Assembly: GCF_036178845.1 (NCBI RefSeq)
Contig: NZ_CP108070.1
Location: 8,928,001-8,992,000 of the forward strand
DNA from: Streptomyces sp. NBC_00271
GTDB lineage: Bacteria > Actinomycetota > Actinomycetes > Streptomycetales > Streptomycetaceae
Reading direction: 5' to 3'
Length of the DNA: 64,000 nt
Numbering within the stretch: the stretch's first letter is position 1; every line of letters begins with the position of its first letter. The notes under the pieces were generated by a model. That model saw only the letters and a program-made list of their open reading frames with translations. It made no database searches and had not been told where the DNA came from. Of this stretch, positions 1 to 64,000 are shown piece after piece. The translations under genes and the position numbers were made by a program.

Positions 1-274
1 GGCGTTCCTGATAGGGGCTTTTGAGCACAGGGGGGTACTGCTCGTACTCCGGCTCGTCCCAGGGGTCCCCTGCGGCTATGCGCTCGCCGGCGCGCTTCTT
101 GAGCTCAGCCAGTGGTCGGCCGGTCAGCACGTAGGTGTGCCACGGCTGGAGGTTCGATCCGGACGGTGCCCAGGCCGCGCCGGACAGCACCCGCTCCAGC
201 ACCTCCCTCGGGACGGGACGGTCGGTGAATTCCCGCACAGCACGCCGACTCGCGACCGCTTCATAGACATTCAT
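1..274 (-). CDS. Nitroreductase family protein (partial, runs off the left edge)
   Basis: Only the start and the first ~91 residues are inside the window. The N-terminus begins MNVYEAVASRRAVREF, the classic nitroreductase opening in which the SRRAVREF segment holds the conserved Arg/Ser that contact FMN phosphate. It is followed by WAPSGSNLQPW, the second FMN-binding segment of the family. Members are dimeric FMN enzymes that reduce nitro compounds, quinones or enones with NAD(P)H; the substrate cannot be told from this part. A MarR regulator on the same strand lies ~570 bp upstream and may control it. The ATG at 274 is chosen because the family motif starts about ten residues in. Confidence 0.85.
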   Translation of the reverse strand, partial: MNVYEAVASRRAVREFTDRPVPREVLERVLSGAAWAPSGSNLQPWHTYVLTGRPLAELKKRAGERIAAGDPWDEPEYEQYPPVLKSPYQER

Positions 275-848
275 GATCGCCTGAACCCCTTTTCTGTTCG
301 GCACATCTGGAATCGTTATGTTCGCAACGGTATCATCTAATACTATCTCGCGCGAGTGGTGCACCGCACTCGGGGAAGGGTTGCCGTCCAGGGGTGGTTC
401 GCCGACGGCGCCTGCCGGCTTTCTGGGGGGAATGATCTTCGCGCCGGCCGACGGGGTGTGCTCCGTGCCGCGGGTTTGCTGCGGGTCGAGGTGTCGGCCT
501 GGGTGCATTCGGCCCATTCGGCAATGCCGGGGCCCGATCCGAGGCGATCAGGAGCGCCTTGTCCAGCCTCTATTGGCGCTGCCGCGGTGTCCCCAACTCG
601 GCCACTGCTTCACAGACTTTGCGTGCTGTCGGCTCCAGGGGCAGGCGGCCGGCCACCCCGAAGCCGTCCTGCGTGGCTGGCGCACTGGTGCGGTGGTGTG
701 GTCCCCACCGGCGATGACGCCCCTGACCGTGCTGCCTGCAGCAGGGTCGGTGTGTGGCAAGGGTGGCCGTAGTCCTCAGGGCCGCCTTCGCCGTAAGGGA
801 TGCACGGGTCCGGAACCGGTCAGGCCTTGGGCTCCCGCGCGGGCGGGC
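275..848. other. Gap without recognisable gene
   Basis: Open frames exist on both strands but none shows family motifs or a credible ribosome site; they look like GC-driven chance frames. Bases about 300-350 are locally AT-richer and may hold the nitroreductase promoter. Nothing else is seen. Confidence 0.5.
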
Positions 849-1343
849 TTACGCCTGGCCCTCCGCGGGATGGGCGAACCGGGTCAGCAGTCCCGTCAAC
901 TGCTCGCGCTCACCTGGTCCCAGATCGGCAACCAGGCGCTCGGCCAGCGGATCCGCCGCCACGTGCGCCGCATCGAAAAGCTCGACACCCCGAGGCGTGA
1001 TCTCCACCGCCCGCACCCGCCGGTCCCCCGGAACCGCCTTGCGCACGGCCAGACCCATGCGCTCCAGGTCGTCCACGACCCGCATGATCCCCGCCTTGTC
1101 CGACCCCGTCGCCGGCCCCAGGTCCCGCTGCACCGTGGGCCCCCGGTCGACCAGAACAAGCAGCACCGCGAAATGCCGCAGCTCGATACCGAGCGGGCGG
1201 AGCGCCTCCGTCATCACCCCGGCCACCCGCCAGTGCGCCCGCCGCAGCAGCAGGGCGAGAGCGAAGGGCGAGGCGTCCCCGGGACGGTCGGTCGCACGCG
1301 AGCCGGCCGAGGGGGTGGCTCTGTCAGGAATGTGGGTGGTCAC
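849..1343 (-). CDS. MarR family transcriptional regulator
   Basis: 164 residues, slightly longer than usual because of a ~25-residue polar N-terminal extension. The winged-helix core is clear: LRPLGIELRHFAVLLVL (first helices), SDKAGIMRVVDDLERMGL (recognition helix) and RKAVPGDRRVRAVEITPRG (the wing, with the family's D-x-R-x-R signature). MarR proteins are dimeric repressors relieved by small phenolic or oxidising ligands. The nitroreductase at the left edge is on the same strand and is the likeliest target along with its own gene. Palindromes lie within 50 bp upstream of the start. Ligand unknown. Confidence 0.9.
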   Translation of the reverse strand: MTTHIPDRATPSAGSRATDRPGDASPFALALLLRRAHWRVAGVMTEALRPLGIELRHFAVLLVLVDRGPTVQRDLGPATGSDKAGIMRVVDDLERMGLAVRKAVPGDRRVRAVEITPRGVELFDAAHVAADPLAERLVADLGPGEREQLTGLLTRFAHPAEGQA

Positions 1344-1362
1344 GAGGTCACATTACAGCCAT

Positions 1363-1392
1363 ATGTACATTCGATACGGTTTCACTTGAAAC
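1363..1392. promoter_or_regulatory. Palindromes upstream of the MarR gene
   Basis: ATGTACAT (1363-1370, perfect palindrome) and GTTTCA-CT-TGAAAC (1379-1392) lie 20-49 bp upstream of the regulator's start in an AT-richer stretch. This is the usual place for autoregulatory MarR sites. That it is an operator is inferred. Confidence 0.4.
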
Positions 1393-1439
1393 TGAGTGTG
1401 TGCCGCAGAAGGGTCTCTGCCAGGCGTCTGCCCTGGTCA

Positions 1440-1830
1440 GCAGGTCAGCTTCCGGTGTCTGTAAGGAGGCCGGGCATCAGCCGCGATCGCGATGTATGGA
1501 GGAATGTCGCCCGAAGATGACGCTTCCGGCGGCCTGGACGTCTGCCAGGCGGGGCTTTGGCGCGTTCGCGGTGTTTGACGATGCTGCCGCAGCAGGTGCC
1601 GAGGCAGGTGTCGGTGTGGGCGGTCGACGGCGCCCGGTAGTACCCATACCAGCCGTACGTGTCCTCGAACTGTCCGGTCAGGGCCTTGGTGAGGGCGGGC
1701 TTCTTCTTGACCAGGTTCCCTTGGGCGCGGTCGGCAAGGCTTCGCGGGTTGCCTTCGTCGGCGAGCACCGCGTCGAGAGTGGCGCGCCCGGTCGCACACA
1801 AGCCGGGCTCCCGCAGCGACACCGACACCC
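1440..1830 (-). pseudogene. IS110-like transposase remnant
   Basis: The minus-strand frame contains ATLDAVLADEGNPRSLADR followed by KKKPALTKALTGQFED. This resembles the middle of IS110-family transposases (a LADLA..R..K...L..AL.G.F..HH pattern). Upstream and downstream parts of a transposase are missing or shifted to other frames, so it cannot be functional. It marks this area as an old insertion zone together with the second remnant at 3.6-4.3 kb. Family assignment rests on this short stretch only. Confidence 0.33.
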
Positions 1831-2121
1831 TCCCCAGGCGCAGTGTCGGTCATCACCACCTGCAACCGCGGAGATGAAGGCCGCCGTCATGAGCCGGGAT
1901 TGGATCACTTGGCAGTGGGTCCTGCAGGCCCGACCCCCGCGAGGTGGGTCAGCCGCCGATGCGGACGGCAGACAGGGCGTTGAGGCGATCGGGCTCGGTC
2001 CCCGACGAGCGGATCATCCACCGGGCGGTCGTGGGGCGACCCGGCACTGTCGCTCGGCTGAACTGTCGCTTGGCTGATGCGCCGTGCCGCAGCCGTGGTC
2101 TGACCCGGGCCGTCCGCGCAC

Positions 2122-2142
2122 AGTCACTTGACTGATGGATCA
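2122..2142 (+). repeat. Direct repeat, left copy
   Basis: AGTCACTTGACTGATGGATC and one more base match the copy at 4411-4431 at 18 of 21 positions in the same orientation. The pair brackets the SsgA-like gene and the decayed transposase. It may be the scar of an insertion boundary. Confidence 0.45.
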
Positions 2143-2282
2143 GATCTCAGCCGGCCCCAGGCTCGTGGTGACCCGATCTACCGGAACAGGTGAGGACCTT
2201 CCGAACCAGCCGTTGCCCAATTCACGGCTCTGTAGACGCCGATCAGTAGCCGTCGTGGCGGCAAGACGAGAGAGGACGGATC

Positions 2283-2786
2283 ATGGGTGGGAAGGTCTTC
2301 GACACCGATGATGAGCCCGGGTGTGATCACAAAGGTCGCAGACGCCGGCAAGTTGGCAACGCAGAGTCGGACGTCTGGCCCGAGTCTGTGACAAGTCGGA
2401 CGGTCGTGGCTCTTCTCGAAGAGGAGGTGCCTCTGCCGGTCATAACAGATCTCCGATATGACAGCGCAGAGCCATATTCAATAGTCATGGCATTTAATGC
2501 GGGCACCGATATGGTCATTGAGTGGGAACTTGGTCGCGAACTCCTGGATTCCGGCCGGCGGCGGCTTGATGGTTTCGGTGATATTCAAATTTGGCCCGCT
2601 GAAATCCGCGGTCATGGGTTGATTTACATGTCGTTCCGGTCGGGCTGGGAATCGTTTGTTGTGGCCGCATCGGCGGTAGTAATCGGCGAATTCCTAAAGC
2701 GCACCTTCGAGGTTGTGCCCCTTGGAGAGGAGAGAAGTTTTCTGGATGTCGAAAGTTTCGTCAGTCAGTTGTCGGATGAAACATGA
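2283..2786 (+). CDS. SsgA-like sporulation/cell division protein (SALP)
   Basis: The core from residue ~45 onward reads VPLPVITDLRYDSAEPYSI, then a WELGRELL segment, GDIQIWPA, and FLKRTFEVVPLGEE near the end. This is the SsgA-family pattern (P-x-L-RYD..dPYav; fareLL; GDV.vWP; FL.RT...VP.G.E). These actinomycete-only proteins guide FtsZ placement, septation and spore-wall assembly. The start at 2283 follows GAGAGGACGG. An in-frame GTG at 2388 would give 132 residues, closer to the family's usual ~130-145. Codon use is clearly AT-richer than its neighbours (for example GAT ATT CAA ATT), and decayed transposases lie on both sides, so it was probably acquired. Confidence 0.82.
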   Translation: MGGKVFDTDDEPGCDHKGRRRRQVGNAESDVWPESVTSRTVVALLEEEVPLPVITDLRYDSAEPYSIVMAFNAGTDMVIEWELGRELLDSGRRRLDGFGDIQIWPAEIRGHGLIYMSFRSGWESFVVAASAVVIGEFLKRTFEVVPLGEERSFLDVESFVSQLSDET

Positions 2787-3590
2787 CGTCTTCGGGCTGG
2801 ATCGAGTAATGTCCGGCTACTACTGGGACGCCTACGGGCTGGGATCGGTGATCCGGTAACGCGCGGCGCCCATAGGGAATGGGTATGGCGACGCGGTCGA
2901 AGACGACACGGGAGCGATTGCGGATTGAGTTCAGTGGGAGTCCTTCCGCTTTGGAATGCAACCAATTTTCCTGCGCCGTACAGGAGCAGAACCACCGGCC
3001 GACCAGCGCTCGGACCGGAGTGGCGCCCACAGCTGATCAAGCCTGAGGCGAGCGGGGGGTTTCGCTCGCCGGTATGTCGTCCCAGACAGACGAGGGTGAC
3101 GACGAGGTAACTCTGCACGCGCTGCCGAAATCCCCGCTGTTGAGACGAGTCGTAATTGTCGCCGCGCCACGCCACTTCAACAACGCCGCGACCTCCAGTA
3201 GGGTGCTCCGCCCGTCCTCAGAGAACCTCGTCGTAAGTTCCAGACGATCATCGACGGCGGAGTCTCCCCTATACGCTTTACGCGCGATTACGCTATACGC
3301 GCGATCCGGGCCGGACTGTGTCGGCCGGGCAACGAGTGGCCATTCCCAACGGATCGACCGGACCTTCAGCCGACGGCGCCGTGAATCCGCAGACGGCCGG
3401 CTGGGCGTAGGACTGCTCGCCGATGTTTTTTCGACCTGAGGTTGGCAGAGCTCTTTCAGTGCGGCCACTGAGCGGAACGGCAACGACGTCAGCAAGGCAC
3501 AAAGCTCCCGGGCCCCGAAGGGGATGTTCGAGGGGCCACGATACTCATCGTCACCGGTGAGAGTGATCGCTGCTGCAAGCCCCCACCGCC
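2787..3590. other. Gap, possibly one small ORF
   Basis: No recognisable gene. A 53-codon frame at 2885-3046 on the plus strand starts ATG after AGGGAATGGG and encodes a basic, Arg/Thr/Ser-rich peptide without known features; it is weakly supported. The rest has mixed composition with no motif and probably belongs to the decayed insertion that follows. Confidence 0.35.
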
Positions 3591-3599
3591 CCAGCGTGG

Positions 3600-4250
3600 C
3601 CTGGGCGGCCCGGGTTACCCCACGCCGACAGGACACCCTCGCCCGGATCGAGGCCGGCTTCGGCATCTCCGTCCGCACCGTCTGCACCCACGACGGCTGT
3701 CACCTACCTGCTCGTCGACCACGCCCCGGTCCGCTGCGCGCCCGGCGCGCAGCCAAGCCGGACTACGTGCTGCTGGACGGCACCGTCGCGAAGCGCGACC
3801 GCATAGGCGACAGCCGGGCCGTCCGCCGGGCGGATTCGCGACACCGTCGGCATGGGGCGAACGCGCAGGTGCTGATCGATCCGATCAGGCAGGGCGGCTG
3901 CTGTGGATCTCACCCGTCCTGCTCGGGCGAGCTCAAGGCCTGACCGCTGTCCATACCCACCGGGTCATCCGGATCCGCGAACGCCAGGGCATCCGGTCCT
4001 CGCCGCCGCGCCTACCTGGGCGCCAGCCCCCGCGTGACCACATCAGTCCGACGCCCGCCCGTCGCCAACCCGACGCCCAGTCAACCTCGCTCTCTCGGCG
4101 GTTCAGGGCACCCCGTGGAGCCGGGCGTGGCCCGCCTGAAGTCCGGGCCCACCTTTCGCAAGGCCCCGCTTCAGCCCGCATCGCATGTCGTCAATCACCG
4201 CAGCCGCCCTCACCCTGAAGTGGCAACGCTGCAAGAGCTCACTAAACCTG
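3600..4250 (+). pseudogene. IS5-family (DDE_Tnp_4-like) transposase, decayed
   Basis: Pieces of a DDE transposase appear in order but in different frames. ARIEAGFGISVRTV (helix-turn-helix) is followed by AAKPDYVLLDGTVAKRDRIG, where the family's first catalytic Asp sits in LLDGT. Then come HRRHGANAQVLIDPI, an HRVIRI..RQGI segment, VTTSVRRPPVANPTPSQ, PVEPGVARLKS, and finally SSITAAALTLKWQR, the normal C-terminal end. At least three frameshifts and local deletions are needed to join them, so the element is dead. Confidence 0.72.
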
Positions 4251-4410
4251 CTGGTCATGGGCCTGATCCTGCTCATGGGCAATCGATCGCGCCCTTGGGC
4301 GCCTCAGCTGTGCGCCTCCACGGCTTCTACGCCCCGGTCGGGATCATGCTCGACAAGTCGCGGGTCCGCCCGGAATCGACCGAGATTCGCCGCTCGCTGT
4401 GTTGTTCGAG

Positions 4411-4431
4411 AGTCGTTTGACTGATGGTTCA
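4411..4431 (+). repeat. Direct repeat, right copy
   Basis: AGTCGTTTGACTGATGGTTC and one more base match 2122-2142 at 18 of 21 positions. It lies just downstream of the decayed IS5-like transposase. Confidence 0.45.
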
Positions 4432-4732
4432 ACCTCACCGATAAGGGAGACCGCACCTGACGAGTACGATGGTGGCCGGAACGATCCCTTGATGGAGAGA
4501 AGCTTCACGTGCTGTGCCCCATGCCTGCTGTGCCGATGAGTGAACGTCCGGCCCTGCCTGAGCATCCCGTCGCCACGGTCAACGGAAGCACCGCAGGCGG
4601 TCACCGCCGGACGGCAGAGGGCTGCGTCTTCCTGCGGCCTGTTCAGGTCCGCATGCTCACGGTCACAGCGGGCGTACGTGTCGGCACGGGGCTGTGGGGA
4701 ACCCCGCAGAAGGCGGGATCTGCGCGGGTCCG

Positions 4733-7465
4733 ATGATCGGGCGGGACAAGGAGCTGCGCACCCTGCGCCGGCTGCTCGCGGACGCTGCGGCTGGGCAGGG
4801 CAGTGCGCTGCTGGTCCACGGCGCTGCCGGCGTCGGCAAGTCGTCTCTGCTGCGCACGGTCGGGGCCGAAGCCATCGAAAGTGGCTTCAAGGTGCTACGC
4901 ACATCCGGGGTGGAGCCCGAGCAGTGGCTGCCGTTCGCCGCGCTGCAGATGCTGCTGCAACCGGTCTCTCGTGGCATGAAAGACCTGTCGGCTCCGCACC
5001 GGTCGGCGCTGAGCGGCGCGTTCGGTGTCCGGGACACCGAGCCCGAGATATACCGGGTCGGACTGGCAGTGCTTGAGCTGCTCGCCGACGAGGCCAACCG
5101 GCAGCCTCTCCTGCTGCTGGTGGACGACCTGCAATGGATCGATTCCTCAAGCCGGGACGTGCTCAAGTTCGTTGCCCGGCGTACCAACGACCTCGCCATA
5201 CAGGTGATCGCTGCCGCCCGGATCCAGTACTCCGAATCATATGTGCTCCTGGACATCCCTCTGGAACCGCTCAGCCGACCCGCCGCCGCCGAATTGCTCG
5301 ACGTCGGCGCGCCCGACCTGCCGGCGCCGTTGCGGGCGCTCGTCCTGGAGCGTGCCGCGGGTAATCCGCTGGCCCTGGTAGAGCTGCCCAAGGCGGTGCA
5401 GGGCGCGACCGCGCAGATGGACGACCTGCCGCTGACCCAGCGGCTGGAGGACGCGTTCTCCGCGCGTACCGATTCGGTGAGCCGGGAGTGTCGCACGCTA
5501 CTCCTGGTCCTCGCCGCCGAGCCGTCCGCGCCCCTGAACCTCCTGCTGGAGCTTTCGAGTCGCATCTCTGGCTCGGCGGTCTCGGTCGACGTGGTGCAGG
5601 AGGCGGTCGACGCGGATCTGGTCACCCTGGTCGGCTATACCGCCGAGTTTCGCCATCCACTGATGCGCACGGCGATCTACACCCACGCCACGCTCGCCGA
5701 CCGGCTGGCCACTCACCGTGCCCTCGCATCGGTGATGGACGACACCCCCGAGCGCCAACTCGCCCACGAGGCAGCGGCCACGATAGGGCCGGACGAGGAG
5801 CTGGCCGCCCGGCTTGAGCGATTCGCCGATATGTCGCAGGCCCGAGGGAAGGCGGCGGCTGCCGTCCCGGCGCTGCGTCAGGCGGCCGACCTTGTCGTCG
5901 ATGCGCAGCGCCGGACCGGCATCCTGGTCCGGGCGGCCGAGTTGTCCAGCGAGATCAACCACCGCATCAGCGTCCAGATGCTGCTGGACCGCACGGACAT
6001 GAGCATGCTGGGCCGGGTAGAGCGGGCTCGCCTCATGGTGGTGTCCGACAGTTATGCATTTGAACCGGGCGAGCCGCAGCGACGGATCCAGGCAATGGTC
6101 ACTGCGGCGGCCGGAGCGTTCGACGCGGGAGCCGGAGACGTCGCTGAGAACCTGTTGTGGCGAGCCAGCGCACGGTGTTTCTTCCAGGACGGCGAAGCGC
6201 AGGTGCGTGCCCAGGCCGCAGCAGAACTGGATCGGTGGAACCCTGATCCGAATGCCCCCCATGTGCTGGCGGTGCGGGCGTACACCGAGCCGTTCCGGCA
6301 CGGGGCTGACGTGATCGCGCGGCTCGGCGGAATCAGAGCAGACCATCAAGACGGCCGGATGCTGCATTTCCTCGGTAGCGGTGCCATGGTCATAGGCGAC
6401 ATCAGTCGGGCCACCCAGTACCTCGCGCTGGCGGCCGCGGCGTGGCGGTCGCAGGGCCGACTCGGGCTGCTCGCCCGTTCGCTGGCCGCCAGCTGGCCGC
6501 AGGTGTACCTCGGTCAGCTTGAGCGAGCTCGCGAGGAGTCCGCCGAGGGGCTGACCCTGGCCGAGGAGGCCGGGGAATGGATCGTCTGGCTAGGACTGAA
6601 GGCCACGGCCGGCCTGGTGGCGGCGCTGCGCGGAGAAACCGAGCAAGCAGCGCGGATGATCGGCGAACTACGTCTGCACAGTCTGTTCCTGGGTATGCCG
6701 TTCGTCACGGTGATGGCGCAGCAGACCGACGGCCTGCTCGCTCTCTTTGACGGTCGCGCCATGGAGGCATACGACGTTCTCGCGCGCGCCTTCGATCCCG
6801 TTGATCCGCACTACCATTCGGTGAGCCGTTGGCTGTTGGCGCCGGACTTGGCGGATGCCGCAGTCGCTGCGGGCACCGTGAAGCAAGCTCGGGAACTGCT
6901 GGCCGATCTTCCGGACCTGACCAGACAACTGCCTTCGGAAATGATGGTGGTGGCTCACGCCTACACCGACGCGGTGCTGGCTCCGGACGACACCGTGGAG
7001 GAGCGTTACGCCGCGGCCCTTGCCGCCCTGCCGGCCGACTGGACGCTGTCACGTGCCCGATTGCATCTGCACCACGGCCGCTGGTTGCGCCGCCAACGCC
7101 GTAACGTGGACGCCCGGCACCCGCTTCGACTCGCCCGTGCCGAGTTTGACCGTGTTGGCGCACAGCCCTGGGCCGAGATGGCCCGCGAGCAGCTACGTGC
7201 TACCGGTGAGTCGAACGGTCGACGGCACGCGAACACCGGTGAGCAGCTGTCTGCCCAGGAAATGCAGATAGCCGTGCTGGCGTCACAGGGGCTGAGCAAC
7301 CGGGAAATCGGTCAGCGCCTGTTCATCTCGCACCGCACCGTCGGAGCGCACCTGTACCGCATCTATCCACGCCTTGGCATCACCGGCCGGGGCAAGCTCG
7401 CCGCCGCACTGGCAGCGCTTCACGATGAACAGCCCACGTCTGACGTCTCCAGCGCCCCAGAGTGA
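4733..7465 (+). CDS. LAL-type LuxR family ATPase regulator
   Basis: About 910 residues. The N-terminal STAND/AAA ATPase opens MIGRDKELRTLRRLL, with Walker A GAAGVGKSS near residue 30 and Walker B LLLLVDDLQWID near residue 130. A long helical, TPR-like middle follows. The C-terminal LuxR helix-turn-helix reads LSAQEMQIAVLASQGLSNRE then FISHRTVGAHLYRIYPRLGI. Large LAL proteins are usually pathway-specific activators in actinomycetes, driven by inducer and ATP. No biosynthetic cluster sits beside it, so the target is unknown. The ATG at 4733 places the ATPase motif at the expected N-terminal distance; a GTG at 4694 would add 13 residues. Neither start has a strong ribosome site. Confidence 0.88.
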   Translation: MIGRDKELRTLRRLLADAAAGQGSALLVHGAAGVGKSSLLRTVGAEAIESGFKVLRTSGVEPEQWLPFAALQMLLQPVSRGMKDLSAPHRSALSGAFGVRDTEPEIYRVGLAVLELLADEANRQPLLLLVDDLQWIDSSSRDVLKFVARRTNDLAIQVIAAARIQYSESYVLLDIPLEPLSRPAAAELLDVGAPDLPAPLRALVLERAAGNPLALVELPKAVQGATAQMDDLPLTQRLEDAFSARTDSVSRECRTLLLVLAAEPSAPLNLLLELSSRISGSAVSVDVVQEAVDADLVTLVGYTAEFRHPLMRTAIYTHATLADRLATHRALASVMDDTPERQLAHEAAATIGPDEELAARLERFADMSQARGKAAAAVPALRQAADLVVDAQRRTGILVRAAELSSEINHRISVQMLLDRTDMSMLGRVERARLMVVSDSYAFEPGEPQRRIQAMVTAAAGAFDAGAGDVAENLLWRASARCFFQDGEAQVRAQAAAELDRWNPDPNAPHVLAVRAYTEPFRHGADVIARLGGIRADHQDGRMLHFLGSGAMVIGDISRATQYLALAAAAWRSQGRLGLLARSLAASWPQVYLGQLERAREESAEGLTLAEEAGEWIVWLGLKATAGLVAALRGETEQAARMIGELRLHSLFLGMPFVTVMAQQTDGLLALFDGRAMEAYDVLARAFDPVDPHYHSVSRWLLAPDLADAAVAAGTVKQARELLADLPDLTRQLPSEMMVVAHAYTDAVLAPDDTVEERYAAALAALPADWTLSRARLHLHHGRWLRRQRRNVDARHPLRLARAEFDRVGAQPWAEMAREQLRATGESNGRRHANTGEQLSAQEMQIAVLASQGLSNREIGQRLFISHRTVGAHLYRIYPRLGITGRGKLAAALAALHDEQPTSDVSSAPE

Positions 7466-7581
7466 CCTTCTCTCGGAGGGCCGGGACGGTTATGACGGTT
7501 TCGGATTCCCTGGGGGCAGCCGACCTTGCGAAGCGAGCAGAGCAGGTGCGGGCTGAAGGCCCGGTGGGAGGAAGTACAGCC

Positions 7582-8229
7582 ATGGCGCGTCGGTATGACT
7601 GCTCCACGGTTTCCGGGCGGGCCGACGGGCTGCGCGCGGCCACCTTGGCGGTGCGCCGAGGCGAACTGGTGGTGCTGCCCACGGACACCGTGTACGGCAT
7701 CGGCGCCGACGCCTTCAACCCCGCGACCGCGGACAGTCTGCTGCAGGCCAAGGGCCGGGGCCGCGCCATGCCCTCACCAGTGCTCGTCGCCTCCCCGGAT
7801 GCCCTGCACGAACTGGTCACCGACTTCCCCAAGGCAGGCTGGGCTCTGGTGGAGGCGTTCTGGCCGGGCGGGCTGACCCTCGTCGCCCGCCACCGGACAT
7901 CGCTGACCTGGGACCTCGGCGAGACCCACGGCACGGTCGCCGTCCGGATGCCGTCCGACCCTGTGGCACTTGATCTGCTGGCCCGATCCGGGCCGATGGC
8001 AGTCTCCAGCGCCAACCTGACCGGACACCCGTCCCCGCAGGACTGCGATGCCGCCCAGTACATGCTCGGCGACTCGGTCACCGTCTACCTGGACGGCGGA
8101 CCCACCACGGCCGCCGTCGCCTCCTCGATCGTGGACCTCACCGGCCCGGCCCCCATCCTCCAGCGTGCGGGCGCGATCAGCGCCGAGCGCCTGAGCACTG
8201 TGGTCCCCGACCTGCAGGACGGCTCCTGA
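7582..8229 (+). CDS. Threonylcarbamoyl-AMP synthase family protein (Sua5/YrdC/TsaC)
   Basis: 215 residues from an ATG preceded by GGGAGGAAG. The open frame runs 40 codons further upstream, but MARRYDC followed by a helix and then VRRGELVVLPTDTVYGIGAD is the usual opening of actinobacterial members. The YrdC core shows LPTDTVYGIGADA, a lysine-rich substrate loop (QAKGRGRAMPSPVLV), FWPGGLTLVA and the SSANLTGHPS motif that binds ATP. The family makes threonylcarbamoyl-AMP for t6A37 of tRNA. Its position beside a carbonic anhydrase (bicarbonate is a Sua5 substrate) rather than beside prmC/prfA suggests a second, accessory copy. The loop reads GRGRAMPSP where housekeeping copies have the KxR..KP pattern, so activity could be altered. 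Confidence 0.85.
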   Translation: MARRYDCSTVSGRADGLRAATLAVRRGELVVLPTDTVYGIGADAFNPATADSLLQAKGRGRAMPSPVLVASPDALHELVTDFPKAGWALVEAFWPGGLTLVARHRTSLTWDLGETHGTVAVRMPSDPVALDLLARSGPMAVSSANLTGHPSPQDCDAAQYMLGDSVTVYLDGGPTTAAVASSIVDLTGPAPILQRAGAISAERLSTVVPDLQDGS

Positions 8230-8558
8230 CCCGGCCCGGTGAGGGAACAAGGCCGCGCACCCGGCCTACCGAAATCACCCGATCGGCGAGCGTCATGAGC
8301 GCGATCGCCTCGTTGGGGACAGCGTGACAGTGCATGGTGAACAGCATGTCGGCGGCGCCCTGAGGGGTGGCAATTGCCCCTGCCAGGGAGAACGGACTCG
8401 CCGAGCGCTGATGCCGGCGCTGGAAGCCGCGGCCTCAGCGCGTCTGGGCATGCCCGGCGCCACAACGCCCGGTGCCCGGTCTCCGGCGGTCGCACCCGCG
8501 CCCGGCGTGGTGGCCGCCTGCGCTGCGATGCGCCCGGGCCTGGACGTAACCTGCGGCC
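8230..8558. other. Gap between Sua5-like and carbonic anhydrase genes
   Basis: No supported gene. A short minus-strand stretch around 8283-8350 reads like coding sequence (ADMLFTMHCHAVPNEAIALM) but has no start or stop of its own, so it may be a gene scrap. No clear terminator hairpin is seen. Confidence 0.35.
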
Positions 8559-9209
8559 ATGGCTGAGACCCCGCACCTGACACCGTCCGAAGCCCTCAAC
8601 CTGCTGGTGACCGGCAATCAGCGATTCGTCGCGGGCTCCCCGCAGCACCCGAATCAGGACGCCGCGCGCCGCGCCGCCACCGCACCCGGCCAACGCCCCT
8701 TCGCCGTGCTCTTCGGCTGCTCCGACTCCCGCCTGGCCGCCGAGATCATCTTCGACCGGGGCCTGGGCGACCTTTTCGTGGTCCGCACCGCGGGCCACGT
8801 GGCCGGGCCCGAAGTGCTGGGCAGCATCGAGTACGGAGTGAGCGTCCTGGACTGCTCGCTGGTCGTCGTGCTGGGCCACGACTCGTGCGGCGCCGTCGCG
8901 GCGACCCACGCCGCCCTGACTGACGGACTGGGCGCCACCGGATACGTGCGCGACGTCATCGAGCGCGTCACGCCCAGCGTCCTGGCCGCCCGCGCCGCCG
9001 GACTCACCCACGACGACGACATCATCGCCGAGCACGTACGGCACACCGTCGACCTCCTCCTGGACCGCTCCCGAGTACTCGCCGACCAGGTCACCACCGG
9101 ACAGACGGCCGTGGTGGGCCTGTCCTACCGCCTGGCTGACGGCAGTGCCCGCCTCGTCACCTCCCGAGGCCTGCCGGCCGAAGAAGCCGTCCCGAGCCTG
9201 CGCGCCTGA
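8559..9209 (+). CDS. Beta-class carbonic anhydrase
   Basis: 216 residues. Zinc ligands are all visible: Cys54 and the Asp56/Arg58 dyad in FGCSDSR, then His107 and Cys110 in LGHDSCGAV. The enzyme interconverts CO2 and bicarbonate in the cytoplasm. The VRTAGHV segment and the IEYGV helix are typical. It lies 329 bp downstream of the Sua5-like gene on the same strand, so a shared bicarbonate theme is possible though they need not be co-transcribed. The ATG at 8559 lacks a strong Shine-Dalgarno sequence. Confidence 0.93.
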   Translation: MAETPHLTPSEALNLLVTGNQRFVAGSPQHPNQDAARRAATAPGQRPFAVLFGCSDSRLAAEIIFDRGLGDLFVVRTAGHVAGPEVLGSIEYGVSVLDCSLVVVLGHDSCGAVAATHAALTDGLGATGYVRDVIERVTPSVLAARAAGLTHDDDIIAEHVRHTVDLLLDRSRVLADQVTTGQTAVVGLSYRLADGSARLVTSRGLPAEEAVPSLRA

Positions 9210-9353
9210 GCGAGCAGCACCGCTGTCCTCCCAACGAGTGCCTCTGGGCTGGAGCACGGCCGCTCCGAGGCCGAGCGGCTTGGACCGGTGATGGGCTTCC
9301 GATGCATGGGGTTCGGCGAACGCAGCCCACGTGGACCCGCACATCGTCGCCGC

Positions 9354-9938
9354 CTACGATCCCTTCGTCCCCGACCCCGGCCCGATTTCGGGGACCGGGG
9401 ACCGAGCTCCCCGTCCTGCTTGTTCCCGGTTCCTGAGGTGGTCCCGCTTGGCCGCGCCGAGGTCGTCCAGGAGGAGGAGCGGGCTCCGGGCCAGGGCCTG
9501 GAGATCGCGTTCGGCATCGTGGCCTGGGCGGGGGCGGAGCCGTGCGTAGAGGTCGGCGGTGGTGGTGGCCTCCCAGCGCAGGCGGACGGCTCGGGTGAGA
9601 AGGGCGCGGACGGCGCCGTACGCCTGGTAGGTCTTGCCGGTGCCGGTGGGGCCGACGATCAGCAGTGACGAGCCTTCGGCGATGCCGGGTCCGCCGGGGC
9701 CCGGGCGGCCGGCGCGGGCGATCTGGTCGGCCCAGGAGGTGACCTGTGGGTGGTCCGCCACGGCTCGTCGGTAGCGGGCGGGGATGCGGGCGTCGGCCAG
9801 CTCCAGCGCGGTGACGGGCTCGGGCGGCGGTTCCTCGGCAGCGGCGCTGGGGTCGATGCCGCGGTCGGCCAGGATTCCGCTGAGCCGGTCGGCGAGGGGG
9901 CCGACGCGCTGGGCTTCCCGGGTCAGGGTGGCGGTCAG
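9354..9938 (-). pseudogene. DnaC/IstB-like ATP-binding replication protein, C-terminally truncated
   Basis: Walker A is in LLIVGPTGTGKTYQAYGAVR and Walker B in LLLLDDLGAAK, as in DnaC-type helicase loaders of phages and integrative elements. Similarity ends right after Walker B; the next residues are an unrelated basic tail, so sensor 1 and the arginine finger are lost and the protein should be inactive. The natural start appears to be a CTG at 9938 overlapping the upstream stop as CTGA, with GGAGGTG just before it. Relatives usually show ATGA or GTGA here. The first standard start in frame is a GTG at 9761, close to the ATPase core. The gene follows the replication gene as in phage replication modules. 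Confidence 0.65.
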
Positions 9939-10888
9939 AGTTCACCTCCGTAGGCGGCAGCGACGTCATCGGGGTTTGTCCAGGCCCGGTGGACAGCAGC
10001 GGCGGGAGTGGCATTCATGGCCTCGTGCACCAGGCTGGGCAGCGTGCGCGGGTGCAGGCCCTTGGCGAGCTGCCGCTGGAGCCCGGCGCGGATGTGGTCC
10101 GGTGCGATGCCCTCATTGACGAGTTTGCCCACTTCCCGGCCCAGGTGACCCAGGACGTCGCTGGGCGGGCGGTGGGTGCAGGCGGCGGCGTACTCGGCGA
10201 TGAGTTGCTGAGCCGAGACGGTGTGGGGCGCGGGGGTGCTTGCGCCCCCCGAAGGGGTACTTCCTAGATCCATGATCCTAGGTCCTAGATCCGGACCGTG
10301 AGGCGCCACTGAAGGCTCACGCACACTTTCGTGAGCCTTCCCGGACGACTCCCGGAGCCTGGTTTGACCTGCGGGTTGCCCGCTGGCGCCCGGATTCGTT
10401 ACAGGCTCGCGCAGTTGCCCCGGGTCCTCAGTGCGTCCTCCGTGAGGGCTCGGTTCCCTCTCCCGGAGCGCTCCGTGCGCTGACCGTGCCACGGTCTCGG
10501 CGACGCCGACCCCCTCGGAGCTCTGCCCGATGCCGGTCCCAGTGCCGTGGACCGGGCAGTCGGGAAGCCGGCTCATGCTGGGCCGGTTGATCTTCTGGTG
10601 CTGGTGCCAGGTGACGATGTGCAAGTAGCGCTTGTCGTCCGGGCCCTTGTAGCGGCAGATCAGACCGGCGTCGGCGAGCTGGGCGAGGTCCGTCTCGACG
10701 TCGGAGGGGCCGTGTTCCGGACGCAGGACCCACAGCTGTCCGGCGATGATCGCGGCGTGGTCGCGGTGGCGGCCCTGGTCGTCGGCCTGGGTGAGCAGGC
10801 CGAAGAAGGTGCGCTCGGCGGTCAGAGTGACGGCAGCCAGGGACTCGGAGACGAAGGCTTCGGGCTTGATGGTGCGGATTCGTGCCAA
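9935..10888 (-). CDS. Phage/ICE-type replication protein with N-terminal winged helix
   Basis: The N-terminus, ARIRTIKPEAFVSESLAAV then TFFGLLTQADDQGRHRD, LAQLADAGLICRY and HIVTWHQHQKINRPS, is the DNA-binding domain of actinophage and mobile-element replication-initiator proteins. A long Pro/Gly/Ser-rich linker follows (about residues 120-215). A C-terminal helical part (about 220-317) includes IRAGLQRQLAKGLHPRTLPS and probably recruits the helicase loader. The TTG at 10888 makes the family motif the true N-terminus; a GTG at 10987 would add 33 unrelated residues. Its stop overlaps the truncated loader gene. Together they are the remains of an autonomous replication module. Confidence 0.72.
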   Translation of the reverse strand: MARIRTIKPEAFVSESLAAVTLTAERTFFGLLTQADDQGRHRDHAAIIAGQLWVLRPEHGPSDVETDLAQLADAGLICRYKGPDDKRYLHIVTWHQHQKINRPSMSRLPDCPVHGTGTGIGQSSEGVGVAETVARSAHGALREREPSPHGGRTEDPGQLREPVTNPGASGQPAGQTRLRESSGKAHESVREPSVAPHGPDLGPRIMDLGSTPSGGASTPAPHTVSAQQLIAEYAAACTHRPPSDVLGHLGREVGKLVNEGIAPDHIRAGLQRQLAKGLHPRTLPSLVHEAMNATPAAAVHRAWTNPDDVAAAYGGEL

Positions 10889-10987
10889 GAGGGGCGGGTC
10901 CTCACTCGGTTGCAGGTGGGCAGGCGCCCACGGCTCACCGCCGAACGTGGCGGTACGGGTGTCAGGGGTGGGGAGCTGGCCGGCCAA

Positions 10988-11357
10988 TGGCGCGGGGCGT
11001 GCCGATAGCCGCTCGCGCTTTCCGGGGTGTCGTCAACATAGCCACACCCAGGGCGCGCAAGTCCAGCCCACTCCAGCGCAATCTCTTACGGCAGAAAGGC
11101 TGCCGGAAAGCAGGCTGTAGAGGGCGGTGTCAAAACCGTAGGTCACGATCGGCGGATGACCAAATAGTTGTCCTTGACGCCGAGCCAGAAGGATCACATC
11201 GGGAAGCCGTTGACGTGCAGTCGATGGGGAAGCTACAACACAACACCCCACGTCGCAGCCGCCGCGAAGCGCCGATTAGCGCGGAAGTCCTTGGTGCTTC
11301 CCGACCGGGGAAACCGCCTCGCGTGCGGACGGCGTGCGACGGAACATAGACCACGAT
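10988..11357. other. Divergent control region of the integrated element
   Basis: About 370 bp between the leftward replication gene and the rightward repressor. No gene is recognised. It most likely holds opposing promoters of the element; a perfect palindrome at its right end is listed separately. Confidence 0.4.
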
Positions 11358-11379
11358 CGCCGGTTCACCAAACCGGCGA
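11357..11379. promoter_or_regulatory. Probable operator of the Xre repressor
   Basis: TCGCCGGTT-CACCA-AACCGGCGA is a perfect 9-bp inverted repeat with a 5-bp spacer, ending 21 bp before the GTG start of the Xre gene. Position and symmetry fit autorepression. The assignment is inferred. Confidence 0.55.
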
Positions 11380-11400
11380 ATGCAAGCTAGAACTGGAGCT

Positions 11401-11787
11401 GTGGCAGCACGCCCTCTGGAAATCGGACCCGCAGGAATACGGGCCGCCCGCACCATCGAAATACTCCGCACCGAACGCGGTCTGTCCCAGCGCCAACTCG
11501 CCGGTCGCGTTACCGCGCTCGGCCACCCGATGTCCAACTCCATGCTGTCCCGCATCGAACGCACCCAGCGCCGCTGCGACATCGACGACCTCGTCATCAT
11601 CGCCGAGGCACTACACATCTCTGCCTCGGTGCTCCTCGGGCGCTCGCCTGGAGGCTGTAATGCGCGCTTGTCGCGGTACCTCGCACGGGATCCCCGGTTA
11701 GCGAAGCCGGCGATCCTCCACACCATTGATGGTGTTCGCCGACTGTGCTTGGCAGCGGAGCCGGGTGGACAGCGCCCTGATCAATAG
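11401..11787 (+). CDS. Xre-family helix-turn-helix repressor
   Basis: 128 residues from GTG 11401. The HTH reads IEILRTERGLSQRQLAGRV, then PMSNSMLSRIERTQRRCDID and DLVIIAEALHISASVLLG, a complete Cro/CI-type fold. The part after about residue 82 is basic and unlike the family, perhaps shifted or eroded. An ATG at 11380 is also in frame but would place the start over the operator palindrome. It lies first in a rightward set with excisionase and integrase genes, so it is probably the element's lysogeny-type switch. Confidence 0.78.
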   Translation: MAARPLEIGPAGIRAARTIEILRTERGLSQRQLAGRVTALGHPMSNSMLSRIERTQRRCDIDDLVIIAEALHISASVLLGRSPGGCNARLSRYLARDPRLAKPAILHTIDGVRRLCLAAEPGGQRPDQ

Positions 11788-11843
11788 CCATGCCGCTCGG
11801 CAGACTTGCATTTGCCCCCGAACCACACCCATGGAGGTCAACT

Positions 11844-12167
11844 GTGCCCGTACATCCGTCTTCTGCTGCCTGCTCTAGCTCCATTCCAACGACGGACGCC
11901 ACCCCCGCAGCACGCCAGGCATTCCTGAGTGTGAAAGACGCCGCCGAGTACCTCGGCCTGTCGCCGCACACTCTCTATGTCTGGAGGCATCGCCGAAACG
12001 GCCCGCCCAGTTTCCGGATGGGGCCGCGTGGCCGCGTCATGTACCGGATCGTGGCGCTCGGCGCCTGGATCCGCGAGCAGGAGCAGGCCGACTCGCGCTC
12101 CAACACGACTCTGAGCCCATTGGACGCGGCACCGCAGAAACGCTCGGACTATGCCACGAGCGCCTGA
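11844..12167 (+). CDS. Excisionase-like helix-turn-helix DNA-binding protein
   Basis: 107 residues. A MerR/Xis-type winged helix reads AFLSVKDAAEYLGLSPHTLY, then VWRHRRNGPPSFRMGPRGRV and ALGAWIREQEQ. Such proteins bend attachment-site DNA to direct excision by a tyrosine integrase, and the integrase gene starts 45 bp downstream. GTG 11844 sits 5 bp after GGAGGT, a strong ribosome site, which decides the start against an upstream ATG at 11790. The C-terminal ~25 residues are low-complexity. Confidence 0.85.
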   Translation: MPVHPSSAACSSSIPTTDATPAARQAFLSVKDAAEYLGLSPHTLYVWRHRRNGPPSFRMGPRGRVMYRIVALGAWIREQEQADSRSNTTLSPLDAAPQKRSDYATSA

Positions 12168-12212
12168 CCCTGCTGACTCCTACCGCACGCAACCTGCCAT
12201 CGAGGGAAGTAT

Positions 12213-13448
12213 TTGGCCGGCTACATAGAAGACCGCTGGATCAAGAAGAAGAAAGACCCCGTCACCGGCAAGCGGGAACGCACCGCCCGCTACGGCAAGG
12301 GGGCCCGGTACCGGGTCGCCGGTATCCCCGGGGTCCGGGACAAGTCGTTCGACACGCTCGAAGACGCCAAAGCGTGGCTGCGCAGGGCCAGCACCGACAG
12401 CGAACGCGGCGAGTTCGTCGATCCCCGCGACGGCTCCATCACACTGGACGACTATGTGACACGCTTCTGGCAGGCGGGAGTTCGTGGAGCGCCCGGCACC
12501 GTCAAACGCATCGACGAACGCGTCCGCCTCCACATCCAGCCTCAGCTGGGCACCGTCGCCCTGCGGGACATCAGTCCGGCGGTACTGCGTAGCTACATCG
12601 CCGCGCTGGAGAACGAATGCTCGCCGCGCTACGCCCGGCAGATCCTCACCTCGCTCTCGAACATCTTCGAGACCGCCATCGACGACAAGCGGCTGGCGCG
12701 CAACCCGATGCGGGCCAAGTCCGTGCGCTGGCCCAAAGTGCCGGAGGATCAAAGGGAAGCCTGGCCGCTGGAGACCGCGCGGCGCGTACGGGACGCGATC
12801 AACGCGCGGTACCGCGTGGCAGTCGTGCTCGCGCTGGGCTGCGGGCTACGACAGGGTGAGGTCTTCGGGCTGTCGCCGGAGGACGTCGACTTCGCCCGCG
12901 GAGTTCTGCGCATCCGCCGACAGGTACAACTCCTCGGCGGTCGCCTGTACTTCGCCCTCCCGAAAGGTGGCAAGACGCGCGTCGTCGACATGCCTCCGTC
13001 GGTCGCCGCGGCGCTGGCCCAGTACTTCATGGAGTTCCCCGCAGTCGAGGTGGAGCTGCCGTGGGGTGGTCCGGAGCCCGATCGGGAGACGGAGAAGTTC
13101 CCGCTCGTCATCACCACGACGTACGGCAACGCCCTTCGCGCGAACATCTTCAACGTCGAGGTATGGAAGCCGGCCCTGGCCGCCGCCGGCGTCATCCCCC
13201 TGCGGAAGAAGGACGAGCGGTGGAAGGCTTCCCGCAAGGACGGTTTCCACGTGCTCCGGCATACCTACGCCTCGGTCATCCTCGAAGCGGGCGAGTCAGT
13301 CGTCACCCTGGCCCGATGGCTCGGCCACTCGAGCCCGACCATCACCCTGGACTACTACGCCCACTTCATGCCCGAGGCTGGCGGCAAGGGGCGCGGGGCC
13401 ATCGACGCCTTGCTCGGCCAACCTGCCGCGGTCGCCACGACCGCGTAG
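12213..13448 (+). CDS. int: Site-specific tyrosine recombinase (integrase)
   Basis: 411 residues with a TTG start after CGAGGGAAG. The N-terminal part (to ~75) is an AP2-like arm-binding region, with KGARYRVAGIPGVRDKSF and FDTLEDAKAWL. The SAM-like core-binding domain starts near 75. The catalytic domain holds the first Arg in ALGCGLRQGEVFGL (~212), HVLRHTYAS (~346-354), the His of RWLGHSSPTITLDYYAHF and the nucleophilic Tyr (~380). All catalytic residues are present, so it could still be active. It inserts and excises the element whose replication genes lie to the left. No tRNA or obvious attachment repeat is visible next to it. Confidence 0.95.
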   Translation: MAGYIEDRWIKKKKDPVTGKRERTARYGKGARYRVAGIPGVRDKSFDTLEDAKAWLRRASTDSERGEFVDPRDGSITLDDYVTRFWQAGVRGAPGTVKRIDERVRLHIQPQLGTVALRDISPAVLRSYIAALENECSPRYARQILTSLSNIFETAIDDKRLARNPMRAKSVRWPKVPEDQREAWPLETARRVRDAINARYRVAVVLALGCGLRQGEVFGLSPEDVDFARGVLRIRRQVQLLGGRLYFALPKGGKTRVVDMPPSVAAALAQYFMEFPAVEVELPWGGPEPDRETEKFPLVITTTYGNALRANIFNVEVWKPALAAAGVIPLRKKDERWKASRKDGFHVLRHTYASVILEAGESVVTLARWLGHSSPTITLDYYAHFMPEAGGKGRGAIDALLGQPAAVATTA

Positions 13449-13469
13449 ACGTCCACTCCCCACAACCCA

Positions 13470-13512
13470 CAAAACGGATGGGCACAGCAACCAGCTGTGC
13501 CCATCCGTTTTG
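13470..13512. terminator. Strong bidirectional hairpin terminator
   Basis: A perfect 19-bp stem (arms 13470-13488 and 13494-13512) with loop AACCA. The right arm ends in TTTTG, and the left arm reads CAAAA, giving U-rich ends both ways. It lies between the converging integrase and corA genes. Confidence 0.85.
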
Positions 13513-13734
13513 GTGTTTCATTCTGGAAGCCCGCTACTCTCCGTGCTGGCCGACGCTCCCAGATTGCGCCACAGCGCCGAGGCTCTCGCAGGTCAACACC
13601 CGCGATCGCAGCTGACCGCCCGCATCGGACCGCGGCTGATTCTCCCCAGATTCTCCCCAGCGGCCTCAGATGCCCCGTCGGCGCCTGCGATCGAGGCCGC
13701 ACCTCCTCAGAGCGTCGCCTCTCGCAACGATTAC
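13513..13734. other. Gap at the element/chromosome junction
   Basis: No gene. ATTCTCCCCAG occurs twice in tandem at about 13639-13661. The integrase's attachment junction should lie in or near this stretch, but no left-end match could be recognised. Confidence 0.3.
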
Positions 13735-14895
13735 TCAGAGCCAGTCTTTCCGCTTGAAGATGACATACAAACTGGTACAGACAACCGCCATCAGGACGAT
13801 CGCGAAGGGGTACCCGAGCACCCAGTGCAACTCCGGCATGCTGTCGAAGTTCATCCCGTAGATGGTCCCGACCAGCGTCGGAGCGAAGAGAATCGCCGCC
13901 CAAGACGAAATCTTCTTGATCTCCTCGTTCTGTTCGAAGCCCGCCTCCGCCAGTGCGCGCATCTCGGCGTTCTGTTGTTGGGTGACGAGGGTGGCGTTGA
14001 CGGTGAGGATGTCGGTGAGGGCCTGGCGGAAGCCGTCGACGCGTTCGCTGGTGTGGGTGACGTGGTCGGCGACATCGCGGAGGTAGCGCTGGAGTTCCTC
14101 TTCGGTGCCGTACTTGGCGAAACCCGCCATCAGGCCGTGCAGCATGCCGACCAGCGGGCGGGTGGCGCGCTGGAACTCGACCATTTCGCGGGAGAGTTCG
14201 TAGATGCGGCGGGACACCTCGGGGTCGCCGCGGAAGACCTCGGTCTCGATCTCGTCGATGTCGTTCTGGACGCCGGAGACGACGGGGACGTAGCCGTCGA
14301 CCACGGAGTCGAGGATCGCGTAGAGGACGGCCTCGGGACCGAGTTTCAGCAGCTCCGGGGTGTCCTCCATGCGGCGGCGCACCGCCGACAGGTCCGGCGC
14401 CGCGCCGTGCCGGACGGTGATCACGAAGTCGGGGCCCACGAAGACGTGCAGTTCGCCGAAATAGACCTCCTCGGCCGCGTCCAGATAGCGGGCCGCGCTC
14501 AGGACGACGAAGAGCGTGTCGCCGTAGCGCTCCAGCTTCGGACGCTGGTGTGCCTCCATCGCGTCCTCGACGGCGAGTGGATGCAGGTCGAACTCGGCCG
14601 CCAGGGAGAGGAGTTCGGCCTCCGTGGGGCGGGCCAGGCCGATCCAGGCCATGCCGGAGGGCTGGTCGCGCAGCTCTCGGAAGGTGTCGGCGAGGGAGGC
14701 GGGGGTCGAGACCCGTACGCCGTCGCGGTACAGGGCCGCCTGTACGACGCTGTCGGCGGCGGCGGGTTCCGGCTCCGGCGGGTCGGCGCGCGGCGCCGGG
14801 GGTGTCACGCCGGTCGCGGCCGGCGGGTTCAGGGCGCGTCGCCAGACGGGCTTTCTGCCGTTCTTGGCGGTCGGACGGGGGCGTCGCTCGGACAT
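13735..14895 (-). CDS. corA: CorA family Mg2+/Co2+ transporter
   Basis: 386 residues. A basic, Pro/Ala-rich N-terminal tail (~55 residues) precedes the cytoplasmic funnel domain and the long stalk helix. Two C-terminal membrane helices follow. The first ends with YGMNF, the selectivity signature of CorA (GMN), and the second is PFAIVLMAVVCTSLYVIF before a basic tail KRKDWL. CorA is a homopentameric channel for Mg2+ (also Co2+, Ni2+) gated by cytosolic Mg2+. It converges with the integrase gene through the hairpin at 13470. Confidence 0.95.
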   Translation of the reverse strand: MSERRPRPTAKNGRKPVWRRALNPPAATGVTPPAPRADPPEPEPAAADSVVQAALYRDGVRVSTPASLADTFRELRDQPSGMAWIGLARPTEAELLSLAAEFDLHPLAVEDAMEAHQRPKLERYGDTLFVVLSAARYLDAAEEVYFGELHVFVGPDFVITVRHGAAPDLSAVRRRMEDTPELLKLGPEAVLYAILDSVVDGYVPVVSGVQNDIDEIETEVFRGDPEVSRRIYELSREMVEFQRATRPLVGMLHGLMAGFAKYGTEEELQRYLRDVADHVTHTSERVDGFRQALTDILTVNATLVTQQQNAEMRALAEAGFEQNEEIKKISSWAAILFAPTLVGTIYGMNFDSMPELHWVLGYPFAIVLMAVVCTSLYVIFKRKDWL

Positions 14896-15062
14896 TGCGG
14901 CTGCCTCCCAGGTCGCTGGTACGTCGCTGTGATCACGGAGAAGGATATACGGGTCAAATGTCGCGGGCGGGCAGTGGGCGTACCGTCCGGGCGGCCGTGC
15001 CCGTGGAGAGCCTCACGGCTTGCGGACAGAAGGTGTCCGCAAGCCTCGTTAGCGTGCACAGC

Positions 15063-16265
15063 ATGACGACGAAGGTGGAGGCGAAGGTGAAGACGGAGAC
15101 GAGCGGGGTGGACGGGAGTAGGAAGGGTAGCGGTGGCGGGAGTAGGAACAAGGGGCGCGGCGTCGGCGCCCACCCCGCGCCCGTACTCGACCCCCGCGCC
15201 CTCAACCGCGCGACCCTCGCCCGCCAGCTCCTGCTGCGCCGGTCCGCCGGGCGTGGCGTGGCGGACGCCGTCCGGCACCTCGTGGGTCTTCAGGCGCAGA
15301 ACGTGAAGCCGCCGTACTACGCACTCGCCGCCCGACTGGAAGGGTTCCGGCCCGAGGAACTGTCGACGGCCATGGAGGACCGTGCCGTCGTCCGCATCGT
15401 GACCCTGCGCTCCACCATCCACACCCACACCGCCGACGACGCCCTCACCCTGCGACCGCTCGTGCAGGGGGCCCGCGACCGGGAGCTGAACAACTTCCGC
15501 AAGGGGCTCGCGGGTGTCGACCTGGACCGGCTCGCCGTCATCGCTCGGGAGCTGGTGGAGGCCGAGCCGCGCACGATGAAACAGCTCCGTGAGGAACTGC
15601 TCGTCCACTGGCCGGACGCCGACCCCTTCGCGCTCTCGGTCGCCGCCCGCTGCCGGCTGCCGCTCGTCCAGGTCACCCCGCGCGGACTGTGGGGCCGCAG
15701 CGGCCAGGTCGCGCTGACCACCGCCGAACACTGGCTGGGCCGTCCCACCGAGCCGTCCCCGGGCCCCGACGCGGCCGTCCTGCGCTACCTCGCCGCGTTC
15801 GGGCCCGCCTCCGTGAAGGACATGCAGACCTGGGCGGGGCTGACCCGGCTGCGCGAGGCGTTCGAACGCCTGCGCCCGCGACTGCTCACCTTCCGTGACG
15901 AGAACGGCGTCGAACTCTTCGACCTCCCCGACGCGCCCCGCCCCGACGCCGACACCCCGGCCCCGCCCCGCTTCCTGCCCGAGTTCGACAACCTGCTCCT
16001 CGCGCACGCCGACCGCTCCCGGGTGGTGCCCGCCGGCCTCAAAGGGCGTACCTGGGCGGGCAACCAGGCGTACTGCACGCTGCTCGTCGACGGCTTCCTG
16101 GGGGGCCTGTGGCGACAGGAGGGGGAGGTGCTCACCATCGAACCCTTCGGCCGGCTCACCAAGGTCCAGCGGGAGGAGGTGGTTGCGGAGGCCGAGGGGC
16201 TGCTCCGGACACTGTCCGGCGCGTCGGCGTCGTACGACATCCGCTTCGGGACCGTGGCCGCGTAA
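15063..16265 (+). CDS. Winged-helix DNA-binding/AlkZ-like (HTH_42) protein
   Basis: 400 residues from ATG 15063. The first ~45 residues are Lys/Gly/Ser-rich and unstructured. The conserved part shows RATLARQLLLRR, VRHLVGLQAQNVKPPYYALA, STIHTHTADDAL, LPLVQVTPRGLWGRSG and FLPEFDNLLLAHADRSR. This is the HTH_42 family, whose founding member AlkZ unhooks DNA interstrand crosslinks using a Q-x-Q motif; QAQ is present at the expected place. Most Streptomyces carry several paralogues of unknown substrate, so the glycosylase role is inferred. The stop is embedded in the first unit of an 18-bp tandem repeat. Confidence 0.82.
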   Translation: MTTKVEAKVKTETSGVDGSRKGSGGGSRNKGRGVGAHPAPVLDPRALNRATLARQLLLRRSAGRGVADAVRHLVGLQAQNVKPPYYALAARLEGFRPEELSTAMEDRAVVRIVTLRSTIHTHTADDALTLRPLVQGARDRELNNFRKGLAGVDLDRLAVIARELVEAEPRTMKQLREELLVHWPDADPFALSVAARCRLPLVQVTPRGLWGRSGQVALTTAEHWLGRPTEPSPGPDAAVLRYLAAFGPASVKDMQTWAGLTRLREAFERLRPRLLTFRDENGVELFDLPDAPRPDADTPAPPRFLPEFDNLLLAHADRSRVVPAGLKGRTWAGNQAYCTLLVDGFLGGLWRQEGEVLTIEPFGRLTKVQREEVVAEAEGLLRTLSGASASYDIRFGTVAA

Positions 16266-16390
16266 GCCATGTACGTCACCCGAGCCATGTACGTCACCCG
16301 AGCCATGTACGTCACCCGAGCCATGTACGTCACCCAGGCCACCTACATAACCCGAACCCCATACGTCACCCGAGCCGCGCACGCCACAGG
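16265..16390 (+). repeat. Tandem array of 18-bp repeats (7 units)
   Basis: Unit AGCCATGTACGTCACCCG. Three identical copies lie at 16265-16318, a fourth with one change at 16319-16336, then three decaying copies to 16390. It begins on the last base of the preceding gene's TAA stop and ends 34 bp before the stop of the converging lysE-type gene. Being 18 bp, it is open in frame on the plus strand. Confidence 0.9.
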
Positions 16391-16424
16391 AGTCGCGTAG
16401 CGCCCGTACGACCGTCCGGGGCAC

Positions 16425-17078
16425 TCAGTCCGCGCGACCCGTCACCGCCACCGTCACCCCGAGCCCGATCAGGGTGCACCCGCCCGCGCCCCCGATCAGC
16501 GACAGCCGACGGTCCGAGCCGGCGAACCAGGAGCGGGCCGCGGACGCCGTCAGCCCCCACAGGGTGTCGGTGACCAGCCCGATGGAGATCGGGATCAGAC
16601 CGAGCACCAGCATCTGCACGGGCACCCGCCCCGCCGAGTGGTCCACGAACTGCGGCAGCACGGCCGCGAAGAAGACCAGCCCCTTGGGGTTGGTGAGGCC
16701 GACGAGGGCGCCGTCCAGGACGGTCCGCAGATCGCCGCGCGCCGCGGCCGCGGGCTCCTGCCGCAACGCCGAGGCCTTCATCTCCTTGCGGTGCCGGAAC
16801 GCCCGCACCCCCAGCAGGACCAGATACGCGGCACCCGCCAGCTTCACCACCAGGAAGACGGTCAGCGAGCGCTCCACCAACGAGCCGATCCCGAAGGCGA
16901 CCGCGGCCACCAGCAGATACGAGCCGACGACATTGCCCAGCGCGGTCATCACCGCAGTGCGCCGGCCGTGCGCGAGCGCCCGCCCGATCACGAACAGCAC
17001 GCTCGGCCCGGGAATCACGATCACCAACAGTGACATCGCCGCGAACGCCAGGAACCGGTCCGTGGACACCATGTCCAT
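16425..17078 (-). CDS. LysE/RhtB family amino-acid exporter
   Basis: 217 residues. The N-terminal segment FAAMSLLVIVIPGPSVLFVI carries the family's IPGP signature, and GALVGLTNPKGLVFFAAVLPQF is the second signature with the conserved NPK. About six membrane helices are evident. LysE-type proteins export amino acids or homoserine lactone-like compounds with the proton gradient. The gene is divergent from a LysR regulator 46 bp away, the standard arrangement for regulator and exporter. ATG 17078 is used; ATG 17072 is possible. Confidence 0.92.
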   Translation of the reverse strand: MDMVSTDRFLAFAAMSLLVIVIPGPSVLFVIGRALAHGRRTAVMTALGNVVGSYLLVAAVAFGIGSLVERSLTVFLVVKLAGAAYLVLLGVRAFRHRKEMKASALRQEPAAAARGDLRTVLDGALVGLTNPKGLVFFAAVLPQFVDHSAGRVPVQMLVLGLIPISIGLVTDTLWGLTASAARSWFAGSDRRLSLIGGAGGCTLIGLGVTVAVTGRAD

Positions 17079-17124
17079 CACCCCCAACGGCCGCCATTCA
17101 AACAGGGGCCCTACAGTCCCGGAC

Positions 17125-17991
17125 ATGGAACTGCGGCAACTCGTCCACTTCGTCACGGTCGCCGAGGAACTGCACTTCGGGCGGGCGGCGGAGCGTCTGC
17201 ACATCGTGCAGTCGGCCGTCAGCCAGCAGATACGGCGGCTGGAGCGGGAGCTGGGCGCCGAACTGTTCGACCGTTCACCGCGACACGTACGGCTGACGGG
17301 GGCGGGGGAGCGGCTGCTGCCCGAGGCGCGGGCGGTGCTCGCCGCCGTGGACCGGGCCCGCGCGGCGGTCGCCGCGGCCGAGGTGCTGCGCCTGGGCACC
17401 AGTACCGGGCTCGGCGCTCACCTGGACCGGGTGCTCGCGGGCTTCGCCGGGCGGAAGCCCGCGGTCCAGGTCGAGTTGGTCTCGCTTCCCGCGCAGGAGC
17501 GGCTCGCGCGGGTCGTGGACGGCCGCCTCGACGCCGCGTTCGTACGGGGTGCGGAGTCCCTGCCGGGCGTACGCGTGCTGCCGCTGTGGCCCGATCCGCT
17601 GGTGGCCGCGCTGCCCGCCGGGCACCCCTTGGCCGCCCGCGACGGCATCGACCTCGCCGAACTGGCTCCACTCCCGCTGAGCATCACCGCGCGCCGGACC
17701 AACCCCGCCCTGGTCGACCTGGTCGTCGGGGCCTGTCACGACGCCGGCTTCGAACCTCTGCCAGGACCGGTGAGCGGCTCCCTGCAGGACACCCTCGCCA
17801 GCATCGGGACCCGGCCGCTGTGGACGGTCGTCTACGCCTCGCACGCCCGCGTCCTGCACAGCCCCCGGGTCGCCTTCGTACCCTTCCGGGCACCGGGACT
17901 CGCGCTCACCACGGGACTCGCCGTGCACGGCGCGACGCCGACGCCGCACCTGGACGCCCTGCTCGCGGCCTGCGGCGATCACGAGAACTGA
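17125..17991 (+). CDS. LysR family transcriptional regulator
   Basis: 288 residues. The N-terminal HTH reads MELRQLVHFVTVAEELHFGR, then AAERLHIVQSAVSQQIRRLE and LGAELFDRSPRHVRLTGAG, a textbook LysR winged helix. The rest is a periplasmic-binding-like effector domain. The divergent LysE-type exporter is the likely target, probably induced by the exported amino acid. No upstream extension is needed; the ATG at 17125 gives the canonical start. Confidence 0.95.
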   Translation: MELRQLVHFVTVAEELHFGRAAERLHIVQSAVSQQIRRLERELGAELFDRSPRHVRLTGAGERLLPEARAVLAAVDRARAAVAAAEVLRLGTSTGLGAHLDRVLAGFAGRKPAVQVELVSLPAQERLARVVDGRLDAAFVRGAESLPGVRVLPLWPDPLVAALPAGHPLAARDGIDLAELAPLPLSITARRTNPALVDLVVGACHDAGFEPLPGPVSGSLQDTLASIGTRPLWTVVYASHARVLHSPRVAFVPFRAPGLALTTGLAVHGATPTPHLDALLAACGDHEN

Positions 17992-18095
17992 TGGCTGCGG
18001 TCGCGTTCCGCTTCTTGGTCGACGAGCCCCCGCGCGATGAACTGAACCCGTAGCCGGAGAGCGGCCGGAGCCGCCCCAGAAGAGGGAGTTCAGCC

Positions 18096-18278
18096 ATGCC
18101 CATCGTCACCATCCAGCAGGGCCCGCGCGACGTCGAGCTCAAGCGGGACCTCGTCAAACGCGTCACCGACGCCTTCGTCGACGCGTACAGGATTCCCGCC
18201 GAGAGCGTGCACGTCTGGATCCACGAGGTGCCGGCGGACAGTTGGGGCAGTGCGGGGAAGCTGACCGCCGACAAGTAG
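18096..18278 (+). CDS. 4-oxalocrotonate tautomerase family protein
   Basis: 60 residues, the normal length of this family. It begins MPIVTIQQGP; Pro2 becomes the N-terminal catalytic proline after Met removal. The helix RDVELKRDLVKRVTDAFVDA and the strand VHVWIHEVP also match. Members are hexameric enzymes that tautomerise enol/keto acids in aromatic catabolism or have promiscuous dehalogenase-like activity; the substrate here is unknown. A ribosome site GAGGGAG lies ~10 bp upstream. It stands alone downstream of the LysR gene and ends before a strong hairpin. Confidence 0.9.
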   Translation: MPIVTIQQGPRDVELKRDLVKRVTDAFVDAYRIPAESVHVWIHEVPADSWGSAGKLTADK

Positions 18279-18325
18279 AGACAAGTAGAGGGGGGAACGG
18301 GGGGAAGGAAGGGGGCAAGTGGATA

Positions 18326-18366
18326 GGGGGCGTTGCGGGCCGCTCGTGGAGGCCCGCAACGCCCCC
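18326..18366. terminator. Hairpin terminator between converging genes
   Basis: Perfect 16-bp stem (18326-18341 with 18351-18366) around a 9-base loop. It lies between the tautomerase (rightward) and trypsin (leftward) stop codons. It has no long U tract, typical of Streptomyces terminators. Confidence 0.8.
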
Positions 18367-18448
18367 TGGCTTTCACCTGAGGAGTGCTCAGGAGTCTGGG
18401 GAGCCCGTCGCCGCCGGTGACTGACGAACAGTCACCGGCGACTGGTGG

Positions 18449-19240
18449 CTACGAGTTGATCTGCGTCTTCACCAGGTTCGAGAAGGTCGTCAGGCGGGTG
18501 TAGACGCCCGGGTAGCCGGCCTCGGCGCAGCCGTTGCCCCAGGAGGTGATGCCCGCCAGGACGCCGCCGATGAGCAGCGGGCCACCGCTGTCGCCCTGGC
18601 AGGTGTCGGTACCGCCGTTGGTGTAACCGGCGCAGACCATGTCGTTGGCCACGAAGTCGGAGCCGTAGGAGCCGGCGCAGCTGGTGTTGGACACGATCGG
18701 GACGGTCGCGGTGCGCAGCTGGTTGGAGGAGCTGCCGCTCTCCGAGGTGGTGCCCCAGCCGATGATGCGGGCGGTGGCGCCGGTCGCGTACACGCTCGTG
18801 TCCGTCGAGGCGACGTACGACGCCGGGGTGTACGACATCGACGTCGACAGGGTCAGTACGGCCACGTCGTCGCCGTTGGTGGCGTCGGTGTAGTCGGGGT
18901 TGATCCAGATCTTGCTGACCTTGCTGACGGTGCCGTTCGTGCCGTTGAGGTAGGTTCTGCCGCCGATGACGCGGACGCTGCTCGTGGTCTCGCCGACCAT
19001 GCAGTGGGCGGCGGTGACCACCTTGTTGGCCGCGACCAGGGTGCCACCGCAGAACTGGTTCTGCGAGGCGTCCGTGATCTGCATCATGAACGGGTACGCG
19101 GTCGTGGTGGTCGTCGTGCCGCCGACGATCGGCTGGGGGGCGGCGACGGCGCCGGGTGCGCACAGGAGAGCGGTCGCGGCGGCGGCAGCGGTCGCCGTAC
19201 AGAGGGCGGCGGTCTTCTTGGCGCGGTTGAGCCCGAACAT
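18449..19240 (-). CDS. Secreted trypsin-like serine protease (S1A)
   Basis: 263 residues. The signal peptide has a KK-containing n-region, an Ala-rich core and a cut near AVAA-PQP; the mature enzyme would start IVGGTTTT at residue 38 after a very short propeptide. The catalytic triad is His79 (VVTAAHC), Asp125 (NGDDVAVLTL) and Ser in DTCQGDSGGPL. The Asp six residues before the catalytic Ser gives trypsin-type Arg/Lys specificity. Six cysteines fit three disulphides. ATG 19240 follows TGAGGAGA. It resembles the streptogrisin/S. griseus trypsin group. A promoter containing a palindrome lies ~110 bp upstream. Confidence 0.95.
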   Translation of the reverse strand: MFGLNRAKKTAALCTATAAAAATALLCAPGAVAAPQPIVGGTTTTTTAYPFMMQITDASQNQFCGGTLVAANKVVTAAHCMVGETTSSVRVIGGRTYLNGTNGTVSKVSKIWINPDYTDATNGDDVAVLTLSTSMSYTPASYVASTDTSVYATGATARIIGWGTTSESGSSSNQLRTATVPIVSNTSCAGSYGSDFVANDMVCAGYTNGGTDTCQGDSGGPLLIGGVLAGITSWGNGCAEAGYPGVYTRLTTFSNLVKTQINS

Positions 19241-19343
19241 GGATCTCCTCAGAAGTTGCCGGTGGGGGGACGCGCGGGTGTGGGGGGTGTCGCACGGCGT
19301 CTGTGGGTGGACGCCGTGTGCCCGAGCGAGCGGCACGACGCTC

Positions 19344-19373
19344 ACGCTAGAAGGCCGAACCTTCCGCATCCAA
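19344..19373 (-). promoter_or_regulatory. Protease promoter with internal palindrome
   Basis: On the minus strand TTGGAT (-35) and TAGCGT (-10) are 18 bp apart. The spacer contains GAAGG-TTCGG-CCTTC, a palindrome at 19350-19364, where a repressor would block polymerase. It fits a vegetative-sigma promoter ~105 bp before the start codon. Regulator unknown. Confidence 0.5.
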
Positions 19374-19656
19374 GAGGGGAACCCCCTAGGCGAGTTGCGG
19401 GAGGGAAAACCCTTGCTCGAGAGACACGGGGTTTAGCCAACGATCCTTCGGCTGCGGGCCGTTGGGGGTTACCGACGCGGTTGCCCGCACCCCCAGGACC
19501 GGGGCCGCGCCCCGGATCCCCCTGCCCGTCGTCTTTCGGCTGTCGGCCGGTGGTGGCTGGTCGCGCAGTTCCCCGCGCCCCTGAGGCGGGGCTTCGCCCC
19601 GATTCCCCGCCCGCCCCGGGTTCGCTCGGCCGCGGGCCGGTGGGGGCGGGGAAAGT
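19374..19656. repeat. Intergenic region with Streptomyces repetitive motif
   Basis: About 280 bp without a gene. It contains TGGTCGCGCAGTTCCCCGCG (near 19558-19577) followed by CCCCTGAGGCGGGGC. I recall this as an intergenic motif dispersed many times in Streptomyces chromosomes. Short GC hairpins here may serve as terminator for the LAL gene to the right. Confidence 0.5.
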
Positions 19657-22479
19657 TCACCCGCTCCGGCGCCCCGCAGCCAGCCGAACGATGTCCACCC
19701 GCGACCGAATCCCCAGTTTCCGGTACACCCGCGTCAGCGTCGCCTCGACGGTCTTCACGCTGATGAACAGCCGCGCGGCTATCTCCCGGTTGGTGGCGCC
19801 CTCCATGACCAGCGCCGCGACCTGACGCTCCGTCGCGGCGAGGCTGTCGAGCGCGGCGGGAGCGAGCGGCGTCGTGGCCGAGGCCGCCGTCGGCCCGGCC
19901 GCACTCGCGGTCTCCACCTGCCGCAGCCACGGCAGCGCCCGGCAGCGGCGGAACAGCCGCGTCGCCTCGTCGTAGGAGGTCGGCCCCGGCCGGTGGGTGC
20001 GCAGCCCGGCGAGGGCGTACGCCGCCCGGGCCTCCTCCAGGCCGTAGCCCAGCTTGGCCAGTCGGTCCTGAGCGGCCGTCAGCTGGCGTACCGCGGGCCC
20101 CTGTTCACCGCGCGCGGCCCGTACCAGCGCCTCCGCCCGGTCGAGCACGGCGAGCACGCTCTCCCGCCCGAGCCGCAGCGCCTGCGCCCGCGTGGCGTCG
20201 ATGACGTCCTGCGCCTCGACCGGCTCACCGATCCGCACCAGCGCCTCGGCGAGGTCGCCGTGCCAGCGTCCCCGGGCCGGGTCCGTGACCCCGAGCCGTT
20301 CCTCCAGCTCCCGTACCCGCCGCAGGGACTGCACGACCGCGAGCGAGTCCCCGGCCACCAGCTGGGCGTGCCCGAGGGCGCCCAGGGCACGCGAGAGGTA
20401 GACCAGGTCGCCGTCCTCCTCGGCGCGGTCCACGGCCTCGCGGGCCAGCGCCAGCGCCCGGTCGACGTCGCCGCCCGCGGCCTCGGCGAGCGAGGTGAAC
20501 ATGGCGGTGGCCGCCTCGCCGATTCCCGTGTCGCGGGCCAGCCTGAGGCTCTCCCGGGCCAGGTCGAGCGCCCGCCCGCAGTGCCCGGAGCGCAGCTCGG
20601 TCTCGGCGAGCCCGCGCAGGAAGTGCACCTCGCTCTCGACCATCCCGCGCCGCCGCACCTCGCGCAGCAGTGCGGTGATCGTGGTGCGGGCCTCGGCGAG
20701 CTGGTCGCCCATGATGAGCCAGCGGAAGCGGGCGGCGCCGGCGCCGTTGTGGTCGCACGCCACCCGGGGGTCCTGCGGTTCGCGCATCGCCCGCTGAATG
20801 GTGGCGGGTGCGCCCGGGTGGCCCATCAGGGTCTCCATCTGGGCCTGGAAGCCCAGGGCGAGGAGTTCGGTGGGCCGGTCCCCGGCGCGGGCGGCGAGCT
20901 GGGCGGCGATCGCGGCCTCCTCGCGGCCCTTGGCCATCTCGCCCTCCACCAGCAGGGCCCGCCAGGCGAGTTGGTAGCGCACGAGCGCGAGCAGCCGGGG
21001 GTCATCGCCCGCGTCGGCGAGGGCCTGCGGGAAGACCGCGTCGACCTCGGCCATGGCCTGCCCCGCCGCGTCGATGACGACCATCCAGGCGCGGACGCGG
21101 TCCGCCGGCGCCGTGACCCGGCGGAGCGCGTCGCGGGCGATGTCCCGCGCGAGGTCCGACTCCCCGGCGGTCAGCGCGTCCTCGGCGGCCTGCAACCGCC
21201 GCTCGTCCGGGCCGGGAACGGTCTCCGGGGGAGTGTGCCGGGCCGCGAGCAGCCCGAGCCCGGCCGCGACCGAGGGCGCGCCCCGGTCCCTGGCCACGGC
21301 CGCCGCCTCCCCGAGCCGGGCGGCGACCTGCGGATCGGTACCGGTGGTGGCCAGGGCGAGATGCCGGGCCCGTTCGATGGGGTCGGAGGCGGCCGTGGAG
21401 AGCGCGGCATGGGCGGCGCGGCGTTCCTGGGCGCTCGCCTCCGCGTACAGGGCGGCCGAGATCATCGGGTGCGCGAACCGGATGCCCGGCGTCTCGCGCT
21501 CGGTCGCCAGCAGTCCGAGCGAGGCGGCCTGCGCGGTCTCGGACTCGGCGTTCTCGCGCCCGGCGGCGTGCAGCAGCGCCAGCGTGGGGCGGGCGCCCGC
21601 GCTCGCGACGAGCAGGGTGTGGCGGGCCTCGGCCGAGAGCATCTCCAGACGGCTGAGGACGAGCGCGCGCAACGAGGTCGGCACGGGCAGTGGTTCGCCG
21701 GGGCTCGGCCGGGCGGGATTCTCGGCGAGCGCGCGGCCGAGTTCCAGCGCGAAGAGCGGGTTGCCGCCGCTGGTGCGGTGGATGTCGCGGACGGTCGTGC
21801 GGGGCAGCCCGGTGTAGCCGCGGTGGCCGAGGAGTTCGGCGACCTGCGCGCGGGAGAGCGGGTTGAGGCGCACGGCCAGGGTGTCCGGCGGGGACGCGCG
21901 TAGATGGCGGTCGTGCTGTTGGTCCCGTGGCTCGGTGTCGGTGCGCACCGCGGACAGCATCCGTACGGGCATCTCGCCGAGTCTGCGGGCGGCGAAGCCG
22001 AGCAGTTCGGCGCTGGCCGGATCCAGCCACTGGAGGTCGTCGGCGACGATCAGGACCGGGCCCTGGGCTGCCAGCGCGCGCAGCACGGAGAGGACCGCGA
22101 GGCGCAGGGCGAGGCCGTCGCGTTGCAGGGTCGATTCTCCGCGGCCGGTGAGGGCCGATTCGAGGGCGGTGCGCTGCGGGGCGGGCAGCCGGTCGGAGAC
22201 CTGGTCCACCACCAGGCCGAGGAGGTCGGCCAGGGCGAGGAAGGGCAGATGGGATTCGGACTCGGTCGCCGAGCAGCGCAACACGGTGCGTGCCGATTCG
22301 GCGCATTCCGCGGCCAGCGCACGCAGAACGGTGGACTTTCCTATTCCCGCGGGGCCGTGCACCAGCACGCTGCCTCCGTCGGAGAGCTGCTCGCGCGCGC
22401 TCGCGAAGAGCTCCTCCCGGCCGATGACCAGGTCGGGGCGGGGTCTCGCAGGCTCCTTGAAGTCCCCTCGCACGGTCAC
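19657..22479 (-). CDS. LAL-type LuxR family ATPase regulator
   Basis: 940 residues. The start GTG 22479 follows GAGGGGAG. The N-terminal ATPase opens LVIGREELFASAREQL, with Walker A HGPAGIGKST (~residue 45) and Walker B VLIVADDLQWLD. A long TPR-like helical region follows, then the C-terminal HTH LAATERQVAALVMEGATNRE and FISVKTVEATLTRVYRKLGI. The open frame extends further upstream but without family similarity. As with the regulator at 4.7 kb, no biosynthetic cluster adjoins. The nearest candidates are the GAF-LuxR gene upstream and the acyl-CoA ligases beyond it. Confidence 0.92.
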   Translation of the reverse strand: MTVRGDFKEPARPRPDLVIGREELFASAREQLSDGGSVLVHGPAGIGKSTVLRALAAECAESARTVLRCSATESESHLPFLALADLLGLVVDQVSDRLPAPQRTALESALTGRGESTLQRDGLALRLAVLSVLRALAAQGPVLIVADDLQWLDPASAELLGFAARRLGEMPVRMLSAVRTDTEPRDQQHDRHLRASPPDTLAVRLNPLSRAQVAELLGHRGYTGLPRTTVRDIHRTSGGNPLFALELGRALAENPARPSPGEPLPVPTSLRALVLSRLEMLSAEARHTLLVASAGARPTLALLHAAGRENAESETAQAASLGLLATERETPGIRFAHPMISAALYAEASAQERRAAHAALSTAASDPIERARHLALATTGTDPQVAARLGEAAAVARDRGAPSVAAGLGLLAARHTPPETVPGPDERRLQAAEDALTAGESDLARDIARDALRRVTAPADRVRAWMVVIDAAGQAMAEVDAVFPQALADAGDDPRLLALVRYQLAWRALLVEGEMAKGREEAAIAAQLAARAGDRPTELLALGFQAQMETLMGHPGAPATIQRAMREPQDPRVACDHNGAGAARFRWLIMGDQLAEARTTITALLREVRRRGMVESEVHFLRGLAETELRSGHCGRALDLARESLRLARDTGIGEAATAMFTSLAEAAGGDVDRALALAREAVDRAEEDGDLVYLSRALGALGHAQLVAGDSLAVVQSLRRVRELEERLGVTDPARGRWHGDLAEALVRIGEPVEAQDVIDATRAQALRLGRESVLAVLDRAEALVRAARGEQGPAVRQLTAAQDRLAKLGYGLEEARAAYALAGLRTHRPGPTSYDEATRLFRRCRALPWLRQVETASAAGPTAASATTPLAPAALDSLAATERQVAALVMEGATNREIAARLFISVKTVEATLTRVYRKLGIRSRVDIVRLAAGRRSG

Positions 22480-22748
22480 CGCTCCCCTCGCATGTCGTGT
22501 CCGAGCCAATATTAGGCAACGACTCTTTGAATTTCGGAGTCTCGGGGTGGTGAGGGAAATAACAGCAGTGTTGGCATAATGTATTTCAGGGCGCCGTCGT
22601 CTGAATGAAGAACGCCAGAAGGGGGCCGTGGAGCGGCTGATGACGGGGGCCGCGGAGCGGGCATAAGGGGCGGGTGGGTGGTAAACCGTCGCGGAACGAC
22701 GGAGAAAAGGCCGCGGAGCGGCCAAAGCCGGGGTAGGTAGCCGGAAAG
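22480..22748. promoter_or_regulatory. AT-richer upstream region of the LAL gene
   Basis: 270 bp between two leftward genes. Bases ~22500-22590 are unusually AT-rich for this genome (including CAATATTAGG and CATAATGTATTT), a likely promoter for the LAL gene. GACTC...GAGTC forms a short inverted repeat at about 22524-22544. No gene. Confidence 0.4.
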
Positions 22749-23588
22749 CTACGGCAACAACCCGACCCGCCGCGCAGCGACCACCGCCTCCCACCGCGTG
22801 TGCGCACCGAGCTTGCGCATGGCCGAGCGCAGATACGCCTTGACCGTCTCCGGCCGCAGCCCCAACCGCTCGGCGGCCACCCCGTTGGTGGCTCCCGCCG
22901 CGACGCAGGCGAGAACGTCCACCTCGCGCGGGGCGAGGTCGACGCGAGGCGTCCGGGCGTCGGAGGCCGCCGCACCCGCCAGGCGCCCGCACACGTCGAG
23001 CAGTTCGGCCCGCAGCGCCGGATCGACGATGCGCGGCGCCAGTGCCCGCAGCGCCCCGTGCGCCTCGCGGACCTCTTCCCAGGCGGGGCTCCCGACCGAC
23101 GGTTCGGGCTCCCGGGCGACGGTCAGCAGCCCCTGCGCCTCGTCCCGTACGACCAGCGCCTGCTCCACGTCCCGGGCCGCCGCCACCGCCGCACCGAGCG
23201 TGCGGTCACCCAGGGGGTGGGCCGTGCGCAGGGCGCCGTACAACACCCCGCGCACCCGGCGGCGTACGACGACGGGTACGGCGATCACGGAGCACAGGCC
23301 CTCCGTGGCGACCGCCGCGTCGTACTCGTGGCTGATCTGCCGGGAGGCGGAGTAGTCCGTCACCGCGCAGGGCCGGGCCAGCGCGACCGCCTTGCCGCCC
23401 AGGCCGTTGCCCGAGGACACGGCGAGGGCGCTGAGCGCGGGCGTCGCCGTACCGCTGAGTTCGCTGATACGTACCTGGGCGCGACCGGGTTCGACGAGGC
23501 CGCCGAACGCGACCGGCAGTCCCGTGGCGCGCCGCAGTCGTACCAGCGCACCACGCACCTCCACCGCCTCGGCCGTGTCTGCTGCCAC
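22749..23588 (-). CDS. GAF-domain LuxR-type regulator
   Basis: 279 residues. The first ~160 form a GAF-like sensor (LRRATGLPVAFGGLVEPGRA, then DYSASRQISHEYDAAVATEG and VIAVPVVVRRRVRGVLYGAL). The C-terminus is a LuxR HTH: VDLAPREVDVLACVAAGATN, AAERLGLRPETVKAYLRSAM, RKLGAHTRWEAVVAA. This architecture is common beside fatty-acyl-CoA ligase genes in Streptomyces, as here, and is thought to sense a small aromatic or acyl ligand. GTG 23588 follows AAGGGG; an ATG at 23642 would add 18 residues. Confidence 0.88.
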   Translation of the reverse strand: MAADTAEAVEVRGALVRLRRATGLPVAFGGLVEPGRAQVRISELSGTATPALSALAVSSGNGLGGKAVALARPCAVTDYSASRQISHEYDAAVATEGLCSVIAVPVVVRRRVRGVLYGALRTAHPLGDRTLGAAVAAARDVEQALVVRDEAQGLLTVAREPEPSVGSPAWEEVREAHGALRALAPRIVDPALRAELLDVCGRLAGAAASDARTPRVDLAPREVDVLACVAAGATNGVAAERLGLRPETVKAYLRSAMRKLGAHTRWEAVVAARRVGLLP

Positions 23589-23659
23589 GTGTTCGCCCCT
23601 TCGTCGCGGCGTACCCCCGTTCGGGGGTGGTGAGACCTCCATCACGGAATACACGATGC

Positions 23660-23837
23660 TAGGGCCTGTGTCGAAGGTGGCGCCTGCCGCGCGACGCCTG
23701 GCACGCACGCTCGCCGCGTTGCCGGAAGATCCAAGTAGCTCCGCTACGAGGACCTTCCGGCGCCTTGCGATCGCACGCACCAGACGCCGCGCGGCCCGCC
23801 CTCCGGGCGGACGGCGCCACCTTCGACACAGGCCCTA
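23660..23837. mobile_element. 178-bp MITE-like inverted-repeat element
   Basis: Terminal inverted repeats of 25 bp are perfect: TAGGGCCTGTGTCGAAGGTG plus GGCGCC at 23660-23684 and its complement at 23813-23837. The interior carries an imperfect second hairpin around GTAGCTCCGCTAC (23736-23748) flanked by CCGGAAG/CTTCCGG arms. There is no coding capacity. It fills the divergent intergenic space between the GAF-LuxR regulator and the acyl-CoA ligase operon. Similar elements are, to my recollection, dispersed in many Streptomyces genomes. Confidence 0.75.
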
Positions 23838-23865
23838 GGCGGCTGTGCGGCAACGAGGAGGACAC

Positions 23866-25545
23866 ATGACGGTGACGAACGGTGCGACGGACGAGTTCCG
23901 CGCCGCGCGGGACTTCCTGCTGGAGCACCGTGCGGACTACGCCACGGCGTACGAGGGTTTCGACTGGCCCCGCCCGGAGTCCTTCAACTGGGCGCTCGAC
24001 TGGTTCGACGTCATCGCACGGGGCAACGACCGCACCGCCCTGCACATCGTCGAGGAGGACGGCGAGCGCGCCGAGTTCTCCTTCGCCGCCCTCTCCGAGC
24101 GCTCGAACCGGGTGGCCAACTGGCTGCGCGCGCGGGGCGTACGCGCCGAGGACCGCGTGCTGGTCATGCTCGGCAACCAGGTCGAACTGTGGGAGACGGC
24201 CCTCGCCGCGATGAAGCTGCGCGCCGTCGTCATCCCCGCGACCACCCTGCTGGGCCCCGCCGACCTGCGCGACCGGGTCGAGCGCGGCCGCGTCCGGCAT
24301 GTGATCGTGCGCGCCGAGGACGCCGAGAAGTTCGACGAGGTGCCCGGTCGCCACACCCGGATCACGGTGGGGGGAGCGCGGCCCGGCTGGCAGTCGTACG
24401 AGGAGGCGTACGCCGCCGACGCGAGCTTCGAGCCCGAGGGTGTCACCCACTCGGACGACCCCCTGATGCTCTACTTCACCTCCGGCACCACCGCCCGCCC
24501 CAAGCTCGTCGAACACACCCACGCCTCCTACCCGATCGGTCATCTGTCGACGATGTACTGGATCGGGCTCAAGCCCGGCGACGTGCATCTGAACATCTCC
24601 TCGCCCGGCTGGGCCAAGCACGCCTGGTCCAACCTCTTCGCGCCCTGGAACGCGGAGGCGACCGTCTTCATCCACAACTACACGCGCTTCGACCCGGGCC
24701 GGCTGATGGCGGAGATGGACCGGGCGGGCGTCACCACCTTCTGCGCCCCGCCCACGGTCTGGCGGATGCTCATCCAGGCCGACCTGACGCAGCTGCGCAC
24801 CCCGCCACGCGAGGCCGTCGCCGCCGGTGAGCCGCTGAACCCGGAGGTCATCGAGCAGGTGCGGCGCGCCTGGGGCGTCACCATCCGGGACGGCTTCGGG
24901 CAGACCGAAACGGCCGTCCAGGTCTCCAACAGCCCCGGGCAGCAGCTCAAGACGGGCTCCATGGGACGGCCGAGTCCCGGCTTCCGCGTCGAACTCCTCG
25001 ACCCGGTCACGGGTGCGCCCGGGGCGGTGGAGGGGGAGATCGCGCTCGACCTGTCGGCCCGACCGGTGGGCGTGATGACCGGCTACCACGGCGACGCCGA
25101 CCGTACGGCGGAGGCGATGGCGGGCGGCTACTACCGCACCGGTGACATCGGCGCCCGGGACGAGGACGGATACATCACCTACGTCGGCCGCGCCGACGAC
25201 GTGTTCAAGGCCTCCGACTACAAGATCTCGCCCTTCGAGCTGGAGAGCGCCCTGCTGGAGCACGAGGCGGTGGCGGAGGCGGCCGTCGTCCCGGCCCCCG
25301 ACGAACTGCGGCTCGCCGTCCCGAAGGCGTACATCGTCCTCGCCACGGGCCACGCACCGGGCCCCGACCTGGCGAAGGTGCTCTTCGAACACTCGCGGAC
25401 GGTCCTCGCCCCGTACAAGCGCATCCGCCGCCTGGAGTTCGGCACACTCCCCAAGACCATCTCCGGCAAGATCCGCCGGATCGAGCTGCGCGAGGCCACG
25501 GCCGCCGGCTCGGACGCCGAGTACCGCGAGGAGGACTTCCGGTGA
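23866..25545 (+). CDS. AMP-forming acyl-CoA ligase (medium-chain/aryl type)
   Basis: 559 residues. The adenylate-forming P-loop is in LMLYFTSGTTARPKLVEHTH (~residue 200). A5-type motifs are GFGQTE, YYRTGDIGARDEDGYI and GRADDVFKASDYKI, and the catalytic lysine is in LPKTISGKIRRIELR. The layout is closest to medium-chain (ACSM-like) acyl-CoA synthetases. It activates a carboxylic acid with ATP and CoA in the cytoplasm. ATG 23866 follows GAGGAGGACAC. The next ligase overlaps it by 4 bp (GTGA), so the two are translationally coupled, and a GAF-LuxR regulator is divergent. Confidence 0.9.
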   Translation: MTVTNGATDEFRAARDFLLEHRADYATAYEGFDWPRPESFNWALDWFDVIARGNDRTALHIVEEDGERAEFSFAALSERSNRVANWLRARGVRAEDRVLVMLGNQVELWETALAAMKLRAVVIPATTLLGPADLRDRVERGRVRHVIVRAEDAEKFDEVPGRHTRITVGGARPGWQSYEEAYAADASFEPEGVTHSDDPLMLYFTSGTTARPKLVEHTHASYPIGHLSTMYWIGLKPGDVHLNISSPGWAKHAWSNLFAPWNAEATVFIHNYTRFDPGRLMAEMDRAGVTTFCAPPTVWRMLIQADLTQLRTPPREAVAAGEPLNPEVIEQVRRAWGVTIRDGFGQTETAVQVSNSPGQQLKTGSMGRPSPGFRVELLDPVTGAPGAVEGEIALDLSARPVGVMTGYHGDADRTAEAMAGGYYRTGDIGARDEDGYITYVGRADDVFKASDYKISPFELESALLEHEAVAEAAVVPAPDELRLAVPKAYIVLATGHAPGPDLAKVLFEHSRTVLAPYKRIRRLEFGTLPKTISGKIRRIELREATAAGSDAEYREEDFR

Positions 25546-27149
25546 GCGCACTCTCCTACGCGCACGGGACCAGTGCGACGACCCTGCTCGGCGACACCAT
25601 CGGGGCCAACCTGGACCGGGCGGTCGCGGCCTGGCCGGACAGGGAGGCGCTCGTCGACGTGCCGTCCGGGCGGCGCTGGACGTACGCCCGGTTCTCCGCG
25701 GACGTCGACGAATTGGCGTACGCGCTGCTGGCCTCCGGCATCGCCAGGGGCGACCGGGTGGGCATCTGGGCGGTCAACTGCCCGGAGTGGGTGCTCGTCC
25801 AGTACGCCACCGCCCGCGTCGGCGCGGTCATGGTGAACATCAACCCGGCCTACCGCACCCATGAGGTCGAGTACGTCCTCCAGCAGGCCGGCATCTCGCT
25901 GCTCTTCGCATCCCTCAGCCACAAGACCAGCGACTACCGGGCGATGGTCGAGGAAGTGCGCGGCAGATGCCCGCAGTTGCGGGAGACCGTCTACATCGGC
26001 GACCCGAGCTGGGACGCCCTGATCGGGCGCGGGACTCCCGATCTGTACGAGCACTTCTGGGTCCGCAAGAGCGAGTTGTCCTGCGACGACCCCATCAACA
26101 TCCAGTACACCTCCGGCACCACGGGCTTCCCCAAGGGGGCGACCCTCTCCCACCACAACATCCTCAACAACGGCTATTTCGTGGGCGAGTCGATCGCGTA
26201 CAGCGAGCAGGACCGGATCTGCATCCCCGTGCCCTTCTACCACTGCTTCGGCATGGTGATGGGCAACCTCGCGGCGACCTCGCACGGCGCCTGCATGGTC
26301 ATCCCCGCGCCCTCCTTCGATCCGGCCGCGACGCTCCGCGCGGTCCAGGACGAGCGCTGCACCTCGCTGTACGGCGTACCGACCATGTTCATCGCGGAGT
26401 TGAACCTCCCCGGCTTCGCGACGTACGACCTGTCCTCGCTGCGCACCGGCATCATGGCGGGCTCGCCGTGCCCGGTCGAGGTGATGAAGCGGGTGGTCGC
26501 CGAGATGCACATGGCGGAGGTCGCCATCTGCTACGGCATGACCGAGACCTCGCCCGTGTCCCTGCAGACCCGTAGAGATGACGACCTGGAGCACCGCACC
26601 GGCACCGTCGGCCGGGTGCTTCCGCACCTGGAGGTGAAGGTCGTCGACCCGGTGGAGGGGGTGACGCAGCCGCGTGGCACCGCCGGAGAGCTGTGCACCC
26701 GCGGCTACAGCGTGATGCTCGGCTACTGGAACGAGCCCGAGAAGACCGCCGAGGCCGTCGACGCGGGGCGCTGGATGCACACGGGCGACCTCGCCGTGAT
26801 GCGCGAGGACGGGTACGTCGAGATCGTCGGCCGCATCAAGGACATGATCATCCGAGGCGGCGAGAACATCTATCCGCGCGAGATCGAGGAGTTCCTCTAC
26901 GCCCACCCGAAGATCGCCGATGTCCAGGTGGTCGGGGTGCCCCACGAGCGCTACGGCGAGGAGGTGCTCGCCTGCGTCATCCCGCTGGACCCGGCCGACC
27001 CCCTGACGCTGGAGGAACTGCGCGCCTTCTGCGAGGGCCGGTTGGCCCACTACAAGATCCCCAGCCGCCTGCAGGTCCTGGAGTCCTTCCCGATGACGGT
27101 GTCGGGGAAGGTCCGCAAGATCGAACTACGGCAGACCTACGCCGAATAG
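25542..27149 (+). CDS. AMP-forming fatty-acyl-CoA ligase (FadD-like)
   Basis: 535 residues. Motifs: IQYTSGTTGFPKGATLSHHN (P-loop), YGMTETSPVS, MHTGDLAVMREDGYVEIVGR (adenylate and hinge), IKDMIIRGGENIYPREIEEF and TVSGKVRKIELR (catalytic Lys). This is the FadD/long-chain family that loads fatty or branched acids onto CoA. Having two different ligases in one overlapping operon suggests either different chain lengths or two acids of one pathway. No beta-oxidation genes follow; the next gene is convergent. No clear terminator was found. Confidence 0.92.
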   Translation: MSALSYAHGTSATTLLGDTIGANLDRAVAAWPDREALVDVPSGRRWTYARFSADVDELAYALLASGIARGDRVGIWAVNCPEWVLVQYATARVGAVMVNINPAYRTHEVEYVLQQAGISLLFASLSHKTSDYRAMVEEVRGRCPQLRETVYIGDPSWDALIGRGTPDLYEHFWVRKSELSCDDPINIQYTSGTTGFPKGATLSHHNILNNGYFVGESIAYSEQDRICIPVPFYHCFGMVMGNLAATSHGACMVIPAPSFDPAATLRAVQDERCTSLYGVPTMFIAELNLPGFATYDLSSLRTGIMAGSPCPVEVMKRVVAEMHMAEVAICYGMTETSPVSLQTRRDDDLEHRTGTVGRVLPHLEVKVVDPVEGVTQPRGTAGELCTRGYSVMLGYWNEPEKTAEAVDAGRWMHTGDLAVMREDGYVEIVGRIKDMIIRGGENIYPREIEEFLYAHPKIADVQVVGVPHERYGEEVLACVIPLDPADPLTLEELRAFCEGRLAHYKIPSRLQVLESFPMTVSGKVRKIELRQTYAE

Positions 27150-27208
27150 GGCGCTCCCCCCTGCCGGGGTTCAGGCCCCCGCCGGTGTTCAGGCCCGTGT
27201 GCCGGTGC

Positions 27209-28111
27209 TCAGGCCCCGGTGGCGAGGAGTTCGTCGGCGTGGGTGTTCACCGGCTGGGGGGTGCCCGTGAGGTCGAGCACGAAGAGGGGGATCCCGAGGG
27301 CGTCGGCGCAGCGGCGGGCGTCGTCCGCGTACCCGGCCAGGGAGAAGTAGACGCATCCCGTGGACTCCGACATGGCCGTCAGCCACAGGCACTCCACGTC
27401 GCGCAGTGCGGCCGGGCGGACGGTGGGGTCCACCTGCGCCAGCATGCCGCGGGCGGCGAGTCCGATGCCCGAGGGCGGGCGCTGGTCCGCCCTGCGGATG
27501 TCGCGGTAACCGAGCCACCGCAGATACAGCGCGGCCGCCGTGACGGCGTCCCGGGCGGTGCGGATGGTCACCGGCTGGAACATCGGGCGCGGTGTCGGGG
27601 TGGTGCGCGGCAGTGGCAGGTGGTCGGGGATGAGGGGGCTTCCCGGCGCGGCGGGGGCGGGTGACGGCCCTGCGGTACTGAGGGGCGGCGACCCGGCGGT
27701 ACCGGGGAGCGGTGGCTCTGGGCTGTGCGGTGCCGCCTCAGGTTCCGGTTCCGTCTCCAGGTCCGCGGGGGCGCCGGTGCCCGGCACGACCTCCGCGCGC
27801 AGGGGGCGCCGTACCCCTCGTACCGGAATCCGCAGCATGGCTCCGCAGGGGCAGCCCAGTTCCGGATGCGGCCACTGGTCCGCGCGCCCGCAGGCGTCGC
27901 AGGGGACCGTGACCCAGTCCTCGTCCCAGGTGCGGTGGGTGACCTGCGCGGGATCGGCGAGGCGGTCGAGCGGGGGCGTGACGGGGGCACCGCACACGCA
28001 CGGGTACGACGGCGCGGCAAAGAGATGCTCGCGGCGGCAGGCCGGACACCGCACCGGCACGCTCTCGGCCATGGCCCACTCCAGGACGTCACGTCGGGAC
28101 AGCGTGTCCAT
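27209..28111 (-). CDS. Zinc-ribbon protein with restriction-endonuclease-like C-terminal domain
   Basis: 300 residues. The N-terminal ~95 residues carry paired cysteines (VRCPACRREH, YPCVCG, VPCDACGRADQW, LGCPCGAML), forming two zinc ribbons. A Pro/Ala-rich linker (to ~180) leads to a C-terminal domain with YLRWLGYRDIRRAD, DVECLWLTAM and YADDARRCADALGIPLFVLD. The last segment resembles the end of Mrr-type endonuclease-like folds (A..LA..LGIPL...D). The D-(E/D)-x-K catalytic pattern is not obvious, so nuclease activity is doubtful. It is conserved in Streptomyces with unknown function and is divergent from gcl. ATG 28111 is used; ATG 28072 is possible. Confidence 0.6.
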   Translation of the reverse strand: MDTLSRRDVLEWAMAESVPVRCPACRREHLFAAPSYPCVCGAPVTPPLDRLADPAQVTHRTWDEDWVTVPCDACGRADQWPHPELGCPCGAMLRIPVRGVRRPLRAEVVPGTGAPADLETEPEPEAAPHSPEPPLPGTAGSPPLSTAGPSPAPAAPGSPLIPDHLPLPRTTPTPRPMFQPVTIRTARDAVTAAALYLRWLGYRDIRRADQRPPSGIGLAARGMLAQVDPTVRPAALRDVECLWLTAMSESTGCVYFSLAGYADDARRCADALGIPLFVLDLTGTPQPVNTHADELLATGA

Positions 28112-28228
28112 CGTCCTCCAAGCCGGAGGCCCGCGGCAGCGAAACGCTCCGACAACCCCCGCCCTTCCCTCCCGCGGATCCAGCCGGGTGGGCACCCTTG
28201 ACGCTCTTCGGCACGCCACCTACATTAC

Positions 28229-28264
28229 TTCCAGATAGTAGAAGTTAATTTCCATAATGCGGAA
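28229..28264. promoter_or_regulatory. Double-site operator upstream of gcl
   Basis: Two sites whose left ends are 21 bp apart: TTCCAGATAGTAGAA (28229-28243) and TTCCATAATGCGGAA (28250-28264). The second is an almost palindromic TTCC-N7-GGAA. The 36-bp element matches the one before hyi (34720-34755, other strand) at 26 of 36 positions. Likely bound cooperatively by a dimeric repressor, perhaps of the IclR/AllR type, which is inference. Confidence 0.7.
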
Positions 28265-28352
28265 TCACCGCACTGTGGAGTCACCAGGAATCACCAGCTC
28301 TCCGAGGGGCGCGACGGGAGCGCGAATCCGACAGCCGAAGCAGGAGTACTCC

Positions 28353-30137
<1,785 letters not shown>

Positions 30138-30173
30138 GGTACGCGTTCCTCGCGTACTGGTCGCGCACGTACC

Positions 30174-30206
30174 AGGGGCGGTTCACCGTTTGGGTGAGCC
30201 GCCCCT
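30174..30206. terminator. Hairpin terminator after gcl
   Basis: AGGGGCGGTTCACC / GGTGAGCCGCCCCT, a 14-bp stem with one mismatch (30174-30187 and 30193-30206), starting 37 bp after the gcl stop. Confidence 0.75.
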
Positions 30207-30240
30207 CGTGTTGTTCCCCCGTGATCCCCCGTACCCCCGT

Positions 30241-30277
30241 CACGAGGCCCGCCGCCCCCGTGCCGGCGGGCCTCGTG
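30241..30277. terminator. Second hairpin after gcl
   Basis: CACGAGGCCCGCCG / CGGCGGGCCTCGTG, perfect 14-bp stem (30241-30254 and 30264-30277). It may end transcripts from both gcl and the converging 78-residue gene. Confidence 0.65.
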
Positions 30278-30395
30278 TGCCGAGAATGTGCCCATCACCG
30301 GGGTGAGTTGAAGCCCCTGGGGTCGTGTTCAGAGCTTGATTTGAGGGTTGCGTAGCCGGCGTACGTCCACTGGAGTACGTGTCCGAGGCGTGTTC

Positions 30396-30632
30396 TCAGT
30401 CCTCCGGGAGCTCGAGCTCCTCGAACCCCGGCCAATGGTCGGGCCCGCCGCCCTGCCAGTCGATGATGTCGCTCTTGTCGACCTCGATCTCGTCCAGGTC
30501 GACCTCGGCCCGCCGCAGGATCTCGATGACGTCGTCGAGGTGATAGGCGACACCGAGCGTCTCGTCCCCCGTGGTGACCCGTCGCGAGCCGTCCAGTGCC
30601 GGGGCGTGCACGACGATGCTGGGATAGTCCAT
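30396..30632 (-). CDS. Small conserved acidic protein, function unknown
   Basis: 78 residues from ATG 30632 (MDYPSIVVHAPALDG). It is strongly acidic, with a predicted helix rich in Asp/Glu/Val/Ile (VAYHLDDVIEILRRAEVDLD) and an acidic tail GFEELELPED. Codon bias is that of a real Streptomyces gene, and neither flanking frame is better. It is not assigned to a family. It sits between the gcl and catalase terminators as a single gene. Confidence 0.6.
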   Translation of the reverse strand: MDYPSIVVHAPALDGSRRVTTGDETLGVAYHLDDVIEILRRAEVDLDEIEVDKSDIIDWQGGGPDHWPGFEELELPED

Positions 30633-30703
30633 GCTTTCAGGCTGCTGTGCTCGGGCCGACTCCGCACCCCGGGAGCACGCCGGGAGCACCCCGGAAGCAC
30701 GTC

Positions 30704-30738
30704 GAGGCGCCGGGTACGGAGTCCGTACCCGGCGCCTC
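30704..30738. terminator. Perfect hairpin
   Basis: GAGGCGCCGGGTACGG / CCGTACCCGGCGCCTC, 16-bp stem with a 3-base loop (30704-30719 and 30723-30738). It lies ~70 bp upstream of the 78-residue gene and 230 bp beyond katA, possibly a back-up terminator for katA. Confidence 0.6.
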
Positions 30739-30920
30739 GCTCGGTGTGTGACGGGGACCGCGGCGGCCGCGACGGAACCGGGGCCGGCCTTCCCTCAGGT
30801 CGAGAAGAGGGTCCCGGGACCTTCACCACCGCACTGGCTCACATCCGCCGCGGTCCTCGTCGTGCCCGCGTGCCACCGGCGACCACCCCTCATCCGGGTC
30901 GCTCGGGTCCTCGCGGGCCG

Positions 30921-30960
30921 CGCGTCACCGGGCCGACCTCCCGTCTGGCCCGGTGACGCG
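30921..30960. terminator. Catalase terminator
   Basis: CGCGTCACCGGGCC / GGCCCGGTGACGCG, perfect 14-bp stem (30921-30934 and 30947-30960) starting 9 bp after the katA stop. Confidence 0.8.
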
Positions 30961-30969
30961 GTCAGGGGG

Positions 30970-32427
30970 TCAGTCCTCGCGCAGGGCGTGGACCGCTTCC
31001 GCCACGCGCCGGCCGTACTCCGGGTCGGCGGCGTGGAAGTGCGCGAGGTTCTTCTCGACGACGTCGTCGCGGGAGACCTGTGCGAGGCCACCGGCGATGT
31101 TGGCGATCAGCCGGGACCGCTCCTCGGCCGACATCAGGCGGTAGAGCTCGCCGGCCTGGAAGAAGTCGTCGTCCTTGGTGTGGAGGGGAGCCTCGTGGGT
31201 GCCGGTCCAGCCGGCGACGGCCAGCGGGGCCGACAGCGGGCGGCCGGTCTCGGCCGGGCCGCCGTAGGAGTTCGGCTCGTAGTTCTTGGCGGCGCGGCCC
31301 TGCGCGTTGGATGCCATGAAGCCGTCGCGGCCGTAGTTGTCCGCGGTCGTGGCCTTCGGCGCGTTCACCGCGAGCTGGGTGTGGTTGACGCCGAGGCGGT
31401 AGCGGTGCGCGTCCGCGTAGGCGAACAGCCGGCCCTGAAGCATCTTGTCGGGGGAGGGGCCGATGCCCGGAACGAAGTTGTTCGGGGAGAACGCGGCCTG
31501 CTCGACCTCGGCGAAGACGTTGTCGGGGTTGCGGTCCAGGACCAGTCGGCCCACGCGCTGGAGCGGGAAGTCCTTGTGCGGCCACACCTTGGTGAGGTCG
31601 AAGGGGTTGAAGCGGTAGTCCGCCGCTTCGGCCGCGGGCATGATCTGGACGTGGAGGGTCCAGGACGGGCGCACGCCCCGCTCGATGGCCTGGAGCAGGT
31701 CCGTCTGGTGGGAGTTCGGGTCCTTGCCCGCGATCTCCTGCGCCTGCTCGGTGGAGAGGCTGCGGACGCCCTGGTTCGTCTTGAAGTGGTACTTGACGAA
31801 GAAGGCCTCACCTTCGGCGTTCGTCCACTGGTAGGTGTGCGAGCCGTAGCCGTTCATGTGCCGGTACGAGGCGGGGATGCCGCGGTCGCCCATCAGCCAG
31901 GTCACCTGGTGCGTGGCCTCGGGGGCGTGCGCCCAGAAGTCCCAGACGTTGTCCGGCTCCTGCTTGCCCGTGAACGGGTCGCGCTTCTGGGAGTGGATGA
32001 AGTCGGGAAACTTGAGCGGGTCCTTGATGAAGAAGACCGGGGTGTTGTTCCCGACGAGGTCGTAATTCCCCTCCTCCGTGTAGAACTTGACCGCGAAGCC
32101 GCGCGGGTCGCGGACCGCGTCCGCGCCGCCCAGGTTGTCGGCCACGGTGGAGAAGCGCAGGAAGACCTCGGTGCGCTTGCCGACCGTGTTCAGGAAGTCG
32201 GCGTGGGTGAAGCCGGTGACGTCGTCCGTGACCTCGAAGTGGCCGTACGCGCCGGAGCCGCGGGCGTGCACCACGCGCTCCGGGATGCGCTCGCGGTTGA
32301 ACCGGGCGAGCTTCTCCAGGAGGTGCTGGTCCTGGAGGAGGAGCGGGCCGCCTGCGCCGGCGGTGGCTGAGTTCTGGTTGTCGGCGACCGGAGCACCGGA
32401 CTCGGTCGTAAGCACGCGCTTCGACAT
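30970..32427 (-). CDS. katA: Monofunctional heme catalase
   Basis: 485 residues, a small-subunit (clade 3) catalase. Active-site His54 is in [13 protein letters not shown], the distal Asn in [10 protein letters not shown], and the proximal heme Tyr337 in [14 protein letters not shown]. It decomposes H2O2 in the cytoplasm. Its placement in a urate-degradation island makes sense because uricase releases H2O2. Its promoter carries the same palindrome as the uraD promoter (see 32477-32517), which links the two functionally. No peroxide-type Fur/CatR gene is adjacent. Confidence 0.97.
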
Positions 32428-32821
32428 CGTGGACCTTCCATGCGAGGGGCAGCGGAAACCGACTTCCGCTTTGTGGAGCCTAGGTTTGGGGCGTTCCGAA
32501 CGTCAACAGTCTGTTGAAATGGGTTGGGTTCCGGGTGGCGCCGTCGCTTGGGCGCGACAGGACAGGTGTCAGCGACGACACCACCCGGAAGTCTCAAAAC
32601 CACCCCGAAGCCCTCGGGGCTGTGCCCCTCGTACCGGGGCGGCGCTTGACGCATGCGGCCGCGCCCGAGGTGTCAGAGCTTCGCCCTGCGTGCTTCACGT
32701 CTGCGGCCGACGCATTCGGCCGCGCCGAGGCGCCAGGGTCCGCGCCAGCGGCGCCACGGCCGCGTCCGAGGGGCAGGGTCGCGTCCGAGGGAGCAGGGGC
32801 GTGTCTGGTGTGACGGGGGTG
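32428..32821. other. Gap between katA and glxR
   Basis: About 390 bp. The left part holds the katA promoter and operator (listed separately). The remainder, about 32520-32820, has no recognisable gene and no strong hairpin; CCCCGA..TCGGGG (32613-32629) is the best stem-loop downstream of glxR. Confidence 0.4.
32477..32517 (-). promoter_or_regulatory. katA promoter with TCAACA-N3-TGTTGA operator
   Basis: On the minus strand, TTGACG (-35, 32501-32506) and TAGGCT (-10, 32477-32482) are separated by 18 bp. The perfect palindrome TCAACA-N3-TGTTGA (32503-32517) covers the -35 box. The uraD promoter at 35500-35540 has the same palindrome, -35 sequence and spacing. A bound protein would exclude polymerase, so repression is expected. 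Confidence 0.75.
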
Positions 32822-33757
32822 TCAGAGTTGTGCGCCTGAGAGCCGTTCCACGGAGCGGAGGAGGGCCGAGTGGTCCAGGCCGCCGTCGCCCTGGGCGCGC
32901 AGGGAGGCGACGAGCTGGGCGACCACGGCGCCCACCGGCAGCGCGGCGCCGACCGTGCGGGCGGCGTCGGTGACGATGCCCATGTCCTTGTGGTGCAGGT
33001 CAATGCGGAAGCCCGGCTTGAAGTCGCGGTTGAGGAAGTTGTCCTTCTTCCGCGTCAGTACGGTGGAGCCGGCAAGACCGCCGCCCAGGACGTCGAGCGC
33101 CGCCTTCAGGTCCACGCCGGACTTCTCCAGGAAGACCACGGCCTCGGCGCACGCCTGGATGTTCACGGCGACGATCAGCTGGTTCGCGGCCTTCACGGTC
33201 TGGCCGGAGCCGTGCGGACCGCAGAGCACGATCGTCTTGCCGAGCGCCTCGAAGAGCGGCTCGGCCTCGTCGAAGTCGGCCTGCTCGCCGCCGACCATGA
33301 TCGACAGCACGGCCTCGATCGCCCCGGCCTCGCCGCCGGACACGGGGGCGTCCAGAACCCGGATCCCCTTCGCGGCGGCCGCCTTCGCGAGGTCCACGGA
33401 GGTCTGCGGGGTGATCGACGACATGTCGATCAGCAGCGCGCCGGACCTCGCGTTCTCCAGGATGCCGTCGGGCCCGTACGCGATGGCCTCGACCTGCGGG
33501 GAGGCGGGCACCATCGTGATCACCACGTCGGCGTCCCGCACGGCCTCGGCGATCGAACCGGCGGCCCTACCGCCCGCGGCGGCGAGGCGCTCCAGCTTGT
33601 CCTGCTCCAGCGTGAACCCGGTGACGTCGTACCCGGCCTTGACCAGGTTCTCCGACATGGGGGAGCCCATGATGCCGAGACCGATCCAGGCGACCGCCGG
33701 GCGGGCCGGGCGGGCCGGACGGTTCGGGTGGGAAGAATCTGCACGAGTGCTGCTCAT
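32822..33757 (-). CDS. glxR: Tartronate semialdehyde (2-hydroxy-3-oxopropionate) reductase
   Basis: 311 residues. A Pro/Arg-rich N-terminal tail precedes the NAD(P)-binding WIGLGIMGSPMSENLVKAGY; then DAPVSGGEAGA (substrate signature), GSGQTVKAANQLIV with the catalytic Lys, and LHHKDMGIV. It reduces tartronate semialdehyde from Gcl to D-glycerate. It starts 44 bp after the hyi stop and is transcribed with it from the operator at 34720-34755. ATG 33757 is chosen because the ~20-residue tail is shared by no other frame and upstream sequence is the end of hyi. Confidence 0.95.
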   Translation of the reverse strand: MSSTRADSSHPNRPARPARPAVAWIGLGIMGSPMSENLVKAGYDVTGFTLEQDKLERLAAAGGRAAGSIAEAVRDADVVITMVPASPQVEAIAYGPDGILENARSGALLIDMSSITPQTSVDLAKAAAAKGIRVLDAPVSGGEAGAIEAVLSIMVGGEQADFDEAEPLFEALGKTIVLCGPHGSGQTVKAANQLIVAVNIQACAEAVVFLEKSGVDLKAALDVLGGGLAGSTVLTRKKDNFLNRDFKPGFRIDLHHKDMGIVTDAARTVGAALPVGAVVAQLVASLRAQGDGGLDHSALLRSVERLSGAQL

Positions 33758-33801
33758 GAGGGTGCCTCTCTGACTGCTGTGATACGTCGATGAGTTGCCG
33801 C

Positions 33802-34659
33802 TCAGCGGGCGGCTCGGGCCGCGGCCGGCAGCCAGTCGAAGGCCGCCGCGCTCGGACGGTCGCCCGGCTTGTACTCCAGGCCGACCCAGCCCTCGTAACC
33901 GGCCTTCCTCAGCCGGCCGAGCAGGTCCTCCAGGGGCAGGGTCCCGGTGCCCGGGGCGCCGCGCCCGGGGTTGTCGGCGATCTGCACGTGGCCGGTCTTC
34001 GCGGCGTACCGCTCGATCACCGACGGCAGGTCCTCGCCGTTCATGGACAGGTGGTACAGGTCCATGAGGAACCTGGCGTTGCCGAGGCCGGTCGCCTCGT
34101 TGACCCTGTCGACGACGGCGACTCCCGCCGGGGCGCTCACCAGGGGATAGAGCGGTGACTCGGGCTGGTTGAGGGTCTCGATCAGGAGGATCGCGCCGAT
34201 CCGGTCGGCGGCCCGTGCCGCGAGGACCAGGTTCTCCAGCGCGAGCGCGTCCTGCTCGGCCGCCTCCACGCCCTCGACGCGGTTGCCGTACAGCGCGTTG
34301 AGGCCCTTGCAGCCCAGCGACCGCGCGAAGTCGGCCGCCACGTCGATGTTGGCGCGGAACCGCTCCGACTCGGCGCCGGGGATCGACAGCGCACCCCGGT
34401 CGGGGCCGGGCAGCTGTCCGGCGTAGAAGTTCAGCCCCGTCAGCTGGACGCCCGCGTCCTCGATCGCCTTCTTCAAGGCGTCGAGTTCGGACCGCTCGGG
34501 GGTGGGGGAGTCGACCCAGGGCCACCACAGCTCGACCGCGGTGAAGCCCGCCGCGGCGGCGGCCGCGGGGCGCTCCAGGAGCGGGAGTTCCGTGAAGAGG
34601 ATCGACAGGTTGACGTTGAAGCGTTGCTCGGTGGCTGTGCCCCATTCGGAACCCGGCAT
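33802..34659 (-). CDS. hyi: Hydroxypyruvate isomerase (TIM-barrel, AP-endonuclease 2 superfamily)
   Basis: 285 residues. The start region FNVNLSILFTELPLLERPAA is typical of Hyi. Metal-binding acidic residues appear in FTAVELWWPW, LIETLNQPESPLY, DLYHLSMNGED and GLEYKPGD. It interconverts hydroxypyruvate and tartronate semialdehyde, feeding GlxR immediately downstream in the same operon. ATG 34659 starts 61 bp from the double-site operator. Slight Ala-run (PAAAAAAGF) near the N-terminus is normal in actinobacteria. Confidence 0.93.
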   Translation of the reverse strand: MPGSEWGTATEQRFNVNLSILFTELPLLERPAAAAAAGFTAVELWWPWVDSPTPERSELDALKKAIEDAGVQLTGLNFYAGQLPGPDRGALSIPGAESERFRANIDVAADFARSLGCKGLNALYGNRVEGVEAAEQDALALENLVLAARAADRIGAILLIETLNQPESPLYPLVSAPAGVAVVDRVNEATGLGNARFLMDLYHLSMNGEDLPSVIERYAAKTGHVQIADNPGRGAPGTGTLPLEDLLGRLRKAGYEGWVGLEYKPGDRPSAAAFDWLPAAARAAR

Positions 34660-34719
34660 GTGGCTCGGCGCTCCCTTCCGTGTCGAGACGTTCGGCGGCG
34701 AGAGTCGAGCGTCAATGAA

Positions 34720-34755
34720 TTCCGTATTGCGGAAGTTAGTTTCTGCTTAATGGAA
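34720..34755. promoter_or_regulatory. Double-site operator upstream of hyi-glxR
   Basis: Read on the minus strand: TTCCATTAAGCAGAA (34755-34741) then TTCCGCAATACGGAA (34734-34720), left ends 21 bp apart. It matches the gcl element at 28229-28264 in 26 of 36 positions. It lies in the divergent space between hyi and the 83-residue gene and could control both directions. Confidence 0.7.
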
Positions 34756-34828
34756 GACTGCCGTCGGGTGTCGAGGCTTGTCAAGAGGGGGCTGCCGGAA
34801 AATCGACACCGCGCAGTAGGTTGAGCGC

Positions 34829-35080
34829 GTGCGATTGAGAGTGGAGTTCACGACCGAGCCCTTCGACCTCGACGAGGCGCCCCCGCACGCGCTGGTCGCC
34901 CGCGAGGTCATCGAGGCGGCCGAACTGGACGCCGTGGACGTCGGCCCGTTCGGCAACACCGCCGAGGGGGACGCGGACGCGGTGCTCACCGCGGTCGACG
35001 CGCTGCTGCGCCGGGCTCTGGCGGCCGGCGCCACCAGGGTCTCGCTGCAGGTGAACGCGGTCGGGGAGGGCGATAAGTGA
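34829..35080 (+). CDS. Small protein resembling the thiamine-binding (MTH1187/YkoF) fold
   Basis: 83 residues from GTG 34829. The alternation of a beta strand (RLRVEFTTEPFDLDEAPPHA), helix (ALVAREVIEAAELDAVDVG), GNTAEGDADAVLTAVDALLR and a final strand ATRVSLQVN resembles the small ferredoxin-like MTH1187/YkoF proteins, which bind thiamine-type ligands. Since Gcl needs ThDP, a cofactor link is tempting but unproven. Its stop overlaps the next gene's GTG (GTGA), so the two are co-translated. No Shine-Dalgarno sequence is visible, so a leaderless or very short leader mRNA is possible. Confidence 0.55.
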   Translation: MRLRVEFTTEPFDLDEAPPHALVAREVIEAAELDAVDVGPFGNTAEGDADAVLTAVDALLRRALAAGATRVSLQVNAVGEGDK

Positions 35081-35445
35081 CCGGTATCGGAGACGACCCC
35101 TTCGTCGCGGCGGTCAAGCCGCTGGTCGACGCCATGGGGGGCGAGATGGTGGCGCCCGACCTGGCCGGCCCCGACGACGTCGTGCTCTCCTGGGAGGGCG
35201 CGGACGTGGTCGCCGTACGGCTGCCGCAGCTGGCCGACTCGCTCGATCACATCCTGGCCGCCCTGGAGCGCAAGCAGGGCAAGCCGCTGGCCGACCTCGA
35301 CCGCAAGTCCAAGCAAGAGGTCGTACGGGTGCTCGAGGCCCGCGGAGCCTTCTCGGTGCGGCACGGCGTGGAGACGGTGGCGAGCGCGCTGGGCGTCAGC
35401 CGCTTCACCGTCTACAACTACCTGAACCGCGAGAAGGAGGCCTGA
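35077..35445 (+). CDS. HTH_22 (DauR/YheO-type) helix-turn-helix regulator
   Basis: 122 residues. The C-terminal half, SKQEVVRVLEARGAFSVRHG, then VETVASALGVSRFTVYNYLN, is the HTH_22 DNA-binding motif of DauR/YheO regulators (K-qEiV..L...GaF..r.av..vA..LgvSr.tvYnYL). The N-terminal ~55 residues (DPFVAAVKPLVDAMGGEMVA) are too short for the usual YheO PAS-like domain and may be a reduced sensor. It lies just upstream of uraD-uraH-uox and is the best local candidate for the purine-locus regulator that binds the TCAACA-N3-TGTTGA palindrome; this is inference. Confidence 0.75.
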   Translation: MTGIGDDPFVAAVKPLVDAMGGEMVAPDLAGPDDVVLSWEGADVVAVRLPQLADSLDHILAALERKQGKPLADLDRKSKQEVVRVLEARGAFSVRHGVETVASALGVSRFTVYNYLNREKEA

Positions 35446-35499
35446 GCGCCGGGCGTCGGTGGTCGCCTCGCGCCGGGCGTCGGTTGTTACCTCGATTTT

Positions 35500-35540
35500 T
35501 CAACAAAGTGTTGACGTGGTGTTTCCGAGGGCGTTAGCTA
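35500..35540 (+). promoter_or_regulatory. uraD promoter with TCAACA-N3-TGTTGA operator
   Basis: Perfect palindrome TCAACA-AAG-TGTTGA (35500-35514) overlapping the -35 box TTGACG (35511-35516). An 18-bp spacer leads to TAGCTA (-10, 35535-35540). Geometry is identical to the katA promoter. The transcription start should fall near 35547, about 30 bp before the uraD start. Confidence 0.78.
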
Positions 35541-35578
35541 GCCGCAGCCCGTCCAGCACAAGGCCACGGAGGCTTCCC

Positions 35579-36094
35579 GTGACTTCGAGTACGACACCCG
35601 GCGGCCTCGCCCGGTTGAACGCCCTGGAGGAGCACGCGGCCCGCGCCGCCCTCCACGAGGCGTGCGCGTCGACAGCCTGGGTGCGCGCCCTGCTCGCCGA
35701 CCGCCCGTACACCACCCCCGACGACCTCTTCGCCGCGAGCGACGCCGCCATGGCCGAGCTGACCGCCGAGGACCTGGCGGAGGCGATGGCGGGGCACCCG
35801 CCGATCGGGCGGCCGAAGCCCGGGGACCCCACCTCCTCCCGGGAGCAGCGCGGCATGGCCGGCGCCTCCGCGGAGCTCAAGGAGGAGATGCTCGAACTGA
35901 ACCTGGCGTACCAGGAGAGGTTCGGCCATGTCTTCCTGATCTGCGCCACCGGCCGGACCGGCGAGCAGATGCGCGACGCGGTCAAGGAACGGATCGGCAA
36001 CTCGCCCGAGCAGGAGCGCGAGATCGTCCGCTCCGAACTGGGCAAGATCAACCGCATCCGGCTGGCCCGTCTCGTGGAGGAGGAGAACGTATGA
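35579..36094 (+). CDS. uraD: OHCU decarboxylase
   Basis: 171 residues. It catalyses the last urate-pathway step, stereospecific decarboxylation of 2-oxo-4-hydroxy-4-carboxy-5-ureidoimidazoline to S-allantoin. Motifs: a catalytic His in GHPPIGRPK, SREQRGM, LNLAYQERFGHVFLICATG, and EREIVRSELGKINRIRLARL at the end. GTG 35579 follows CACGGAGG; the frame extends 40 codons upstream across the promoter, which is not translated. The gene overlaps uraH by ATGA. First gene of uraD-uraH-uox and probably the downstream deaminase. Confidence 0.95.
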   Translation: MTSSTTPGGLARLNALEEHAARAALHEACASTAWVRALLADRPYTTPDDLFAASDAAMAELTAEDLAEAMAGHPPIGRPKPGDPTSSREQRGMAGASAELKEEMLELNLAYQERFGHVFLICATGRTGEQMRDAVKERIGNSPEQEREIVRSELGKINRIRLARLVEEENV

Positions 36095-36489
36095 GCACCG
36101 ACACCACCGCATCCGTGTCCACGCACATCCTGGACACCAGCGTCGGACGCCCCGCCGAGGGCGTCGCCGTCCGGCTCGCGGCCCGTGGCGGCCGCACGGC
36201 GGACTGGCGGGAGCTCGGCGGCTCCGCGACCGACGCGGACGGGCGGTGCAAGGACCTCCCGGCGCTGCCGGAGGGGACGACCCATGTACGGCTCGACTTC
36301 GAGGTCGAGGCGTACTTCGAGAAGAAGCAAGCCGATGCGCAGCAGGACGCCCCCGCGAATCGGGACAGCGGTGCGAGCGGAGTGTTCTTCCCCGAGGTGA
36401 CGATCACCTTCGCCGTCAGGCCGGGCGAGCACTACCACGTACCGCTGCTGCTCAACCCGTTCGGCTACTCCGTTTACCGAGGGAGCTAG
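36091..36489 (+). CDS. uraH: 5-hydroxyisourate hydrolase (transthyretin-related)
   Basis: 132 residues. The start STHILDTSVGRPAEGVAVRL and the tail HYHVPLLLNPFGYSVYRGS carry the active-site His, Arg and the diagnostic C-terminal YRGS. It hydrolyses 5-hydroxyisourate from uricase to OHCU. A hydrophilic insertion EKKQADAQQDAPANRDSGAS (~85-104) is longer than in typical 110-115-residue members and probably a surface loop. Overlaps uraD by 4 bp, and uricase starts 6 bp after its stop, so tight coupling is expected. Confidence 0.95.
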   Translation: MSTDTTASVSTHILDTSVGRPAEGVAVRLAARGGRTADWRELGGSATDADGRCKDLPALPEGTTHVRLDFEVEAYFEKKQADAQQDAPANRDSGASGVFFPEVTITFAVRPGEHYHVPLLLNPFGYSVYRGS

Positions 36490-36494
36490 CAGAA

Positions 36495-37442
36495 ATGACT
36501 GACAATTCCCACCGCGGACGCCCTGTGATGCTGGGACAGAACCAGTACGGCAAGGCCGAGAACCGCGTCGTGAAGATCACCCGCGACGGCGCGACGCATC
36601 ACATCAAGGACCTGAACGTGTCCGTGGCGCTGAGCGGCGACATGGAAGAGGTCCACTACTCGGGCTCCAACGCGAACGTCCTGCCGACGGACACCACCAA
36701 GAACACGGTGTACGCCTTCGCCAAGGAGTACGGCATCGAGTCCGCCGAACAGTTCGGCATCCACCTCGCCCGGCACTTCGTGACCTCGCAGGAGCCGATC
36801 AGGACCGCGCGCATCCGCATCGAGGAGTACGCCTGGGAGCGCATCGGGACCTCCGACGCCAACTCCAGGTTCATCGGCGCCGACGACGTCAAGCACTCGT
36901 TCGTGCGCAAGGGTCAGGAGACCCGGGTCACCCAGATCACCTATGACGGCTCGTCGTGGGAGGTCATCTCGGGGCTGAAGGACCTCGTCGTGATGAACTC
37001 GACGAACTCCGAGTTCTGGGGCTACGTCAAGGACAAGTACACGACGCTCCCCGAGGCGTACGACCGCATCCTGGCCACCCAGGTCTCCGGCCGCTGGCGC
37101 TTCAACTGGACCGGCGACGAGCAGAAGATGCCCAACTGGGAGAAGTCCTACGACCAGGTCAGGAAGCACATGCTCCAGGCCTTCGCGGAGACCTACTCCC
37201 TGTCGCTGCAGCAGACCCTGTACCAGATGGGTTCGCGGATCATCGAGAACCGCAGCGAGATCGACGAGGTCCGCTTCTCCCTCCCCAACAAGCATCATTT
37301 CCTCGTTGACCTGGGGCCGTTCGGGCTCGAGAACGACAACGAGGTGTATTACGCGGCCGACCGGCCCTACGGACTGATCGAGGCCACCATCCTGCGCGAC
37401 GGCTGTGAGCCGCACATCCCGGTGGACCTCACCAACCTCTGA
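36495..37442 (+). CDS. uox: Urate oxidase (uricase)
   Basis: 315 residues, normal length. It is a cofactor-free T-fold tetramer oxidising urate with O2 to 5-hydroxyisourate and H2O2. The catalytic Lys lies in LGQNQYGKAENRVVKI and the catalytic Thr in NANVLPTDTTKNTVYAFAKE. Others are HSFVRKGQETR, LVVMNSTNSEFWG (substrate Phe/Asn region) and LPNKHHFLVDLGPFGLENDN. No signal or peroxisomal tag. It follows uraH by 6 bp. The H2O2 produced explains control of katA by the same palindrome. Confidence 0.97.
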   Translation: MTDNSHRGRPVMLGQNQYGKAENRVVKITRDGATHHIKDLNVSVALSGDMEEVHYSGSNANVLPTDTTKNTVYAFAKEYGIESAEQFGIHLARHFVTSQEPIRTARIRIEEYAWERIGTSDANSRFIGADDVKHSFVRKGQETRVTQITYDGSSWEVISGLKDLVVMNSTNSEFWGYVKDKYTTLPEAYDRILATQVSGRWRFNWTGDEQKMPNWEKSYDQVRKHMLQAFAETYSLSLQQTLYQMGSRIIENRSEIDEVRFSLPNKHHFLVDLGPFGLENDNEVYYAADRPYGLIEATILRDGCEPHIPVDLTNL

Positions 37443-37562
37443 GCCGGCCTCCGAGGCCTTGGCGAAGGCCCCTCCTTCGGCACCCGTGGCGTCGACAGCC
37501 GCGGCACTCAAACCTCCTAGGGTCCTGCCGTGCCCACCCCTCGAAACGAAGAAGGACGCACC

Positions 37563-38951
37563 ATGGCAGCATCGGCAGAAGTCCAGCGCATCGTCATCGA
37601 GAACTGTGCGATCGCGACGGTGGACGCGGGCGACACCGAGCATGCATCGGGCCATGTCGTCGTCGCGGGCAACCGCATCGAGTCGCTCGGCGCGGGCAGG
37701 GCCCCGGAGGGCCTGGCGAACGTCGTACGCCGTATCGACGCCACGGGCCACCTCGTGACCCCCGGCCTGGTCAACACCCACCACCACTTCTACCAGTGGA
37801 TCACCCGCGGCCTGGCCACCGACCACAACCTCTTCAACTGGCTCGTCGCGCTCTACCCGACCTGGGCGCGCATCGACGAGCGGATGGTCTCCGCCGCCGC
37901 GCAGGGCTCCCTCGCCATGATGGCCCGTGGCGGTGTCACCACCGCCATGGACCATCACTACGTCTTCCCGCAGGGCTCCGGCGACCTGTCCGGCGCCATC
38001 ATCCGGGCCGCCCGCGAGATGGGCGTCCGCTTCACCCTCGCCCGCGGCTCCATGGACCGCAGCGAGAAGGACGGCGGGCTGCCGCCGGACTTCGCCGTCG
38101 AGACCCTCGAAGGCGCCCTCGCCGCCACCGAGGCGACCGTCGACGAGCACCACGACCCCTCCTTCGGCGCCATGACCCAGGTGGCCGTCGCACCCTGCTC
38201 GCCCTTTTCCGTCTCCACCGAACTCATGCGTCAGGGCGCCGAGTTGGCCCGCCGCAAGGGCGTACGACTGCACACGCACGGCTCGGAGACCGTGGAGGAG
38301 GAGCAGTTCTGCAAGGAGCTGTTCGGCATGGGCCCGACCGAGTACTTCGAGTCCACCGGCTGGCTCGGCGAGGACGTGTGGATGGCGCACTGCGTCCACA
38401 TGAACGACTCCGACATCGCCGCCTTCGCCCGTACGAAGACCGGTGTCGCCCACTGTCCCTCGTCCAACGCCCGTCTCGCGGCCGGCATCGCCCGCGTCCC
38501 GGACATGCTCGCGGCCGGCGTCCCGGTCGGCCTCGGCGTCGACGGCACCGCCTCGAACGAGTCCGGCGAACTCCACACCGAACTGCGCAACGCCCTCCTC
38601 ATCAACCGCCTCGGCGCCCACCGGGAAGCTGCCCTGAACGCTCGTCAGGCGCTGCGCCTGGGCACCTACGGCGGCGCCCAGGTCCTGGGCAGGGCGGCGG
38701 AGATCGGTTCCCTGGAGCCGGGCAAGCTCGCCGACCTCGTGCTGTGGAAGCTGGACACCCTCGCGCACGCCTCGATCGCCGACCCGGTGACCGCGCTGGT
38801 CTTCGGCGCGGCGGCCCCGGTCACGCTCTCGCTCGTGGGCGGCGAACCGGTGGTGGAGAACGGCCGGCTGCTGCACGTCGACGAGGACGTCATCGCCCGC
38901 GACACGCGGCAGGAGGCGCAGCGCCTCGCGCGGATCGCCGCCGGGGCCTGA
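37563..38951 (+). CDS. Amidohydrolase, 8-oxoguanine/guanine-type deaminase
   Basis: 462 residues of the amidohydrolase superfamily. Metal and substrate residues: TPGLVNTHHHFYQWITRGL, LHTHGSETVEEEQ, MAHCVHMNDSDIA and GLGVDGTASNESGELHTELR. This pattern (NTHHHFYQ, GSET, GVDGTASNE) is that of 8-oxoguanine deaminases, which give urate directly from 8-oxoguanine; guanine or another purine cannot be excluded. ATG 37563 follows AAGGA; a GTG at 37530 is possible. Its product would feed uricase upstream, and a permease gene follows. Confidence 0.88.
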   Translation: MAASAEVQRIVIENCAIATVDAGDTEHASGHVVVAGNRIESLGAGRAPEGLANVVRRIDATGHLVTPGLVNTHHHFYQWITRGLATDHNLFNWLVALYPTWARIDERMVSAAAQGSLAMMARGGVTTAMDHHYVFPQGSGDLSGAIIRAAREMGVRFTLARGSMDRSEKDGGLPPDFAVETLEGALAATEATVDEHHDPSFGAMTQVAVAPCSPFSVSTELMRQGAELARRKGVRLHTHGSETVEEEQFCKELFGMGPTEYFESTGWLGEDVWMAHCVHMNDSDIAAFARTKTGVAHCPSSNARLAAGIARVPDMLAAGVPVGLGVDGTASNESGELHTELRNALLINRLGAHREAALNARQALRLGTYGGAQVLGRAAEIGSLEPGKLADLVLWKLDTLAHASIADPVTALVFGAAAPVTLSLVGGEPVVENGRLLHVDEDVIARDTRQEAQRLARIAAGA

Positions 38952-38967
38952 CCCACTGAAAAGAACT

Positions 38968-38995
38968 CCGGCCGAGGGGGACGGCCCTCGGCCGG
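38968..38995. terminator. Hairpin after the deaminase gene
   Basis: CCGGCCGAGGG / CCCTCGGCCGG, 11-bp perfect stem with a 6-base loop, 17 bp after the stop codon. Confidence 0.7.
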
Positions 38996-39176
38996 TAGCC
39001 GTGGACCCGAGCGGGGTCCATGGCGGCCGTCTCCGGGGCGTGCATGGACGTGCGCGCCCCGGAACGGTCTCCTTCACCCCTTTTCGGGGTGTTCCGTCCC
39101 ACGGTCCCGCACGACCGCGCACCACCTCCTGAAACCCACGTCAGAGCCGACGTGTTACCCGCCCGGAGGAGCCGCC

Positions 39177-40574
39177 GTGACCGCCCACCCCGTCGACGAG
39201 AAACTGCCCGCACTCAAGATGGCCACCACGGGTCTGCAACACGTGGCCGCCATGTACGCGGGAGTCGTCGCCCCACCCCTGATCGTCGGCGCCGCCGTCG
39301 GTCTGTCCCCCACCGAGCTGACCTTCCTCACCGGTGCCTGCCTGTTCACCGCGGGCCTCGCCACCTTCCTGCAGACCCTCGGCTTCTGGAAGATCGGAGC
39401 GCGGCTGCCGTTCGTCAACGGCGTCACCTTCGCGGGCGTCGCCCCCATGACCGCCGTCGTCGCCTCCACCAAGGACAGGTCCGACGCCCTGCCGATCATC
39501 TTCGGCGCGGTGATGGTCGCCGGCGTCCTGGGCTTCGTGGCGGCCCCCTTCTTCAGCAAGGCCGTCCGTTTCTTCCCGCCCGTCGTCACCGGCACCGTCA
39601 TCACCCTCATAGGTGTCTCACTGCTGCCGGTCGCCTTCGGCTGGGCGCAGGGACCCGATCCCGCGGCGCACGACTACGGTTCGCCGACCTACCTGGGCCT
39701 CGCGGCGGCCACGCTCGTGCTCGTGCTGCTGCTGCGCCGCTTCACCCGCGGTTTCGTCAAGCAGATCGCCGTGCTGCTCGGCCTGGTCGTCGGCACGCTG
39801 GTGGCGATCCCGTTCGGTGTCACGGACTTCGGTCCGGTGACCGACGCGGACGTGGTCGGCTTCCCGACGCCGTTCCACTTCGGTGCCCCGCAGTTCCAGC
39901 TCGCCGCGATCCTCTCGCTGTGCGTGGTCATGGTGGTCTCGATGACCGAATCGACCGCGGACATGCTGGCGTTGGGCGAGATCGTCGAGCGTCCGGCCGA
40001 CGAGCGGACCATCGCGGCGGGCCTGCGCGCGGACACCCTCGGCTCGGCCCTCAGCCCGCTCTTCAACGGCTTCATGTGCAGCGCCTTCGCGCAGAACATC
40101 GGGCTGGTCGCGATGACGCGGATCCGCAGCCGGTACGTCGTCGCCACCGGCGGCGGCTTCCTGGTGCTGATGGGCCTGTGCCCGATGGCCGCGTCGCTGA
40201 TCGCCGTCGTACCGCGCCCGGTCCTCGGCGGGGCGGGCGTCGTCCTGTTCGGCTCGGTCGCGGCGAGCGGCATCCAGACCCTGGTCAGGGCCGGCCTGGA
40301 GAAGGACAACAACGTCCTGATCGTCGCCGTGTCGCTGGCCGTCGGGATCATCCCGATCACCGCGCCGGACTTCTACCACGCGTTCCCCCAGACCGTGCGG
40401 ATCGTCCTGGACTCGGGGATCTCCACGGGGTGCTTGGCGGCCGTCCTGCTCAACCTCGTCTTCAACCACCTGGGCCGAAACCGGGACGACGACGAGGTCA
40501 CGGCCCCGATGGAGCCGGGCGAGGAGATCGCGGACCGGCGCACCGGTCCCGGCCCCGCGGTGGTGGGCGCGTAG
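39177..40574 (+). CDS. Nucleobase:cation symporter-2 (urate/xanthine permease)
   Basis: 465 residues with about 14 membrane segments. It opens LQHVAAMYAGVVAPPLIVGA, the NCS2 N-terminal signature. The motif of TM8-10, VSMTESTADMLALGEIVERP, carries the substrate-binding Glu, and FAQNIGLVAMTRIRSRYV is the urate/xanthine-type QN[IV]G. It brings urate, xanthine or uracil in with protons. GTG 39177 sits 6 bp after GGAGGAG. It is separated from the deaminase by a hairpin and 225 bp, so it may have its own promoter. Confidence 0.94.
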   Translation: MTAHPVDEKLPALKMATTGLQHVAAMYAGVVAPPLIVGAAVGLSPTELTFLTGACLFTAGLATFLQTLGFWKIGARLPFVNGVTFAGVAPMTAVVASTKDRSDALPIIFGAVMVAGVLGFVAAPFFSKAVRFFPPVVTGTVITLIGVSLLPVAFGWAQGPDPAAHDYGSPTYLGLAAATLVLVLLLRRFTRGFVKQIAVLLGLVVGTLVAIPFGVTDFGPVTDADVVGFPTPFHFGAPQFQLAAILSLCVVMVVSMTESTADMLALGEIVERPADERTIAAGLRADTLGSALSPLFNGFMCSAFAQNIGLVAMTRIRSRYVVATGGGFLVLMGLCPMAASLIAVVPRPVLGGAGVVLFGSVAASGIQTLVRAGLEKDNNVLIVAVSLAVGIIPITAPDFYHAFPQTVRIVLDSGISTGCLAAVLLNLVFNHLGRNRDDDEVTAPMEPGEEIADRRTGPGPAVVGA

Positions 40575-40639
40575 CGGGCCGGGTCAGGATCCGCACCCCG
40601 GGGCCGGATGATCCGCACCCCGGGGGCCGGGTCTCGGTC

Positions 40640-41467
40640 TCAGCCGATGTGGTAGCTGTCCCCGTACACCTTCCAGTCCAGTGGCGGATCGAGATTCAGG
40701 TTCCGCTTTTGCAGGAACACCCGCTGTTCGGTGTCGACGCGGGTCGTGTCGGAGTGGGCCTCCTCCTGCTTCATGGCCCAGACGCGCGCGTCGAGGAAGG
40801 CGTTCAGATACGTCACCTCGTTGCCGCCCTGGGCCGGCGGCTTGGCCTTGGCCAGGGCGCGCCTGCGGATGTTGCTGAAGCTGGTGCTGTCGCCGCCGTC
40901 GCCGTGCATCACGATGGCGTCGTAGTAGGTGAACTGGCCGAGGACGCCGATGCCGTCGGTCTTGCCCTGGGCGACGGCGGGGTTGAAGTAGACCCGGTCC
41001 CGTTCGTCGTTCTGGGCCTGCTGGAACGCGGTGTCCTGGGCGGCCCTGCGCCAGTCGGCGGGGAAGCCGGGGTCCAGGCCCTGGTGCGAGTCGCCGCCGT
41101 TCACCTCGCGCAGGGCGGGCAGGTACTTGGCGAGGACGTTGCCCGGCTTGCGCCGGGTGTACAGCTCGACCAGGTCCAGCATGTCCCCGGTGCCTGAACA
41201 GAAGCCGATGATGCCGGCCGTGTAGCCGCGCCCGTCACCGATGTCCTCGATGTACTTGTACTGCGCCTTCCAGTCCAGCGAGGAGTTCTCCGCGCTGGAG
41301 ACCAGCTTCATCGCGATCTCCTTCTTCGCCGGGTCGTCCAGACCGCCGGAGGCGGCGGCCTGGGACTGGGTCGCGAGGAGGGGGCCTGCCACGAGCGAGG
41401 CTCCGATCAGGGTGAGCAGTGTGCGCCGTGAGGTGTGGAGCTGGGGATCTATGTGGGGGGTGTGCAC
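40640..41467 (-). CDS. csn: Secreted chitosanase, glycoside hydrolase family 46
   Basis: 275 residues. Twin-arginine-type signal (TSRRTLLTLIGASLVAGPLL..QSQA) with cleavage near residue 38. Catalytic acid and base are Glu60 in SSAENSSLDW and Asp78 in YIEDIGDGRGYTAG, 18 residues apart as in the S. sp. N174 enzyme. YYDAIVMHGDGGD and NAFLDARVWAM are also GH46 marks. It endo-hydrolyses chitosan outside the cell. A perfect palindrome of the chitosanase-operator type lies 40 bp upstream. The gene is monocistronic. Confidence 0.97.
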   Translation of the reverse strand: MHTPHIDPQLHTSRRTLLTLIGASLVAGPLLATQSQAAASGGLDDPAKKEIAMKLVSSAENSSLDWKAQYKYIEDIGDGRGYTAGIIGFCSGTGDMLDLVELYTRRKPGNVLAKYLPALREVNGGDSHQGLDPGFPADWRRAAQDTAFQQAQNDERDRVYFNPAVAQGKTDGIGVLGQFTYYDAIVMHGDGGDSTSFSNIRRRALAKAKPPAQGGNEVTYLNAFLDARVWAMKQEEAHSDTTRVDTEQRVFLQKRNLNLDPPLDWKVYGDSYHIG

Positions 41468-41506
41468 GGTACCTCCGATGAGGGGAGTGATGCGTCCACT
41501 TACTGT

Positions 41507-41521
41507 TAGGAAAGTTTCCTA
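41507..41521. promoter_or_regulatory. CsnR-type chitosanase operator
   Basis: TAGGAAAGTTTCCTA, a perfect palindrome 40 bp before csn. AGGAAA-N-TTTCCT is, as I recall, the box bound by the ROK-family repressor CsnR in actinomycete chitosanase promoters. No csnR gene is in the window. Confidence 0.75.
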
Positions 41522-41624
41522 CCAGAGATTCCGGACGGCGTACACCCGCCCAACGAGACCGAGTTGACGTTCCCTCCGCGGCTGCCGGGTGCCCCTGGGG
41601 CAGCGGCTGGGCGGGCAGTCCTGG

Positions 41625-43124
41625 TCAGGACCGGTCGCGAGGGGAAAGGCGCGACATCACTCGCTCGGGCCGGGCCGAGGAGGCGTGCGGGACCTGTCCC
41701 CGCCCCGGCCGCAGGATCACCGCCGCCAGGACCAAGGCCGTCAGCGCGATCCCCGTGGCCACCGTGAACGCCAGCCGGTAACCGTCCGCCAGGGCTGCGA
41801 CGGTCCCCTCGCCCCCGCCGGTCAGACGCTCCGTACGACTCGCCGCCAGCGTCGTCAGCACGGCCAGTCCCAGTGAACCGCCCACCACCTGCGTGGTGTT
41901 GAAGAGCCCGGAGGCCAGTCCCGCGTCCTCCTCCCGGGCGCCCGTCATGGCGAGCCCCGTCACCGCGGGCATCGCGGCCGCGAATCCGGCGGCGAGCAGC
42001 AGCATCGCCGGCAGTACGTCCGCGACGTACGAGCCGTCGGCCGGGGCCCGGCTCAGCAGGGCCATGCCTCCGGTGATGAGGACGAGCCCGGCGAGCAGCA
42101 CCCGGTACGGACCGAACCGGGCGATCGTCCGCGCGGACAGGGTCAGCATCAGCACCCCGATCGCGATCGGCGCGGGGAGGAACGCGGTACCGGTGGTCAA
42201 CTCGCTGTACCCGAGGACGCGTTGGAGGTAGAGCGCGCCGATGTACTGGAAGCCGAACATCCCCGCGACCATCAGGATCTGCACCCCGTTGGCGCCGCTC
42301 AGGGCGCGCGAGCGGAAGAGCCGCAGCCGCAGCAGCGGACGGGCGGCCCGCGCCTGACGCAGGACGAAACCGACGTAGAGACCGAGCGCGAGCGCGGCCG
42401 ACGCGAGCGTGACGCCCAGACTCCGGTCGCCTGCGCCGACGATCGTGTACACCGTCAGCATCAGCGCGCCCGTGACCAGCGCCGCGCCCGGATAGTCGGC
42501 GCCCTTGCCGAGTCCGACTCCCCGGTCCGGGGCGAGGATCCGGATCGCGGCGAGCCACGCGACCACTCCGATCGGCAGGTTGATCAGAAAGATCCAGTGC
42601 CAGCCGACCGTCTGGGTCAGCGCCCCGCCGAGGAAGGTGCCGAGCGCCCCGCCCGCCGCGCCGACCGCGCTGAACACCGCGATGGCGCGGGCCTGTTCAC
42701 GCGGTTGGGGGAAGAGCGCGACCAGCATGCCGAGGACGACGGCCGAGGTCATCGCTCCGCCGACACCCTGCAGGGCGCGGGCCGCGACCAGCAGGCCCCG
42801 GCTGGTGGCGACCCCGCACAACACGGACGCGGCCGTGAACACCACGAGCCCGGTGGCGAACATCCGCCTGCGTCCCACGAGGTCCCCGAGCCGGCCCACG
42901 AGCAGCAACAGCCCCCCGAACGGGATCAGATACGCGTTCACCACCCAGGCGAGCCCCGGCCCCGAGAACCCCAGATCACTCTGGATCGCGGGCATCGCGA
43001 CGGTGACGATGTTCCCGTCCAGGATCGTCATCAGGGTGCCCGCGCACAGGACGACGAGCGAGGCCCAGCGGGAGTACGGTCGGGGGACCGGCGGCTCGGA
43101 CGGTGACTCGGTCCGGAACGGCAT
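41625..43124 (-). CDS. MFS multidrug-type exporter (DHA2, 14 TM)
   Basis: 499 residues. TM1 VVLCAGTLMTILDGNIVTVA and NAYLIPFGGLLLLVGRLGDL with the RLGDLVGRRRMF loop (motif A) define a DHA2 drug:H+ antiporter, and the C-motif helix AVGAAGGALGTFLGGALTQ is present. ATG 43124 follows GGAGGTCGTCGTC; ATG 43139 is less likely. It is divergent from an HxlR regulator 112 bp away, which probably represses it until a toxic compound appears. Substrate unknown. Confidence 0.93.
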   Translation of the reverse strand: MPFRTESPSEPPVPRPYSRWASLVVLCAGTLMTILDGNIVTVAMPAIQSDLGFSGPGLAWVVNAYLIPFGGLLLLVGRLGDLVGRRRMFATGLVVFTAASVLCGVATSRGLLVAARALQGVGGAMTSAVVLGMLVALFPQPREQARAIAVFSAVGAAGGALGTFLGGALTQTVGWHWIFLINLPIGVVAWLAAIRILAPDRGVGLGKGADYPGAALVTGALMLTVYTIVGAGDRSLGVTLASAALALGLYVGFVLRQARAARPLLRLRLFRSRALSGANGVQILMVAGMFGFQYIGALYLQRVLGYSELTTGTAFLPAPIAIGVLMLTLSARTIARFGPYRVLLAGLVLITGGMALLSRAPADGSYVADVLPAMLLLAAGFAAAMPAVTGLAMTGAREEDAGLASGLFNTTQVVGGSLGLAVLTTLAASRTERLTGGGEGTVAALADGYRLAFTVATGIALTALVLAAVILRPGRGQVPHASSARPERVMSRLSPRDRS

Positions 43125-43175
43125 GACGACGACCTCCATGTAGGCGACCACGTGTGCGACGCGTTTCCATAGGTG

Positions 43176-43201
43176 CACGACTTGTAACGGGGTACATCGT
43201 G
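43176..43201. promoter_or_regulatory. Imperfect palindrome in the MFS/HxlR divergent region
   Basis: CACGACTTGTAACG..GGTACATCGTG forms an imperfect inverted repeat (outer arms CACGA/TCGTG, inner TGTA/TACA with one-base bulge) midway between the divergent starts. A plausible HxlR site, not proven. Confidence 0.35.
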
Positions 43202-43236
43202 AGTGACCATGGAGATCGGCATAAGGAGGCACCTCA

Positions 43237-43638
43237 ATGTCCCAAGGGAACACCGGTGTTACCCCGCAGGTCGTGCACGCGCAGGCGTGCCCGGTCCGCG
43301 AGGTTCTTGACAGGGTCGCCGGGAAATGGAGCGTGCAGATCATCGTGGCCGCCGCGCACGGCCCGATCCGCTTCACCGAGCTGGAGCGCAGCATCGACGG
43401 CATCAGCCGCCGCATGCTCACCCTGACGCTGCGTAATCTGGAGCGCGACGGACTCCTCACCCGTACCGTCCACCCGATGGTCCCGCCCAAGGTCGAGTAC
43501 GAACTCACACCGGTGGCCGAGGAGTTGCACGCCACCCTGCTGTCCCTGACCGACTGGGCGGAGCGGCACCGCGTCACGATCGCCGAGGCGCGCGCGGCCT
43601 ACGACGCCCAGCACAGCCCGGAGCTGCTGGACGCGTAG
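43237..43638 (+). CDS. HxlR family transcriptional regulator
   Basis: 133 residues. It contains HAQACPVREVLDRVAGKWSV (the conserved Cys-Pro and GKW of HxlR proteins), RFTELERSIDGISRRMLTLT and LRNLERDGLLTRTVHPMVPP, then the wing VEYELTPVAEEL. HxlR dimers sense electrophiles or aldehydes, some through the N-terminal Cys. ATG 43237 follows AAGGAGG. Divergent from the MFS exporter, its likely target. Confidence 0.93.
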   Translation: MSQGNTGVTPQVVHAQACPVREVLDRVAGKWSVQIIVAAAHGPIRFTELERSIDGISRRMLTLTLRNLERDGLLTRTVHPMVPPKVEYELTPVAEELHATLLSLTDWAERHRVTIAEARAAYDAQHSPELLDA

Positions 43639-43659
43639 ACCGCGCCACGCGGGGTGGGC

Positions 43660-44082
43660 TCAGAGGCCGAAGACTCCCGGGTCGGTGGCCAGCGCGCGGA
43701 AGTACACGCGGGGGTCCGCGACCAGCCTGCGCTCCTTGAGGTCCAGCAGCCCACCCACCGCGGTGAACTCGGCGGCCACCGTGCCGTCCGCCTTCCGTAT
43801 CGTCTGCCCGATCCGGAAGGTCTTGCCCTCACCCCAGGTGAACGCGCAGGTCACTTCGGTCCGGTCCCCCGCCCGCAACTCCCGCAGATAGCGGATCGTC
43901 GTCTCCAGGGTCACCGGTCCCACACCCTTGGAGACCAGATCGGTCTGGCCTATCCCGGCCGCATCGAGTAAGCACCAGCGGGCGTGTTCGGCGTACTGCA
44001 GATACACGCTCTGGTTCAGATGCCCCTGGGTGTCGGTCTCGTACCCGCGAACGGTCACGGGCACGGAAAACGGCTCAGCCAC
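43660..44082 (-). CDS. Acyl-CoA thioesterase, hot-dog fold (4HBT type)
   Basis: 140 residues. It reads VRGYETDTQGHLNQSVYLQY, carrying the 4HBT catalytic region (D-x-x-G-H-x-N), then ARWCLLDAAGI, ETTIRYLRELRAGDRTEVTC and VAAEFTAVGGLLDLKERRLV. It hydrolyses an acyl-CoA or acyl-carrier thioester, probably an aryl or medium-chain one. GTG 44082 follows AAGGGAA. Converges with the HxlR gene; gap 21 bp. Confidence 0.9.
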   Translation of the reverse strand: MAEPFSVPVTVRGYETDTQGHLNQSVYLQYAEHARWCLLDAAGIGQTDLVSKGVGPVTLETTIRYLRELRAGDRTEVTCAFTWGEGKTFRIGQTIRKADGTVAAEFTAVGGLLDLKERRLVADPRVYFRALATDPGVFGL

Positions 44083-44162
44083 GACATTCCCTTCTTCGAT
44101 CGTGTGTACGACGGTCGGAACGGCCGCCACTCTACTGAGGGGTGGAAGGGATTCGAGGGACC

Positions 44163-44792
44163 TCACGCCCGCCGGGGTGAGGCAAGCACATACCGCGCTC
44201 CCGTACGCGGCTCCGTGTGCTCGCCGACCTGCCAGCCCGCCTTCTCCAGCGTGGCCGCGCAGGCCCGCAACGCCTCGGCGTCCGGCTCGCGCACGGCGAC
44301 GGCCTCCGGCTGCGGAGTCGCCCGCACCCGATAGCCGGGGCCTTCCCCTGCCGCGGGACGGTGCCCGGCGGCCTCCAGAGCGAGCGCGGCGGCCTGCACC
44401 AGATGCGTACGTTCCCATCCGCACGGGCGGTCCACCGCCCCGTCCCGGTTGGTCATCCGCCGCAGCTCCAACAGCCCTTGCCAGGCACTGCGCACCTCGC
44501 GTGTGCGGGAGGGGCCGCCAACGGCGTTCTCCTCGCCGCCGATCCGCGCGGTGAACACGCCCGAGTCGGAGGGGGCTGCGGGAGGCTCAGGCGCGGCCGT
44601 CGGCTCCGGCGCCTCCCGTATCCGGTGCCCGGCGGGCGTCAGAAAGTGGTCGTGCGGCGGCCGCGGATGCCGGAAGGCGAGCCCCCGCTTCACCAGCGCG
44701 GCGAGCTGCGCGTCCGTCCCCTTCAGCCGCCCGGTCACCGGGTCCGCCGCATCGATGACACGCCGCTGCGCGACGGTCGGCGGTCGTGTCAT
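44163..44792 (-). CDS. Conserved actinobacterial protein of unknown function
   Basis: 209 residues from ATG 44792 with AAGGGG upstream. The N-terminus (VAQRRVIDAADPVTGRLKGT..LAALVKRGLAFRH..HDHFLTPAGHRIRE) reads like a winged-helix domain with a wing ending in LTPAGH. A Pro/Ala linker follows, and a C-terminal alpha/beta part (GWERTHLVQAAALALEAAGH, CAATLEKAGWQVGEHTE) resembles two ferredoxin-like halves. No catalytic motif. It follows the histidine phosphatase gene on the same strand by 97 bp, so they may share transcription. Confidence 0.6.
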   Translation of the reverse strand: MTRPPTVAQRRVIDAADPVTGRLKGTDAQLAALVKRGLAFRHPRPPHDHFLTPAGHRIREAPEPTAAPEPPAAPSDSGVFTARIGGEENAVGGPSRTREVRSAWQGLLELRRMTNRDGAVDRPCGWERTHLVQAAALALEAAGHRPAAGEGPGYRVRATPQPEAVAVREPDAEALRACAATLEKAGWQVGEHTEPRTGARYVLASPRRA

Positions 44793-44889
44793 GACGGCAC
44801 CCCTTTCCGTACGTCGGCCGCAACGCCCCGTCGGGGCGCTGCGAAACGCGCGCCCCCCTGGGCCGACCCCATCCCCACCCACTCGAAGA

Positions 44890-45489
44890 CTACGACGGGG
44901 GTCTGACATTCCAGCTGGCCACGACATGCCGCCGATGCTCGGTGCTCAGCCGGCTCACCGTCCCGGTGGCGAGCTGGAACAACGCGCCGTCCGAAGCCCG
45001 CAGCCCCAGCCGCCGCGCGGTCAGCACCCGCAGAAAGTGCCCGTGGGAGATGAGGACGACACTGCCCTCCGCCTCGGCGAGCGCCGCGTCGACCTTGGAG
45101 AGCATCCGCTCCGCCCGCGCCCCGACCTGCTCCGGGCTCTCCCCGGGATGCTCCGGCGGCCCCGGTGCGACCCCGTCGTCGAACAGGAACCAGTCGGGCC
45201 GGGTCCGGTGGATCTCCACGGTCGTGACGCCTTCGTACCCGCCGTAGTCCCACTCGCACAGGTCCGCGTCCACCCGCGCCCCCTCGACCCCGGCCAGCCG
45301 GGCCGTCTCCCGCGCCCGCTGCATCGGGCTCACGAACGCCGCCGCGATGTGGTGCGAGGCGACCAGCGGGGCCAGCCGCTTGGCCTGCTCGCGGCCATTC
45401 TCCGTCAGCGGGATGTCGGTCGATCCGGTGTGCCGCCCGGACAAGGACCACTCGGTCTCGCCGTGCCGCACGAGGATCAGGTCACCCAT
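44890..45489 (-). CDS. Histidine phosphatase (phosphoglycerate-mutase-like)
   Basis: 199 residues. The catalytic phosphohistidine motif is LILVRHGETEWS with Arg8-His9. SPMQRARETARLAGV provides the second Arg, CEWDYGGYEG the acid region and VVLISHGHFLRVLTARRLG the second His. It is a dPGM-branch phosphatase whose substrate (sugar phosphate, nucleotide or protein) cannot be read from sequence. ATG 45489 is used; GTG 45498 would add three residues. It ends ~100 bp before the unknown gene to its left. Confidence 0.9.
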   Translation of the reverse strand: MGDLILVRHGETEWSLSGRHTGSTDIPLTENGREQAKRLAPLVASHHIAAAFVSPMQRARETARLAGVEGARVDADLCEWDYGGYEGVTTVEIHRTRPDWFLFDDGVAPGPPEHPGESPEQVGARAERMLSKVDAALAEAEGSVVLISHGHFLRVLTARRLGLRASDGALFQLATGTVSRLSTEHRRHVVASWNVRPPS

Positions 45490-45579
45490 GTACGACACCC
45501 TTCTCCGGTCCTGTCACTCCTTCCGTACGGTGTCATCGCCCCCGGCGGTCCGCAGGTCGGAGTGCGCCATACGGCGGCC

Positions 45580-46788
45580 CTACTGTCGATACCCGCCCAG
45601 GAACCGTCCGATCCGGCTGATCGCCGCGTCCAGGTCGTCGGCGTGCGGGAGGGTGAGGATGCGGAAGTGGTCGGGGCGGGGCCAGTTGAAGCCGGTGCCC
45701 TGGACGACCTGGATCTTCTCGCGGAGGAGGAGGTCCAGGACGAACTTCTCGTCGTCGTGGATCTTGTGGACCTCGGGGTCGATGCGGGGGAAGGCGTACA
45801 GCGCTCCCTTGGGCTTGACGCAGGAGACGCCCGGGATCTCGTTGAGCTTCTCCCAGACACGGTTGCGCTGTTCGTGGAGGCGGCCGCCGGGCGCGGTCAG
45901 TTCGTGGATGGACTGGCGGCCGCCGAGCGCGGCCTGGATGGCGTACTGGGCGGGCGCGTTGGGGCACAGCCGCATGGAGGCCAGCATGGTCAGGCCTTCC
46001 AGGTAGTTGCGGGCGTGCTGCTTGGGGCCCGTCACCACCAGCCAGCCCGAGCGGAAGCCCGCCACCCGGTACGTCTTGGACAGACCGCAGAAGGTGAGGA
46101 CCACCAGGTCGGGGGCGAGCGCCGCGGCCGAGTGGTGGACCGCGTCGTCGTACAGGATCTGGTCGTAGATCTCGTCCGCGAAGACCATCAGGCCGTGCCG
46201 GCGGGCGAGGTCGAGGATGCCCTCGATGATCTCCTGGGGGTAGACCGCGCCGGTCGGGTTGTTGGGGTTGATGATGACGACCGCGCGGGTGCGGTCGGTG
46301 ATCTTCGACTCGATGTCGGCGAGGTCCGGGTACCAGTCCGACTGTTCGTCGCAGAGGTAGTGGACCGCCTTGCCGCCCGCGAGGGTCGTGACGGCCGTCC
46401 AGAGGGGGAAGTCCGGGGCGGGGATGAGGACTTCGTCGCCGTCCTCCACCAGCGCCTGGACCGCCATGGAGACCAGTTCGGAGACGCCGTTGCCGAGGAA
46501 GACGTCGTCCACGCCTACCTCAAGGCCCCGTTCCTGGTAGCGCTGGGCGACCGCGCGGCGGGCGGAGAGGATGCCGCGCGAGTCGGTGTAGCCGTGCGCC
46601 TGCGGCAGCATCCGGATCATGTCCTGGAGGATCTCCTCCGGCGCCTCGAAACCGAAGAGCGCGGGGTTGCCGGTGTTGAGGCGCAGCACGCTGTGGCCCG
46701 CCGCCTCCAGTGCGTCGGCGTGCTCGATCACCGGGCCGCGGATCTCGTAACAGACCTCGCTGAGCTTGCTCGACTGCCGGAACTCCAT
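45580..46788 (-). CDS. alaA: PLP-dependent alanine-type aminotransferase
   Basis: 402 residues, fold-type I. The start MEFRQSSKLSEVCYEIRGPV is typical of AlaA. Also present are LGNGVSELVSMAVQAL (phosphate cup), INPNNPTGAVY, DEIYDQILYDD and the PLP lysine K238 in CGLSKTYRVAGFRSGW. It transfers amino groups between alanine/pyruvate and glutamate/2-oxoglutarate. It is divergent from an HxlR-type regulator; two palindromic sites in the 85-bp intergenic region suggest that regulator controls it. Confidence 0.93.
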   Translation of the reverse strand: MEFRQSSKLSEVCYEIRGPVIEHADALEAAGHSVLRLNTGNPALFGFEAPEEILQDMIRMLPQAHGYTDSRGILSARRAVAQRYQERGLEVGVDDVFLGNGVSELVSMAVQALVEDGDEVLIPAPDFPLWTAVTTLAGGKAVHYLCDEQSDWYPDLADIESKITDRTRAVVIINPNNPTGAVYPQEIIEGILDLARRHGLMVFADEIYDQILYDDAVHHSAAALAPDLVVLTFCGLSKTYRVAGFRSGWLVVTGPKQHARNYLEGLTMLASMRLCPNAPAQYAIQAALGGRQSIHELTAPGGRLHEQRNRVWEKLNEIPGVSCVKPKGALYAFPRIDPEVHKIHDDEKFVLDLLLREKIQVVQGTGFNWPRPDHFRILTLPHADDLDAAISRIGRFLGGYRQ

Positions 46789-46816
46789 GCGCTGTGTCCT
46801 CCGGTTCGTGGTGTTG

Positions 46817-46852
46817 CTTGGTTTTACCAAGTGAGTGCTTGGAAAGTCCAAC
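46817..46852. promoter_or_regulatory. Twin operators between alaA and the HxlR gene
   Basis: CTTGGTTTTACCAAG (46817-46831) and TTGG-AAAGT-CCAA (46839-46851) have centres 21 bp apart, two helical turns. The second overlaps a -35 TTGGAA (46839-46844), with 16 bp to TAGACT (46861-46866). Seven bases separate that -10 from the ATG at 46874, so the regulator's mRNA is probably leaderless. Confidence 0.7.
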
Positions 46853-46873
46853 AACATGTCTAGACTGCGTCGC

Positions 46874-47509
46874 ATGTCACCTCGCCGAAGCTACGACCAG
46901 TACTGTTCCGCGGCCCGAGCGCTCGACGCCGTCGGTGACCGCTGGACCCTCCTGATCGTCCGCGAGCTGCTCGGCGGCCCGCGCCGCTACACCGATCTGC
47001 ACGCGGATCTGCCGGGCGTGAGCACGGACGTCCTCGCCTCCCGGCTCAAGGACATGGAGCGCGACGGACTGACGACCCGGCGCCGACTGCCGCCGCCGGG
47101 CGCCGCGTACGTCTACGAACTCACCGACCGGGGGCGGGGGTTGCTGCCCGTGCTGCAGGCGCTCGGCGAGTGGGGCGCGCCCTCGCTGGGCGAGCGCGGG
47201 GCCACGGACGCCGTACGGGCGCACTGGTTCGCGCTGCCGCTGCTGCGGGGCCTGGCGGGGGAGGGTGCTGAAGGGCTGGTCGAAGTCCGCCTGGACGAGG
47301 GGGAGTTCCATGTGTGGCTGGGCGCCGAGGAGGGGCCCGCGTACGGGGACGGGCCCGCCCCGGAGGAGCCGGACGTCCGGCTGAGTCTCGACACCGGAAC
47401 CTGTACGGATGTGAGCCGCGGGATCTCGACCCTGTCGGACGCGGTGCGCGAGGGACGGATCGAGGTCACGGGGGAGAGCACCCTCGCCAAGGTGCTGCGC
47501 GGGGAGTGA
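46874..47509 (+). CDS. HxlR-type winged-helix regulator with C-terminal ligand domain
   Basis: 211 residues. The HTH reads YDQYCSAARALDAVGDRWTL, then RELLGGPRRYTDLHADLPGV and ASRLKDMERDGLTTRRRLPP and the wing YELTDRGRGL. Residues ~120-211 are an SCP2/PadR-like ligand pocket unlike short HxlR proteins: FHVWLGAEEGP..VRLSLDTGTCTDVSRGISTL and GRIEVTGEST. ATG 46874 is favoured by the promoter position (leaderless); ATG 46856 is upstream of the -10 box. Likely autoregulated through the twin operators and repressing alaA. Confidence 0.85.
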   Translation: MSPRRSYDQYCSAARALDAVGDRWTLLIVRELLGGPRRYTDLHADLPGVSTDVLASRLKDMERDGLTTRRRLPPPGAAYVYELTDRGRGLLPVLQALGEWGAPSLGERGATDAVRAHWFALPLLRGLAGEGAEGLVEVRLDEGEFHVWLGAEEGPAYGDGPAPEEPDVRLSLDTGTCTDVSRGISTLSDAVREGRIEVTGESTLAKVLRGE

Positions 47510-47613
47510 CGCCGGTACGGTCCCCGTAGCCGTCGCGTGCCGCTCGCGCCAGACACTTCCAGCGCGTTCGAAAACATTGCGGGTGACGGGGCGGCGGCCA
47601 CAGGGTGACTCGC

Positions 47614-47685
47614 ATGCGTATCAAGAAGCCGATGAAGGACACCGCCATCGGCAGCGAGACCAACACGCTTCCGGCCTGCTGGTGA
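47614..47685 (+). CDS. Possible 23-residue peptide
   Basis: ATG after AGGGTGA encodes a peptide starting MRIKKPMKDTAIGSETN and ending TLPACW: basic front, neutral Thr/Ser middle and a Cys-Trp end. It is followed by a strong hairpin at 47741. The layout (standalone, basic leader-like start, Cys near the end) could be a small secreted or modified peptide, but no modification enzyme is adjacent. Evidence is only the start site, the terminator and the lack of any other gene here. Confidence 0.3.
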   Translation: MRIKKPMKDTAIGSETNTLPACW

Positions 47686-47740
47686 CGCACAACTCGCAAC
47701 GCCCAGCACCTCACCGGACCGGAACCCGGGCGGGGGACGA

Positions 47741-47771
47741 GGCCCGCCGTGCCGAGGGGGCACGGCGGGCC
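47741..47771. terminator. Hairpin terminator
   Basis: GGCCCGCCGTGCC / GGCACGGCGGGCC, perfect 13-bp stem (47741-47753 and 47759-47771). Between the rightward 23-codon frame and the leftward secreted protein gene. Confidence 0.75.
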
Positions 47772-47809
47772 TTCGCCGTCACGGAGCCGTCACGGACGCC
47801 TACGTGTTC

Positions 47810-48625
47810 CTACGCAACCGGCGGCACCCGGGAAGGCCGTCCCGACCCCCGGGTCAACGCGTACCCGCCGATGCCCGCGAGCGCCGCGAGGATGCCGCCG
47901 ATCGCGGTCCACACCCAGCGGTCGGACCACCAGCCGGAGGCCCAGCCGTCGTCGGGCTCGATGGACGACAGCACGGCCGTCGACGAACCGGAGTCGGAGT
48001 CGGACTTCCCGGCGCTCGTCGCGATGCCCGGCACCAGCGGCTTCGCCAGCGAACCGTCCACCGCAGCCGACCCGCCGATGTCCTTGGAATCGACCTTGAC
48101 CTCGGCCCCGACCGGCAGACCCAGGTCGGAGGCCTGCAGCCCGGTGACGGTCAGCCGGACGTAGTACGTGCCCGGCAGCGGGTCGTTGGCCCAGGTCTCC
48201 GACCAGGAACGGACCGTGCGCAGGGTGCAGGCCAGTTCCACGGAGGCCGCGTCCTGCGCCGCCGTCCGTGTCTGTGCCCCGTACTGGCACGCCTGGCGGC
48301 GCCGCAGCCCGTCGTAGACGTCGAGCTGCCAGGTCTGGCCGGCGTGCCGCGTGGAGGCCTCCGGCAGCTTCACCGTCGCCTTCACAGTGGGCCGCTGCCC
48401 GGCGTCCGCGGGGAACGACCAGTACAGGTAGTCGCCCGTGGACCCGCTGGCGGTGGCCTGCTGCCCCTGCTCGATCTCGGTCGCCGTACGGAACGACGTG
48501 CCGGCCTGGGTCGGCGCGGCGCTGTCGCCCGAGGGGCTCGCGGAGGGCGAGGAGTCGGCCGCGGCGGGCGCCGCGGCGGTCCCGAGCAGCAGCAGGGCGG
48601 TGCTCAACACTCTTCTGACATACAT
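47810..48625 (-). CDS. Secreted, membrane-anchored protein with PPC-like domain
   Basis: 271 residues. Signal peptide VRRVLSTALLLLGTAAAPAA with cleavage near AAADS, then a Ser/Pro linker and a beta-sandwich that reads TATEIEQGQQATASGSTGDY, LYWSFPADAGQRPTVKATV and PGTYYVRLTVTG, as in bacterial pre-peptidase C-terminal domains. A C-terminal helix TAIGGILAALAGIGGYALT and a basic tail anchor it in the membrane, outside facing. ATG 48625 overlaps the VWA stop (TGATG), so the two are translationally coupled and probably form one surface complex. Function unknown. Confidence 0.7.
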   Translation of the reverse strand: MYVRRVLSTALLLLGTAAAPAAADSSPSASPSGDSAAPTQAGTSFRTATEIEQGQQATASGSTGDYLYWSFPADAGQRPTVKATVKLPEASTRHAGQTWQLDVYDGLRRRQACQYGAQTRTAAQDAASVELACTLRTVRSWSETWANDPLPGTYYVRLTVTGLQASDLGLPVGAEVKVDSKDIGGSAAVDGSLAKPLVPGIATSAGKSDSDSGSSTAVLSSIEPDDGWASGWWSDRWVWTAIGGILAALAGIGGYALTRGSGRPSRVPPVA

Positions 48626-49890
48626 CAGTTGGTCCTCCAGACCGCGATCCGCAGGCGCGAGACCCAGCCCCACAGCACACCCGCCAGGAAGCCGGTGAGC
48701 ACGAGGGCGCCGAGCAGCCACCAGCCGCGGCCGAGGCCGAAGGAGGCCACGTCGCTCGCCTGGTCCGGCCCGTCCACGACGTCGACCGTCAGTTCCACCG
48801 GCATGCCCGGCGTGGTCTTCACGCCGCTCGCCGCCGAGAAGGAGTTGGACACCTGAAGACACACGGTCTCGGCGGGGGCGTCCTCGTCGTCGCTCTCGGC
48901 CTTGGGGTAGCGCAGACCGGTCGAGACGACGTCGGTACGGCCGTTGCCCGCCGCCTCGCCGCGCACGATCTCACGTCCGTGCACGGTGACGGCGCGCAGC
49001 AACACCCCGTAGTCCGGGTTGACCTCGCGGTCGGCCGCGACGCTCACCGAGGCGCGCAGCTCCTGGCCCGGCTTGACGTCCACGCGGTAGTAGCGGTGCT
49101 GCCCGAACTCCTCGCGGTCCGTGTACAGCCCGGACTTCAGCGTCGGGGCACTCGTGCAGGCGGTGGCGCCCTCCACGGCGACCGGCGTCACCACCGGGTC
49201 GGCGGCGCGCTCCACCAACTGACCGACACGGTCGGTGAGTTCTTCCTTGTGCTGGATCGAGGTGTACGTGCCGCCGGTCGCGTCCGCGATGCAGCTGAGC
49301 TGGTCGCGGGTCTTGGCGTCGGGCACGAGCCCGAGCGTGTCGATGGTGAGCCCGATGCCCTTGGCGGCTATCTCGCGGGCCACCTCGCACGGGTCGAGCG
49401 GCTGGCAGGTGTCCTCGCCGTCACTGATCAGCACGATCCGCCGGGTGCCGTTGCCGCCGTCGAGGTCGCCGGCCGCCTTGAGCAGCGCGGGACCGATCGG
49501 CGTCCAGCCGGTGGGCGTGAGCGTCGCGACGGCGGTCTTCGCCTCCGTGCGGTCCAGCGTGCCCACCGGGTACAGCTGGGCGGTGTCCTTGCAGCCCGTC
49601 TTGCGGTCGTTGCCGCGGTAGTTGGCGCCGAGGGTCCGTATGCCGAGCTGGACCTCCTCGGGTGTCGCGTCGAGCACCTCGTTGAACGCCTGCTTCGCCG
49701 CGGACATGCGCGACCCGCCGTCGATGTCGCGCGCCCGCATCGAACCGCTGACGTCCAGCACGAGTTCGACCTTGGGAGCGGCCTGCTCCGCCGTTTCGTC
49801 GGCGACCGCTCCGGTCGGGAAGGCGATCCCGGCCGTCAGGGCGGCGAGCAGGGCGCAGACTCCTGCCGCCAGCCGTTGTCTTGTGATCAT
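48625..49890 (-). CDS. Secreted, membrane-anchored von Willebrand factor A protein
   Basis: 421 residues. Signal peptide to ~30, then a VWA domain with a complete MIDAS: Asp46-x-Ser48-x-Ser50 in LDVSGSMR, Thr in TGWTPIGPAL and Asp in LISDGEDTCQ. From ~245 there is a beta-sandwich (EFGQHRYYRVDVKPGQELRA) similar to the one in its downstream partner, then one C-terminal membrane helix (~387-410, WWLLGALVLTGFLAGVLWGW). VWA-MIDAS proteins bind metal-dependent protein ligands. It lies 49 bp downstream of a siderophore synthetase gene on the same strand; the functional link is unclear. Confidence 0.85.
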   Translation of the reverse strand: MITRQRLAAGVCALLAALTAGIAFPTGAVADETAEQAAPKVELVLDVSGSMRARDIDGGSRMSAAKQAFNEVLDATPEEVQLGIRTLGANYRGNDRKTGCKDTAQLYPVGTLDRTEAKTAVATLTPTGWTPIGPALLKAAGDLDGGNGTRRIVLISDGEDTCQPLDPCEVAREIAAKGIGLTIDTLGLVPDAKTRDQLSCIADATGGTYTSIQHKEELTDRVGQLVERAADPVVTPVAVEGATACTSAPTLKSGLYTDREEFGQHRYYRVDVKPGQELRASVSVAADREVNPDYGVLLRAVTVHGREIVRGEAAGNGRTDVVSTGLRYPKAESDDEDAPAETVCLQVSNSFSAASGVKTTPGMPVELTVDVVDGPDQASDVASFGLGRGWWLLGALVLTGFLAGVLWGWVSRLRIAVWRTN

Positions 49891-49939
49891 CGCCGGATCC
49901 TATGGAGCAAAGGTGCCAGGCTTCAAAACGATCTACGAA

Positions 49940-51493
49940 CTATTGGGTGGCGAACGGGTTGGGAAGCCGCGCCCAGATGTCCCCCGGAGTCTCCGGAGAC
50001 AGCCGCATCAGGCTCAACGCCTTGGTCGGCAGCGGCTCGTCGAGCAGGACCGCCAGGTCCGTGGTGCGCGGCAGATCCCGTACGACGGTCTCCAGGGCCT
50101 CTCGCAGTACGGCCGACGAACCGGCCGTCGCCCCCAGCGTGCCGCCGATCAGCGAGCCGAACATCTTGCGGCGCAGGGTGGTCACATCGTCCGTGACGAT
50201 CCGTCCGGAGAGCGCCGGAGCCGGGATGCCGTGCCGGGCCAGCCGGGCCGGGCTCACGCGGATGTCGGCCAGATCGCGGTAGACGAGCCGGACCGGGGCG
50301 CCGGTGGCGGACAGTACGACCAGGAGGTTCTGGCCGTGCGCCTCCAGGGCCACCCCCAGATCGAGCAGCCGCAGACAGACGGTGAGCGCGAGGCGGGCGA
50401 AGTCGGCCAGCCAGGCGGCCGATCGGGGCAGCTCGGTGGTGGCGAGGGCGGCCACCGGCAGGACGCGCTCGCCCGGGTGCGCGTACACGTCCGGGGACTC
50501 GCGCAGCACCGCCGCCAGGTCGGGGGAGTGGGCCGTGACGGCGCCCAGGGTGCGGGTGACGTGCAGCAGGCCGTCCGTACGGGCCGCCATGTCCTCCGCG
50601 AACGCCGACACCGTCGCCGACGTCTCGATCGAGTAGACCGAGATGTCCCGCACGGAGGAGGTCAGCCGGGCGCTCAGCGCGGTCTTGACGTGCGGTCCGT
50701 CGGGCAGAGCGAGGGTGCGCAGCGACATCAACGGGTGCGCGGGGACGGCCTCCTGGGGCGCGGTTCGCAGTACGTGCGCCAGCTGCCAGGGGTGGACGGG
50801 GATCAGGAAACGGTCCTCGTCCCGCAGCCACTTGGGCCACTCACCCCGGACCAGACAGTCGTCCGCGCCCACCAGGCCGAGTTCCACGACCGGCCGGTGC
50901 TCCGGCCCGTGGGCGAGCTGCTCGGCCACCGAGAACCCGGGCCGGGAGCGGCAGTTGGGGTGATACGGATGTCCGTCGACCACCCGCTGCTCCCACTCCC
51001 AGCTGATCAGGGGCTCATGGTCGACAGCGGGCTGGTTCGCGCGGGACAGGGCCAACGAGGCGACACTGCCGTCGAGCTCGACGGCGAAGGCGGTCGCGTG
51101 CGGTACGCCGAGGGCCGTCATGAGCCGCGCCGGACGCTCGTACACCGTGTTGTCCAGCCGGACCTCGGTGACGTACGAGGTGGTCGCGTACGGATCCGGG
51201 CGCGGGCCGTGCAGCCGGCGGCCGTCGGTGAGGTGGAGCGTGAGCCCGTCGGCCCCCGGTTCGCGGCGCGCGATCCACGGCATCGGCTCGTACGCCAGCG
51301 CACGCCACAGCCGGCTCAGCACGGCCGCCCGGGCGCCGGGGAGCCCGGCCGCGTACGGCGCCGAGAGGGCGGGGCGTACGGCGCTCAGCTCGTCCGCGAG
51401 CGCTGCCTCGGCGTCGGGCGTGGGGGGACGGTGCACGGTCGGGCTCCTTGGGTACGGGGACTGCGCGTCGCGGTCGCCCGCGCCGACAGACAT
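49940..51493 (-). CDS. IucA/IucC-type NIS siderophore synthetase
   Basis: 517 residues. Conserved NIS motifs: DGHPYHPNCRSRPGFS (ATP/citrate region), FLIPVHPWQL, VKTALSARLTSSVRDIS and VALEAHGQNLLVVL, with LVYRDLADIRVS. NIS synthetases adenylate a carboxylate and couple it to an amine or alcohol. In the HPxHP motif the usual Lys four residues on is replaced (NCRSR), which may change nucleotide contacts. It is divergent from a second synthetase with 29 bp between the ATG codons used; GTG 51502 is an alternative. No decarboxylase, hydroxylase or transporter is adjacent. Confidence 0.92.
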   Translation of the reverse strand: MSVGAGDRDAQSPYPRSPTVHRPPTPDAEAALADELSAVRPALSAPYAAGLPGARAAVLSRLWRALAYEPMPWIARREPGADGLTLHLTDGRRLHGPRPDPYATTSYVTEVRLDNTVYERPARLMTALGVPHATAFAVELDGSVASLALSRANQPAVDHEPLISWEWEQRVVDGHPYHPNCRSRPGFSVAEQLAHGPEHRPVVELGLVGADDCLVRGEWPKWLRDEDRFLIPVHPWQLAHVLRTAPQEAVPAHPLMSLRTLALPDGPHVKTALSARLTSSVRDISVYSIETSATVSAFAEDMAARTDGLLHVTRTLGAVTAHSPDLAAVLRESPDVYAHPGERVLPVAALATTELPRSAAWLADFARLALTVCLRLLDLGVALEAHGQNLLVVLSATGAPVRLVYRDLADIRVSPARLARHGIPAPALSGRIVTDDVTTLRRKMFGSLIGGTLGATAGSSAVLREALETVVRDLPRTTDLAVLLDEPLPTKALSLMRLSPETPGDIWARLPNPFATQ

Positions 51494-51522
51494 ACTGATC
51501 ACCAGTGCACCGTATGGAATGA

Positions 51523-53061
51523 ATGGATCGCGTGGACTCCATGCCCCCCAGGCACCTCAGGGACGACATAGAAGAGGCCGCCGACGAGTACGCCGCCGCG
51601 CCTCTGCTCAATTGTCTGCTGCGGGAGGTGGGGGAGCCCGCCGAGGGCTCCGGCGTGTTCCGGCTCCGCTCCAGCGGGCGGCTGCTGCGGGTGCGGGGGA
51701 CGCGCAGGCCCGTGGCGCCCGAGGCGTACGCCGACGGGGCCTGGCACCGGCTCACCCACGCCGAACTGGTCAAACTCACCGCCGAGGAACTGCGCGGATT
51801 CACCGGTCTGTCCGATCCAGAGCTGCCCGCCGAGATGATCGACAGCCGGAGCGCGGTGGCCACACTGCTCGCCGCCCGCCTGCACGCGACGCCGCCCGCG
51901 GACCCGTACATCCGCTCCGAGCAGTCCCTGATCACCGGGCACCCGTACCACCCGGCGCCCAAGGCCCGGGGCGGCGGCCCCGTCGCCGGCTGGCTGCCGT
52001 ACGCGCCCGAGGCTTACGCCCGCTTCCCGCTGGAGTTGCTCGGCGTGCGGGAGGACGCGGTCGTCGAGGAGGGCGACACCTCGGCGCTGGACGACTTCGG
52101 GCCGTCCCCGGAGGGCTACCGGCTGCTTCCGGCCCACCCCTGGCAGCTCGACCTGGTCGGCGCCCGCCCGGAGATCCGGGGCGCCTTCGCGGACGGCCGG
52201 CTGATCCGCCTGGGCCGTACCGTGCGCCCGCTGTGGCCGACGGCCGCCATCCGCACGCTCTACGCCCCCGAGGACGACGTCTTCGTCAAGTTCAGCCTCG
52301 ACGTGCGCATCACCAACGACATCCGTCGGCTGTGGCGCCACGACCTGCTGAAACTGCGTCGTACTGACGAGGCGACAGCCGCCGCGTTCGCGCCTACGAC
52401 TACGACCACGGGGACAGGCACGGGCGCCGCCTGGCTGAGCGACCGCGGCTACCGCACCGCCGACTTCGCCTTCGAAGAACTCGCGGTCCTCGTCCGCGAC
52501 GGGCTGCGCGAGCACGTCGTCCCCGGCGCGACCCCGCTCCTCGCCGCCGCCCTTGTCGAGGGCTTCGAGGGCAGCCCCCTCGACGGTCTCGCCGACCCGT
52601 CCGCCTGGTGGACGGCGTATCTGCGCCAGGTCGTCCCCCCGGCCCTGGAAGCGTTCGCGCGGCACGGAGTCGTCCTGGAGGCGCATCTGCAGAACACGGT
52701 GGTGGCCGTGGACACCGACGGCATCCCCGTGCAGGCGCTGTTCAGGGACGCGGAGGGCGTGAAGCTGCTCACGGACGTGGACCGGGCCGCCGGATGGGAG
52801 CGGCTGGTCTACTGCCTGATCGTCAACAACGTGTCAGAACTCGCCGCCCTGCTCGCGGAGGACCACCCGGGCTGGGACCCGTGGCCCGCCGTACGGACCG
52901 AACTGGCCCACCACGGCCTGCCCGGGATCGCGCACGAGATCGCGGAGTTGCTCACCGCCCCCACGCTCCCCGGCAAGACGAACCTGCTGCTTCGCTGGAC
53001 GGGCGCGGACGGCGCGGACGCCCGCTACCTCCCGCTGCCTAACCCGCTGGCCCGCGCCTAG
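51523..53061 (+). CDS. IucA/IucC-type NIS siderophore synthetase
   Basis: 512 residues. Motifs: ITGHPYHPAPKARGG (with the Lys that the divergent paralogue lacks), YRLLPAHPWQLDLVG, VFVKFSLDVRITNDIRRLWR, VVLEAHLQNTVVAVD and FRDAEGVKLL. ATG 51523 is taken; ATG 51541 is also possible and would leave a little more promoter space. Together with the divergent paralogue it could build a two-step carboxylate siderophore from a shared acid core. The Thr-run TTTTTGTGTG (~287-298) is an insertion in a variable loop. Confidence 0.92.
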   Translation: MDRVDSMPPRHLRDDIEEAADEYAAAPLLNCLLREVGEPAEGSGVFRLRSSGRLLRVRGTRRPVAPEAYADGAWHRLTHAELVKLTAEELRGFTGLSDPELPAEMIDSRSAVATLLAARLHATPPADPYIRSEQSLITGHPYHPAPKARGGGPVAGWLPYAPEAYARFPLELLGVREDAVVEEGDTSALDDFGPSPEGYRLLPAHPWQLDLVGARPEIRGAFADGRLIRLGRTVRPLWPTAAIRTLYAPEDDVFVKFSLDVRITNDIRRLWRHDLLKLRRTDEATAAAFAPTTTTTGTGTGAAWLSDRGYRTADFAFEELAVLVRDGLREHVVPGATPLLAAALVEGFEGSPLDGLADPSAWWTAYLRQVVPPALEAFARHGVVLEAHLQNTVVAVDTDGIPVQALFRDAEGVKLLTDVDRAAGWERLVYCLIVNNVSELAALLAEDHPGWDPWPAVRTELAHHGLPGIAHEIAELLTAPTLPGKTNLLLRWTGADGADARYLPLPNPLARA

Positions 53062-53425
53062 TACCGGGTTCCTCTTCACGCTCCTGGTCTGGCGACCGAC
53101 CGGCTCAACTCCCGTGCCGGCCCCCTGGATCCGGGCAGACCTCCACCACCGGCCCGCCGACCTGGCGAGGTGAACAACAGGGGACGACAGATGAACGTGA
53201 TGATGGAGCGATCTGACCCGGGCGGTACCGCGCACACGTCTGCTCCCGCGTCCGGTAAACGACGGTACGATCACCGTCGGATTAGTCCGTTGGGTCGCCG
53301 CGGGTTCCTCCGCTGTGGGGTCACCCCGTCCGTGCCCTGCTTTCCGGGCAGGCCAGGTGCATGGTCCACGTGCGATGTCCGCGCTCTGACGAGCAGCTTG
53401 GGTAGGGAAAGGGAGAATCGCTCCG
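53062..53425. other. Gap upstream of the kinase gene
   Basis: About 360 bp with no recognisable gene. It probably carries the kinase promoter; no strong palindrome or hairpin was noticed. Confidence 0.35.
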
Positions 53426-55192
53426 ATGGCCAATGAGGACACCGTGTCCCAAGAGTCGGGCAGCGAACGTGTGATCGCCGGCCGCTACAGTCTGCTGTCG
53501 CCCCTCGGTGCGGGCGGCATGGGCACCGTGTGGCGCGCCTACGACAAGGTGCTGCACCGCGAGGTTGCCATCAAGGAGGTCCGGGCGCCTGCCGGACTGG
53601 CGGCGTCCGACATCGACCGGATGTACACGCGGCTGGAGCGCGAGGCGTGGGCTGCGGCCCGGGTGGCGCATCCGAACGTGGTGACCGTCTACGACGTGGC
53701 CATGGAGGAGGGCCGCCCGTGGATCGTGATGGAGTTGGTCCGCGGTCAGTCGCTGGCCGACCTGCTCAAGACCGAGGGCCGGCTCTCCCCGCAACGTGCC
53801 GCTTCCATCGGCCTCGAGGTGCTTGCCGCGCTCCACGCCGCCCACGAGACCGGCGTGCTGCACCGCGACGTGAAACCGGCCAATGTGCTGATAGCCAAGG
53901 ACGGCCGGGTGGTGCTCACCGATTTCGGCATCGCCATGATCGAGGGCGACTCCGCGCTCACCATGACCGGTGAGGTCGTCGGATCGCCCGAGTTCCTGGC
54001 TCCGGAGCGGGCGTTGGGCCGACGGTCCGGGCCCGCGTCGGACCTGTGGTCGCTCGGCGTGCTGCTGTACGCGGCCGTCGAGGCGCGCTCCCCCTTCCGC
54101 CAGAACACCCCGCTCAGCACCCTGCGGGCCATCGTGGACGCGGAGTTGCCGCAAGTCCGCCGGGCCGGCGCTCTCACTCCGGTCATCGAGGGGCTGCTGC
54201 GCAAGGATCCGGACGAACGCCTCACCGCCGAGCAGGCGGAGCAGGACCTGCGGCTCATCGGCCAGGGCGGCATCCCCGACACGGGAGCCGTGCAGCCGTC
54301 CTCCGACTCCCCGACCGTCTCGACGCAGCCCACGACGCGAACGTCTCCCTCGGATCCTGGGGAACAGCCCACGGTCACGCATTCCTTGGCACAGCCGACG
54401 GTCATTGATCCCCGGGCACAGACGACGGTCGCGGAACCTTCGGCGCAGCCCACGGTCGCGGAACCTTCGGCGCAGCCCACGGTCGCGGAACCTTCGGCGC
54501 AGGTGGCGGACACGGATCCCGTGACGCAGCCCACGGTCACGCATTCCCTGGCGCCGGCGCCGGCAGCGGACGCGGATCCGAGTGCCGCGGGAACACCCGC
54601 TTCCTCCGTCCCCCCGGTTGACGCGCGGCGCAGCCGACGCAGCATCGCGCTCGTCGCCACGGGCGTGTCCCTGTGCGTGCTGGCGCTGGCCGGAGTGGGC
54701 TATGCGCTCATGAACGACGGAAACGGAAGCGGAGATCGGAAGAGCGCCGGCAACACCACCGCAGGGGCCGGCTCGGCCTCGAAAAACGCCGAGAATGCCA
54801 CCGCCGCGAGCACACAGGGCGACGACCAAGGCGCCTCCGCCACCCTGGGGGTGCGGGTGACGGTGACGGGTTCGCACACGACGTACTCGGGACAGTGCCC
54901 GCCGCCGAGCGAGCAGGCGCCCACCTTCACGGCGACGTTCACGGTGGACCGGCTCCCGGCCCAATTCTCCTACCGGTGGGTGTCCAAGGACGGCTCGGTG
55001 ACCGATCCGCACTGGAGGACGCTGGTGTTCTCGGACGACGGAGGGCTCAGCAAGCAGGACACGGTGAGCCTGAGCACGTGGGCGGAAGCCGGCAAGCTCG
55101 AGAGCGAGATCGGCGTGGAGCTCAAGGCACCCGTGCAAGGCAAGTCCAACACGGTTCCTCTATCGCTGACTTGCGAGAACGGAACGAACTGA
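53426..55192 (+). CDS. Membrane Ser/Thr protein kinase (PknB-like catalytic domain)
   Basis: 588 residues. The kinase domain (~20-280) has the glycine loop PLGAGGMGTVWRAYD, ATP Lys50 (VAIKEV), catalytic HRDVKPANVLI (146-156), DFGIAMIEG and the APE-like SPEFLAPERA. All catalytic residues are present. A Thr/Pro/Ala linker contains three near-perfect copies of TVAEPSAQP. One membrane helix (~406-429) leads to an extracellular ~110-residue domain with two Cys (GVRVTVTGSHTTYSGQCPPP..SLTCENGTN), no PASTA repeats. It probably senses an extracellular ligand. The FHA-monooxygenase gene follows on the same strand after 270 bp and is a likely substrate or partner. Confidence 0.93.
   Translation: MANEDTVSQESGSERVIAGRYSLLSPLGAGGMGTVWRAYDKVLHREVAIKEVRAPAGLAASDIDRMYTRLEREAWAAARVAHPNVVTVYDVAMEEGRPWIVMELVRGQSLADLLKTEGRLSPQRAASIGLEVLAALHAAHETGVLHRDVKPANVLIAKDGRVVLTDFGIAMIEGDSALTMTGEVVGSPEFLAPERALGRRSGPASDLWSLGVLLYAAVEARSPFRQNTPLSTLRAIVDAELPQVRRAGALTPVIEGLLRKDPDERLTAEQAEQDLRLIGQGGIPDTGAVQPSSDSPTVSTQPTTRTSPSDPGEQPTVTHSLAQPTVIDPRAQTTVAEPSAQPTVAEPSAQPTVAEPSAQVADTDPVTQPTVTHSLAPAPAADADPSAAGTPASSVPPVDARRSRRSIALVATGVSLCVLALAGVGYALMNDGNGSGDRKSAGNTTAGAGSASKNAENATAASTQGDDQGASATLGVRVTVTGSHTTYSGQCPPPSEQAPTFTATFTVDRLPAQFSYRWVSKDGSVTDPHWRTLVFSDDGGLSKQDTVSLSTWAEAGKLESEIGVELKAPVQGKSNTVPLSLTCENGTN
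54425..54502 (+). repeat. 27-bp in-frame tandem repeat in the kinase linker
   Basis: Two full copies and a near-full third of a 27-bp unit (ACGGTCGCGGAACCTTCGGC plus 7 bases) encode TVAEPSAQP. They are nearly identical at DNA level, so the linker length may vary between strains. Confidence 0.85.
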
Positions 55193-55462
55193 GGCACGCC
55201 GTCCGGGCACCGACCGACGGCTCGGACCGCGTTGCAGAGCGGGGCGGCCCTCGGTCCCGGCCGTCCCGTGCCCGGAGTTCTCCCGCAGTGCGGCGAGGTG
55301 TCCGGATCGCGGCCCCGCGACGAAGCGTGGAACGAATTTGTCGCAAGAATCGAACTAAACCAGGTCACGTTCACGTTTGAGTGAAGGCTCCGGTCTCGTG
55401 TCGGGTCAGCCGCGTCACGCGGCCTCTCTTTCGCAGTTGGATGTCGTTCATAAGGAGTATCA
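55193..55462. promoter_or_regulatory. Kinase-monooxygenase intergenic region
   Basis: 270 bp. Bases ~55330-55380 are AT-richer than the surroundings, suggesting a separate promoter. GCCGCG-TCA-CGCGGC (55409-55423) followed by CTCTCTTT is a terminator- or attenuator-like hairpin 40 bp before the monooxygenase start. Confidence 0.45.
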
Positions 55463-57388
55463 GTGCCATCGGTCATCCTGGGGCAAACGGGCCCCTTCAC
55501 TGGTCAAAGCGTGGTCCTGAGCGCTGCTCCACTGACGTTCGGTCGCAAGAGCGACAACGACGTCGTGATCGTCAGCGCCAACGCCTCCCGTCTGCACGCC
55601 GAAATCCTCGAGGAGGATGCCGGCTTCGTGCTCTATGACCGCAACAGCCGGAACGGCACCTTCGTCAACGACCAGCGCATCACACGGCATGCACTGCGCT
55701 CCGGCGACCGCATCCGCATCGGTGAGGAAACCTTCCTCTTCGAGTCGGAGGACGCCATCGAGACGATGATGGATCTCTCCCACCTCGACGCACCCCGGGT
55801 GAGCGCCTCCGCGGACCCTGGCGTGCTCAGGGTCACCGTCACCGGCGGCGGCCCGGTGGGCCTCGCCTTCGCGCTGACGCTGGAGAACATGCTGCGCGGG
55901 CGGGTCTCGATCACGGTCTACGAAGGGCGGTGGACCAAGAACGGCTCCACCGTCGTCTGGAAGGACGAGACCCAGGGGAACGTCCGTCGCCAACAGGTCG
56001 TGACCGTCCAGAGCCGGCAGTACCTCGCTCTGCCCGAGGACATACAGTCGGCGCTGTTCGGCGACGTGGGCGACTATTCGGAGATGTGGCCCGTCGGACC
56101 GGACTCCGTGGACGGCCTGCCTCCGCGCAACATCCGGATCGCCTACATCGAGGACCGCCTGCTGGAGTTGGCGAACAAGAACGCCGCGATCCGGCTGGTG
56201 CCGGAGCGGTTCGACCCGTCGGAGCACCAGAGTCGGCTCTCGCAGGAACATGTCCTGGCGATCTGCGAAGGCGGACGATCCCGTACGCGGGAGCACTACG
56301 CCGACCGCTTCGGCGCGGCCGACGCCTCGATCTACTCCCTTGACGGCGACCACCTGCAGGACGTGGTGCTGGGGCTTCGGGTGAAGTCCCCGCTCTCGGA
56401 CCAGATGAGCGTCCTGCTGACCGTGTCGCAGAACAGGTTTCTTCTCAACTCGCTGCGCGGCGAGGGCTTCTTGAACATGCGGCTCACCCGCGAGGAGGCC
56501 CGCAACGTGATCCGTCAGGTCTTCGAGGAGTGCATCGCCGCTCGCCCCTGCGTCATGAGCCGCGAAGAGGACCACGAGTTCCGCTGTCCCACGCACGGAA
56601 CCCTCTTCCTGCCCGCCCTGCTGCGCAGTTCGCCCTTGTGGAAGCGGATCCGGGAGGGACTGAAGCTGTTCGGCGTCCCGGAGAACGACCTCACCGCGAT
56701 CACGTCGTTCCGCCTGGACATGGTGCAGCGCCCGCGGTTCACGGCGCAGCTGAGCCGCCCGACCGCGACGGGCCCCGGCACGTACGGCCTCCTGCTGGGC
56801 GACGCGGCCAACGCCATCCACTTCTGGCCGGGTCGCGGTCTCAACAGCGGTCTCGCCTCCGCCACTTCACTCGCCCGCTCCCTCAGCCGCACATGGCAGG
56901 GAAAGCCGCTGCGCGACGCCGACTTCATCCGGCACGAGGCGGCCATGTCCATGCTTCAGTACCGGCACAAGAGCCGGGCCTGGAACGCCATGGTCACCAC
57001 CGACGAACAGGGCGTCACCCGCGCCATCAAGGACATCATCGCCCGCAGCATGGAACCGGAACCCGGCGACGGCTCCGAACCCGAGCACGCGTCCCTCGAC
57101 GCCCTGCTGGAGCGCATGACCGCGATACGCGAGCGCCTCGCCACCCGTCTCCCCGGTATGCCCACGGACGAGGAACTGCGCAACCACCTCTTGACGCTGG
57201 ACCCGGCCACGCTCCGCACGCTCCAGGAAAGCGGCGCGTGGGACACGCTGATCGTCGGCGGCGAGGAGGCCGACATCGACCTCTTCTACCAGTCGGACTC
57301 CCCCGTCTACGTCCCTCGCCCCACCGACCCGCGCATCGGCCCGCCGGCCCTCATACCGCAGGATTCCGTGCCCTCCAACCCGGTCTGA
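55463..57388 (+). CDS. FHA domain-FAD monooxygenase fusion protein
   Basis: 641 residues. Residues ~1-95 are an FHA phosphothreonine-binding domain: FGRKSDNDVVI with Arg28, SRLHAE (42-47) and YDRNSRNGTFVND (58-70). Then comes an FAD-binding Rossmann motif, RVTVTGGGPVGLAFALTLEN (GGGPVG at 128-133). Later LLLGDAANAIHFWPGRGLNS (GD at 446-447) is the second FAD motif of aromatic-hydroxylase/MICAL-like monooxygenases. A helical C-terminus (~480-641) has no known motif. GTG 55463 follows AAGGAG. The gene follows a Ser/Thr kinase, so phosphorylation-dependent docking or activation is likely. The oxidised substrate (protein or small molecule) is unknown. Confidence 0.88.
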   Translation: MPSVILGQTGPFTGQSVVLSAAPLTFGRKSDNDVVIVSANASRLHAEILEEDAGFVLYDRNSRNGTFVNDQRITRHALRSGDRIRIGEETFLFESEDAIETMMDLSHLDAPRVSASADPGVLRVTVTGGGPVGLAFALTLENMLRGRVSITVYEGRWTKNGSTVVWKDETQGNVRRQQVVTVQSRQYLALPEDIQSALFGDVGDYSEMWPVGPDSVDGLPPRNIRIAYIEDRLLELANKNAAIRLVPERFDPSEHQSRLSQEHVLAICEGGRSRTREHYADRFGAADASIYSLDGDHLQDVVLGLRVKSPLSDQMSVLLTVSQNRFLLNSLRGEGFLNMRLTREEARNVIRQVFEECIAARPCVMSREEDHEFRCPTHGTLFLPALLRSSPLWKRIREGLKLFGVPENDLTAITSFRLDMVQRPRFTAQLSRPTATGPGTYGLLLGDAANAIHFWPGRGLNSGLASATSLARSLSRTWQGKPLRDADFIRHEAAMSMLQYRHKSRAWNAMVTTDEQGVTRAIKDIIARSMEPEPGDGSEPEHASLDALLERMTAIRERLATRLPGMPTDEELRNHLLTLDPATLRTLQESGAWDTLIVGGEEADIDLFYQSDSPVYVPRPTDPRIGPPALIPQDSVPSNPV

Positions 57389-57413
57389 GTCCGGGCGGGA
57401 CATTCCGCGGCGA

Positions 57414-57465
57414 GGAGAACATGGCTCCTCTTCTTCAGGAACGAAGAAGAGGAGCCATGTTCTCC
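57414..57465. terminator. Very strong hairpin
   Basis: Perfect 23-bp stem (57414-57436 with 57443-57465) and loop AGGAAC, 26 bp after the monooxygenase stop. Each arm contains an ATGGCTCCTC/GAGGAGCCAT pairing. Confidence 0.85.
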
Positions 57466-57692
57466 GAAGTCGTACAGGGCATGATCATGATGAAGGCAGG
57501 GGGCGCACGTCGATTACCTTGGCTGGCCTGAGGAAATGCTGAACGAGGTGGATCGGTCGACAGTCCCGGGGCCTTTTTCGGTTCGGTTGAGCCTTGGGGC
57601 GCGAAACCCCACTCCCGGACTGGTCCCCGTGCCGTTTCCCTTATCAATGGTTCAGTGCCAGGCGACCACGGTGACTCAATGTCGTGACATTG
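57466..57692. other. Gap between hairpin and csbD-type gene
   Basis: About 230 bp without a supported gene on either strand; no further repeat or promoter stands out. Confidence 0.35.
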
Positions 57693-57866
57693 TCAGCGCT
57701 TGAAGGAGTCCTTGGTCCTCTCTTTCGCGCCCCGCATCATGCCCCGCGCTTCGAGGGCGGCGCCCTTTGCTGCGAGGACATCCTTGTGCGCCGCGTGGGC
57801 CGCCTTTCGCACGGTCCTTCCGACAACCTGTTCAGCCTTTGCCTTGGCTTTCTCTCCAGCACTCAT
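57693..57866 (-). CDS. CsbD-like small stress protein
   Basis: 57 residues. MSAGEKAKAKAEQVVGRTVR and later AKGAALEARGMMRGAKERTK fit the CsbD pattern of lysine/alanine-rich helices (K.kg...q..G). CsbD proteins are general-stress genes in many bacteria, of unknown mechanism. ATG 57866 follows CGGAGGTACTGAG, an ideal ribosome site. Upstream, GTTTTG and GGGCAC 12 bp apart vaguely resemble a stress-sigma promoter. It opens the block of small stress-type genes beside the gas-vesicle cluster. Confidence 0.75.
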   Translation of the reverse strand: MSAGEKAKAKAEQVVGRTVRKAAHAAHKDVLAAKGAALEARGMMRGAKERTKDSFKR

Positions 57867-58111
57867 CTCAGTACCTCCGCGCTCACTGGCCGAGTGCCCT
57901 TGAGACAGGAGCAAAACCCTGAGCAGGCGGTGTTTCATGCGCCGCGCCCCACGGAGTGCAACGTCCCATCTAGTCCGTGCGACTGCCATCGAGGCCGACG
58001 GGCCGCGTACCAGAGCTGTGACGGCAGCCTAGGCGGCTGTTCGAGATAGCCGAGCTCCTCGATTTCCCCAAAGGTCGACGTGTCCGAAGCGGGTGGTGGT
58101 CTTGCCCAGGG
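57867..58111. other. Upstream region of the csbD-type gene
   Basis: 245 bp without a gene. Presumably the promoter of the csbD-type gene and the end of the next gene's transcript; no clear hairpin. Confidence 0.35.
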
Positions 58112-58513
58112 TCAGCGGGCCCGGCGGTTGCCGGGCGGGTCCTGCGGGTCCTGGGGGTCGACGCCGGTGGTGGCGGATGCGTCCCTGGTTCCGCTGGGAC
58201 GTTGGGAGCGGCCCTTGGGGCCGGTGTCGTGCATGCCCTTCTCGTCACTGCGGGCCTTGCTCTGTTCCTCTCCGCGGTCGCTCGTGCTCTTCACGGGCCT
58301 GCCGTGCGGATTCCCGGCCTCTTCTTTGGAGACCGTGCGCCCGGGGCCCTTGTCGGGAGCGTGCTGGTCGGGGTGGAAGGAGCGGTGGGCGCTCGGGTTG
58401 TCCTGTTGGCGGGTCTCGTCGACGTCCGGAGACCAGCCGTGCTGCTGGGTGCCCTTGTGCCGGCTGGGACCCTCACCGCGCGGGGGCTGGGATGACTTCG
58501 GCTCCTTGGCCAT
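58112..58513 (-). CDS. Hydrophilic, disordered stress-type protein
   Basis: 133 residues from ATG 58513. It has almost no hydrophobic residues and is rich in Gly, Pro, Asp, Lys, Ser and Gln (for example SSQPPRGEGPSRHKGTQQHG, DKGPGRTVSKEEAGNPHGRP). There is no domain. Such hydrophilins are often made under osmotic or drying stress; that role is inferred from composition and from the neighbouring csbD-type and gas-vesicle genes. Confidence 0.6.
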   Translation of the reverse strand: MAKEPKSSQPPRGEGPSRHKGTQQHGWSPDVDETRQQDNPSAHRSFHPDQHAPDKGPGRTVSKEEAGNPHGRPVKSTSDRGEEQSKARSDEKGMHDTGPKGRSQRPSGTRDASATTGVDPQDPQDPPGNRRAR

Positions 58514-58597
58514 GGCCTGGCCTGCCTTCCGTTCTTGCACTGAGTACGTCTTGTGTGAGCTCTACGGATTGCGAAGCTCCCTGTGCTGAGGTGGCTG

Positions 58598-58753
58598 CTA
58601 CCAGTAGTGCTTGCGTCCGCCGACACCGTGGCCGAGGGCGCCCACAATCCACAGGACGACTCCGATGACGACGAGAATCACGCCGATGGTCCACAGGATG
58701 CTGATTCCGGCGACGAGGCCGATGACGAGCAGAATGATGCCGAGGACGATCAT
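58598..58753 (-). CDS. Small two-helix membrane protein (DUF6131-like)
   Basis: 51 residues: MIVLGIILLVIGLVAGISIL then WTIGVILVVIGVVLWIVGAL, two membrane helices, and a short basic tail GHGVGGRKHYW. It fits the small actinobacterial DUF6131-type proteins, whose function is unknown. ATG 58753 follows GAGGACACC. It lies between stress-type genes, suggesting an envelope-stress role. Confidence 0.75.
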   Translation of the reverse strand: MIVLGIILLVIGLVAGISILWTIGVILVVIGVVLWIVGALGHGVGGRKHYW

Positions 58754-58951
58754 GGTGTCCTCCGATTTCGCTGTGATGCCTCTTCCAGAGTAGGCACATC
58801 CGCGCCCCCAACGCGCTGCCGTCCACAAGGGACGGGCGTCTGCCGAGGCGGGCTGGTCCAGGCGCCTACAAGAGAACGAACCCGGGCCTTGAGCAGGGCG
58901 GGGTCCCATTCACGGGCGGGGTCCTCTCGGTGCTGCCGCGTTGCCGGGGAT
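58754..58951. other. Gap before the gvp operon end
   Basis: About 200 bp. No gene; presumably the promoter of the small membrane-protein gene and the end of the gvp transcript. No convincing hairpin was found. Confidence 0.35.
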
Positions 58952-59362
58952 TCAGTCGGAGGGCGGCAGCAGTGTGCCCAGCGGCCCGAGGTCGAGGTTG
59001 AGGTCCTCCATGGTCAGTCCGTACTGGGCGCACAGGTCGCTCATGCGGTCGTGGAGGAGCATGAGGGTCGCTCCCAGGCGTTCTTCCTGTTCGTCGGTGA
59101 GGTCTCCTTGGTCGACGCGGTGCAGGGCCTGTCGTTCCATGAGCTGGCGCAGCAGTTCCACGAGGGTGAGGACGAGCTTCATGAGGTCCCGTTCGACGGT
59201 GTCGCGGTCGGAGCTGATCCGCCGGGCCGGAGAACGCGAGCCCTTGCCGACCGGCGGGTGCAGGTCGCGTGGGGCGGCGGGCAGCAGCCGGAAGGCGCGT
59301 GCGGCGGCCTCGGCGACCTCGTCGGCGCGGCGCGGCGGTCGGCTCTCTCCCTCAGTTGTCAT
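58952..59362 (-). CDS. gvpK: Gas vesicle protein GvpK
   Basis: 136 residues. The GvpK core reads DTVERDLMKLVLTLVELLRQ, then LMERQALHRVDQGDLTDEQE, RLGATLMLLHDRMSDLCAQY and GLTMEDLNLDLGPLGTLLPP at the end. GvpK is an accessory protein needed for vesicle assembly. The last gene of the operon; its start overlaps gvpS by 11 bp. Confidence 0.95.
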   Translation of the reverse strand: MTTEGESRPPRRADEVAEAAARAFRLLPAAPRDLHPPVGKGSRSPARRISSDRDTVERDLMKLVLTLVELLRQLMERQALHRVDQGDLTDEQEERLGATLMLLHDRMSDLCAQYGLTMEDLNLDLGPLGTLLPPSD

Positions 59363-59594
59363 GGACGCCGCCTTGTGGCGGATTCGTCCTCGTCCATGGC
59401 GAGGGATTCTGCTCGCTGATGGAAACGATCAGGGCGCGCAGTGAGATACGTACGAGATCGATGTCCGCGATGGACAGCACAACGTCACCGGTGAGGACGA
59501 CCCCACCGCTCAGAAGTCGGTCCAACAGATCGATGAGAGCGACCTGCCGCTGAGGCAGGCGCTCTGCCTCCGGCGGAGGGCCAGGCGTGCTCAC
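59352..59594 (-). CDS. gvpS: Gas vesicle protein GvpS (GvpA family)
   Basis: 80 residues. A GvpA-fold protein: QVALIDLLDRLLSGGVVLTG, DVVLSIADIDLVRISLRALI. GvpS/GvpJ are minor shell or cap proteins that help nucleate vesicles. Overlaps gvpL by 4 bp upstream and gvpK by 11 bp downstream, so tight translational coupling is expected. Confidence 0.92.
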   Translation of the reverse strand: MSTPGPPPEAERLPQRQVALIDLLDRLLSGGVVLTGDVVLSIADIDLVRISLRALIVSISEQNPSPWTRTNPPQGGVHDN

Positions 59595-60418
59595 GGAGGT
59601 GCTCCCTCCGCAGCTGCAGCACCGCCGGATTCATCGAATGGCATGGCGAAGGAGTACGGAGCCCAGGGGCCGGTGGCTTCGACCCGTACCCCGTCCAGCC
59701 CTTCAGCGGCATGTGTCACGTCGGCCAGGAAGTCGTCGCATCGCTTCAGGGGCACAAGGTACGCGTCGTTGACGACGTTCTCGCCGACGGCGCCGGCCGT
59801 GTCGGCGAGAAGACCTTGCTGTACGCGATGGCGGACGCGGTCGGAGGCGTGCTTGCGGCCCGCGGCCTCCACCCGCTCGGCGGCTTTCTGCGCCGCCTGG
59901 TACACGGTGTCGCGAACACTTTGCTGTTGCCGGCGGTTACGCAGGTAGGCGCGCCCGGGGGTCAGCTCTGCCGCGGGAACGGTCGGCTCCGTGAGGGCCG
60001 TAGCCGATTCGACGTAGATCTTGACACCCCATTCGACATGTTCGGAGAGCAGAGCCAGGCGCTCCGCGAACATGGTCCGCCCGGCTTCCAGCATCTCCCG
60101 AGCCCGGTTGTCGTCGAGATAGACGGTCGCCAGGCGCAGCGGAAGCACGGTGGTGCGCTCGCCCAAGGCCTCGATGACGCCGTGGTGAGCACGGGCCACC
60201 GCCTCCAGCCACTCCAGGTCCTCGAGATGCTGTTTGAGAGCGTCCTCCTGGAAGTCCTGTCCGGGCACATGGCTCACCACGAGCCCCAGCTGATCGTCAC
60301 CGGAGTCGGTGACGAGGCTGACCGGAGAGTCGGCGACGCCTCGGAGCGGCGCGGTTGCCTCCCGCAGTCCTTCGGCGTTGCGTACCACCGCATACGCGTA
60401 TGTCAGCAGGTCACTCAT
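59591..60418 (-). CDS. gvpL: Gas vesicle protein GvpL (GvpL/GvpF family)
   Basis: 275 residues. YAYAVVRNAEGL at the start, the central EALGERTTVLPLRLATVY (the family's 'lPmrfgtvf' signature) and WAPYSFA near the end place it in GvpL/F. These alpha/beta accessory proteins help GvpA polymerise. Starts 8 bp inside the gvpJ end. Confidence 0.92.
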   Translation of the reverse strand: MSDLLTYAYAVVRNAEGLREATAPLRGVADSPVSLVTDSGDDQLGLVVSHVPGQDFQEDALKQHLEDLEWLEAVARAHHGVIEALGERTTVLPLRLATVYLDDNRAREMLEAGRTMFAERLALLSEHVEWGVKIYVESATALTEPTVPAAELTPGRAYLRNRRQQQSVRDTVYQAAQKAAERVEAAGRKHASDRVRHRVQQGLLADTAGAVGENVVNDAYLVPLKRCDDFLADVTHAAEGLDGVRVEATGPWAPYSFAMPFDESGGAAAAEGAPP

Positions 60419-60818
60419 CGCGAGCACTTCCCCGGCGATGGCTGCGCGTGTCCCGGGGCGCTTCCTCCTTCGCGGGGAGGGCGTTGGCCTGGCGGATGGC
60501 ATCGATCTCGGCCCGCAACCGGCGGTTCTCCTCGGCCAGTGACTGTTCACCCCTGCTCCGAGAGGACAGCGAGGGGTCGTGCTCCCACCAGTCGATGCCC
60601 ATTTCCTTCGCTTTGTCGACGGAGGCGACCAGGAGGCGCAGCTTGATGGTCAACAGCTCGATGTCGAGAAGGTTGATCTGTATGTCGCCTGCGATGACGA
60701 TGCCCTTGTCGAGAACCCGTTCAAGGATGTCGGCGAGATTCGCGGAGGATCCCTGCCCGTAGGGGGGCGCTGCTCGGGACGGATAGGAACCAAGCCTGTT
60801 GGCCAGGGGTTCAGTCAC
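60411..60818 (-). CDS. gvpJ: Gas vesicle protein GvpJ (GvpA family)
   Basis: 135 residues. The GvpA-like core LADILERVLDKGIVIAGDIQ, INLLDIELLTIKLRLLVASV is followed by an Arg/Glu-rich tail (ENRRLRAEIDAIRQANALPA). GvpJ nucleates or caps the vesicle cone. It is 39 bp from gvpG. In S. coelicolor two further genes usually sit at this spot (gvpY/gvpZ, from memory); they are absent here. Confidence 0.9.
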   Translation of the reverse strand: MTEPLANRLGSYPSRAAPPYGQGSSANLADILERVLDKGIVIAGDIQINLLDIELLTIKLRLLVASVDKAKEMGIDWWEHDPSLSSRSRGEQSLAEENRRLRAEIDAIRQANALPAKEEAPRDTRSHRRGSARDE

Positions 60819-60857
60819 GGTTGCGGCCTCGAATTCCCTCGTGCCGGATCAGGAGTG

Positions 60858-61100
60858 TCAGCCCTGCCGATAGGCACGGATCTCCTCCAGCCGGTCGAGC
60901 AGTTCGTCCTCGCGCCGGTCGAACGTCTCCTCGTCGATGTCGCCTGCGACGAAGAGACGTTCGAGCTCGGCGAGTTCGCGGTGCACCGGTGCGGGGTCGT
61001 AGTACTGGTTCTCGGCTTCCTCCCGGACGCGCTCCACGACCCATACGACGCCGCGCACGGGCGCCAGGGGAAGGGTGACGAGCTGTGTGAGCAGGCCCAT
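60858..61100 (-). CDS. gvpG: Gas vesicle protein GvpG
   Basis: 80 residues. MGLLTQLVTLPLAPVRGVVW then VVERVREEAENQYYDPAPVH is GvpG's opening, and VAGDIDEETFDRREDELLDR its C-terminal helix. GvpG interacts with GvpF and GvpA during assembly. ATG 61100 is 10 bp after the gvpF stop. Confidence 0.95.
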   Translation of the reverse strand: MGLLTQLVTLPLAPVRGVVWVVERVREEAENQYYDPAPVHRELAELERLFVAGDIDEETFDRREDELLDRLEEIRAYRQG

Positions 61101-61110
61101 GAGAACTCCT

Positions 61111-61824
61111 TCAGACGAAGCTGTAGGGGGGCAGGGGGCCGTTGAGCCGGAAGTCGAAGTCGTCGCCCATCTGGTGGGCGACGCTCAACTCCGAGGTGAC
61201 GAATGCCTCTTCCTGCTCCTCGGTCACCAGGAACGACACGTTGATGAAGTCCGAACCCGTCGGCTGGGATGTTTCAAGCGTCCGGGCGAAGGGGCGCAGT
61301 GCTTCGACCACACCCGCCGCCAGTGCCTCTTGCCGTGCCTGCACCTCTTGGGCGACCAGCTCACCGAGTTGCAGTGACGCGTCGGGGTCGGCGGTGCCGC
61401 CGCGGATCTCTTCATTGAGTTCTCGCGCCACGTCCGACTCCTGCAGGATCTGCCGCAGCAGCGCGTCTTCGTCCTGCGATGCTTTGAGGTGGTACTCGGT
61501 GCACCCCTCCAGTACTTGAAGCCTGTCCGTATAGTCCGCGGCATTCTGCTCCAGAGCCAGCTGGATGGCCTCGTCGTTCTCGGCGATGAGGCCGAACCGC
61601 ATGGGGAGCACGGTGCCGTCAGCCATGAGGCGCTTCTGCACTTCCTGGTGGGCGATGATGTCGCGACGCTTGGGGCGTAGATCCTCTGGCGCGTCGCTGA
61701 CCACGGCGCACAGCGGTCCCGCCGTCACTGCCCGCAGGTCCGCCGGTGACTCACCGACTCCGCTGAGACCGTCGAGGCGGAGCGGGTGCTGCTTGTCGGT
61801 GATGGAGTAGATGTATACGGCCAT
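61111..61824 (-). CDS. gvpF: Gas vesicle protein GvpF
   Basis: 237 residues. VYIYSITDKQHPL at the start, GTVLPMRFGLIAENDEAIQ (family signature) and NVSFLVTEEQEEAF then NGPLPPYSFV at the end. GvpF belongs to the same family as gvpL and binds GvpA early in assembly. 27 bp downstream of gvpA's stop. Confidence 0.95.
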   Translation of the reverse strand: MAVYIYSITDKQHPLRLDGLSGVGESPADLRAVTAGPLCAVVSDAPEDLRPKRRDIIAHQEVQKRLMADGTVLPMRFGLIAENDEAIQLALEQNAADYTDRLQVLEGCTEYHLKASQDEDALLRQILQESDVARELNEEIRGGTADPDASLQLGELVAQEVQARQEALAAGVVEALRPFARTLETSQPTGSDFINVSFLVTEEQEEAFVTSELSVAHQMGDDFDFRLNGPLPPYSFV

Positions 61825-61851
61825 GGCTCATTCCTTCTCGCCGGGCGAGCC

Positions 61852-62328
61852 TTATTCGCGCTCACGTCGGGAGGTGCGCCGAGCCGGCCGCCGTCGCCTC
61901 TCCACGGGTTCCTTTTCCTTGCCCTCGTCTTCCTCCTCGGCCTCCTCCTCTTCGCTGTCGTCACGGCTGGTGATCCCCTTGAGGGAATCGGTGACCGCTT
62001 CCGCCGCGCCGGAGAGGGCCCCCTTGGATTTGCCCTTGGCTCCGCTCTCCATCGTGTCTCCGACGATGTCGGTCAACTGGGCGGGTGCCTTCCTCCCCGT
62101 CTCGAGGTCGAGACGGTTGCATGCTTCGGCGAAACGCAAATAGGTGTCGACACTGGCCACGACAATACGAGCGTCGATCTTGAGGATTTCGATCCCCACC
62201 AGTGACACGCGGACGAAGACATCGATGACAAGCCCGCGATCGAGAATGAGTTCCAAGACGTCGTAGAGGCTGGTGCCACCGCCACCACCGCGCGCGACAG
62301 CGCCTCCACTCTGTGGCACCACCGTCAT
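61852..62328 (-). CDS. gvpA: Gas vesicle structural protein GvpA with charged tail
   Basis: 158 residues. The GvpA core (about 20-75) reads [49 protein letters not shown], the amphipathic ribbed-shell fold. The remaining ~80 residues are a highly charged tail, first acidic ([16 protein letters not shown]) then basic ([15 protein letters not shown]), much longer than cyanobacterial GvpA (~70). ATG 62328 follows GGGAGGC. Such tails are seen in Streptomyces gvpA; true floating vesicles have rarely been seen there. Confidence 0.9.
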
Positions 62329-62356
62329 GGTGCCTCCCTTCATGGCCGTTGCGGCC

Positions 62357-62737
62357 TCAGCCCAGCCGGTCGATCTGGCCGCGGCTGTAGCGGCGCGTCC
62401 TTCGGTACTCCACCAGGTCGCCTTCGTCGTCCAGCGTCACTCGGTAGGTAGCCATCACACTCGTGGTTTCGGGGACGCGTTCCAGTTCGAGTACCTCCAC
62501 GTCGGCCTCCCAACCGGCCTCGGTGGATTTCAGTGCCGAGACGGACTCGGGGGCCCGCCCGAGCAACTCCTGAAGTTGTTCGACTGCGGAACGAATGGCC
62601 CAGGCTGCGTTGCCCTTGCCGGAGCGTCGCCGGGGGCCACCTGTGGTCCCCCGGTCCGTGCTGCGGCCACTGCTGCTGGATCGCCGCCGGGGTTCTGCTG
62701 CGGCCATGGTCTCTCCGATGGTCGGAGCGCGCGCCAT
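62357..62737 (-). CDS. gvpO: Gas vesicle protein GvpO
   Basis: 126 residues. [40 protein letters not shown] and [20 protein letters not shown] form the GvpO domain. It is the first gene of the leftward gvpO-A-F-G-J-L-S-K operon. ATG 62737 has GGAGT upstream; ATG 62707 has a better GGAGAGACC and would shorten it by 10 residues. Confidence 0.92.
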
Positions 62738-62790
62738 ACTCCACGCACGAACACTATAATTCCATCATATAGGGGTACATATCGTCGGGC
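62738..62790. promoter_or_regulatory. AT-rich promoter island of the gvp operon
   Basis: The stretch 62753-62783 (including ACTATAATTCC and CATCATATAGG) is the most AT-rich ~30 bp in this region. It lies just before gvpO and could serve both directions. No exact -35/-10 pair is asserted. Confidence 0.5.
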
Positions 62791-62986
62791 ATGGATGGCT
62801 CTGAGCGAACCTGCCCGGTGGGGCGAGGACCCGCCCCGGTGGGGCCGCATGACGTGTTCGGGGTGCTCTCAGCGGGCCGGGAGACGCGTCGCGTGCGATC
62901 CGCTTCTGTCTCAATCACTGGTTGGGCAGGGGATGTTGGCCCGTATTCGAGTGTGTTCATCTCCCCTTTCCGAAGGGAACTGCCTC
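62791..62986. other. Leader region of the charged protein
   Basis: About 200 bp between the gvp promoter island and the rightward gene; no gene recognised. GAAGGGAA lies 8 bp before the ATG at 62987. Confidence 0.4.
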
Positions 62987-63991
62987 ATGAACGACACGAC
63001 CAAGATCGGCCTCGCCGCCGCGGTCGCAGCCGGTTATGTGCTCGGACGTACGAAGAAAGCCCGTTTCGCCTTCGGGCTGGCAACCTATCTCGCAGGTCGC
63101 CGATTTGGGCTAGATCCGCAGCAGCTGGTGACGACCGGCCTGAAGAAACTCAGTGACGTTCCTGGAGTCGCCGAGCTGAACGAGCAGGTGCGCGGCGAGC
63201 TGCTGGACGCCGGACGCAAAGCCCTGGCCGCCACCGCCGACCGGCGCCTCGCCGACCTCGCCGACTCTCTCCACGAGCGCACGCTGCGCATCGGTGAGGA
63301 GAAGGGCGAGGAGGAAGAGGGCGAGGAAGAACCGGAGGAGGGCGAGGAGCGCTACGAAGACGAGGAGGAGACGGAGGGCGAGGAGGAACCGGAGGAGACG
63401 GAGGGCGAGGAGGAACCGGAGGAGGAAGAGGGCGAGGAAGAGCCTGAGGGGGAATTCGAAGAAGAAGAGGAGGAGGAAGAGGAGGAAGAGGAACCGGAGG
63501 CAGAAGAACCGGAGGCGGAAGCGGAGGAGGAAGAAGAAGAGGAAGAAGAACCGGAGGAGGAGGAAGAGCCGGAGGAAGAGCCGGAGGAAGAGGCTGAGGA
63601 GGAGCCGCCACGGCGTCGTCGCCGCCCCGTAGCGGGAAGGAAGCACGCGGTCAAACCCTCTCCCCGTAGGGCGGCCGCCAAGGAAGCCGCTCCCGCGAGG
63701 AAGAGGACTCCTGCGAGGAGGACTCCCGAGAAGAAGGCTCCCGCGAAGAAGACCGCGGCGCAGAGGCCCCCGGCCAAGAAGGCGGCGGCGCAGAGGCCCG
63801 CGGCCAAGAAGACTGCTGCCAAGAAGTCGGCGCCGGCGAAGAAGACCGCGAAGAAGTCGCCGCCCCCTGCCAAGAAGGCGGCGGCGAAGAGGGCACCGAC
63901 GAAGAGCGCGTCCGCGAAGAAGGCCCCGTCCAAGAAGGCGGCCCCCGCGAAGAAGGCGACTGCCAAGAAGACTCCTGCGCGGCGGAGGTAG
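62987..63991 (+). CDS. Polyampholyte: acidic Glu-rich plus histone H1-like Lys/Ala/Pro-rich protein
   Basis: 334 residues. The first ~100 are ordinary: [40 protein letters not shown], and a Leu/Arg helix, resembling small Streptomyces proteins found in gvp regions. Residues ~105-205 are nearly pure Glu with Pro/Gly (blocks of [13 protein letters not shown]). The last ~120 are KKxAAAKK-type repeats as in histone H1 ([20 protein letters not shown]). It is divergent from gvpO. The cationic tail would bind DNA, RNA or the acidic tract itself. Role unknown; possible link to the charged tail of GvpA. Confidence 0.75.
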
Positions 63992-63994
63992 GTC

Positions 63995-64000
63995 ATGGCC
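63995..64000 (+). CDS. Start of a further gene (two codons only)
   Basis: ATGGCC at the right edge follows GGCGGAGGTAGGTC, a strong ribosome site, directly after the preceding stop. Nothing can be said of the product. Confidence 0.4.

What the first reader, a model, noticed from the sequence alone, without database searches (positions are those of the whole stretch)
55463..57388. FHA phosphothreonine-binding domain fused to a flavin monooxygenase
Seen: complete FHA signature (Arg28, SRLHAE, NSRNGTFVN), then two FAD motifs of aromatic-hydroxylase/MICAL type in one chain, plus an unassigned helical C-terminus. A membrane Ser/Thr kinase gene precedes it on the same strand. I know of no characterised system of this kind. 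Inferred: the kinase recruits or switches a redox enzyme at the membrane, perhaps for protein oxidation or a secreted metabolite.
Basis: partly seen in the sequence, partly recalled or inferred. Interest (0 to 1): 0.8.

Follow-up and report, generated by a model that had tools for sequence, protein, structure and literature searches.

The report
Kinase-paired FHA flavin monooxygenase cassette
A soil bacterium carries a gene for a flavin enzyme with a built-in reader of protein phosphorylation; in its branch of relatives the gene sits beside one particular membrane kinase gene while the other neighbours change, which suggests a kinase-controlled oxidation enzyme that appears not to have been described.

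The parts
53426..55192 (+). Membrane Ser/Thr protein kinase gene (588 aa); partner gene of the cassette
   Evidence: PF00069 E 1e-49; same kinase family (65-100% identity to the window's catalytic domain, the window included) upstream of 50 of 53 distinct window-clade FMO genes with room
53486..54244 (+). Kinase catalytic domain (residues 21-273)
   Evidence: Pfam alignment range
54638..54706 (+). Probable single transmembrane segment of the kinase (about residues 405-427)
   Evidence: hydrophobic stretch read by eye; no TM predictor available
55463..57388 (+). FHA-flavin monooxygenase gene (641 aa, GTG start)
55469..55747 (+). FHA domain (residues 3-95)
   Evidence: PF00498 7.7e-19; model resembles GarA/OdhI FHA, TMt 0.77-0.94 in the rows shown; pThr-pocket residues 118 of 118
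55760..55774 (+). Linker motif E100-T101-x-x-D104, candidate phosphothreonine site in a disordered linker
   Evidence: T101 in 56 of 56 window-clade and 56 of 61 sister-group sequences with a letter there; D104 53 of 56 and 43 of 61; pLDDT below 50 at 99-116. Function inferred
55817..57289 (+). Group-A flavin monooxygenase part (residues 119-609)
55844..55864 (+). FAD motif 1 GGGPVGL (128-134)
   Evidence: 119 of 120
56264..56290 (+). DG-like motif CEGGRSRTR (268-276)
   Evidence: strict form in 91 of 120; motif name recalled
56798..56851 (+). FAD motif GDAANAIHFWPGRGLNSG (446-463)
   Evidence: 119 of 120
56512..56513 (+). Place of a clean in-frame lack of five residues, unique to the window copy
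   Evidence: five residues present in the other 119 of 120 loci and in P0001, 98% identical

Best explanation
The two genes form a portable kinase/effector cassette. The membrane kinase senses a signal outside the cell and phosphorylates Thr residues, either on itself (activation loop or juxtamembrane linker) or on T101 of its partner. The FHA domain reads that phosphothreonine and so recruits, dimerises or conformationally switches the attached group-A FAD/NAD(P)H monooxygenase. Shown: domains, predicted fold, conserved pocket, gene pairing, co-variation, presence on plasmids, and the alternative fusions. Inferred: that the kinase senses an outside signal, that it makes the bound phosphothreonine, that T101 is a site (cis binding looks sterically hard because FHA termini lie opposite the pocket, recalled, so trans binding is favoured), that binding changes enzyme activity, and that the substrate is one conserved small molecule or macromolecule rather than a cluster-specific metabolite.
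For: Kinase upstream of the gene in 31 of 33 window-clade representatives at 90% clustering against 1 of 35 in the sister group (Fisher 1e-15); the chance rate is about 1-2%, from 46 Pkinase places in 12.28 Mb (own arithmetic). Both codirectional (37) and divergent (10 to 13, by method) layouts occur, so adjacency outlived inversion. Kinase and FMO distances correlate, rho 0.64, n 47, best of 999 permutations 0.16. Of seven Streptomyces plasmid records I opened six; all six keep the pair, the kinases being 65-72% identical to the window's, and two have transposase genes on both sides. FHA pocket 118 of 118. FHA sits on opposite ends of the same enzyme in different branches (274 N-terminal, 12 C-terminal, of 333 listed), which suggests that phospho-reading was added more than once. 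T101 conserved in a disordered linker. The one window-clade locus whose enzyme has no FHA (L212 and L130, one genome, S. fumigatiscleroticus) has no kinase gene in the fetched DNA either.
Against: The sister group keeps FHA and T101 with no adjacent kinase, so the kinase is not needed for the FHA to be kept; the Nonomuraea record H38 has no similar kinase within 8 kb. Two window-clade loci (L120, L185) have FHA but no kinase in the fetched DNA. Only 2 of 7 positions that separate the clades lie in the FHA, neither in the pocket, so there is no sign of FHA retuning to the kinase. A T-[VIM]-x-[DE] motif in the kinase linker is enriched (29 against 7.1 expected) but present in only 16 of 47 kinases. 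All 12 C-terminal FHAs lack the Asn of the usual N-G (by eye). Some relatives have Ser in place of T101 (P0291, P0312, P0332). Correlated distances can reflect shared travel alone. No substrate or activity evidence.
Confidence: 0.6

Rival explanations
1. GarA/OdhI-like switch: the FHA binds its protein partner (or the enzyme part itself) without phosphorylation, and phosphorylation of T101 by any cellular kinase turns that binding off; the neighbouring kinase is a later, clade-specific upgrade.
For: GarA/OdhI are the best FHA matches of the models. T101 in an E-T context resembles the ETTS switch motif described for GarA (PMC5448819 passages). T101 is kept in the sister group without a kinase.
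Against: GarA's site lies in an N-terminal extension; T101 lies directly C-terminal of the FHA, too close for easy cis binding (recalled geometry). No partner is known.
Confidence: 0.2
2. Ordinary tailoring hydroxylase for a secondary metabolite; FHA and kinase are incidental.
For: Folds listed include KMO, PHBH, PqsL, VioD and tetracycline destructases; by eye many copies lie towards the ends of single-contig chromosomes, and some on linear plasmids.
Against: No recurrent biosynthetic neighbour seen across 57 window-clade loci: apart from the kinase no neighbour cluster is in more than 6. FMO core 54-63% identical to the window's in Anaerolineae, Solirubrobacteraceae and unnamed metagenome proteins, unusually tight for tailoring enzymes (recalled). 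FHA pocket invariant.
Confidence: 0.12
3. Effector of a stress or phage-conflict module: a kinase/FHA or lectin-like (FGE/FGS) sensor triggers a redox-damaging enzyme.
For: FGE-sulfatase (FGS) fusion in 2 relatives. FGS, FHA and kinases are described as parts of conflict systems (passages of PMC7159879 and PMC8195603). Two-gene cassette with variable flanks.
Against: The FMO has no hit in PADLOC at E 0.01; the kinase's hits there, mostly PD-T4-6 models, look like general kinase similarity (inference). Neither paper has the words monooxygenase or flavin in its main text. The one scan of viral contigs found no relative.
Confidence: 0.08

Closest known systems
GarA / OdhI (actinobacterial FHA regulators of 2-oxoglutarate dehydrogenase)
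   Same: FHA fold, 29-31% identity in the aligned rows; kinase-controlled in the literature (PMC5448819 passages); a conserved Thr in a flexible stretch beside the FHA
   Different: Stand-alone small regulators; here the FHA is fused to the flavoenzyme and the Thr is C-terminal of the FHA
Kinase-linked FHA effectors of actinobacteria: EmbR/PknH, Rv1747/PknF, FhaA and FhaB with PknA/PknB (pairings recalled, Rv1747/PknF also in a reference title seen)
   Same: FHA protein paired with a membrane Ser/Thr kinase; EmbR and Rv1747 are the two best PDB sequence hits to this FHA
   Different: Their effectors are a transcription factor, an ABC transporter and scaffolds, none an oxidoreductase (recalled)
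Group-A flavoprotein monooxygenases (PHBH, KMO, UbiH/UbiI, PqsL, VioD)
   Different: No phosphopeptide-binding domain (recalled); no flavoenzyme row above 17% identity was shown
MICAL actin-oxidising monooxygenases
   Same: PHBH-type FAD module within a signalling protein (recalled); MICAL1 8y6k appeared at rank 30 with the poor first model
   Different: No CH domain found; not among the 50 rows shown for the good model, which excludes nothing

Membership tests
FHA domain (PF00498) | Profile match above the curated cut-off | tested here: met
   68.3 bits against 20.7
FHA domain (PF00498) | pThr-pocket Arg, Ser, His/Asn conserved in orthologues | tested here: met
   R28, S42, H45, S62, N64, G65 in 118 of 118 scored of 120
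FHA domain (PF00498) | Binds phosphothreonine peptides | not testable with these tools
   needs binding assay
Group-A flavoprotein monooxygenase | PHBH-type fold | tested here: met
Group-A flavoprotein monooxygenase | GxGxxG-type and GD FAD motifs | tested here: met
   119 of 120 each
Group-A flavoprotein monooxygenase | DG motif | tested here: inconclusive
   DG-like form with Glu for Asp in the window; strict pattern in 91 of 120
Group-A flavoprotein monooxygenase | Binds FAD, uses NAD(P)H, oxygenates a substrate | not testable with these tools
   no assay
MICAL | FMO module with calponin-homology/LIM domains | tested here: not met
   no such Pfam domain listed at E up to 1
MICAL | MICAL-type FMO fold | tested here: inconclusive
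   rank 30 with the poor model, not among rows shown for the good one
GarA/OdhI-type phospho-switch | Conserved Thr in a flexible segment next to the FHA | tested here: met
   T101 112 of 117 with a letter; pLDDT below 50 there; but C-terminal of the FHA, not N-terminal
GarA/OdhI-type phospho-switch | Thr is phosphorylated and bound by the FHA | not testable with these tools
   needs phosphoproteomics and NMR/ITC
Kinase-FHA effector pair | Conserved genomic linkage of kinase and FHA protein | tested here: met
   31 of 33 window-clade representatives; sister group 1 of 35, so clade-limited
Known anti-phage defence systems (PADLOC) | Specific model match for the flavoenzyme | tested here: not met
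   0 families at E 0.01 for the FHA-FMO

The most novel reading that the evidence does not exclude
A phylum-spanning family of phospho-gated flavin oxygenases, in which one strongly conserved enzyme has been fitted repeatedly with signal-reading modules (FHA at either end, or an FGE/C-type-lectin-like domain) and in Streptomyces was turned into a mobile two-gene kinase-oxygenase cassette: signal transduction whose direct output is an oxygenation reaction on a conserved cellular target, a bacterial counterpart in logic of MICAL.
Probability: 0.25. Interest if true: 0.85.

Novelty: new variant of a known kind. Interest (0 to 1): 0.62.

Why it matters
Bacterial Ser/Thr kinases far outnumber their known outputs (recalled). 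A kinase travelling with one FHA-carrying enzyme gives a kinase-effector pair that can be purified and tested directly, and the effector would be of a new kind, an FAD monooxygenase. Because the enzyme core is strongly conserved over distant lineages and exists with and without FHA, its substrate should be findable by comparing forms. If phosphorylation gates oxygenation, it would link membrane signalling to redox chemistry without a transcription factor.

Tried and rejected
Metabolite-cluster reading: neighbour clustering over 57 window-clade and 63 sister-group loci (four genes each side) showed no recurring biosynthetic partner. Apart from the kinase (42 of 57 in this call, which uses crude gene calling and undercounts) the largest cluster was in 6 of 57; in the sister group the largest was in 8 of 63, a gene directly downstream (example locus L226, Microbispora rosea), and a cluster whose example reads as a kinase was in 5 of 63, in mixed positions. 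A recount on both sides within 3 kb found no downstream kinase in the 57 and one in the 63 (L243, which has one on each side).

First AlphaFold model, from 37 close homologues, was poor (pLDDT 60.7); its matches are used only for the FHA. The second, from 105, was good (86.9).

Kinase-linker motif as general FHA ligand: enriched overall, but in 16 of 47 kinases only and inflated by repeats; rejected as general. Pocket-flanking FHA residues as kinase-specific signature: suggested by 61 loci, not upheld at the 85% cut with 120. Viral origin: 63 stretches matched a pattern in viral contigs, none encodes a relative. Weak sequence hits in other Actinomycetota genomes proved, for the nine loci I fetched, to be proteins that look like ordinary group-A hydroxylases (by eye). 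G268 holds only two short stretches at 66-88% identity, perhaps a decayed copy; not followed. Whole-protein genome searches ring in nearly all genomes through the FHA alone (61 of 61, 392 of 394); only matches over the enzyme were counted (7 of 61, one of them partial; 16 of 394). MICAL1 was not among the rows shown for the good model.

Paper searches: ten ran. Nine bore on this; five of these returned no paper and none of the listed titles is on an FHA-monooxygenase fusion. The tenth looked for GarA/OdhI. Seen: passages only of PMC1262709, PMC6213207, PMC7159879, PMC8195603, PMC5448819; the other titles as search listings.

Full report

Conservation. FHA residues R28, S42, H45, S62, N64 and G65 are present in 118 of 118 with a letter; L212 and L102 have none there. 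FAD motifs GGGPVGL and GDAANxIHFWPGRGLNSG are in 119 of 120 each.

Distribution. The gene is accessory. Strong matches over the enzyme occur in 7 of 61 genus genomes, one of them partial, 58 of 391 order genomes (66 rang at E 0.001, 8 of them only weakly), 4 of 296 phylum genomes (3 more are weak) and 16 of 394 class genomes. Protein searches extend the enzyme to Anaerolineae, Cocleimonas and Solirubrobacteraceae MAGs (names given by the sources). It is on seven Streptomyces plasmid records, and on one 11.9 Mb Nonomuraea record filed under plasmids.

The kinase. In the window's clade (about 73% identity or more) the gene directly upstream is a Ser/Thr kinase of one family, 65-100% identical to the window's over the catalytic domain. 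By tblastn, 50 of 53 distinct loci with room have it within 3 kb, 37 codirectional and 13 divergent; 4 more loci had no room. In the sister group 4 of 62 do, two of them (L207, L076) being window-clade members that fell just under the cut. At 90% clustering the figures are 31 of 33 and 1 of 35. An ORF-based count gave 47 of 52 and 3 of 62. Counting the downstream side too adds none to the window's clade and, in the sister group, one on a locus already counted (L243). On the enzyme tree the kinase label changes 5 times among 115 loci, against about 38 when shuffled. Kinase and enzyme distances correlate (rho 0.64, n 47; best of 999 permutations 0.16); this shows that they travel together, not that they touch. 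Flanking genes differ from genome to genome. Of the seven Streptomyces plasmid records I opened six (two are of one species and much alike): the kinase, 65-72% identical to the window's, is next to the FHA gene each time, five codirectional and one divergent. In two of them (NZ_CP109428, NZ_CP108842) transposase genes lie on both sides. The Nonomuraea record, of the sister group, has no similar kinase within 8 kb. I read this as a portable two-gene unit. In the one window-clade locus whose enzyme lacks the FHA (S. fumigatiscleroticus, L212 and L130, the same genome), no kinase was found either; two others (L120, L185) have the FHA without a kinase.

Other architectures. Among 333 proteins listed by three searches, which favour near relatives and are not a random sample, a profile scan found the FHA N-terminal in 274, C-terminal in 12 and absent in 47; many of the last begin at the enzyme's first residues, perhaps cut by contig edges, and one (P0219) has a partial N-terminal FHA by Pfam. 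Two of the 47 (P0250, P0259) carry a C-terminal FGE-sulfatase domain (1e-38 and 6e-38). In a tree of 82 enzyme cores, C-terminal and N-terminal FHA forms lie on different sides of the midpoint; bare forms occur on both sides (one starred clade of 10 includes the Anaerolineae protein), and the two FGE forms one on each side. The labels need 13 changes against 33 shuffled. The simplest reading is separate fusion at the two ends. The tree is a quick one with open forks, and the dividing branches have support 92, not starred. The C-terminal FHAs keep G-R and S-x-x-H but lack the Asn of N-G (by eye).

A candidate switch site. Between FHA and enzyme lies a linker with pLDDT below 50 (99-116), yet T101 is Thr in 56 of 56 window-clade and 56 of 61 sister-group sequences, preceded by Glu in 56 of 56 and 49 of 61 and followed at +3 by Asp in 53 of 56 and 43 of 61. 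E-T-x-x-D fits a recalled FHA preference (pT-x-x-D). The parallel is GarA's ETTS motif in its unstructured N-terminal extension (PMC5448819 passages). Because T101 is a few residues from the FHA C-terminus, binding in trans is more likely than in cis (inference). Against: some relatives have Ser there, and the sister group conserves it without an adjacent kinase.

Mechanism. I judge it most likely (0.6) that the kinase and the FHA-enzyme are a signal-to-oxygenation pair, with FHA binding of a phosphothreonine on the kinase or on the partner's T101 as the control step. Only linkage and conservation are shown. Substrate and direction of control are open.

Novelty. FHA proteins paired with Ser/Thr kinases are a known kind; an FAD monooxygenase as the FHA-borne effector is, as far as nine searches of the held literature show, undescribed. 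Most papers of subscription journals are not held. Two conflict-system papers mention FHA and FGS domains but neither 'monooxygenase' nor 'flavin'. I file it as a new variant of a known kind.

A caution about this copy. The window's protein alone among 120 lacks five residues after position 350, a clean in-frame gap relative to S. olivochromogenes. Two of the five (G and D) are nearly invariant even in the 105-member set. Conclusions about the family stand; the activity of this copy may not.

Noticed in passing
window 56512-56513 (protein position 350/351): The window copy lacks five near-invariant residues that the other 119 of 120 loci have; possibly an impaired allele or an assembly artefact.
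   Followed up: partly
window 49940-51502 (-) and 51523-53061 (+): Two divergent IucA/IucC-FhuF type NIS siderophore synthetase genes lie directly upstream of the kinase; they were not seen as recurring neighbours.
   Followed up: partly
window 58952-62343 (-): Gas vesicle gene group (GvpK, two GvpL/GvpF, two Gas_vesicle-family proteins) downstream.
   Followed up: no
P0250 and P0259 (no window coordinates): The same flavoenzyme carries a C-terminal FGE-sulfatase (C-type lectin-like) domain in two listed proteins, a module reported in diversity-generating and conflict systems.
   Followed up: partly
L258 (NZ_CP109428.1 164341-178254) and L260 (NZ_CP108842.1 439884-451785): The kinase/FHA-FMO pair on linear plasmids lies between transposase genes (IS5 on both sides; IS110 upstream and IS3 downstream).
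   Followed up: partly
window 54380-54540: Tandem repeat encoding QPTVAEPSA-like units in the kinase juxtamembrane linker; its sequence and length differ even from the 98% identical neighbour strain (L170).
   Followed up: partly
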